Shown: positions 1 to 33,201 of the stretch, in pieces
Layout of the letters: each line of letters starts with the position of its first letter
Position numbering within the stretch: position 1 is the first letter of the stretch
Assembly (NCBI GenBank): GCA_002733125.1
Contig: NVUM01000012.1
Location: 62,971-96,171, forward strand
Direction: 5' to 3'
DNA from: Porticoccus sp.
GTDB taxonomy: Bacteria > Pseudomonadota > Gammaproteobacteria > Pseudomonadales > Porticoccaceae
DNA: 33,201 bases
Position numbers and translations under genes: made by a program
The notes under the pieces: model-generated
Database searches by the model: none
Seen by the model: only the letters and a program-made list of their open reading frames with translations
Told to the model about the DNA's origin: nothing

Positions 1-194
1 TTGCCGCTTTCGGCTTGCACGTCGTCCAGGTTGGATTGATGTCCGGTTGAGAAATTATCAATGCCGACAACCCGTTGCTCCAGTTCAAGCAAGGTTTTGA
101 GGAGGTTGGAACCGATAAACCCTGCAACACCAGTAATTAGCCAGGTTTTCGGTTTCGATCTTAGTGATTGCTGTAGATCGCTGTACGATGTCAC
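1..194 (-). CDS. UDP-N-acetylglucosamine 4-epimerase, WbpP/TviC-like (partial, N-terminus only)
   Basis: Reading the minus strand from a GTG at 194 gives the first 64 residues of an extended short-chain dehydrogenase; the gene runs off the left edge. The Rossmann fingerprint TGVAGFIG is at residues 21-28, followed by [16 protein letters not shown] at about 44-59, which closely resembles WbpP/TviC 4-epimerases that interconvert UDP-GlcNAc and UDP-GalNAc for surface polysaccharides. The start is chosen because AAGGA sits about 8 bases upstream of the GTG and no in-frame ATG lies nearby. It is divergent from prsK and probably supplies a nucleotide sugar to this polysaccharide system. The catalytic SxnYxxxK region lies outside the window, so activity and exact substrate cannot be judged. 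Confidence 0.85.
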
Positions 195-491
195 CGATAT
201 ATTCCTTGATTCGTGGGTGGCTAATCCATATGTTGCGATTGTCTCGTCCACCACAAAGCGGTAGATGGAAGGGCAGTAACTGATAGCAGCCAGCTGGGCT
301 TTTTGGTTGAATCACCTTCGGGCAAAAACACCGCTTCAATTACCTCAGCAGCATGTCCGACTAAATTTAAGGTGCTGAGTATAGTGTTAAAGGCAGTTCT
401 GATCCAGAATCCGCTAGTGTGCAAAATCTGTTGCTGAATGGAGACGCTTTATGATCGACGGGATCTTGAAATCAGACCTGCAGGTTCTCGC
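195..491. promoter_or_regulatory. Divergent intergenic region with candidate prsK promoter
   Basis: This spacer separates the minus-strand epimerase from prsK. A candidate sigma-70 promoter on the plus strand has CCGACT at 357-362, a 17-base spacer and TATAGT at 380-385, placing a start of transcription near 392. The -10 box is 5/6 to consensus but the -35 box only 3/6. A 7-bp inverted repeat (CTCAGCA 344-350, TGCTGAG 373-379) overlaps the promoter and could be an operator. No convincing separate gene was seen here. All of this is by eye. Confidence 0.35.
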
Positions 492-2588
492 ATGAATGTG
501 GGTGTGCCCAGCTATCTGTTCGCATTTTTTGCCTATTTGGTACTGACAATTCTGATCAGCATTTCATGGCGTGGACGACCGCAGGGGGTTCTGATCATTT
601 TCGCCGCCGTCTGTTCGGCTGTCTGGGCTGGCGCTATTGCAGCAGGGGAGTTCGGTGCCCGGGTTTCTTTCGAGCTGATACAGCTGGCCGAGTTGTCGAG
701 AAACCTGTCCTGGTGTCTCTTTCTGCTGGATGTTCTCTGTAAAAAAGATGGTGAAAGTCCCCGCGGAGCCCTGATATTCCGGCTTTCACTGGGCTGCTCT
801 GCAGTACTTCTACTGCTGGGGGTCCTCTTTACAACGCCACTTGCTTCCAAATATCTGCCCGTATCAGAAACGCTGTTTCGTGAAATTGTATTAGTGCTAT
901 GGGTGGTGCTTTCCCTCACGGGTTTGATTCTGATTGAGCAGATTTTTCGCAACTCCGGTGCCACCCAGCGATGGTCGACAAAATTCTTGTGCCTTGGTAT
1001 CGGCAGTTTTTTTGTCTACGACTTTTTCATGTACTCAGATGCACTCCTTTTCAAGCGCATCAGCCTTGATTTATGGGAGGCCCGCGGCCTCGTGAACGGG
1101 ATGGCCGCACCGCTTATCGTCATTGCCATTGCCCGAAACCCGAAATTTGAACTGAATATCCACGTGTCCAGGCATGTGGTTTTCCACACTGCAACGATCA
1201 TGGGAGCGGGTGTTTATCTGCTGTTGATGGCCACTGCCGGTTACTTCATTCGTTATTATGGCGGCACTTGGGGTAGTGTGCTGCAAATCGTATTTTTCTT
1301 TGGTGCGGCAGTCCTGCTGGTCACCCTGATGTTTTCCGATAAGATTCGTGCTCAGGTAAGGGTCTTGCTGAGCAAGCACTTTTTTTCCTACAAGCACGAT
1401 TATCGCGAAGAATGGCTTAAGTTTACCCAGACGCTTTCAGGTAGTGACGACAGTGTGCCGGAGCGGGTGATTCAATCCATTGCGAAGCTGACGGAAAGTC
1501 CAGGTGGCATCCTGTGGGAAAAAAATGATGCTGGACATTTTAGTGTTCTGGCTCGCTGGCATATGCCGGAACCTGATTGTGAGGATGCGAAATCGTTAGA
1601 TTCTTTGACGTTATTTATGACGCGAACTCACTGGGTTATCGATATCGATGAATATAATGAAGATCCCGAAAAATATGCGGGTTTGGTTCTACCGGAGTGG
1701 TTGCTGAAGATTCGGAATATCTGGCTGTTGGTCCCCCTGATACTTCGGGATGAGTGCCTGGGGTTTGTGCTGGTCAGGCGCTCGGATTTGTATCACGCGA
1801 TTAACTGGGAAGATCGGGACCTTTTGAAAATGGCGGGCCAGCACGCGGCCAGCCATTTGGCGCAATATAGGGCAGATCAGGCACTGATTCGTTCGCGCCA
1901 GTTTGAGGCGTTTAATCGGCTGTCTGCCTATATTGTTCATGATCTGAAAAACATCCTGGCCCAGCAATCGCTGATTATCACCAATGCAGAAAAGCATAAA
2001 CACAAGCCCGAATTCATTGACGATGTTCTTGCTACTGTCAAAAACTCCGTTAATAGAATGACCCGGCTTATGGAGCAAATGAGAAGTGGTGTCCGGGGAG
2101 ATTTGGTCGAGGATATCGAGCTTGGCAGTTTGCTGGCAAGGCTGGTCAGGGCCGCCTCTGCCAGGGAGCCGAAACCAGTACTTGGATCGGTGGCCAGCGA
2201 TGCGGTGGTGCGCGCGGATCGTGAGCAGCTATCGACTGTATTTGGCCATATCATTCAGAATGCCCAGGACGCCACCCCGGCAACAGCAAGAGTTGCCGTC
2301 AGCGTAGAGAAGCAGGGAGAGACTGTTCATGTCATTATTGAGGACGCGGGTACGGGAATGGATAGAGCTTTTATCCGCGACCGTCTTTTCAGCCCATTTG
2401 ATTCCACTAAAGGTTTGACCGGCATGGGCGTGGGTGCATTCGAAAGTCGAGAGTATATCCGCTCTGTCGGCGGGGATATTCTGGTTGCCAGTGAGCCGGG
2501 CGTGGGTTCTCAATTTACTATTATCTTGCCGTGTAGTCCGATTGATGGTGGCGAAGCAAGTACCGAAAATGAAGGAAATCAGTCGTGA
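492..2588 (+). CDS. prsK: PrsK-type membrane sensor histidine kinase of the XrtA/PEP-CTERM system
   Basis: Sensor kinase of the PrsK family that accompanies exosortase A loci. The N-terminal 290 residues hold about eight hydrophobic segments. A GAF-like domain (about 310-460) follows, then the phospho-acceptor motif IVHDLKN with His483, and a HATPase domain with N-box (IIQNAQD), DAGTG and TGMGVGAF glycine boxes near residues 586-650. The reading frame opens at an ATG at 438, but the ATG at 492 puts the first membrane segment at the usual position for the family, so 492 is preferred; neither has a strong ribosome binding site. It overlaps prsR by 4 bases (GTGA), so the two are coupled. The signal sensed is not known. 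In flocculating bacteria PrsK-PrsR control PEP-CTERM protein expression; that role here is inferred. Confidence 0.9.
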   Translation: MNVGVPSYLFAFFAYLVLTILISISWRGRPQGVLIIFAAVCSAVWAGAIAAGEFGARVSFELIQLAELSRNLSWCLFLLDVLCKKDGESPRGALIFRLSLGCSAVLLLLGVLFTTPLASKYLPVSETLFREIVLVLWVVLSLTGLILIEQIFRNSGATQRWSTKFLCLGIGSFFVYDFFMYSDALLFKRISLDLWEARGLVNGMAAPLIVIAIARNPKFELNIHVSRHVVFHTATIMGAGVYLLLMATAGYFIRYYGGTWGSVLQIVFFFGAAVLLVTLMFSDKIRAQVRVLLSKHFFSYKHDYREEWLKFTQTLSGSDDSVPERVIQSIAKLTESPGGILWEKNDAGHFSVLARWHMPEPDCEDAKSLDSLTLFMTRTHWVIDIDEYNEDPEKYAGLVLPEWLLKIRNIWLLVPLILRDECLGFVLVRRSDLYHAINWEDRDLLKMAGQHAASHLAQYRADQALIRSRQFEAFNRLSAYIVHDLKNILAQQSLIITNAEKHKHKPEFIDDVLATVKNSVNRMTRLMEQMRSGVRGDLVEDIELGSLLARLVRAASAREPKPVLGSVASDAVVRADREQLSTVFGHIIQNAQDATPATARVAVSVEKQGETVHVIIEDAGTGMDRAFIRDRLFSPFDSTKGLTGMGVGAFESREYIRSVGGDILVASEPGVGSQFTIILPCSPIDGGEASTENEGNQS

Positions 2589-3940
2589 AAGAAACCAACA
2601 GACCGTTGCTCGTGGTTGAAGACGATACCGGCCTGCAAAGTCAGCTGCGCTGGTGTTTTGATGACTATGATGTGGTCATCACCGGTGATCGTGAAAGCGC
2701 CATAGCTCAGTTGCGCCGTCATCAGCCATGGGTGGTATTGCTTGACCTGGGGCTGCCGCCGGATCCCGGTGGCGTAACAGAGGGGCTTGCCACGCTGAGT
2801 GAGATCCTGGTGATTTCACCGCAAACAAAAGTAATCGTGGTGACGGGTGACAATGATAGATCCAATGCGGTCAAGGCAATTGGTCTTGGAGCCTACGATT
2901 TTTATCAAAAGCCGGTTGATCCGGATATCCTCACGCTGATTGTCGACCGGGCTTACCGTGTTTATGAGCTGGAATCTGAAAACCGTCGACTTCAGGAGCA
3001 GGGTGTGGAGTCCCCTTTGCGAGGGGTTGTTACTGCCAGCCCGGAAATGCTGAAAGTCTGTCGCACGGTTGAGAAAGTGGCGCCCTCCGATATCACGACC
3101 TTACTGCTGGGTGCCAGTGGCACTGGCAAAGAGGTTATTGCCCGGGCATTGCACGAGCTGAGTGCCAGGGCAAACCAGAAAATGGTCGCAATCAACTGCG
3201 CTGCGATACCGGACAACCTATTGGAGAGTGAACTGTTCGGCCATGAGAAAGGTGCCTTCACGGGTGCGGTCAAACAGACACAGGGGAAAATAGAATATGC
3301 CGATGGGGGTACCCTGTTTCTCGATGAAATTGGCGACCTGCCATTGGAGTTGCAGTCCAAATTATTGCGTTTTCTTCAGGAAAGAGTCATTGAAAGAGTA
3401 GGAGGCAGGACGGAAATCCCCATTGATGTGAGGATTATATGTGCCACACATCAGGATCTGACCAAGTACATAGAGGAGGGAAAGTTCCGCGAGGATCTTT
3501 ATTACAGGGTGAGCGAGATCACCATCCAGATACCACTATTGAAAGATCGCGAAGGGGATGCCCTGCTGCTGGCAAAGGCGTTTTTGGCGCGTTTCAGCAA
3601 AGAATCAGGCAAATCGTTACGGGGTTTTGACAAACAGGCAGCACAGGCGATCGAATCTTACGATTGGCCTGGCAATGTCCGTGAGCTGGAAAGTCGAATC
3701 AAACGGGCCATTATCATGGCCGAAGGTACCCACATCACCCTGGAGGATCTCGAGCTGTCTCCAGCGGGCGAAGAGGCCGCACCCTTTAACCTGAGAGAAA
3801 TCAGGGAGAAAGCCGAAAAAGGTGCTATTCAGAGGGCGTTGCTGAATGCCGGGGATAATGTCTCGGAAGCAGCCAAGATGTTGGGAGTGACCAGACCAAC
3901 GCTCTATAACTTTCTCGAAAAGTACAATATTCGTTCGTAG
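2585..3940 (+). CDS. prsR: PrsR sigma-54-dependent response regulator of the XrtA/PEP-CTERM system
   Basis: NtrC-type regulator of 451 residues. The receiver domain (1-125) has acidic residues at 12-14, phospho-acceptor Asp54 and Lys109. The AAA+ sigma-54 interaction domain has Walker A GASGTGKE at 176-183, the RpoN-contacting GAFTGA loop at 223-228, Walker B FLDEIGD at 245-251 and the WPGNVREL motif at 361-368. A Fis-type helix-turn-helix lies at about 414-446. All motifs are intact, so it should act with RpoN at -24/-12 promoters. It starts at a GTG overlapping the prsK stop. As the cognate partner of PrsK it is the likely regulator of PEP-CTERM protein genes and possibly of this operon. 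The following gene converges on it after 33 bases. Confidence 0.93.
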   Translation: MKETNRPLLVVEDDTGLQSQLRWCFDDYDVVITGDRESAIAQLRRHQPWVVLLDLGLPPDPGGVTEGLATLSEILVISPQTKVIVVTGDNDRSNAVKAIGLGAYDFYQKPVDPDILTLIVDRAYRVYELESENRRLQEQGVESPLRGVVTASPEMLKVCRTVEKVAPSDITTLLLGASGTGKEVIARALHELSARANQKMVAINCAAIPDNLLESELFGHEKGAFTGAVKQTQGKIEYADGGTLFLDEIGDLPLELQSKLLRFLQERVIERVGGRTEIPIDVRIICATHQDLTKYIEEGKFREDLYYRVSEITIQIPLLKDREGDALLLAKAFLARFSKESGKSLRGFDKQAAQAIESYDWPGNVRELESRIKRAIIMAEGTHITLEDLELSPAGEEAAPFNLREIREKAEKGAIQRALLNAGDNVSEAAKMLGVTRPTLYNFLEKYNIRS

Positions 3941-3973
3941 GTGGCAGGGTGTTGAAGGTGCAATAGGGGGTAA

Positions 3974-5380
3974 TTACCGGCCCTTGCCAAAAAGGACAAC
4001 TTCTACGGTTCTGATGAGAATGTTGAGGTCGAGCAGGAAGCTGCGGTGCTTGACGTAGTAGAGGTCGTACTTCAGCTTTTCCATGGCGTCCTCGTCTGTT
4101 GCCCCATACGGATATTTAAGTTGTGCCCATCCGGTTAAACCCGGTTTAACATTGTGCCTTTCGTTGTAGTAGGGGATGCTGCGAATCAGCCCCTGAACAA
4201 ACTCGGGCCTTTCCGGCCTGGGGCCGACAAAGCCCATTTCTCCGCACAGCACATTGTAGATTTGTGGTAATTCATCAATTCGGCATTTTCGAATAAAGTT
4301 TCCTATGCGGGTTATTCTGGTGTCATTGACCTTGGCCCAGACTGCACCGTTGTTCTCGGCGTCCGTGCGCATACTTCGGAATTTAATGATTTTGAAGACC
4401 TTGCCGTCGAGTCCTACCCTCTCCTGGCGATAAAAAATGGGTGCATTGATGCCATCTTCAATTTTAATCACCAGGGCAGTGATGAGCATGATTGGCCAGG
4501 TGACGAGTAGGAGTAGAATGGCGATTGATGCATTGAATAGCCAGTCTACCGAATTTCTCAGGTAGTGGATCGAGGCGAAACCATTGGAGTAAATGATCCA
4601 GCTGGGATAGATGAGATTGACCGCAATTTGTCCCGTTTCCCGTTCGATGAAATCCAGAATATCAATAACATTAACGCCACGAATTTTGCAGGCAAACAGC
4701 TCATCAACAGGTAGGTTGGCTCTTCTTTCGTCACTGGCAACAACAATTTCGTCAATACTGTGTTCAACGACAAATGACAGAAGCGCACCTTTTTCAAGGT
4801 TGATGCGTCGCTCCTGTTTAATGCCATCGGGCAAGTCGCCCTCCATCACCACAAACCCCTTGAGAGTAAAGCCGTGGCGGTCAACAGTACGTCTCATCCG
4901 CCTCTCAACGATCGATGCCCGTTCTCCAGAGCCAAGTATCAGTACGTTGATCTTGTTAAAGCCAAGCAGGTCAAAACGGTTGAGGGTATGTCTGATGAGG
5001 CTGGTTAGAATCAGCCCTATGCCCGCTGCCGTGAGCACAACCTCGGCAGTGAAGGGCTTCGTGTTGATAAGCATAAAGAGAATCGCAAACTCGGCAGAGC
5101 CGAGTGCGACGGCAAGCACCAGCCTGCGAAATACATTGCGATAATTTTCTCGCATTCTGGGGTTGTACAGCCCCAGGGAAAGGGATGTGAGCAAAATGAA
5201 AAGAGCAAAAACAAGAGAGTAGGCGGCGACTATATTTGTTTCGAGGCTACTTTGTTGGGACCAGCCAAAGAAATTATTGGCAAGGATGGCAAAAAATACC
5301 GAACCGAAATATACGGTAAGCTCGACGATTACGAGCACCTTATAGCCTGAGGATAAGTCGCGAAAATTCGTCTTTTTCAT
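3974..5380 (-). CDS. XrtA-system polyprenyl glycosylphosphotransferase (EpsB_2 type initiating sugar transferase)
   Basis: Membrane enzyme of 468 residues that should transfer a sugar-1-phosphate to undecaprenyl phosphate, the first step of repeat-unit synthesis. There are four N-terminal hydrophobic segments (about 12-34, 49-71, 85-105, 112-130), a Rossmann-like domain starting at 144 (VLILGSGE), one more membrane segment at about 281-303, and the catalytic bacterial sugar transferase domain from there to the end. Diagnostic motifs are FYRQERVG (317-324), KFRSMRTD (333-340), RKCRIDELPQ (364-373), GPRPERPEF (386-394) and GLTGWAQ (414-420). Length and domain order match the family tied to PEP-CTERM/exosortase loci (TIGR03013). 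It is transcribed away from the export operon across a 475-bp control region. The sugar transferred cannot be read from sequence. Confidence 0.92.
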   Translation of the reverse strand: MKKTNFRDLSSGYKVLVIVELTVYFGSVFFAILANNFFGWSQQSSLETNIVAAYSLVFALFILLTSLSLGLYNPRMRENYRNVFRRLVLAVALGSAEFAILFMLINTKPFTAEVVLTAAGIGLILTSLIRHTLNRFDLLGFNKINVLILGSGERASIVERRMRRTVDRHGFTLKGFVVMEGDLPDGIKQERRINLEKGALLSFVVEHSIDEIVVASDERRANLPVDELFACKIRGVNVIDILDFIERETGQIAVNLIYPSWIIYSNGFASIHYLRNSVDWLFNASIAILLLLVTWPIMLITALVIKIEDGINAPIFYRQERVGLDGKVFKIIKFRSMRTDAENNGAVWAKVNDTRITRIGNFIRKCRIDELPQIYNVLCGEMGFVGPRPERPEFVQGLIRSIPYYNERHNVKPGLTGWAQLKYPYGATDEDAMEKLKYDLYYVKHRSFLLDLNILIRTVEVVLFGKGR

Positions 5381-5479
5381 TGCCTGTAATAAACCCCTTC
5401 CGTAAGGTAAGTTTGGCTTCTGATTAAATAGCCAGTTGCTTTTGATGAATACCCGTTGGGCTGGCCTGTATCAGTATCT

Positions 5480-5503
5480 GCAACCGTAATCGTTACGGGT
5501 TGC
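5480..5503. repeat. Imperfect inverted repeat, possible operator
   Basis: GCAACCGTAA and TTACGGGTTGC flank a 3-base centre, with one unpaired G in the right arm. It lies about 100 bases upstream of the sugar transferase start and 350 upstream of the export gene. The near-perfect dyad with a very short centre fits a dimeric regulator site better than a terminator, since no T-run follows. Confidence 0.4.
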
Positions 5504-5840
5504 ACCCGCCAATGGCAGGAAATCTTGTGCCGGAAATTTGCAGTATATCGCTAACATTAGCTAGCAAGCCCTTACAATACAAATAGTTAGCCTTAAATTT
5601 TCATTGCGGAGCAGAACCCAGCCCTAGCGGGAAATGGTACCAGTTAATTGGGGCTATGGCCGAGTATATTTTGCAGGTGAAACCACGCAACCAGCCGTTC
5701 GTCTAAATGATTCGTCCATAAAACGGAACTTCTGTTTAAATCCCACCACTGGCTGGGGTAGTGTGGCCTGAAGCCCGCTGCTAGTCATCGGTTTTATGTG
5801 CATGCTACACTCAGCCGGGATTTATATTTGAAGCACTCAA

Positions 5841-5848
5841 GGGAGGAG
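5841..5848 (+). promoter_or_regulatory. Strong ribosome binding site for the export lipoprotein
   Basis: GGGAGGAG lies 7 bases upstream of a GTG start at 5856. It decides the start of the first gene of the export operon, which has no ATG at the right place. Confidence 0.75.
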
Positions 5849-5855
5849 CTGAATC

Positions 5856-6497
5856 GTGTCTGGTCTTATTTCTTACGTATCAAGAACTTCATCTGTGATT
5901 GGTCTCAGTCTGGCTCTAGTGGCTCTTTCCGGTTGCTCGTCATCAACCCACACCGAGGTGCCTGACGACCTGCGTACAATGCCGGCCGACTATACCTATG
6001 TAATTGGTCCCGGGGATAGCATGGAAGTCTTCGTCTGGGGTAACGAAGAGCTGACAATCAACGGTGTCAAAGTACGTCCTGATGGAAAAATCAGCACCCG
6101 GTTGGTTGAAAACATCGAGGCAAGCGGGAAAACGCCCTCGGAGCTTGCCCGGGATATTGAGGAAGCCTACTCGGAATACGTCAAAAGTGCTGTTGTCAGT
6201 GTCATCGTTGACGACTTTGTCGGTGTTCCATCTCAGCAGGTCAGAGTGGTTGGCGAAGCTGCAGAGCCGACAAGTATTCCCTTCAGAAAACATATGACGC
6301 TGCTTGATTTGATGGTGGAAGTCGGTGGTCTGACGGAGTTTGCCGCTGGCAACAAGGCTGTGTTGATCAGAAGCTTTGGTGGTGATCAAAGCACGTACAA
6401 GCTTCGCTTGGATGACTTGCTCAATGATGGGGATATTTCGACAAATCTCGCACTTTTCCCCGGAGATATAGTGATTATCCCTGAGGCTTGGTTCTAA
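5856..6497 (+). CDS. XrtA-system exopolysaccharide export lipoprotein (Wza-like)
   Basis: Outer-membrane polysaccharide export protein of 213 residues, shorter than classical Wza, as usual in exosortase A systems (TIGR03027). The signal peptide ends in a lipobox LSGC with lipidated Cys27. The Poly_export domain covers about 46-118 (YVIGPGDSMEVFVW, VRPDGKIS) and an SLBB domain about 127-200, ending in FPGDIVIIPEAWF. It lacks the C-terminal helix that makes the Wza pore, so export across the outer membrane probably relies on the barrel protein encoded at 9102. The GTG start is supported by a strong ribosome binding site. It is the first gene of the plus-strand operon, followed after 46 bases by the chain-length gene. 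Confidence 0.93.
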   Translation: MSGLISYVSRTSSVIGLSLALVALSGCSSSTHTEVPDDLRTMPADYTYVIGPGDSMEVFVWGNEELTINGVKVRPDGKISTRLVENIEASGKTPSELARDIEEAYSEYVKSAVVSVIVDDFVGVPSQQVRVVGEAAEPTSIPFRKHMTLLDLMVEVGGLTEFAAGNKAVLIRSFGGDQSTYKLRLDDLLNDGDISTNLALFPGDIVIIPEAWF

Positions 6498-6543
6498 GTC
6501 GTTGTCGCAGCGAAGAAAGCCGGAAACTTAAGGAAAATCAGCT

Positions 6544-8082
6544 ATGCAAGAAATGTTGGCGATGCTATTCAGCTATCTGTCGGGCCTTTGGCGTTTCAGG
6601 TGGACAGCATTGGCTATTGCCTGGCTGGTTGGTGTCGTTGGGTGGTTTTCGGTATCACAGGTGCCCGATCAGTACATGGCCACGGCCAGGATTCATGTCG
6701 ATACCAACTCCATCCTGCGTCCACTGCTGAGGGGCTTGGTCATACAGCCGGATATTGATCAACGTGTGGAGCTGATGAGTAAAACACTGCTTAGTCGGCC
6801 AAATCTGGAAAAGTTACTCAGAATGACCGATATGGACCTTCGTGCCGAGACAGAGGGAGAAAAGGAAAAGCTTTTTAGCAATATTCGGAAAGCGGTATCG
6901 TTATCCGGCGATCGGCGCAATTCATCCCTCTATTCAGTGTCCTTTTATCACGAAGATCGCGAGCTTGCCCGAAAAGTGGTGCAGGCGCTAATCACCGTAT
7001 TCATAGAGAGTTCCGTCAATGGAAAGCAGGGTGACTCTGATTCAGCTCAAACCTTCCTGGATAAGCAAATAGCCGAGTATGAAAAACGTCTTATTGAGGC
7101 AGAATCTGCGTTGGCTGACTTCAAGCAAAGGCATGCGGGTAATCTGCCAGGTGAAGGCGGCGGTTATTACCAGCGTTTGGTGGCGAGCCAGCAACAGTTG
7201 AGTGAGGCGCGTTTGCAGCGCAGTGAGATGCAAAACCGGCGCGATGAGCTAAAGCGTCAGTTAGCCGGGGAGCAACCGGTCTTTTTGGCTAGTGGTGCCA
7301 GTGAGCAGAGCTCATCCATTGATGGCCGTATCAGTTCACTGAAGTCCAGGCTGGACGAACTGCTATCCAAATATACTGATCGCCACCCCGAGGTTGTACA
7401 GATCAATAATCTTCTCGAAAGCCTTGAGCAGGAGCGCGAGTCGGAGCTTGCGAAACTGGCAACCGGGGAAGCTTCCGATTTGTCGGGCATGAACGCCAGC
7501 CCTGTTTATCAGCAAATGCGTTCGATGCTGGCGGAAGCGGAAGCCAAAGTTGCCGAGTTAAATGTTCGTGTGGCCGAGTATCAACGCCGTGTTGATAAGC
7601 TTAACAGTATGGTGGACCAAATACCCTTGGTCGAGGCCGAGCTGGTTCAGCTGACCCGCGACTATCAGGTACTCTCCCAGCAGCACACCGGACTTCTGGA
7701 GCGGAGGGAATCCGCCCGGATATCTGAAGATGTCGAGCAACAGGCAAATGACCTGGTGTTTAAAGTGATCGATCCACCATTTGTTCCCTTAAGGCCCAAC
7801 AAGCCCAATAAAATACTACTTAACACCGGTGTTTTGGTGGCTTCCCTAGGCGTAGGTGCGGGGTTGGCGTTACTTCTGTCATTGCTCCGGCCTGTCATAT
7901 CTGACCGGCGCAGGTTGACAATGGTTACCGGACTGCCCGTGTTGGGCTGTGTGATGCACATTCCTACGCCCGCACAGCAGCGAATAGCGAAGATGAACAA
8001 AATACTGTTTGTTATATTGCTGCTGTCACTGGTCGCAGTCTACGCCGGGGTCACTTTTCTTGAAGAGCTGGCATTGAGATGA
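6544..8082 (+). CDS. XrtA-system polysaccharide chain-length determinant (Wzz/PCP family)
   Basis: Inner-membrane polysaccharide co-polymerase of 512 residues matching TIGR03007-type proteins. A first membrane helix is at about 20-39, followed by the Wzz domain. A long periplasmic coiled-coil region rich in Glu, Gln and Arg spans about 165-405. A proline-rich approach (PPFVPLRPNKPNK, 411-423) leads to a second helix at 426-448, and a third hydrophobic segment lies at 486-505. The third helix distinguishes it from simple Wzz. AAGGA precedes the ATG. It should set polymer length with the BY-kinase encoded next and connect to the export lipoprotein. Confidence 0.92.
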   Translation: MQEMLAMLFSYLSGLWRFRWTALAIAWLVGVVGWFSVSQVPDQYMATARIHVDTNSILRPLLRGLVIQPDIDQRVELMSKTLLSRPNLEKLLRMTDMDLRAETEGEKEKLFSNIRKAVSLSGDRRNSSLYSVSFYHEDRELARKVVQALITVFIESSVNGKQGDSDSAQTFLDKQIAEYEKRLIEAESALADFKQRHAGNLPGEGGGYYQRLVASQQQLSEARLQRSEMQNRRDELKRQLAGEQPVFLASGASEQSSSIDGRISSLKSRLDELLSKYTDRHPEVVQINNLLESLEQERESELAKLATGEASDLSGMNASPVYQQMRSMLAEAEAKVAELNVRVAEYQRRVDKLNSMVDQIPLVEAELVQLTRDYQVLSQQHTGLLERRESARISEDVEQQANDLVFKVIDPPFVPLRPNKPNKILLNTGVLVASLGVGAGLALLLSLLRPVISDRRRLTMVTGLPVLGCVMHIPTPAQQRIAKMNKILFVILLLSLVAVYAGVTFLEELALR

Positions 8083-8158
8083 GGTTGGCGATATCTGTTC
8101 CATGCAAGCGCTTACTTGGTGAGCGATGCAAATTGTTTGGTCATCATCCGGAAACCCT

Positions 8159-9109
8159 ATGAGCACAATTGAAAAAGCAGTTGAAAAGCTGGGGAAGAAG
8201 AGTCAGAAAAACGATTCGGCAGCTCCCACATCAAGCTCGCCTGAAGTGGAGGTTGACCTTGCGTCAGCGCCGGACAGCTGGGAGGGTGCTGATACAGCTT
8301 TTGAACCCCCAGCAACACAGTCTGCAAATAAAAGCATTGTCCTGCCTATCAAAGAGTTGGAAGCAAAGGGCTTTGTCTCTCCGTACAAGCCGAGGAGTTA
8401 TATTGCAGAAGAGTATCGGGCGATTAAGCGCCCATTATTGCAAAACATAGACACCAATATGGCTCAGGGTACGGACCATGCCAACCTGATTATGGTGACC
8501 AGCTCCTTTGAAGGAGAAGGAAAGACGTTTTCAGCCATTAATCTGATGCTGAGTATCTCCATAGAAAAAGATAAAACAGTTCTGTTCGTCGATGCCGATA
8601 TGGCAAAGGCTTCTGCGGGAAGCTTGTTAGGTATTCCCGATGATACGCCAGGACTTATTGATGTTCTGGAAGATGAAAATATTGGCATCGAAGACGTACT
8701 GCTAAACACCGACCTCCCTAATGTGCGCATTATTCCAGTGGGGGTTGCCCATGAGCGATCCACAGAGTTGCTTGCCAGTGAGCGGATGAAGCAATTGATG
8801 GCTGAGTTGTCAGCGCGTTATCCGGATCGGGTTATTATTTTCGATTCCCCACCGTTCCTTCAGACGAGTGAGGCAGCAGTGCTGGCCGACTGCATGGGGC
8901 AAATCGTGTTTGTAGTCGAAGCGGAAAAAGTTTCACCGGATGTCGTGAAACAGGCGGTTAGCCGGATCAGTGACGATAAAATTATCGGGATGCTACTCAA
9001 CAAGGCCGTAAGATACCCTTGGGACAATTATACCCATGGCTATGGTTATGGGTATGGGCACAGTTATGGGGCAGGTCGAACAAGGATGGGTGGCGGCCAG
9101 AATGAATAA
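8159..9109 (+). CDS. XrtA-associated tyrosine autokinase (BY-kinase)
   Basis: Cytoplasmic bacterial tyrosine kinase of 316 residues, separate from its membrane activator as in CapB. Walker A is EGEGKTF (118-124), Walker A' LFVDADM (142-148) and Walker B VIIFDSPP (225-232). The C-terminus has a tyrosine cluster (Tyr286, 291, 295, 297, 299, 303) in a Gly-Tyr repeat, the usual autophosphorylation tail. The frame is open from an ATG at 8126, but the ATG at 8159 (MSTIEKAVEKLGKK) is the family-typical start with GGAAA upstream. The expected activator is the preceding chain-length protein. A likely phosphatase is the C-terminal domain of the protein at 31438-33147. The gene overlaps the next by 8 bases. 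Confidence 0.93.
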   Translation: MSTIEKAVEKLGKKSQKNDSAAPTSSSPEVEVDLASAPDSWEGADTAFEPPATQSANKSIVLPIKELEAKGFVSPYKPRSYIAEEYRAIKRPLLQNIDTNMAQGTDHANLIMVTSSFEGEGKTFSAINLMLSISIEKDKTVLFVDADMAKASAGSLLGIPDDTPGLIDVLEDENIGIEDVLLNTDLPNVRIIPVGVAHERSTELLASERMKQLMAELSARYPDRVIIFDSPPFLQTSEAAVLADCMGQIVFVVEAEKVSPDVVKQAVSRISDDKIIGMLLNKAVRYPWDNYTHGYGYGYGHSYGAGRTRMGGGQNE

Positions 9110-10568
9110 CAGCACGCGGGTTTCCCTTTGTAAAATCAGCCGCCTGGCATCTATTGCCATGGCCGTGATATTGGCCGTGCCGTATTCGCTGAATGCCGGC
9201 GAATGGAAAAGCAAGGGGAGCATTACTTTTGGTGAAATTTACACGGACAATGTCGAACTGGACGATGACAACAAGGAGAGCAAGTTTATCAGCGTGGTAC
9301 GACCTACCATCGAACTTGAAGGTAAAGGAAGACGCGCCGAAATGTCCCTGGTTGGTGCTTTTGAATTTAACAATGTAGGTGGTGGGGCAGACTCCTTTAA
9401 TCCTCGAGTACGTGGCGATGGTGCCATTGAGTTACTTGAGGATTTCTTTTTTGTTGAAGGCGATATCTATTCCAATCAGACACTAATCGACCCTTTTGCC
9501 GCCTCTGGTAGTACTCAGCTCAACAGATCCGATAACGTTACAACCACCTATGATTACAGCGTAAGCCCCTATCTCGTGCATCGCTTCGCGCGGTTTGCAG
9601 AGCTTCAGGTGCGCTATACCTATGATGATCAGATCAACAAGGGCGATGAGCTTTCAGACAGTGTCCAAAGGATGTCCGTGGTGACACTTAATAGCGGACC
9701 GGATTTTGGTCCCCTGAGCTGGACCCTGCGTGCCGATCATCAGAAAACGGAATTTGATGGCGATGGTTTCATGAATCAGGATGGGGATAACGAGCGCTCT
9801 ACAGCCAGTATCAAGGTGGGTTATGAACTGAGTCGAAAATGGCAGGTAAATAGCACCGTAGGTCAGGAGTGGAATAATTTTCAGACCTTCGATGACGATG
9901 ATACCGATGGTACCTTCTGGGATGTGGGCGCGATATGGAGCCCCAACGGGCGGACAACATTTGACGTCGGTTACGGAAAACATTTTTTTGGCGATACTCC
10001 CCGCTTCAAGTTTACCCACACCACCCGCCGGACGTCTCTTACCGTCAACTACAGTCGCAGTGTCACTGATACCCGATCAGAAAGACGTGCTGCCAGCCTG
10101 TTCCCGACAGAAGACCCGTTTGGAGACCTGATTGATCCAATTACCGGTGAACCGCTCTTTCTGACAGATAACCTCACTTTCCGGGATCAGGGTGTTTTTG
10201 TTAATGAGCTGTTTGATGCTTCGTTAACCTTGAAAGGCAAGCGCAGCGATCTGACCTTCTTTGTTCGGGAGTCAAAGCAGCTTCGAGAGGACATCGACAG
10301 TGATGCAAAATTTACTTCCACGGGTATTCGGTTTAATCGAAAACTGTCTTCAAAAATCAGTGTTACCTCAAGATTGAGTCTGGATGAAAGAGAAAACCGA
10401 ACCAGTTCAGAGTCGGAAATTACCAGATTTTATCTGAGCCTTGATCGTCAGCTGGGCCCCAGGACCACTGTAACGCTTGGCTACAGTTTTTCTGACAGGG
10501 ACGCAGACGGTTTTGGACGTGACTATAAAGAAAACCGGTTAAACCTGGGCCTGACAATAGATTTTTAG
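9102..10568 (+). CDS. XrtA/PEP-CTERM-system outer-membrane beta-barrel protein (TIGR03016-like)
   Basis: Secreted protein of 488 residues with a signal peptide cleaved after about Ala32 (PYSLNA). The mature part is made of alternating beta strands with Asp/Gly-rich turns and ends in LNLGLTIDF, a terminal Phe typical of Bam-inserted barrels. It matches the outer-membrane protein that regularly follows the tyrosine kinase in exosortase A loci. The frame is open from an ATG at 9036 inside the kinase gene, but 9102 is chosen because the signal peptide starts there and it overlaps the kinase stop. Its probable role is as the outer-membrane channel for the polymer, replacing the pore missing from the short export lipoprotein; this is inference. 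Confidence 0.87.
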   Translation: MNNSTRVSLCKISRLASIAMAVILAVPYSLNAGEWKSKGSITFGEIYTDNVELDDDNKESKFISVVRPTIELEGKGRRAEMSLVGAFEFNNVGGGADSFNPRVRGDGAIELLEDFFFVEGDIYSNQTLIDPFAASGSTQLNRSDNVTTTYDYSVSPYLVHRFARFAELQVRYTYDDQINKGDELSDSVQRMSVVTLNSGPDFGPLSWTLRADHQKTEFDGDGFMNQDGDNERSTASIKVGYELSRKWQVNSTVGQEWNNFQTFDDDDTDGTFWDVGAIWSPNGRTTFDVGYGKHFFGDTPRFKFTHTTRRTSLTVNYSRSVTDTRSERRAASLFPTEDPFGDLIDPITGEPLFLTDNLTFRDQGVFVNELFDASLTLKGKRSDLTFFVRESKQLREDIDSDAKFTSTGIRFNRKLSSKISVTSRLSLDERENRTSSESEITRFYLSLDRQLGPRTTVTLGYSFSDRDADGFGRDYKENRLNLGLTIDF

Positions 10569-10578
10569 GATATTCCAT

Positions 10579-11724
10579 ATGGTCAGGAAGCCACAGTCCC
10601 CACAGATCCTCTGTGTTGTAGGTGCAAGACCAAACTTCATGAAAATAGCACCGATTATGCGAGTGCTAAATCACTCGCAAACGGGCCTTTCTGGCAAGCT
10701 GGTTCATACTGGGCAACACTACGATGCCACCATGAAGGCAACCTTCTTCGAGCAGTTGCATATCCCCCAGCCCGATATTGATCTCGAGGTGGGGTCCGGC
10801 ACCCATGCCACACAAACGGCAGACATCATGAAACGTTTTGAGCCGGTCCTTGATGAGCAGCGGCCCCATGCAGTACTGGTGGTGGGCGATGTGAATTCCA
10901 CCATTGCCTGCGCGCTGGTCGCCGTGAAAAAGGGTATTCCGGTGATTCATGTGGAAGCAGGGCTGCGCAGTGGAGATCGCACCATGCCCGAGGAGATCAA
11001 CCGGGTATTGACGGACCAGATTTCGGAATTGCTGTTTACCACGGAAAAATCGGCCGCTGACAACCTGCTGCGGGAGGGTGTTGACTCGAATCGCATTCAT
11101 TTTGCCGGAAATGTGATGATCGACACGCTGCGTTATAACCTGGCACAGGCGATACCGGCGATGACGACCACTTCCGGGCTGAAAAAAAATGGCGCAAGGG
11201 TAGATCTCACCAACGGTTATAGCCTGGTGACATTGCACCGTCCTGCCAATGTTGATCACCCCGAGGTGCTGCAGAGCCTGCTCAGCGTGTTGGCAGACAT
11301 CAGCCGGGACATCCCGCTGGTCTTTCCCGTCCACCCCCGGACCCGACAACGCATCATCGATGCCGGGCTGGAGCCAATGATTGCCTCCTCGGCACTACAC
11401 ATGACAGGCCCGTTAGGCTATCTCGAGATGCTGGGCATGATGAAAGATGCCCGTCTGGTGCTCACCGATTCCGGAGGAATTCAGGAGGAAACGACAGCGC
11501 TGGGCGTTCCCTGTGTCACCCTTCGTGAAAATACCGAGAGGCCCATTACAGTGGAGCAGGGGACCAATACCATCGTCGGTACCGATCCGCGGGCAATCCA
11601 TGCCTGTGTTGCAGATATTCTCAGTACCGGTGGAAAATCGGGTTGTATCCCCGAGCTTTGGGATGGCCAGGCGGCAGAGAGAATCGTGGAAGCAATTGCT
11701 CTCTGGTCCAACGGGAGCCGGTAG
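10579..11724 (+). CDS. wecB: UDP-N-acetylglucosamine 2-epimerase (non-hydrolysing)
   Basis: Cytosolic epimerase of 381 residues, full length for the family, interconverting UDP-GlcNAc and UDP-ManNAc. Motifs are GARPNFMK (15-22), HVEAGLRSGD (124-133), TLHRPANVD (218-226), TDSGGIQEE (296-304) and RENTERP (316-322), all intact. It provides a ManNAc-type precursor, so together with the 4-epimerase at the left edge two HexNAc epimers may feed the polymer. The start ATG is 10 bases after the barrel gene, and its stop overlaps the GTG of the deacetylase. No UDP-ManNAc dehydrogenase is in the window. Confidence 0.95.
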   Translation: MVRKPQSPQILCVVGARPNFMKIAPIMRVLNHSQTGLSGKLVHTGQHYDATMKATFFEQLHIPQPDIDLEVGSGTHATQTADIMKRFEPVLDEQRPHAVLVVGDVNSTIACALVAVKKGIPVIHVEAGLRSGDRTMPEEINRVLTDQISELLFTTEKSAADNLLREGVDSNRIHFAGNVMIDTLRYNLAQAIPAMTTTSGLKKNGARVDLTNGYSLVTLHRPANVDHPEVLQSLLSVLADISRDIPLVFPVHPRTRQRIIDAGLEPMIASSALHMTGPLGYLEMLGMMKDARLVLTDSGGIQEETTALGVPCVTLRENTERPITVEQGTNTIVGTDPRAIHACVADILSTGGKSGCIPELWDGQAAERIVEAIALWSNGSR

Positions 11725-12635
11725 TGAATCACACAACCTCTATTCGCAATGCCATGTCGGTCGATGTGGAGGACTATTATCATGTCTCCGCCTTCGAGGG
11801 TTGTATCAATAAAAAACAATGGAATGAGATGCCCTGTCGCATAGAGGCCAATATGGAGCGAATCCTGGCCCTATTTGAGCGAAAGAGCATCAAGGCAACC
11901 TTCTTCACTCTGGGTTGTGTGGCCGAGCGTTACCCCGCTATGGTCAGGAAGATTGTCGACCAGGGGCACGAGCTTGCCAGCCACGGCTGGGAACATATTC
12001 GGGTTACCCACCAAAACCAGCAAACCTTTACTCAGGACATTACTCGAACACGCCAGTTGCTTGAAGATATCTCGGGCCAGTCCGTGGTCGGCTACCGTGC
12101 CGCCAGCTATTCCATTCGCAAGGAAAACCTCTGGGCACTGGACTGTCTCGCCGACGCAGGCTACCAGTACAGTTCCAGTATCGTACCCATCAGACATGAC
12201 CATTACGGCATACCGGGCGCTCCCCGGTTTGCTTTTCCGGCGGCCAATAACAGGTTGTTGGAGATTCCTGTTACCACTATTCCCGTCGCAGGGCGCAACA
12301 TCAACTGTGGTGGCGGTGGCTGGTTTCGTTTATTTCCCTACAGTTTCACCCGGTGGGCGATTAATCGCGTTAACCGGAAAGAGCATCAACCCTGTATTTT
12401 CTACTTTCACCCCTGGGAAATTGACCCGGAGCAGCCGCGTGTGCCAAACGCCAGCAGTAAAGCCAGGTTCCGGCACTATTTGAATTTGCATAAAGTCCAT
12501 CATCGACTGGAGCAGCTTGCCGATGACTTTTTGTGGGGGCGAGTTGATGAGGTGTTCCTGAAAGGCTTCCAACAAAAACAAACCGGCAATGATCAGTGGG
12601 GTTTGCATGGCGCTTGCGATTCATCAGCTGTCTGA
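11724..12635 (+). CDS. XrtA-system polysaccharide deacetylase (with DUF3473-type C-terminus)
   Basis: Carbohydrate esterase family 4 protein of 303 residues that should remove N-acetyl groups from the polysaccharide. Metal and catalytic residues are visible: SVDVEDYY with Asp14 and Asp17, and the SHGWEH motif with His87 and His91. RAASYS at 126-131 and the FHPWEID motif at 228-234 match the exosortase-associated subfamily (TIGR03006). The start is the GTG at 11724, whose first base is the last base of the wecB stop; upstream in-frame codons lie inside wecB. There is no signal peptide, so it acts in the cytoplasm or at the inner membrane face. Its 3' end overlaps the FemAB gene by 29 bases. 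Confidence 0.93.
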   Translation: MNHTTSIRNAMSVDVEDYYHVSAFEGCINKKQWNEMPCRIEANMERILALFERKSIKATFFTLGCVAERYPAMVRKIVDQGHELASHGWEHIRVTHQNQQTFTQDITRTRQLLEDISGQSVVGYRAASYSIRKENLWALDCLADAGYQYSSSIVPIRHDHYGIPGAPRFAFPAANNRLLEIPVTTIPVAGRNINCGGGGWFRLFPYSFTRWAINRVNRKEHQPCIFYFHPWEIDPEQPRVPNASSKARFRHYLNLHKVHHRLEQLADDFLWGRVDEVFLKGFQQKQTGNDQWGLHGACDSSAV

Positions 12636-13638
12636 CGCAGATTTATCCCAATGGGACGAATATGTTCTAAAAACACCAGCGGCAACATTCTTTCACAGGG
12701 CCGGCTGGAAAACGGTTCTGCAGCGAGCCTTCGGCCACCAGCCCTATTTTCTCTATGCCGAGTGCGAGGGAGAAATAGTCGGCATACTGCCGCTGGCACA
12801 CAATAAAAGCCTGCTTTTTGGCAACAATCTGGTATCCACACCATTTTGTGTCTATGGTGGTATCGTTGCCGACACCGATGAAATTGCCGCAGCACTGAGA
12901 ACCGCCGCCTGCGATCTCGCGCAGACACTTCATGTGGATGCGCTGGAGTTGCGGAACCAGCACCGTTCAGCTGAAAACTGGCCGACAAAGAGTATTTATG
13001 CGACCTTTCGCCGCTCTATTGATCGGGATCCCGAAGTCAACATGCAGGCGATTCCCAGCAAGCAACGGACCATGATTCGCAAGGGAATCAAGAATGGTCT
13101 GGTGAGTGAGCCGGGACAGGACTGGGAACGAATTTATCGAATTTACGCAGAAAGTGTCAGAAATCTCGGCACGCCGGTTTTCTCCAAAAACTACTTTTCG
13201 CTTCTCCGGGAAGTGTTTGGCGATGACGTCGACACCCTGATGATTACCCATGAAGGGCGTGATGTGGCGGGTGTGGTGAGTTTTTACTTCAGAGATGAAG
13301 TGCTGCCCTACTATGGGGGCAGTATTGCCGAGGCGAGGGAAATCAAGGGCGTCAACGATTTTATGTATTGGGAATTGATGCGTCGTTCAGCTGAGCAGAG
13401 TATCCAGGTGTTTGATTTTGGTCGCAGCAAAGAGGGCACTGGCCCCTACCGCTTCAAACAGCACTGGGGATTTACCCCTGAGCCGCTGCACTATGAATAT
13501 TACCTGGTCGGGGCGGACAGTGTTCCGGATATAAACCCCCTCAACCCGAAGTACCAGTACTTCATCAGGGCATGGAAAAAACTGCCATTGCCTCTGGCCA
13601 ATACCGTTGGGCCACTACTGGCAAAAAACCTGGGTTAG
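12607..13638 (+). CDS. FemAB-like GNAT-fold acyltransferase of the XrtA system
   Basis: Protein of 343 residues of the FemAB/acetyltransferase_6 superfamily, the type found in exosortase A clusters (TIGR03019). Recognisable stretches are the N-terminal WDEYVLKTPAATFFHRAGW, the central RTMIRKGIKNGL and PVFSKNYFSLL, and the C-terminal FDFGRSKEGTGPYRFKQHWG, which is typical of this family. It may attach an aminoacyl or acyl group to the amino sugar exposed by the preceding deacetylase, which is inferred from order. The ATG at 12607 is preferred over one at 12589 because a GTGGGG precedes it and the protein then aligns with the family start. It overlaps the deacetylase gene by 29 bases, indicating coupling. 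Confidence 0.9.
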   Translation: MALAIHQLSDADLSQWDEYVLKTPAATFFHRAGWKTVLQRAFGHQPYFLYAECEGEIVGILPLAHNKSLLFGNNLVSTPFCVYGGIVADTDEIAAALRTAACDLAQTLHVDALELRNQHRSAENWPTKSIYATFRRSIDRDPEVNMQAIPSKQRTMIRKGIKNGLVSEPGQDWERIYRIYAESVRNLGTPVFSKNYFSLLREVFGDDVDTLMITHEGRDVAGVVSFYFRDEVLPYYGGSIAEAREIKGVNDFMYWELMRRSAEQSIQVFDFGRSKEGTGPYRFKQHWGFTPEPLHYEYYLVGADSVPDINPLNPKYQYFIRAWKKLPLPLANTVGPLLAKNLG

Positions 13639-13651
13639 GAATTTGTCTAGC

Positions 13652-14890
13652 ATGAAGCCAGCATTGTTATTTCTATCTCACCGGATCCCTTTTCCCCCCA
13701 ACAAAGGCGACAAGATTCGCTCCTTTCACTTGCTCAAATATTTGAGCGAGCATTATCGTGTTTACCTTGGCGCTTTTATCGATGATGCAGAAGACTGGCA
13801 ATATCGGGAGCTGGTTCGGGAATATTGTGAGGATTGTTGCTTTGTCAGGCTGAATCAGCGCAGAGCCCGGCTGAAAAGTCTGTTTGGACTGATAACCGGT
13901 GAACCGTTGACCCTGCCTTATTTTTTCAGTGCCGCGCTGGCCCGCTGGACTCGCAGTGTCACCACTGAACAGGGTATCCAGCGAGCAGTCATTTACTCCG
14001 CTGCCATGGCGCAATATGTTTCCGGCACAGAGCTGTCCATTGAGCGGAAACTGATTGATTTCGTGGACATTGATTCCGATAAGTGGCGACAGTATTCGGC
14101 GAGAAAGCGCTGGCCAATGAGCTGGATTTACCGCCGGGAAGCAAAGCGTTTATTGGCTTACGAGCGTCATGTGGCGGCTGAGTTTGATGCCAGCCTGTTT
14201 GTCTCCTCCGCCGAGGCGAGCATGTTCCAGACGCTCGCTCCCGAAGTGGCCAGTAAAACCGGCTTTTATAATAATGGCGTGGACGTGGATTACTTTTCTC
14301 CGGACACTGATCTGGTGACGCCATACAGTCCTCAGGACAAAGTCCTGGTTTTTACCGGTGCGATGGATTACTGGCCCAACGAGGATGCGGTCTGCTGGTT
14401 TGCCGAGCAAGTGTTCCCGAGTCTCAAAAAGGTTGATAGCAGTTTGAAGCTGTATATCGTCGGCAGCAATCCTACCGAAACCGTTCAGTCTCTGGATAAA
14501 ATCTCCGGGGTTTGTGTCACCGGTCGGGTACTGGATGTCCGCCCCTATCTGAAATTTGCCGCGGCTGCAGTCGCGCCGATGAGAGTTGCCCGGGGTATTC
14601 AGAACAAGGTGCTGGAAGCCATGGCCATGGCCAAGCCGGTCATTGTCACCCCGCAGGCATTGGAGGGCATCGCAGCTGAACATGGTCAGGACGTATTGGT
14701 GGCTGACGATGAAGCGGCTTTGAGCGCATTGGTCGAGCAGGTCCTGGCCGGTCGGTTTTCCTCAATTGGTAAGACGGCCCGTGAAAAAGTCACCCGTGAT
14801 TTCAGTTGGGACGACAACCTGCCCAACGTCACCAGCTGGCTGGAATATGGCAGAGCTTCAGTGCGTGGAGGTACGGCCCATGAAGTCTGA
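13652..14890 (+). CDS. XrtA-system glycosyltransferase 1 (TIGR03087-like, GT4)
   Basis: GT-B fold glycosyltransferase of 412 residues. The N-terminus LFLSHRIPFPPNKGDKIRS is diagnostic of the exosortase-associated family Stp1. The C-terminal donor-binding half shows VFTGAMDYWPNEDAV, a DVRPYL stretch and the PMRVARGIQNKVLEAMAMAKPVI motif characteristic of GT4 enzymes. The start at 13652 has AGGA about 10 bases upstream; an in-frame ATG at 13607 would lie inside femAB and extend the protein beyond the family start. The gene overlaps the exosortase gene by 11 bases. Donor and acceptor are not deducible. Confidence 0.92.
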   Translation: MKPALLFLSHRIPFPPNKGDKIRSFHLLKYLSEHYRVYLGAFIDDAEDWQYRELVREYCEDCCFVRLNQRRARLKSLFGLITGEPLTLPYFFSAALARWTRSVTTEQGIQRAVIYSAAMAQYVSGTELSIERKLIDFVDIDSDKWRQYSARKRWPMSWIYRREAKRLLAYERHVAAEFDASLFVSSAEASMFQTLAPEVASKTGFYNNGVDVDYFSPDTDLVTPYSPQDKVLVFTGAMDYWPNEDAVCWFAEQVFPSLKKVDSSLKLYIVGSNPTETVQSLDKISGVCVTGRVLDVRPYLKFAAAAVAPMRVARGIQNKVLEAMAMAKPVIVTPQALEGIAAEHGQDVLVADDEAALSALVEQVLAGRFSSIGKTAREKVTRDFSWDDNLPNVTSWLEYGRASVRGGTAHEV

Positions 14891-16499
14891 ACCGTCATTG
14901 ACCAATGCTCTGCAATTGACGCCCACAGCCAGGGAGCAACTGCTTGTCCCCGCTTTTTTTATTGGTCTGCTGGTAGTATTTTTTGGTCTTTTTTATGAAA
15001 CCACATGGACGATGGTGTCCACCTGGTACCGGGCTGAAACCTATACCCACGGTTTTCTGATCCTGCCTATTGTCGCCTGGCTGATCTGGCGGCGCAGAAC
15101 TGTTCTGCAGAACCTGCGGCCCACTCCCCAATTTTTGGCGCTGATCCCCCTGGCTGCCGCCGGATTTCTCTGGATGCTGGGTAATCTGGTGGATGTTCAG
15201 GTTGTTCAGCAGTTCGCGCTGATCGCCATGGTTGTCGCCGCGTTTCTGACAATTATGGGGGTCGATATCTCCAAAGCACTGGTTTTCCCGCTGGCGTTTC
15301 TATTTTTTGCAGTCCCTATGGGGGAGGAGCTGGTTCCTCCGCTGATGGAATACACTGCAGCGGTAACCGTTGCTTTGGTAAAACTTAGCGGAATCCCCGT
15401 TTATCGCGAGGGCATGTTTATCGCACTGCCCTCCGGAAACTGGTCAGTGGTGGAAGCCTGCAGCGGCATTCGCTATCTGATTGCATCGGTGACCCTGGGA
15501 TGCCTGTTTGCCTATATCAACTACTCAAGCATGAAAAAAAGACTGGCATTCATCCTGGTGGCGACCATTGTGCCGATCATTGCCAACGGACTGCGCGCCT
15601 ACATGATTGTCATGATTGGCCATCTCAGCGGCATGGAGCTGGCAGTAGGCGTTGACCACCTGATTTATGGCTGGGTTTTCTTCGGGCTTGTTATGCTGAT
15701 TTTATTTGTGATTGGCGCAAAATGGAGCGACCCCGATCAGCTACCCGCGCACTCCGGCAGCACGCCTGATACCGACTCTGACGAACGATCACTTTCGCCG
15801 GGCTCGGCTGTTGTTCTGGCGGTTTTCGCCGCATTGGCGGTGGCCGTTATCTGGCCCGCATGGGTCTTTGCATTGAATCAGGGCGGGGAGACCAGGCCGG
15901 CTGCCGTCGAATTTGCACCAGAGCGCCTCGGCGAGTTTACCCTGAGTACCGATATGTTCTGGGACTGGTTTCCCCAGCACCGGGGCAATGATAGTCATAT
16001 AAAGCAGTTTTACGTGTATCAGAATAAGAATGACGCTGAAGGGCAGCCCGCTGTCATGCTCGATATTTCCCAGTATCTGCGACAGGAGCGGGGTGCGGAA
16101 CTGATCAGTGGTCAGAACCGCCTGTTTAATCGCGATGTTCGCGACTGGCGAGTGTTTCCCATGGGTGGGGAATCCGTGGACCTCAATGGTGAAACAACCG
16201 GGGTGTTATCCGCAGTGGTGAAAGGACCCGGTCAAAGTTTGCTGGTTTGGCGGTGGTATCGCATTGGCGACCAATACACGGCCAATGACTATGTGGCCAA
16301 GTTTTATGAATTGAGCGCCCGGTTGCTGGAAAACAGGCGGGATGGCGCCATCATCACCCTGGCGGCACCGATAGAATTCCCGGGCGAGAGCGCACAGATT
16401 GCCGTTGCTGAAGAAATGCTGCAAAGGTTCATCCATCCGATGTTGCCGGAACTGGAAAAATCACTCGACCAGGAATTTTCCGGGGCAAAACAACCGTGA
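14880..16499 (+). CDS. xrtA: Exosortase A fused to EpsI-family domain (XrtA)
   Basis: Polytopic inner-membrane cysteine transpeptidase of 539 residues that cleaves and sorts PEP-CTERM proteins. The exosortase part (about 20-282) has roughly eight membrane helices and the conserved triad: Cys194 in VEACSGIRYL, Arg239 in ANGLRAYMIV, and His260 in GVDHLIYGWVFF. A hydrophilic linker and one more helix (about 310-331) lead to an EpsI-type domain, with FAPERLGEF and WDWFPQHRGND. The two functions, separate genes in some bacteria, are fused here as is common for XrtA. TGGAGGT lies 8 bases before the ATG, deciding the start against an in-frame ATG at 14766. No substrate with a PEP-CTERM tail is encoded in the window. 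Confidence 0.95.
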   Translation: MKSEPSLTNALQLTPTAREQLLVPAFFIGLLVVFFGLFYETTWTMVSTWYRAETYTHGFLILPIVAWLIWRRRTVLQNLRPTPQFLALIPLAAAGFLWMLGNLVDVQVVQQFALIAMVVAAFLTIMGVDISKALVFPLAFLFFAVPMGEELVPPLMEYTAAVTVALVKLSGIPVYREGMFIALPSGNWSVVEACSGIRYLIASVTLGCLFAYINYSSMKKRLAFILVATIVPIIANGLRAYMIVMIGHLSGMELAVGVDHLIYGWVFFGLVMLILFVIGAKWSDPDQLPAHSGSTPDTDSDERSLSPGSAVVLAVFAALAVAVIWPAWVFALNQGGETRPAAVEFAPERLGEFTLSTDMFWDWFPQHRGNDSHIKQFYVYQNKNDAEGQPAVMLDISQYLRQERGAELISGQNRLFNRDVRDWRVFPMGGESVDLNGETTGVLSAVVKGPGQSLLVWRWYRIGDQYTANDYVAKFYELSARLLENRRDGAIITLAAPIEFPGESAQIAVAEEMLQRFIHPMLPELEKSLDQEFSGAKQP

Positions 16500-17680
16500 A
16501 AACCACTCCTCTTGTGGCGCATATCATTTATGCTCTGGGCACCGGCGGTCTGGAAAACGGCCTGATCAACATCATTAACCGGACACCACCAGACCGTTAC
16601 CGGCATGTGATTATTTGTCTGACAAATGCAGATGATTTTGCCAACCGGATTACCTTGCCGGGTGTACAGGTCATCCAGCTGCATAAACCCGCTGGTCAGA
16701 ATTTCCGTGTTTTTTGGGATTTATGGAAAACCCTGCGAACCCTGCGGCCCGACGTGGTCCATACCCGCAATTTGGCCAGTCTGGAGATGCAGCTAGTCAC
16801 GCTGTTGATGCCCGGTATCAAACGTGTGCACGGTGAACACGGGCGGGACATTCACGACCTCGATGGCACCAATAAAAAATATAACCTGTTGCGCAGGGCA
16901 ATGCAGCCCTTTGTACATCGCTATATCGCGGTTAGCCAGGACCTTCTGCAGTGGTTGAAGCATACGGTAGCTATTCCCGAGAAAAAGTTGCGGCAGATCT
17001 ACAATGGTGTCGATGCAGAAAAGTTCTTACCCCGACAGGGCAATGCGCAGCGGGGTGATCTGACTCCTCCAGGATTTCTTCCAGAGAATGCTGTTGTGGT
17101 CGGTACTGTCGGGCGGCTCGCCGAGGTAAAAAACCAGCAGTTGCTTATAGAGGCGGTTGGCTACCTGTTGACAAAGAGGCCGATATTGCGGAGAACCCTG
17201 AGGTTGGTACTGGTAGGTGATGGCCCGCTCAAACTGCAACTGGTTGACCGGGTAAAACAGCTTGGTATTTCCGATGTGGTGTGGTTTTCCGGTGACAGGA
17301 ATGATGTCCCGGTATTGATGCAATTGATGGATATCTTCATCCTGCCATCCCTCGCAGAAGGGATCTCCAATACCCTGCTGGAGGCGATGGCTTCCGGCTT
17401 GCCGGTAATTGCCACCAGTGTGGGGGGCAATGTAGAGCTGGTAGAAGACGGCGTTAACGGCAGGTTGGTGCCAGTAAATAATGTATCGGCTATGGCCAAT
17501 GCTGTGGCTGAACTGGTAGATGACCCTGCCCTTCGACAGTCCATGGGTGAAAAGGGGCTGGCTCTGGTGAGGACAACGTTCAACTGGGAAAAGACAGTGA
17601 CGAATTACCTGGCTGTTTACGACACCCTGCTGGGTGTGGATAGTGCGCCATTGAATAGCAACAGAACTCAGGGCAATTAA
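16496..17680 (+). CDS. XrtA-system glycosyltransferase 2 (TIGR03088-like, GT4)
   Basis: GT-B glycosyltransferase of 394 residues. Family signatures include the N-terminal AHIIYALGTGGLENGLINI, VHGEHGRDIHDLDG in the acceptor half, GTVGRLAEVKNQQLLIEA at the start of the donor half and the LPSLAEGISNTLLEAMA nucleotide-sugar motif, followed by GLPVIATSVGGN. It starts at a GTG that overlaps the exosortase stop by 4 bases (GTGA) and ends 3 bases before the amidotransferase. It probably adds one sugar of the repeat unit on the cytoplasmic face; linkage is unknown. Confidence 0.93.
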   Translation: MKTTPLVAHIIYALGTGGLENGLINIINRTPPDRYRHVIICLTNADDFANRITLPGVQVIQLHKPAGQNFRVFWDLWKTLRTLRPDVVHTRNLASLEMQLVTLLMPGIKRVHGEHGRDIHDLDGTNKKYNLLRRAMQPFVHRYIAVSQDLLQWLKHTVAIPEKKLRQIYNGVDAEKFLPRQGNAQRGDLTPPGFLPENAVVVGTVGRLAEVKNQQLLIEAVGYLLTKRPILRRTLRLVLVGDGPLKLQLVDRVKQLGISDVVWFSGDRNDVPVLMQLMDIFILPSLAEGISNTLLEAMASGLPVIATSVGGNVELVEDGVNGRLVPVNNVSAMANAVAELVDDPALRQSMGEKGLALVRTTFNWEKTVTNYLAVYDTLLGVDSAPLNSNRTQGN

Positions 17681-17683
17681 TGC

Positions 17684-19582
17684 ATGTGTGGTATTGCGGG
17701 AATTTTTGATTTAACGGGCCATCGGGATTTTGCTGGTGACCTGATTGGTGCGATGAACCAGACTCAGTTTCATCGTGGCCCCGATGAGGGTGGCCAGCAT
17801 CTTGAGCCGGGTGTTGCACTGGCCCATCGCCGCCTGTCGATTATCGATCTGTCCTCCGGGCAACAGCCCATGTTCAGTGAAGATGGCAATCTCTGCGTCG
17901 TTTTTAACGGCGAAATTTACAATTTTCATACCTTGTCCGAGCAGCTCAGGGAAAAGGGCTACCACTTCCGTACCCGTTGTGACACAGAGGTTATTCTCTA
18001 TGCATGGCAGGAATGGGGGGAGCGTTGTGTGGACCACTTTCGCGGCATGTTTGCCTTTGCTGTCTATGATCGTCGGGCAGAATCGGTGTTTCTCGCCCGG
18101 GATCGGTTTGGTATCAAGCCGCTGTTCTATTCCATCCTGCCCGACGGGCAACTGGTGTTTGGCTCCGAACTCAAGGTGCTCAAAGTCCACCCCGACCTGC
18201 CGCGTTCGCTCAATGTGCAGGCGGTAGAAGATTACTTTGCCTTTGGCTACATCCCCGAGCCAAAAACCATTTATCGCGATGTCTTCAAGCTTCCACCCGG
18301 GCATACGCTGCTGCTGCGCCGGGGTGAACCGGTACCGGATGCTCACGAATATTGGGATATCCCCTTTACACCGGTGCAGGCAGGCTCGGAATCTGAGGTG
18401 CAGGAAGAGCTGCTGGTGCGAATGCGGGAAGCGGTGGAGGTGCGCATGGAAGCCGAGGTGCCACTGGGTGCGTTTCTGTCCGGTGGTGTGGATTCCAGTG
18501 CCGTGGTGGCAATGATGGCCGGATTGCAGGATAAACCGGTCAACACCTGTGCCATCGGTTTTGATGTCAAGCAATTCAATGAGACAGAGTTTGCCCAGCA
18601 AGTGGCCACCCGCTATCAGACCAATCACTTCGAGCGCACCGTCAGTAGTGACGATTTTGACCTGCTGGATATTCTCGCCGACCTCTACGATGAACCCTAT
18701 GCAGACAGTTCGGCGATTCCCACCTACCGGGTTTGCCAGCTGGCCAAACAGCAGGTAACCGTGGCGCTTTCCGGTGATGGCGGTGACGAGGGCTTTGCCG
18801 GGTATCGCCGCTATCGTTGGCACATGAACGAGGAAAAGCTGCGATCGCGGCTGCCACTTGGGCTGCGCAAGCCTCTGTTCGGCGCATTGGGCCGTCTTTA
18901 TCCAAAAGCGGACTGGGCGCCCAAGGTGTTTCGTGCGAAGAGCACTTTTCAGTCTTTGGCGCGCAATTCCGTCGAAGCGTATTTTCACTCGGTTTCACTG
19001 GCCAAGGATGATCAACGTGAAAAATTGTTCAGCGAGAAAATGAAAAGCCAACTGGCGGGCTATCGTGCTGTGGATACCTTTCATCACCATGCCGCACGTG
19101 CTCCCACCGATGACCCACTGTCGCTGATTCAGTACCTCGACATGAAAACCTATCTGGTGGGGGATATTCTTACCAAAGTGGATCGTGCCAGTATGGCCCA
19201 TGCGCTTGAGGTCAGGGTTCCACTGCTGGACCACAAGCTGATGGAGTGGGTTTCCGGTCTGCCCTCCAATATCAAATTGAAAGGGCAGGAAGGTAAATAT
19301 ATTCTCAAAAAATCCCTTGAGCCGCACTTGCCTGATGATGTGCTTTACCGCGACAAAATGGGTTTCGGCGTACCGCTGTCAAAATGGTTTCGCGGGCCGC
19401 TCCGGGACAGGCTGCGGCGTACAATTACCGGCGGAAACCTGGCTAAAACCGGACTGTTTAACCAGCCCTATCTGGAAGAGCTGGTCGACCAGCACCTCTC
19501 CGGTCGCCGTGACCACAGCGCTGTTTTATGGTCGTTGCTGATGTTTGAAGCCACCACCAAACACGATCAATTCGAGCTATAG
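17684..19582 (+). CDS. XrtA-system amidotransferase (asparagine synthase B-like)
   Basis: Class II glutamine amidotransferase of 632 residues. The N-terminal nucleophile Cys2 (MCGIAGIFDL) and glutaminase motifs RGPDEGG (31-37), FNGEIYN (74-80) and the Asp100-Glu102 pair are intact. The synthetase half has the PP-loop SGGVDSS (266-272) and SGDGGDEGFAGY (363-374). It belongs to the exosortase-associated family TIGR03108. Such enzymes are probably used to amidate sugar carboxylates or other acceptors in the polysaccharide rather than make free asparagine, judged from context. It sits between two glycosyltransferase genes with gaps of only 3 and 6 bases. Confidence 0.94.
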   Translation: MCGIAGIFDLTGHRDFAGDLIGAMNQTQFHRGPDEGGQHLEPGVALAHRRLSIIDLSSGQQPMFSEDGNLCVVFNGEIYNFHTLSEQLREKGYHFRTRCDTEVILYAWQEWGERCVDHFRGMFAFAVYDRRAESVFLARDRFGIKPLFYSILPDGQLVFGSELKVLKVHPDLPRSLNVQAVEDYFAFGYIPEPKTIYRDVFKLPPGHTLLLRRGEPVPDAHEYWDIPFTPVQAGSESEVQEELLVRMREAVEVRMEAEVPLGAFLSGGVDSSAVVAMMAGLQDKPVNTCAIGFDVKQFNETEFAQQVATRYQTNHFERTVSSDDFDLLDILADLYDEPYADSSAIPTYRVCQLAKQQVTVALSGDGGDEGFAGYRRYRWHMNEEKLRSRLPLGLRKPLFGALGRLYPKADWAPKVFRAKSTFQSLARNSVEAYFHSVSLAKDDQREKLFSEKMKSQLAGYRAVDTFHHHAARAPTDDPLSLIQYLDMKTYLVGDILTKVDRASMAHALEVRVPLLDHKLMEWVSGLPSNIKLKGQEGKYILKKSLEPHLPDDVLYRDKMGFGVPLSKWFRGPLRDRLRRTITGGNLAKTGLFNQPYLEELVDQHLSGRRDHSAVLWSLLMFEATTKHDQFEL

Positions 19583-19588
19583 ATTACC

Positions 19589-20791
19589 ATGCGTATCCTC
19601 CATATTCTCGACCACTCGATTCCTCTGCAAAGTGGTTATACCTTCCGCACCCGCAATATTCTCAGGCAACAGCGTGCGCTCGGCTGGGACACGGTTCATG
19701 TCACCGGCTTAAAGCATCCCGGTTCTTCGGTGCCGCATGAGGAGGTCGACGGACTTCGTTTTTACCGGACCCCGGCCGGGAGCGGTTTACTGTTACGGTT
19801 GCCGATACTCAACCAGTGGCAGGTGATACAGACACTGGCAAAACGTATTGCCGAGGTCATCGAAACGGAGAAGCCGGATATCCTCCATGCCCACTCCCCG
19901 GCGTTAAATGGTCTGGCAGCATTGCAGGCGAATAAAAAGTTTGGCCTGCCACTGGTTTATGAATGCCGCGCTTTCTGGGAGGACGCCGCCGTAGATCACG
20001 GTACCAGCAGGGAGTTAGGTCTTCGCTACCGGTTGACCCATGGAATGGAAAGCCATGTTTTTCGTCGCGCCGATGCCGTCACCACGATCTGTCAGGGGCT
20101 GCGAGACGATATCGTCCGTCGCGGCATTGAGCCATCGAAGGTTACCGTAATCCCCAATGCGGTAGACATTGAGCACTTCAGTGTGGAGGCCGGGGCGGAC
20201 CCGGAACTGCAGCAGACCCTTGGCTTGCAAGATAAAACGGTGCTGGGTTTCATCGGTTCATTTTATGCCTATGAAGGTATTGTGTTGTTGCTTGAAGCCA
20301 TGCCGGAAATGATTGCCAGTTGCCCCAATTTGTGTCTGTTGCTGGTGGGTGGCGGCCCACAGGAATCACTCATCAAGACAAAGATTGATGAGATGGGTCT
20401 GCAGGATGTGGTGATCATGACAGGCCGGGTTCCCCATACCGATGTGCAGAATTATTACAATCTGGTCGACATCTTCGTCTATCCGCGGCTTAGTATGCGG
20501 CTGACAGATCTGGTAACGCCCTTGAAGCCACTGGAAGCCATGGCTCAGGGTAAGTTAGTGATCGCTTCGGATGTAGGCGGTCACCGGGAGCTTATTCGAG
20601 AAGGCGAAAATGGCTGCCTGTTTACCGCTGGCAGTGCTACATCATTGGCTCGCACCGTTATCGGATTGCTCGATGACCGGGAGCGATGGCCTGCCATGCG
20701 CAGCAATGGTCGCCGTTACGTGGAGGAAGAGCGCAACTGGGCCAACAGCGTCAGCCGATACCGGCAGGTTTATGGCGATCTTTTAGGATGA
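19589..20791 (+). CDS. XrtA-associated glycosyltransferase 3 (TIGR04063-like, GT4)
   Basis: GT-B glycosyltransferase of 400 residues. The N-terminus LHILDHSIPLQSGYTFRTR is the hallmark of the exosortase A-associated Daro_2409-type family. Other motifs are the acceptor-side YECRAFWEDAAVDHG, VIPNAVDIEHF, LGFIGSFYAYEG and the donor-site RLSMRLTDLVTPLKPLEAMA. It overlaps the next gene by 4 bases (ATGA), so expression is coupled. Substrate unknown. Confidence 0.93.
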   Translation: MRILHILDHSIPLQSGYTFRTRNILRQQRALGWDTVHVTGLKHPGSSVPHEEVDGLRFYRTPAGSGLLLRLPILNQWQVIQTLAKRIAEVIETEKPDILHAHSPALNGLAALQANKKFGLPLVYECRAFWEDAAVDHGTSRELGLRYRLTHGMESHVFRRADAVTTICQGLRDDIVRRGIEPSKVTVIPNAVDIEHFSVEAGADPELQQTLGLQDKTVLGFIGSFYAYEGIVLLLEAMPEMIASCPNLCLLLVGGGPQESLIKTKIDEMGLQDVVIMTGRVPHTDVQNYYNLVDIFVYPRLSMRLTDLVTPLKPLEAMAQGKLVIASDVGGHRELIREGENGCLFTAGSATSLARTVIGLLDDRERWPAMRSNGRRYVEEERNWANSVSRYRQVYGDLLG

Positions 20792-21891
20792 CGTCTCAGC
20801 CAGGAAAAAAATTGCGTCTGGGGGTGGTTGGTCCTCTGCCCCCTCCGGCAGGTGGCATGGCCACCCAGACCAGCCAGCTGGTCAAGTTGTTCAGAGAAGA
20901 AGGCGTAGAGGTTTGCCTGGTGCAGACCAATCGGCCCTACCGTCCAAAGTCAGTGGAAAAACTCAGGGGCGTTCGCTCACTGTTCCGTCTGGTACCCTAT
21001 TTGGTGGCCGTCTGGAAAATGGCTGGCAAAGTCGACGTCATCCACCTGATGGCCAATTCCGGTTGGTCATGGCAGTTGTTTTCCACGCCCGTGGTCTGGC
21101 TGGCATGGTTGAAAAATACTCCGGTTATCGTGAATTACCGGGGGGGCGAAGCAGGCAGCTATTTCGAACAGTCTTTTCGGTGGATCAGGCCAACCCTGAA
21201 TCGAGCCACGCAAATTGTCGTGCCCTCCGGTTATCTGCACGAGGTGTTTGCCAAGTTTGGCGTTGAGACCACGGTGATCCCCAATATCATAAATCTGGAA
21301 AGGTTCAGGCCAGCCGCCATGGTTGATGATGCGCCGGCCACAAAGGGGTTCAGGGTGATTATTACCCGCAATCTCGAAGCCATTTATGGCATTGCAACAG
21401 CAATCAATGCGTTGGCTATCGTGCGCCGGGAGATCCCGGCAATAGAACTGGCCATTGCCGGCTCCGGACCGCAGCTGGCCGAACTGATGGCCCTGACCGA
21501 CCAGCTGGGTCTACAGGCGCATGTTCAGTTTGTCGGTCGGCTGGATGCTCAGCAAATCGTGGATTTTTACCAGTCCGCCGACCTGGTTCTGAATCCGACC
21601 ACCGTAGACAATATGCCGAACTCCGTGCTGGAAGCGCTCGCCTGTGGTGTGCCGGTGGTGACGACGGATGTGGGCGGTATTCCCTATATCGTGTCGCAGG
21701 AAAAAACCGCCCTGATGGTACCTGCCGGTGACGCAGCAGCCATGGCGGCGCAGATAATCCGCCTGTATAGGGAAGAGGAGACGCGGCAAAGGTTGATTGA
21801 CAATGGCCTGGCTGCAGTCAGGCTCTACGCATGGCCAGTGGTAAAAGAACAATGGCTGACACTCTATCGATCGCTGAGGTCAGGGCTATGA
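20788..21891 (+). CDS. Glycosyltransferase family 4 protein
   Basis: GT-B enzyme of 367 residues. The N-terminus GVVGPLPPPAGGMATQTSQL gives the glycine-rich acceptor loop, VIPNIINLERF the interdomain segment, and PTTVDNMPNSVLEALACGVPVVTTDVGG the GT4 donor motif. Start at 20788 is fixed by the ATGA overlap with the preceding gene; the open frame upstream from 20686 lies within that gene. It is an additional glycosyltransferase beyond the three usual exosortase-associated ones, so it may reflect the local sugar structure. Its 3' end enters the 14-bp repeat array that separates it from the CapK-like gene. Confidence 0.9.
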   Translation: MTSQPGKKLRLGVVGPLPPPAGGMATQTSQLVKLFREEGVEVCLVQTNRPYRPKSVEKLRGVRSLFRLVPYLVAVWKMAGKVDVIHLMANSGWSWQLFSTPVVWLAWLKNTPVIVNYRGGEAGSYFEQSFRWIRPTLNRATQIVVPSGYLHEVFAKFGVETTVIPNIINLERFRPAAMVDDAPATKGFRVIITRNLEAIYGIATAINALAIVRREIPAIELAIAGSGPQLAELMALTDQLGLQAHVQFVGRLDAQQIVDFYQSADLVLNPTTVDNMPNSVLEALACGVPVVTTDVGGIPYIVSQEKTALMVPAGDAAAMAAQIIRLYREEETRQRLIDNGLAAVRLYAWPVVKEQWLTLYRSLRSGL

Positions 21892-21930
21892 GGTCAGGGC
21901 TATGAGGTTAGAGCAATGAGGTCAGAGCAA
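21874..21930 (+). repeat. 14-bp tandem repeat at a stop/start junction
   Basis: About four units of a 14-base repeat, each close to CTATGAGGTCAGGG: a shortened first copy near 21874-21885, then copies starting at 21886, 21900 and 21914, ending at CAATGAG at 21928. Every unit carries ATGA (overlapping start and stop) and a GAGGT Shine-Dalgarno-like core. The first full unit holds the stop of the glycosyltransferase (21889-21891); the last ATG (21930) starts the CapK-like gene. ATGs at 21902 and 21916 are out of frame with that gene, and the one at 21888 is in frame but stops after five codons. Confidence 0.85.
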
Positions 21931-23276
21931 TGAGTTGGTATACGCAACTGGTCTCCGGCGTTTTGTTCCCGCTGCACGAGCGGCTGAAACATCACACCAC
22001 GGTGCGTGTTCGTCGCGATATGGAGCGAACCCAGTGGCTGACTCCCGCGGAACTGGAGCAGTTGCAGTTGCAGCGGCTGCGGGAATTTCTCGTTGATATC
22101 GGCCGACATGTGCCCTATTACCGGCAACTGTTTGCTGCGTTGGACATCAAGCCGGATCAAATAACCTCACTCAGTGGGTTACAGCAGTTGCCGCTCATGG
22201 GAAAACCTGAAATCCGCGCCAGCAGTGAGAGTATGAAAGCTGAAAATGCGGTGGGACTGTCGCGCTTCAATACCGGTGGTTCCAGTGGTGAACCGCTAAT
22301 ATTTTTTATTGGCAGTGAGCGTGTTAGCCATGATGTGGCTGCCAAATGGCGGGCTACCCGTTGGTGGAACGTGGATATTGGTGACCCGGAGATTGTGGTC
22401 TGGGGGTCACCAATAGAGCTGGGTACCCAGGACCGGGTGCGGCAGTTGCGCGATACGTTGTTCAGAACCCGCCTGTTGCCGGCCTTCGAAATGTCAAAAA
22501 CCAAACTGGATGATTTTGTGGCCACTATCCGTAAGGTCAAACCGGCGATGTTATTCGGTTACCCTTCGGCACTGGCACATATTGCCGGCCATGCCGAAGA
22601 CAGCGGGGTCGATCTTTCGGGGCTCGGTATCCGGGTGGCCTTTGTCACCTCCGAGCGGCTTTACGATCACCAGCGGGAGAGAATAGAACGGATGTTTGGT
22701 TGTCCCGTCGCCAACGGCTATGGTGGCCGGGATGCCGGGTTTATTGCTCACCAGTGTCCAGAGGGCAATATGCACATCACGGTCGAAGACATTATTGTCG
22801 AGATCGTGGATGGTGATGGTCGGGTATTGCCGCCGGGCGAGTCTGGAGAAATTGTCGTGACCCATATGGCCACTCGCGACTTCCCCTTTGTTCGCTATCG
22901 TACCGGTGACATTGGTGTGCTCAGCGACTCACCCTGTGGTTGTGGGCGTGGACTGCCGGTGATGCAGGAAATTCAGGGGCGCTCGACAGATTTCCTGATG
23001 GCCCAGGATGGAACCCTGCTGCACGGCCTCGCCCTGATTTATATCCTGCGCGACCTGCCCGGTATTGCCTCGTTCAAAATCACGCAGGAGTCACTCGACC
23101 TGACGCGGGTAGAGATTGTCCGCGGGGATGATTATGTCATCGCCAATGAGCAGGCAATTAGCGATGTTTTTAAAAAAAGGCTGGGGCAGGCGGTCACGGT
23201 TGAATTTGAATACTGTGACGAGATCAGGCCGGAAAAATCAGGCAAATTCCGTTATGTGGTCAGCAAAGTCACCTGA
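21930..23276 (+). CDS. CapK/PaaK-like adenylate-forming enzyme
   Basis: Protein of 448 residues of the phenylacetate-CoA ligase-like group often found in capsule loci (CapK). The ATP-binding loop NTGGSSGEPLIF lies near residues 112-123. The central FVTSERLYDHQRERIE and NGYGGRDAG and the hinge region RTGDIG are typical of ANL enzymes, followed by a cysteine-containing CGCGRGLP. It probably activates a carboxylic acid as an adenylate for transfer onto the polysaccharide; the acid is unknown. It occupies a place where exosortase A clusters often have a different acyl-CoA ligase. The ATG at 21930 is supported by GAGGT about 10 bases upstream within the repeat array. Confidence 0.85.
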   Translation: MSWYTQLVSGVLFPLHERLKHHTTVRVRRDMERTQWLTPAELEQLQLQRLREFLVDIGRHVPYYRQLFAALDIKPDQITSLSGLQQLPLMGKPEIRASSESMKAENAVGLSRFNTGGSSGEPLIFFIGSERVSHDVAAKWRATRWWNVDIGDPEIVVWGSPIELGTQDRVRQLRDTLFRTRLLPAFEMSKTKLDDFVATIRKVKPAMLFGYPSALAHIAGHAEDSGVDLSGLGIRVAFVTSERLYDHQRERIERMFGCPVANGYGGRDAGFIAHQCPEGNMHITVEDIIVEIVDGDGRVLPPGESGEIVVTHMATRDFPFVRYRTGDIGVLSDSPCGCGRGLPVMQEIQGRSTDFLMAQDGTLLHGLALIYILRDLPGIASFKITQESLDLTRVEIVRGDDYVIANEQAISDVFKKRLGQAVTVEFEYCDEIRPEKSGKFRYVVSKVT

Positions 23277-23286
23277 CCAGCCCTCA

Positions 23287-23317
23287 GTCAATTGACGGAT
23301 AGGTCGATATCTATCCG
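23287..23317 (+). repeat. Palindrome and hairpin in the leader of the O-ligase gene
   Basis: A perfect 10-bp palindrome GTCAATTGAC (23287-23296) is followed directly by a hairpin with arms CGGATAG (23296-23302) and CTATCCG (23311-23317), extendable by a G-U and a T-A pair to a four-base loop. No T-run follows, so it is not an obvious terminator. It fills most of the 61-base gap between the CapK-like gene and the next start. Confidence 0.5.
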
Positions 23318-23337
23318 GGGAGCTAAACACAACTGTT

Positions 23338-24660
23338 ATGAGAGATATCCTGGTTACCCTTATGGTGTTTGGCAGCCTGCCATTCATTTTGCGCCACGCC
23401 TATATTGGTATTCTGGTCTGGTCCTGGCTCAGTTACATGAACCCGCACCGACTGACCTGGGGGTTTGCCTACAACATGCCGTTTGCCATGATTGTGGCAT
23501 TGACATTGTTTGTTTCAGTTCTGTTCAGTACAGAAAGGCAGCGCCTGCCGATAAACGCCACAGTCGTGATATGGCTGATGTTTATCGTCTGGATGGCGAT
23601 CGCGTCCTTTAATGCGGTCTATCCCAGCCTGGCAATAGAATCCTATACCAATATACTGAAAATTCAGGTGATGACGTTTTTGACCCTGATCCTGATAATC
23701 GATGAAAAAAAACTCAACCTGCTTATCTGGGTGATCGTCCTCTCCGTGGGGTTCTTCAGTTTTAAAGGTGGCATTTTCACGCTTGTGACCGGTGGTGCTT
23801 TCCATGTTTTCGGGCCACCGGCCAGTTATATTTCAGAGAACAATGCGCTGGCCGTTGCGGTGTTGATGGTCATGCCGTTGATGGTATATCTCTACCGGAT
23901 AACGCCCCAAAAATGGGTTCGTTACGGTATGGGCTGCGCCCTGTTTTTCAGCCTGATTTCAGTGTTTGGCTCCCAGTCGCGGGGCGCCTTGCTGGCGATG
24001 GCAGCGGTGGGCTTCTTTTTCTGGCTAAAGAGCAAAACCAAAATAGTCAGTGGTTTCCTGATAGTGATTGCCGCCTCGCTGATTTTTGCCTTTATGCCGC
24101 AAAGTTGGCACGAGCGCATGGGGAGCATACAGACCTATGAGGAAGATGCGTCGGCCATGTCCCGGATCAACTCCTGGCAATACAGCATCAATGTGGCCAA
24201 TGACAGAATTACCGGTGCCGGGCTGCAATCCTGGTCGAAGGAGATGTTCGCCATTTATGCACCGAACCCCAACCAGGTATTTGTTGCTCACAGCATTTAT
24301 TTTTCAGTTCTGGCAGATCATGGCTGGCCGGGGCTGATTCTCTTTTTGGCAGTGCTTGGATTGACCTGGCGAAATCTCTCCCAGGTGATTAAACGCACCA
24401 AAAATGATCCGGACTCGCCACATTCAAATCTACTGGCCCGCATGCTGCAGGTGAGTCTGGTTGCCTATATGTCTGGTGGTGCTTTTCTGAGTCTGTCGTA
24501 TTTTGATTTGCCCTGGCACATCATCGCCATATCGGTACTGTTGAACTACCAGTTTGCCAGCCGGCAAATGGTGGGTGTGGATCAGTCGAACGATATTATC
24601 CAGCGGCCTAAAGCCCCGGTTAATAGAATGCGGGGTCAGCAACAGATGCCACCAAATTAA
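23338..24660 (+). CDS. Exosortase A-associated O-antigen ligase/polymerase-like membrane protein (TIGR03097-like)
   Basis: Polytopic inner-membrane protein of 440 residues with about ten hydrophobic segments and the Wzy_C/O-antigen ligase signature region, including GSQSRGALLAM near residues 209-219. The N-terminus MRDILVTLMVFGSLP and WSWLSYMNPHRLTWGFAYN are characteristic of the putative O-glycosylation ligase of exosortase A loci. The large periplasmic loop before the last helices (about 260-320) holds an expected catalytic area. It either polymerises the repeat unit or transfers it to an acceptor such as a PEP-CTERM protein; sequence alone does not decide. GGGGAG lies 15 bases upstream of the ATG, rather far, just after a leader hairpin. 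Confidence 0.9.
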   Translation: MRDILVTLMVFGSLPFILRHAYIGILVWSWLSYMNPHRLTWGFAYNMPFAMIVALTLFVSVLFSTERQRLPINATVVIWLMFIVWMAIASFNAVYPSLAIESYTNILKIQVMTFLTLILIIDEKKLNLLIWVIVLSVGFFSFKGGIFTLVTGGAFHVFGPPASYISENNALAVAVLMVMPLMVYLYRITPQKWVRYGMGCALFFSLISVFGSQSRGALLAMAAVGFFFWLKSKTKIVSGFLIVIAASLIFAFMPQSWHERMGSIQTYEEDASAMSRINSWQYSINVANDRITGAGLQSWSKEMFAIYAPNPNQVFVAHSIYFSVLADHGWPGLILFLAVLGLTWRNLSQVIKRTKNDPDSPHSNLLARMLQVSLVAYMSGGAFLSLSYFDLPWHIIAISVLLNYQFASRQMVGVDQSNDIIQRPKAPVNRMRGQQQMPPN

Positions 24661-24723
24661 CTCGGGAATGCTGTTCGTTCTCGCAATAATTGACAGATAT
24701 TCCTCTTGAAACGGATTAAGCCT

Positions 24724-25710
24724 ATGTCAGCAACGCAACCCTTTATCAGTGTTATTGTGCCGACGCGCAACCGGGTCGATTGGCTGCGGCGCTGCCTGAA
24801 CGGTATTGCCGAGCAGGATTTTCCAGACTACGAGGTTGTGATCGTCGACGATGGCTCCAGTGGCGATGTGATTGTCGCCTATCAGCAAATGATGGAGGCG
24901 TTCGGTCCGCGCTATCGTCTCTTGAAGGCCAATACCGAAGGAGGGCGACGTCTTGGACCATCGGTAGTGAGAAACATCGGGATCGACGCAGCAAAAGGAA
25001 CCTATATCGCCTTTTGTGATGACGATGACTACTGGTGTCAGCCAGACCTGCTTTCTATCGCGGCGGCGGCCCTGCGGGAAACCGATGCTGACCTGCACTT
25101 TGCCAACCAGAAAATACTGCACGGTGACACCGTTTTCGCAAAAACCAGCTTCAGGCGTGTCGAGGCCAGCATACGGCAGGGCCAGCAATTGGCCGACTGG
25201 CCCATCTATCAGATAACCCGTGAGCAAATGCTCTGTTTCCCCGACTATGCGCACCTCAATATCACCATCGCCAGAAAAGCCCTGCTGGAAAAAATTGGTG
25301 GGTTTTGGGAGGAGACCCGCTATGCCGAGGATGTGGATTTGTTCGTGCGTCTCTGTGATGCGGCAACGGGGCGCATTCTGTTTCGTCCCGATGTTTGCTC
25401 GGCGCACAATGCGCCGGTAACCCATGGGCACGAATCTGCATCAAAAGGTGTAGGCGATCTCAATCGACGTCTGCTGGAAAACTCGGTTTACTGGCACCTT
25501 CTGGCCAGTTGTCATACGCCAGAGGCAGTTCGTTATACAAAGCTGTCGTTGTCTTCAAACTCAAAACTACTGTCCCGGGAGTTGCAGCAAAGAGATTCCA
25601 TTCAGGCCGCTGCAGCAGTGGCCAGAATCGCGTTGGCTGCCAGGCCCAGTTTTAAATGGAGTATTTATTGCGCGTGGCTCACTATCAGGGCACTGTGTAA
25701 ACCCCACTGA
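24724..25710 (+). CDS. Glycosyltransferase family 2 protein
   Basis: GT-A fold glycosyltransferase of 328 residues. Signature parts are FISVIVPTRNRVDWLRRC at the N-terminus, VVIVDDGSSGD, GPSVVRNIGIDAAKG, the acidic metal-binding motif FCDDDDYW near 97-104, and ETRYAEDVDLFVRL with the acidic catalytic pair. There are no membrane helices. The frame can be opened from a TTG at 24706, but the ATG at 24724 fits family length; upstream signals are weak (GGA 9 bases before). It is the last clear polysaccharide gene of the plus-strand run, 63 bases after the O-ligase-like gene. Donor sugar unknown. Confidence 0.9.
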   Translation: MSATQPFISVIVPTRNRVDWLRRCLNGIAEQDFPDYEVVIVDDGSSGDVIVAYQQMMEAFGPRYRLLKANTEGGRRLGPSVVRNIGIDAAKGTYIAFCDDDDYWCQPDLLSIAAAALRETDADLHFANQKILHGDTVFAKTSFRRVEASIRQGQQLADWPIYQITREQMLCFPDYAHLNITIARKALLEKIGGFWEETRYAEDVDLFVRLCDAATGRILFRPDVCSAHNAPVTHGHESASKGVGDLNRRLLENSVYWHLLASCHTPEAVRYTKLSLSSNSKLLSRELQQRDSIQAAAAVARIALAARPSFKWSIYCAWLTIRALCKPH

Positions 25711-25727
25711 GGCCTGCTGTGTACAGG

Positions 25728-25788
25728 AACCCGGTATAGCAATGCTTTGTCCAAGATGGACATATTGGGTATGGAGACCAACCGGGTT
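25728..25788 (+). promoter_or_regulatory. Nested inverted repeats in the leader of the di-heme protein gene
   Basis: An 8-bp perfect inverted repeat (AACCCGGT 25728-25735, ACCGGGTT 25781-25788) encloses a second hairpin (TGTCC 25748-25752, GGACA 25758-25762). The right arm ends 10 bases before the preferred ATG at 25799. No T-run follows, so it resembles a structured mRNA leader more than a terminator. Confidence 0.45.
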
Positions 25789-25798
25789 GACTAACCTT

Positions 25799-28336
25799 AT
25801 GAAACGCCAAATATTTTCAGAAGCCCCAGTCCAATGGCTACTTTTTTTTCTGTCACTCCTGTTGGTTAATTTCGAGACCCAAGCCGGCAGTTCAACCGTT
25901 GTGACGCCTGAGCGGATGCCAACCGTGTCAATGCCAGTCTATGCGGGCCTTCCCCCGACAAGACTGGCTGAGGTGAACTGGGAAGAATTCAAGCGAATAA
26001 AACGGGGTGTGCAACCCGGTGAGGATGAACCGTCGGAGTCAGCGGCAGAGCCAAAGGTCGAGTCAGAACCTGCCGAAAAAACAGTATCGTCAAACAAGCC
26101 ATTAGCGCAAAAACCATTAGTGCAAAAGTCAGCAGCGCGACTGACATATCCCGTGGTCTACACCCGCGTCCCTCGCACCCACGGGGAGCACACAGTCACA
26201 TTGAGCAGCGGCGATTACACCAGCGACAACTGGGATTATCTAGATGCGCTACCCGAAGTCTCGCGACAGTTTCATAGCTTCAATGCACCGGGGCAGTTGG
26301 TGTTGCTGAACGCCGATGGCACAGAAAAGATCATCTACGACTGCATGAACGCCGAACGGCCCTGTGTGCCGTTCGATGCTATGCCCTCGCTTGACGGAAC
26401 AAAGATTGCCTTCTCTGTCTACTCGGCAGATGGGCTGAAACCGCCGTGGCCGGAGAACAGGGGCTACCCAAACCGGCAGCTAAGCGGGTCAGGCTCAGAA
26501 GCTCGGATTTACATTTATGACATCGCCGCTGAGTCTCTGACCGCGTGGCCCCACAACCAGGGCAATAAAGACCTCTCTCCGGTATGGTTGCCCAACGGCA
26601 AGATGCTGTTTGGCTCCACCCGCAACGGCTTTTATGCGCCGTATATGGATCGCATTGGCACGTCGAACTCCCCGGAACCCCGGTTATTTATTGCTGACGT
26701 GGATGGCACCAACGTTGCGGACATTTCCCCCCATGAGGTGACGGCGGCGCTGCACCCGTACCTGTTGAACAGCGGTCGGGTGGCCTACAGCTCCCACTGG
26801 CTCAGCCATAATCTGGCCTATGGCTCCACTAACGGCAGCATTAACTGGCCCGGCACCACCAGTAATATGTGGTCAATCATGGATATGGATTACCGTGGTG
26901 GGGATATGACAGCCCTGCTCGGTGCCCACAAGAGCCGATTAACTGGCTCGAACCCCCGCAGCAACACCATGAAGGCCATGCACTTTTTGGGTCAGCGGGC
27001 CAACAATGATATTTGCACGGTGAACTACTATCGGGCCAATAACCTCGGTTTGGGCGATATGATTTGCTGGCCGCCGGAAAGCCACGGTGTTGAAGGCCCG
27101 GCCCCCGGCTTTGTGCCGAGCGGCCATTACAGTGCAGCAGTGTGGTCTACCTCTGAGGACGCTGCATCCCGCAAAGACGCCAGCGGTCGTTATCTGGGTA
27201 AAGTGGGCTGGCCAGAAGGCACACCAGACAATCAACTGCTGTTGTCCGTAGGCAAGGGTTTTTGCACCCAGGTCGCTACTGGGGTGCCCAGTACGCCGGA
27301 TAAGATTGGTGACGACATCGGCTGTGATGTGGGGCTGTATAAAACCACCGTGATACCCAGCCAGTCCCCCGATGATCTGGCCCTGATCGTTGATCATCCG
27401 GAGTGGCACGAGTTCAGTGCCCGTGTGGTGGTAGCAAGAGACATCCCCACACCCGCACTGGTCAACACCGATGACGGCACCTGTCAGATTGCCAGCTCTG
27501 ATGCCGGATCGACGGACGCGCTCAACTACAAAGGCTATGTCTTCAACGAGCAATACAAAACTATCGATAATAACGGGTCGCTAATGGAAGCCGTTCCCCA
27601 CAGTGAACTGGCGGCTATTCGTTTCTATGAAATCATCCCGAACACCACCCGCAGCCGCAACTGGGACAACACTATTGGCAACCGGGTAAAACTGCTGGGT
27701 GATGTGCCTCTGCTGGCAGACAAGTCATTCAAGGCTGAACTGCCCTGCGAAACGCCCTACATTATGGCGGGGGTGGACTCTGACGGTCGGATCATCAAGC
27801 GCGATCAGGTGCCCCAGTCATTGCGGCAGGGCGAGAAGCGCGTCTGTATGGGTTGTCACCTGCATGCCAAAGAAGGCCGCCCCTACGAGCAATCACTGGC
27901 GTTTTCAGCCCCGGCATTCGATCTGACCAAAGCTATGCCGGTGCCCACTTACACCAAGGACATCAAGCCGATCTTTGAGGCGAAGTGCACAAGCTGCCAT
28001 GCGGTCGGCGGTGATGTGCCGCTGTACGATTATCAAAATCTGGTTTGGGATTTTTCCCAGAAAGCCCTGCCAGAAAACCTGAAAGTGCAGATGACCAGCT
28101 CCTCCAATGAGACGCGAAAATACGGCTTACAGCGGCCTATGATTAGCAAATACGTCAACAACATGTATGCCCGCGAGAGCCTGCTGTACTGGAAGGCCGC
28201 CAACAAACGCACTGATGGTCGCACCGATGACCTGTATGCCGACGATATTGATTTTGGCGCCGATCATCCGGTAGACCTGACTCCATCGGAAGTCGATCTG
28301 ATTGGCAGCTGGCTGGACAGCGGGGCGGCAGAGTAG
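25799..28336 (+). CDS. Secreted di-heme cytochrome c/beta-propeller protein, HzsA-related
   Basis: Protein of 845 residues with a signal peptide (hydrophobic core LLFFLSLLL, likely cleavage after TQA). A low-complexity Pro/Glu/Ser-rich linker with a short KPLAQ/KPLVQ repeat lies at about 80-115. PD40/beta-propeller-like strands follow (for example SPVWLPNGKMLFGSTRNG), then a domain resembling the middle part of hydrazine synthase subunit alpha. Two c-type heme sites are CMGCH (683-687) and CTSCH (730-734), the latter after KPIFEAK as in many C-terminal cytochrome domains. It is therefore periplasmic or extracellular and redox-active, but the reaction is unknown; the family occurs in many bacteria that do not make hydrazine. 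The ATG at 25799 is preferred over 25742 because the signal peptide starts there. Confidence 0.8.
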   Translation: MKRQIFSEAPVQWLLFFLSLLLVNFETQAGSSTVVTPERMPTVSMPVYAGLPPTRLAEVNWEEFKRIKRGVQPGEDEPSESAAEPKVESEPAEKTVSSNKPLAQKPLVQKSAARLTYPVVYTRVPRTHGEHTVTLSSGDYTSDNWDYLDALPEVSRQFHSFNAPGQLVLLNADGTEKIIYDCMNAERPCVPFDAMPSLDGTKIAFSVYSADGLKPPWPENRGYPNRQLSGSGSEARIYIYDIAAESLTAWPHNQGNKDLSPVWLPNGKMLFGSTRNGFYAPYMDRIGTSNSPEPRLFIADVDGTNVADISPHEVTAALHPYLLNSGRVAYSSHWLSHNLAYGSTNGSINWPGTTSNMWSIMDMDYRGGDMTALLGAHKSRLTGSNPRSNTMKAMHFLGQRANNDICTVNYYRANNLGLGDMICWPPESHGVEGPAPGFVPSGHYSAAVWSTSEDAASRKDASGRYLGKVGWPEGTPDNQLLLSVGKGFCTQVATGVPSTPDKIGDDIGCDVGLYKTTVIPSQSPDDLALIVDHPEWHEFSARVVVARDIPTPALVNTDDGTCQIASSDAGSTDALNYKGYVFNEQYKTIDNNGSLMEAVPHSELAAIRFYEIIPNTTRSRNWDNTIGNRVKLLGDVPLLADKSFKAELPCETPYIMAGVDSDGRIIKRDQVPQSLRQGEKRVCMGCHLHAKEGRPYEQSLAFSAPAFDLTKAMPVPTYTKDIKPIFEAKCTSCHAVGGDVPLYDYQNLVWDFSQKALPENLKVQMTSSSNETRKYGLQRPMISKYVNNMYARESLLYWKAANKRTDGRTDDLYADDIDFGADHPVDLTPSEVDLIGSWLDSGAAE

Positions 28337-28478
28337 TGGTTTTACATTGCTGGATTTAATACAGACCCCCTTAGGGTTAACTCCCCTGGAGACACTGCCA
28401 AAAAAGTTTTTGTTAGCAATCTCTCTGCCTCAACTGTTAGGGTGTTGCTGAATTATTACCCAACTCCAGGAATCATCT
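28337..28478 (+). other. Intergenic spacer before hflK
   Basis: This 142-base gap after the di-heme gene shows no coding frame. I see no clear terminator or promoter. CAGGAA at about 28466-28471 is a usable ribosome binding site for the ATG at 28479. The gap suggests hflK-hflC form a separate transcription unit. Confidence 0.4.
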
Positions 28479-29504
28479 ATGAAGAAGAACCCTTGGCAGG
28501 ATTCATCCGGTGGGGAGCGCGATCTCCACGAAGACCTTGCTGAATTGCTCAAAAAACTCCCCAGGGGGAGCGCTATTGTTTATCTGCCGGTACTGCTTAT
28601 TGTCCTCTGGGCAGTATTTTCATCGTTCTACACAGTTCAGCCGGAACAGCAGGCCGTCGTCAAACGCTTTGGCGCCGTAGTGAACATAACTGACCCCGGT
28701 TTGCACTTCAAACTGCCTTTCGGTATTGACAGGGTCCAGCGTGTGGCATCTGCCCGGGTTCTGAAGCAGGAGTTTGGTTTTCGTAGTGTGGGTGAGGTCA
28801 ACAACCGGACCAGTTACTCCGAGAGCGACTTTACCAGTGAGTCCCTGATGCTCACAGGCGACCTGAATGTGATCGATGTGGAGTGGGTGGTTCAGTATCG
28901 CATCCAGGATCCCATCAAGTACCTCTACCAGCTGCGTCAACCGGATCTGACATTGCGGGATATTTCCGAGTCCGTGATGCGCCGGGTAGTGGGTAACCGA
29001 CTCGGTTCAGAGGTGTTGACCGTGGGGCGGGTTGAAATTGCGCAGGGTGCCCGCGATGAAATTCAGGGCATTATGGATCTCTACGACTCCGGTATTCACG
29101 TGATTACCGTTGAGTTGCAGGATGTGGTCCCCCCCAAGGCTGTCCGGCCCGCGTTTAATGAGGTGAATGAAGCGCGCCAGGAACGCGAACGAATGATTAA
29201 TGAAGCCACCAAACGGGCCAACCAGCAGATTCCCCGGGCCGAGGGTGAAGCCCAGCGACTGATTTCCGAGGCCCAGGGTTATGCCACCGCCCGGGTTAAC
29301 CGTGCCTTTGGTGAAACTGCCCGGTTCCGCGCCATGTTGGTGGAGTACAAAATGGTGCCTGAAGTAACCCGCACCCGTCTCTATCTGGAGACCATGGCAG
29401 AAATACTGCCGAATATTGGCCAGGTACTCATGGTGCAGGAAGATCAGGTAGGGCCCTTACCATTGATGAATGTGCGTGATGCGCGCCAGGGAGCAAGCAA
29501 ATGA
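28479..29504 (+). CDS. hflK: HflK-like SPFH/band 7 protein
   Basis: Membrane-anchored SPFH-domain protein of 341 residues. One membrane helix is at about 33-51. The SPFH domain follows (YTVQPEQQAVVKRFGAV, then PGLHFKLPFGIDRV), and a long charged coiled coil (about 225-290) includes the EGEAQRLISEAQGY stretch typical of HflK. In known systems HflK and HflC form a large complex that encloses and modulates FtsH. It is shorter than E. coli HflK and lacks the long glycine-rich N-terminus. It overlaps hflC by 4 bases. Usual neighbours hfq, hflX and purA are not seen, so it may be a second, paralogous pair. Confidence 0.85.
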   Translation: MKKNPWQDSSGGERDLHEDLAELLKKLPRGSAIVYLPVLLIVLWAVFSSFYTVQPEQQAVVKRFGAVVNITDPGLHFKLPFGIDRVQRVASARVLKQEFGFRSVGEVNNRTSYSESDFTSESLMLTGDLNVIDVEWVVQYRIQDPIKYLYQLRQPDLTLRDISESVMRRVVGNRLGSEVLTVGRVEIAQGARDEIQGIMDLYDSGIHVITVELQDVVPPKAVRPAFNEVNEARQERERMINEATKRANQQIPRAEGEAQRLISEAQGYATARVNRAFGETARFRAMLVEYKMVPEVTRTRLYLETMAEILPNIGQVLMVQEDQVGPLPLMNVRDARQGASK

Positions 29505-30439
29505 AAAAATTGGCGAGTCTTTTAGTCGTGCTTGTGGCCGCGATCATTGTCTTTTCATCGGCATTTGTTGTTGACGAAGCCGAGCAGGCCATTATCGTCC
29601 AGTTCGGCGAGCCCCAGGGGGATGTGATCAGTACCCCGGGTTTGCACTGGAAACTGCCTTTTGTCCAGGAGGTGCGTCGCTATGATCGACGCCTGCTGGT
29701 CTGGGACGGTGATGTATCCCAGATTCCCACCCTTGGTCGTGAGTTTATCCAGGTGGATACCACCGCTCGCTGGCGTATTGTCGACCCCCTGCAATTCCTG
29801 CGCAGTGTTCGCGATGAGCGCGGTGGGCGCACCCGCCTCGACGACATTATTGACTCTGTGGTGAGGGACATCATTTCCGGCACAGAACTGGAAGAAATCG
29901 TCCGCTCCGGAGACTGGGATGTTGATGTGGATGAGCTCGATGAGGTAGAGCAGGATCGGGATGATGTCAGTCTGACCAAGCGCCCCAAACTGGGCCGTGA
30001 AAAGCTGGAGTCGGAGATACTGAAAAGTGCCTCAAAACTGATGTCCGATCTGGGTATTGAACTCAAGGATGTTCGTATCAAGCGCATTAACTACATTGAT
30101 TCCGTGCGTCGCCAGGTGGAAAATCGCATGATTTCCGAGCGTCAGGCCATTGCCGAGCGGTTTCGTGCCGAAGGCCAGGGCCGCAGCCTGGAAATCACCG
30201 GTGAAATGGAGAGAGAACTGCGTCGCATCAATTCTGAAGCGGCCAGGGAAGCAGAGGAAATTCGCGGGGATGCCGATGCCGAGGCGATCAGTATCTACGG
30301 CGAAGCCTTTGGCGCTGATCCGGAGTTTTATGCGTTTATTCGTACACTGGAAACCTACAAGACGCTCGGTGATAACGCCACCTTGATGATTCGCTCGGAT
30401 TCCGATTTTTTCCGTTATCTGGAAAAGACAGACCGTTAG
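29501..30439 (+). CDS. hflC: HflC-like SPFH/band 7 protein
   Basis: Partner SPFH protein of 312 residues. The N-terminal helix (5-22) is followed by DEAEQAIIVQFGEPQGD and TPGLHWKLPF, the HflC signature. VDTTARWRIVDPLQFL (85-100) and the C-terminal SDSDFFRYL also match HflC. A strongly acidic stretch at about 138-157 interrupts the SPFH domain; an insertion at this point is tolerated in the family but its acidity is notable. It starts within the hflK stop (ATGA overlap), so the two are made together. A strong hairpin follows 12 bases after the stop. Confidence 0.88.
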   Translation: MKKLASLLVVLVAAIIVFSSAFVVDEAEQAIIVQFGEPQGDVISTPGLHWKLPFVQEVRRYDRRLLVWDGDVSQIPTLGREFIQVDTTARWRIVDPLQFLRSVRDERGGRTRLDDIIDSVVRDIISGTELEEIVRSGDWDVDVDELDEVEQDRDDVSLTKRPKLGREKLESEILKSASKLMSDLGIELKDVRIKRINYIDSVRRQVENRMISERQAIAERFRAEGQGRSLEITGEMERELRRINSEAAREAEEIRGDADAEAISIYGEAFGADPEFYAFIRTLETYKTLGDNATLMIRSDSDFFRYLEKTDR

Positions 30440-30451
30440 TGGTCTTTGGGG

Positions 30452-30488
30452 GCGGATGACAGGTTATTGATAAAAATCTGTCATCCGC
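30452..30488. terminator. Hairpin terminator between convergent genes
   Basis: Perfect 11-bp inverted repeat GCGGATGACAG (30452-30462) and CTGTCATCCGC (30478-30488) with a 15-base loop that can pair further (G-U, T-A, T-A). It lies 12 bases after hflC and directly abuts the stop of the minus-strand hydrolase. A short T-rich run (CACTTTTCC) follows on the plus strand; the minus side has none, so termination is better supported for hflC, though the stem may serve both directions. Confidence 0.75.
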
Positions 30489-31424
30489 TCACTTTTCCAT
30501 CACTGCTTTTTTCATCATTGCCTTTTCTATCAGGGCTTCATCAATCAATGGTGCGCCGGAAAGATAGCCCTGCTCGAGCAAGAAATGATCCATAGCCAGA
30601 GTGGTAGCGCTGCGCCAGGGCTCCTGGTTAAAAAAGCCATGCGCTTGCCCCTGTGCGGTTAACAGGGTGGCGGGCACCCCTTCTGATAAAGCCTTCTCTG
30701 CAAAAAAATTACCCTGTGCCAATAGCCCATCCCGGTCGCCAAACATCAACAGGGTGGGCGGCGTGCTGCCGTCGATATGCAGATTGGGTGACAGGGCGGC
30801 GACCGCTGACTCGGGCATCATCGCGATCAGTTCGATTTCCCGGCTGGTGAACTCCTCTTCCGCAGAGGGATTGACCAGGTTGAGTACGGGGTTGAACAAC
30901 ACCAACAGGGCCGGACGCATGGATGTCATGTCGATGTCCGCCGGGTGGTTACACATTGCCAGACAGGCTGCGATATGGCCGCCCGCCGAGGCACCGGACG
31001 AAACGATCTGTTGCGGGTTGATGCCCAGTTCCGCCGCGTGCCGCTGTAACCATAAAAGTGCATCGAATCCGTCTTCCACTGCTTTATCCGGGGTCGTGTG
31101 GTGGCGACTGTCCACACGATAGTCAACCCTGACTGCGGCAATTCCCCGTCGGGCCAGATAGTCTGCCTGCCAACTGAAGTGCTCGATCCCGCCGCTTATC
31201 CAGCCACCCCCAAAAAAGAACAGGACGGCGGGTCTGCGATCATCTTCAGACCAGTTCCGGGGCAGATGAATTTCCAGGGTGAGTTTTCCCTGGGGTGTCT
31301 CTTTATAGGTGTATTGTCTGACCGTGGGCCTGTTCGAGAAAAACAGTGTGTAGAGAATAAACAGGACGGTGCAGACGACAAATGCTCCCAGCAACCATGG
31401 CCAGAATTCTTTGAGCCAGCTCAT
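30489..31424 (-). CDS. Membrane-anchored alpha/beta hydrolase (esterase/lipase-like)
   Basis: Hydrolase of 311 residues with one N-terminal membrane helix (8-29) and a catalytic domain probably facing the periplasm. The oxyanion motif reads FGGGW (71-75) instead of the HGGGW of the hormone-sensitive-lipase group, a form seen in some esterases. The nucleophile elbow is GASAG with Ser146, the likely acid Asp230 or Asp232 in FGDRDGL, and His262 in GQAHGFF. The start at 31424 has an excellent ribosome binding site (GGGAGGG), which overrides an open frame up to 31640. It follows the ATP-grasp/phosphatase gene after 13 bases, so the two form an operon. Substrate unknown; removing acyl groups from surface glycan is one possibility. 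Confidence 0.85.
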   Translation of the reverse strand: MSWLKEFWPWLLGAFVVCTVLFILYTLFFSNRPTVRQYTYKETPQGKLTLEIHLPRNWSEDDRRPAVLFFFGGGWISGGIEHFSWQADYLARRGIAAVRVDYRVDSRHHTTPDKAVEDGFDALLWLQRHAAELGINPQQIVSSGASAGGHIAACLAMCNHPADIDMTSMRPALLVLFNPVLNLVNPSAEEEFTSREIELIAMMPESAVAALSPNLHIDGSTPPTLLMFGDRDGLLAQGNFFAEKALSEGVPATLLTAQGQAHGFFNQEPWRSATTLAMDHFLLEQGYLSGAPLIDEALIEKAMMKKAVMEK

Positions 31425-31437
31425 AGTGATCCCTCCC

Positions 31438-33147
31438 TTAGCAAACCAGTTTTGACAGGCCTGAAATACACTGATCGATAGTCCGGTAGACCGACTGGTA
31501 AACCGGTTGCGGTTTGTTGTAGGGGTCCGGAATTTCGGCGGCTGACTGATCAGCGAGTAAGCCGCCGAGCAGCAGTGCCTTGTCTGCGGCAGCTTGTGAA
31601 AAGGTGGCCAGTTGTTTGATGTGATCCGCTTCCATAACAAAAATGATATCTGCCCACTCGGTTAATTCCGTGGTGAGCACTGACGAACGGAGGTGGTCCA
31701 TAGACACTCCCTCCGCTGCGGCAATAGCGACCATTCTCGGGTCTGCCGGTCGGTTTCCCAGCGGGTGAAATCCCGCTGATTTGAAGAAATATTGCCCGGT
31801 ATCCGGGATCTTTTTTTCTGCCAGGGCCTGAGCCACGGCACTGCGATTGATATTGCCATAGCATAAAAACAGTATATGGCTGGCTGTCGACAGGCGATCA
31901 CTGACCAATGAATAGCGACTGCGCTTGATAATCCCGTTGCGGAACTGTTTCTCGCGGTAGACGCCGCTTAACCGGTCCGTGTAACTGCGAACAATTTGCC
32001 AGAGGTCAACCAGACCCGGTTTCAGATCAGACAATGACTGGGCGTCGAAATAATGTCTGGGAGAGAATATCTTCAGTAAATCTTTCATGGCATCGCCCAG
32101 TCCCGGAGTCGTCACCAGTCGGGGATCGGCATCTTTGCGTGCCACGGCTTCCAGCCAACGAAGATCGCTGGACAGTTTTCGACAGTAGATCTCAGTCCGG
32201 TACTGCTTTGTTTCAATCGGTTGGGCGGTATAAAGCTGGTAAAGCTGGTAGGGGAAGTCAGCGCCAGCAGCAACGGCGAGGGGCAGAGAACCCCAGAAAC
32301 GACCGTTGATTTCAATCAGAATAAATTCACCACTTTCCGGATTCTGCTTGAATTCCACCATGGCGACACCGTGCCAGTTTAGCTGTTTGATCAGCCGGGC
32401 ACTGACTTCGAGCAAGACCGGATCAACATTGACACTTTTCCGATAACTGCTGCCGCCCCCGCTGAGGGGCATTTCATGAAGACGCTGGTGCTGAAAGGCG
32501 CTCACGATCTCACCGCGATTGGCAATTAACTCAATACCCTTGCCGATACCGGAAAAATACGCCTGCAGCACCAGATGGCCGTGCTGGAGCAGTTCCGTGC
32601 CCACTTTGATCAGTTCTTCTTCTGAATGGGCGTAGCGGACCGACAGTGGCGTCCGTAGCGAATTGTCCGAAATGGACCGGCCCGGTTTAATCACCATCGG
32701 ATAGCTGAATTCAGGCAACGCGGATCGAAGCTCTGCGATGTTCGCAATATCCCAGCTGGCGGGTAATGGTGCATCGCACTGCCTGGCGAGCAGGGCCGTC
32801 CGCGACTTGTCCAGCACGGTTTCCAGCGCATCCAGATCCGGTGCGGCAATCCTGTAATAGTGGGAGCTGTTGTGAAAGTGCCGGGCTATGGGTACCAGGG
32901 TTCGCTCCGTGGCCGGGATCACCAGTTGGTACTGGTGACCGGCGAGCTGATCTTCCAGCCAGTGAACAAAGCTATCAGGCGCCAGTAGCGGATTCGGATA
33001 ATCGAGCACACTCGAGGCGTAACGCGAGTAACCGGCAATAGGGTTTTGCTGGTGAGAGGCAACGACTACCGGAATGCCCCGGCTACCCAGCGAACGGGTA
33101 ATCGCCAAAGCCGGTAATGTGTCCCCATCGAGAAGAAGGATAGTCAT
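31438..33147 (-). CDS. ATP-grasp ligase fused to low-molecular-weight protein tyrosine phosphatase
   Basis: Two-domain protein of 569 residues. The N-terminal two thirds is a carboxylate-amine ligase-like ATP-grasp enzyme: pre-ATP-grasp domain (1-110), YPMVIKPGRS with Lys154, VAMVEFK (261-267) and the metal-binding FILIEINGRFWGS (275-287). The C-terminal part (about 423-569) is a low-molecular-weight phosphatase with an intact CX5R loop, Cys429 to Arg435 (LCYGNINRSA), and general acid Asp541 in DPY. Both parts look active. The phosphatase is the class (Wzb-like) that opposes BY-kinases, so it may act on the kinase encoded at 8159-9109; the ligase substrate is unknown. ATG at 33147 is chosen; an in-frame TTG lies at 33153. 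Confidence 0.88.
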   Translation of the reverse strand: MTILLLDGDTLPALAITRSLGSRGIPVVVASHQQNPIAGYSRYASSVLDYPNPLLAPDSFVHWLEDQLAGHQYQLVIPATERTLVPIARHFHNSSHYYRIAAPDLDALETVLDKSRTALLARQCDAPLPASWDIANIAELRSALPEFSYPMVIKPGRSISDNSLRTPLSVRYAHSEEELIKVGTELLQHGHLVLQAYFSGIGKGIELIANRGEIVSAFQHQRLHEMPLSGGGSSYRKSVNVDPVLLEVSARLIKQLNWHGVAMVEFKQNPESGEFILIEINGRFWGSLPLAVAAGADFPYQLYQLYTAQPIETKQYRTEIYCRKLSSDLRWLEAVARKDADPRLVTTPGLGDAMKDLLKIFSPRHYFDAQSLSDLKPGLVDLWQIVRSYTDRLSGVYREKQFRNGIIKRSRYSLVSDRLSTASHILFLCYGNINRSAVAQALAEKKIPDTGQYFFKSAGFHPLGNRPADPRMVAIAAAEGVSMDHLRSSVLTTELTEWADIIFVMEADHIKQLATFSQAAADKALLLGGLLADQSAAEIPDPYNKPQPVYQSVYRTIDQCISGLSKLVC

Positions 33148-33201
33148 TGGCAATCATTTCAACCTGTCTTGAAGGTTGTTCGCATCAATCGTCAGCTGGG
33201 C
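33148..33201. other. Right edge, nothing identified
   Basis: These last bases lie upstream of the ATP-grasp/phosphatase gene. They are too short to show a promoter or another gene with confidence. Confidence 0.3.

Follow-up and report, generated by a model that had tools for sequence, protein, structure and literature searches.

Tandem 14-base start–stop units between a glycosyltransferase gene and a CapK-like gene of Porticoccus sp.: a putative relay of minimal cistrons

The stretch of DNA analysed (33,201 nucleotides from contig NVUM01000012.1 of Porticoccus sp., hereafter denoted the window) contains an array of 14-base repeats at a gene junction within an XrtA/PEP-CTERM exopolysaccharide operon (Table 1). 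Genes of this operon that pass NCBIfam cut-offs encode a FemAB-like protein, exosortase A, the TIGR03088 and TIGR04063 glycosyltransferases, the XrtA amidotransferase and a putative O-glycosylation ligase. The glycosyltransferase (GT) that precedes the array has GT4-type Pfam domains and passes no NCBIfam cut-off; its ORF call spans 20686–21891, and the in-frame ATG at 20788, which overlaps the stop of the preceding gene as ATGA, is a likelier start than that of the ORF call at 20686. The CapK-like enzyme encoded after the array matches PaaK/F390-type NCBIfam models, in all cases below their cut-offs. Plain −4 overlaps devoid of repeats are apparently present at two other junctions of the cluster (ATGA at 20788–20791 and GTGA at 16496–16499, both with predicted starts). 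Also within the polysaccharide cluster is an 864-aa ORF (25742–28336) with a weak match to the hydrazine synthase alpha domain. Elsewhere in the window, the ORF at 8126–9109 (AAA_31 domain) ends in a Tyr/Gly-rich tail (9029–9109), with ATGGGT-like hexamer repeats at 9036–9058; this tail presumably resembles the Tyr cluster found in bacterial tyrosine kinases.

Table 1. Coordinates in the window of the 14-base array, its mini-ORFs and the two flanking genes
Feature	Position	Strand	Remarks
Glycosyltransferase (GT4 type), upstream of the array	20788–21891	+	Stop TGA at 21889–21891
Repeat unit 1	21875–21888	+	TGAGGTCAGGGCTA; the last 14 GT coding bases before the stop; Shine–Dalgarno-like GAGGT at 21876–21880
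Mini-ORF 1, MRSGL*	21888–21905	+	5 codons; start and GT stop overlap in ATGA
Repeat unit 2	21889–21902	+	TGAGGTCAGGGCTA, identical to unit 1; opens with the GT stop; GAGGT at 21890–21894
Mini-ORF 2, MRLEQ*	21902–21919	+	5 codons
Repeat unit 3	21903–21916	+	TGAGGTTAGAGCAA; GAGGT at 21904–21908
Mini-ORF 3, MRSEQ*	21916–21933	+	5 codons; stop and CapK-like start overlap in ATGA
Repeat unit 4	21917–21930	+	TGAGGTCAGAGCAA; GAGGT at 21918–21922; last base is the start of the CapK-like gene
CapK/PaaK-like adenylate-forming enzyme (448 aa)	21930–23276	+	Pfam AMP-binding; last cistron of the relay
Partial fifth unit, TGAG	21931–21934	+	Follows unit 4

Tandem Repeats Finder places the array at 21875–21934 (period 14, 4.3 copies, 91% matches, score 85) and ranks it first among the 14 rows reported for the window. 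In 100 dinucleotide shuffles of the window, the score stayed below this value throughout (maximum 68, median of maxima 39), which rules out chance or artefact as its source. The about four near-identical 14-base units described in the initial annotation are thus borne out, with the exact count of four taken from one draft genome. An assembly error is unlikely for the repeat as such, because two-unit forms occur in three separate genomes of relatives. The four units have the common form TGAGGT(C/T)AG(G/A)GC(T/A)A. The array is located at the GT/CapK-like junction as annotated, but not exactly between the stop and the start, since unit 1 forms part of the coding end of the GT gene. Similarly, each unit does carry the Shine–Dalgarno-like core attributed to it (four GAGGT cores within 47 nt), whilst the start and the stop are not separate elements of the unit; rather, they overlap as a four-base ATGA at each joint between units. 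In unit 4, GAGG is separated by 8 nt from the ATG of the CapK-like gene, and the spacing from GAGG to the next ATG is the same in every unit; 8 nt is a normal Shine–Dalgarno distance. The 16S rRNA was not found in the incomplete assembly of this organism when sought for an anti-Shine–Dalgarno check, and the usual anti-Shine–Dalgarno sequence was assumed for the host.

Between the GT stop and the start of the CapK-like gene lie 38 nt (21892–21929), and the upstream ATGs of the array are positioned at 21888, 21902 and 21916. Because 14 is 2 modulo 3, the ATG of every unit is in frame with the TGA of the next unit, giving a five-codon ORF. The GT always meets a TGA where unit 2 begins, and the CapK-like gene always starts from the last ATGA; the chain of mini-ORFs is closed at every copy number and therefore connects the end of the GT gene to the start of CapK whilst leaving both proteins intact. 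The ATGs had been annotated as decoys that move between frames, which the sequence does not support: each is closed by the next unit whatever the copy number, such that the array constitutes a stop–start relay. Folding of one-, two- and four-unit junctions gave accessibilities without a clear trend by unit number, and RNA structure was dropped as the function of the array on these grounds. A DNA search of the organism's own genome (incomplete, 86.76%) with the 901-base junction returned a single place only, whilst a three-ATGA pattern returned the window array and one match with unequal gaps; no other array with three or more ATGAGG-type starts was found in this incomplete genome, which argues against a dispersed repeat family.

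The same junction was read in relatives. The genus sample comprised 17 genomes, including that of the window; the enzyme was matched at E <= 1e-60 in nine of these, and eight junctions were readable, the match in the ninth (L014) lacking the start of the gene. The five closest loci share approximately 93–97% DNA identity over the GT and CapK genes and differ in their unit counts, with four in the window, two each in L003, L004 and L006, and one in L005 (one genome per species). The initial annotation had anticipated that gain or loss of a unit would change the stop-to-start distance by 14 bases, and had called for a comparison of repeat number across related genomes; the counts of 4, 2, 2, 2 and 1 agree with the former and, in answer to the latter, reveal a copy number that is not constant. 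Three loci with 75–80% protein identity (L007, L008 and L009) have one unit each, that is, a direct ATGA overlap, with just 156 bases available upstream in L008 and N bases present in L009. Outside the genus, the array was found in none of four readable loci (L010–L013, 69 to 43% identity). In one of these, L011 (G029), the CapK-like frame continues upstream through 500 or more codons with no stop (open frame of 1101 aa), as if the GT and the CapK-like enzyme were fused.

As the more distant genus members have one direct ATGA overlap, the simplest reading of these sequences is that the direct overlap would be the ancestral state, which was later expanded. Trees of the GT and of the CapK-like enzyme from the five closest loci conflict with each other. 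A direct −4 ATGA overlap with an upstream Shine–Dalgarno core is seen in L005 and L007; in the window the connection runs via the mini-ORFs. The single unit of L005 has TGAG at both of its ends, 14 nt apart (CTGAGGTCAGAGCTATGAG). Both ORFs are intact at one, two and four units, such that a change in copy number causes neither the frame loss nor the shut-off that characterise a phase-variable locus, although a graded effect is possible. Since no copy number breaks a reading frame, on/off switching of CapK is unlikely.

We consider, with a probability of roughly 0.6, that the array arose by tandem duplication of a translation-initiation region and forms a closed relay of five-codon ORFs which hands ribosomes from the GT to CapK. 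The starting point would have been a plain −4 ATGA overlap of the GT and the CapK-like gene, expanded by duplication of the unit, presumably through replication slippage; the seed may have been the TGAG that the Shine–Dalgarno core and the start context have in common at a distance of 14 nt, as seen in L005. Ribosomes leaving the GT would pass along the three mini-ORFs to CapK by termination–reinitiation. A bare gap of 38 nt would be expected to weaken coupling, whereas a chain of −4 steps might preserve it; coupling would then be retained at any copy number, with CapK output altered by degree at most and not switched on or off. A function of the relay at the window locus is putative, and the fixation of a given copy number is probably close to neutral.

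Comparable arrays occur elsewhere. A scan of the GTDB species genomes with the pattern ATGAGGTN7ATGAGGTN7ATGA returned at least 115 stretches, of which 78 of those listed are 7-base repeats and were kept as a contrast set; this and the other pattern searches hold the ATGAGGT or ATGAGG register fixed and miss other layouts. Among the matches listed, an ORF of 100 codons or more begins at the last ATG in 20 of the 37 stretches that are not 7-base repeats, compared with 7 of the 78 that are (Fisher p = 3e-7); when the stretch must also have an upstream ORF of 100 codons or more whose end lies in the array or up to 45 nt before it, the corresponding figures among the matches listed are 17/37 and 2/78. 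Terrabacter, Acidimicrobiales, Chloroflexi, Oligoflexales and Hyphomicrobiales appear among the titles listed (80 of 115), and arrays of the same kind thus occur in several phyla. Two Terrabacter species have one array junction in common, with two units before the start in one and four in the other, and their downstream proteins are 86.5% identical. With regard to the contrast set, 7-base ATGAGGT repeats are found in many draft genomes, and Photobacterium kishitanii (L061) is among those listed.

The genes downstream of these arrays are unrelated by Pfam; they include a SpoIIE-type phosphatase, PF03602 (which we take to be RsmD), an enoyl-CoA hydratase, a D-Ala-D-Ala ligase, YaiI/YqxD and an ABC ATPase, and one period-11 array precedes an HTH/S24 protein. 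The SpoIIE-type gene of G084, which is preceded by four ATGs, has a match in 7 of the 41 genomes of its genus, G084 included; L336, its nearest relative, has an apparent direct GTGA overlap, with the starts uncertain because the alignments of the relatives begin at residue 5 or later. That genes as different as those of the RsmD-type methyltransferase, the D-Ala-D-Ala ligase, the enoyl-CoA hydratase and the ABC ATPase follow such arrays makes a special role in surface variation less likely. This bears on the proposal that the window array is a contingency locus, in which copy number is selected to vary among cells and thereby diversifies CapK-dependent modification. The variation of copy number across species and the polysaccharide operon that hosts the array would suit such a locus, but reading frames stay unbroken at every copy number and similar arrays precede housekeeping-type genes (rsmD and ddl, for example); we therefore regard it as improbable.

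An allelic series is located at the rsmD junction of 13 species of one genus, where the upstream gene has approximately 410–420 codons. Three of these species have a direct overlap, six have one 14-base unit, one has a 20-base unit, and two, three and four units are each found in one species, giving from one to five starts in a row. The inserted bases number 0, 14, 20, 28, 42 or 56, and the stop–start path is closed in all 13; the rsmD start codon is TTG in L328 and GTG in L334. In the ten species with an insert, the base before the upstream TGA is invariably A, though rsmD no longer needs an A at this position. Invariance among the ten is otherwise rare in the same gene (3 of 131 comparable four-fold columns and none of the 27 other Ala columns), the pairwise four-fold difference averages 0.52 (range 0.25–0.61), and A is the third base (GCA) in 61 of 540 Ala codons, the ten included. 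In the nine 14-base first units of this genus, the two G bases of ATGAGG are kept in 9/9 and 8/9, whereas later positions are kept in no more than 7/9.

The wider rsmD family provides a background for these figures. Matches were obtained in 152 of 159 genomes; 147 junctions were read which, with 12 further species of the series genus, make 159, leaving out two near contig ends, two unlisted and one 75-base stretch. In 154 of the 159 there is an upstream ORF with 130 codons or more; these comprise 99 direct overlaps, 15 relays by the frame rule and 40 others. The base before TGA is A in 8 of 45 family junctions that lack a 4-base overlap, and the 99 direct overlaps have A there in 45 cases and G in 52. 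The series genus supplies ten of the 15 relays. Of the five remaining, three are offset by 37 to 103 nt and could have arisen by chance. Where the stop precedes the start by 10 nt or more, nine of the 24 junctions are not relays; one non-relay, L344, has an ATGA and a 14-base spacing, but its rsmD starts as ATGC and the closing overlap is absent.

The simplest reading of the invariant A, given the high synonymous divergence around it, is that the start of the first mini-ORF is in use, and the pattern at rsmD suggests the same for its Shine–Dalgarno core. The series represents one clade and may comprise few independent events; if the duplications are recent, the conserved A could be a leftover of an earlier direct overlap. 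This test of the start base concerns rsmD in another lineage, divergence at the window locus being too low for a test of this type. The same observation bears on the possibility that the array acts as a landing site for ribosomes, its extra Shine–Dalgarno cores raising CapK translation with no need for the mini-ORFs. The density of GAGGT cores in the window would fit such a role; however, it requires no start base in the upstream mini-ORF, and yet this base is conserved at rsmD, which makes a mere landing array very improbable.

The period of the arrays was analysed with a free-gap pattern, ATGAGGN{5,11}ATGAGGN{5,11}ATGA, applied to 398 phylum, 58 near, 369 class and 390 order genomes (overlapping sets, G000–G1124); for the set of 390, the matches listed are the first places per genome, and of the places without a locus 16 stretches were read, selected mainly for the equal gaps of their listed match. 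Equal-period arrays with units at least 78% identical account for 66 of the 148 distinct matches read, and arrays built from shorter repeats were left out of the period counts. An array was scored as a junction array where an upstream ORF of at least 80 codons ends inside it or no more than 60 nt before it, and an ORF of at least 100 codons lies downstream. This was the case for 7/10 arrays at period 14 (window included), 1/5 at 11, 2/19 at 12, 0/4 at 13, 2/15 at 15 and 0/1 at 17. The identity limit of 0.78 was chosen so that the array of the window (0.79) counts; at 0.80, the figure for period 14 is 6/8. The upstream stop coincides with the first ATGA in five of the seven period-14 junction arrays; in L278 it is 14 nt before the first ATGA, and in L197 the only frame found has 128 codons and ends within the array. 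Period 14 accounts for 7 of 11 junction arrays of periods 12–15 (binomial p = 0.0076), or 6 of 10 without the window (p = 0.02), whilst the periods that are 2 modulo 3 overall account for 8 of 12 (p = 0.085), or 7 of 11 without the window (p = 0.14), which is not significant. There is thus a modest preference for period 14 at junctions, on which the probability given above for the relay does not depend.

A looser look added two period-14 arrays with the downstream start 7 nt later, a period-13 array that opens a 368-codon ORF, another of period 13 (L187) that sits between genes with a start 25 nt on, and a period-17 array that opens 97 codons. Viral contigs, used as a control for period, yielded 3, 4 and 20 stretches at periods 14, 13 and 15, respectively, too small a number for a comparison; the period-14 array of L148 follows an upstream ORF end and opens just 60 codons, L153 (period 13) has both neighbours, and the period-15 stretches look like coding repeats. 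Long ATGAGG-type arrays were also observed at period 11 (L311 in G1076, with 11 ATGs) and period 13 (L316 in G824, with nine). In L312 (G826), 16 ATGs recur at period 15 (ATGAGGGAATGAACC type), 15 of which meet an in-frame stop after three codons, and a 638-codon ORF begins 54 nt past the last ATG. L263 (G542) has a period-12 array (ATGAGGGAGTAA) with six ATGs, in which five units end in TAA and the stop adjoins the next start with no overlap.

These counts inform on a further possibility, namely that slippage alone accounts for the array, the duplication being silent and tolerated, the mini-ORFs not usefully translated and the last Shine–Dalgarno core alone serving CapK. Several observations are consistent with such a neutral origin: the genes downstream of other arrays are unrelated, L005 has its TGAG in common to the Shine–Dalgarno core and the start at the distance of one unit, junction arrays of periods 12 and 15 also exist, with in-frame N-terminal repeats, and the preference for phase is weak. 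Set against these are the start base of the first mini-ORF at rsmD, conserved 10/10 despite the synonymous divergence, the GG retained next to variable spacers in the rsmD first units, and the failure of any of the four period-13 arrays to qualify as a junction array, though L187 does lie between genes on the looser look. Weighing both sides, we consider neutral slippage unlikely, and less probable than a relay of translated mini-ORFs.

The array shares features with several known systems. The unit of the mycobacterial interspersed repetitive units (MIRUs) is tens of bases long and larger than 14 bp. In the description of MIRUs in PMC12548453 (after Supply et al. 1997), the repeated element contains a small ORF coupled to the neighbouring gene at −4 nt, is apparently mobile and has, upon insertion, little effect on the coupled neighbour. 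The mini-ORFs of the window likewise overlap the neighbouring ORFs at −4 spacing, but their unit is local within the incomplete genome, being neither dispersed nor seen to be mobile, and derives most simply from its own start region; with 14 bp it is also set apart by its length. In bicistronic designs (BCDs), a short leader ORF holds the Shine–Dalgarno core of the next gene, and its stop overlaps the next start. The predicted mini-ORFs of the window have this architecture, each holding the next core and ending in an overlapping stop–start; however, BCDs are engineered single leaders, whereas the window array is natural, tandemly amplified and variable in number. PMC5995908 and PMC12548453 present BCD leaders as engineered elements of synthetic biology.

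With regard to −4 overlaps in general, PMC12548453 describes coupling as strongest at −4 to +3 nt in most studies and lower at larger gaps, mentions one study in which raising the spacing from −4 to +25 nt was without effect, and states that Shine–Dalgarno sequences aid coupling. The window junction has the ATGA and a Shine–Dalgarno core for the downstream gene, as in such pairs, and is putatively coupled; it differs in the three extra minimal cistrons that intervene. The TAACTGA direct repeats of Beggiatoaceae are depicted in PMC4679880 as 7-bp units upstream of starts, with stops in all frames, little Shine–Dalgarno character and a genome-wide spread. They resemble the window array as short tandem repeats of variable number just before start codons, but contain no ATG and form no start–stop relay. 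No description of tandemly copied start–stop units was found in the openly licensed literature searched. Coupling by short ORFs is already known, whilst its tandem form with variable copy number would be natural and is apparently new.

The general interest of the array derives from its recurrence elsewhere and from the rsmD series. It is conceivable, though on balance doubtful, that minimal-cistron arrays are a recurrent and evolvable operon element of many phyla, in which 14-base copying supplies the units, phase is selected, the mini-ORFs are translated and copy number grades coupling. The rsmD junctions and, on a smaller scale, the window locus provide a naturally occurring set of alleles with between one and five consecutive −4 overlaps, on which models of coupling may be tested; by our own predictions, reinitiation would entail a loss with each added cistron, whereas unfolding would result in little change. 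The series also shows how the junction of two overlapping genes can grow in length with no damage to either protein.
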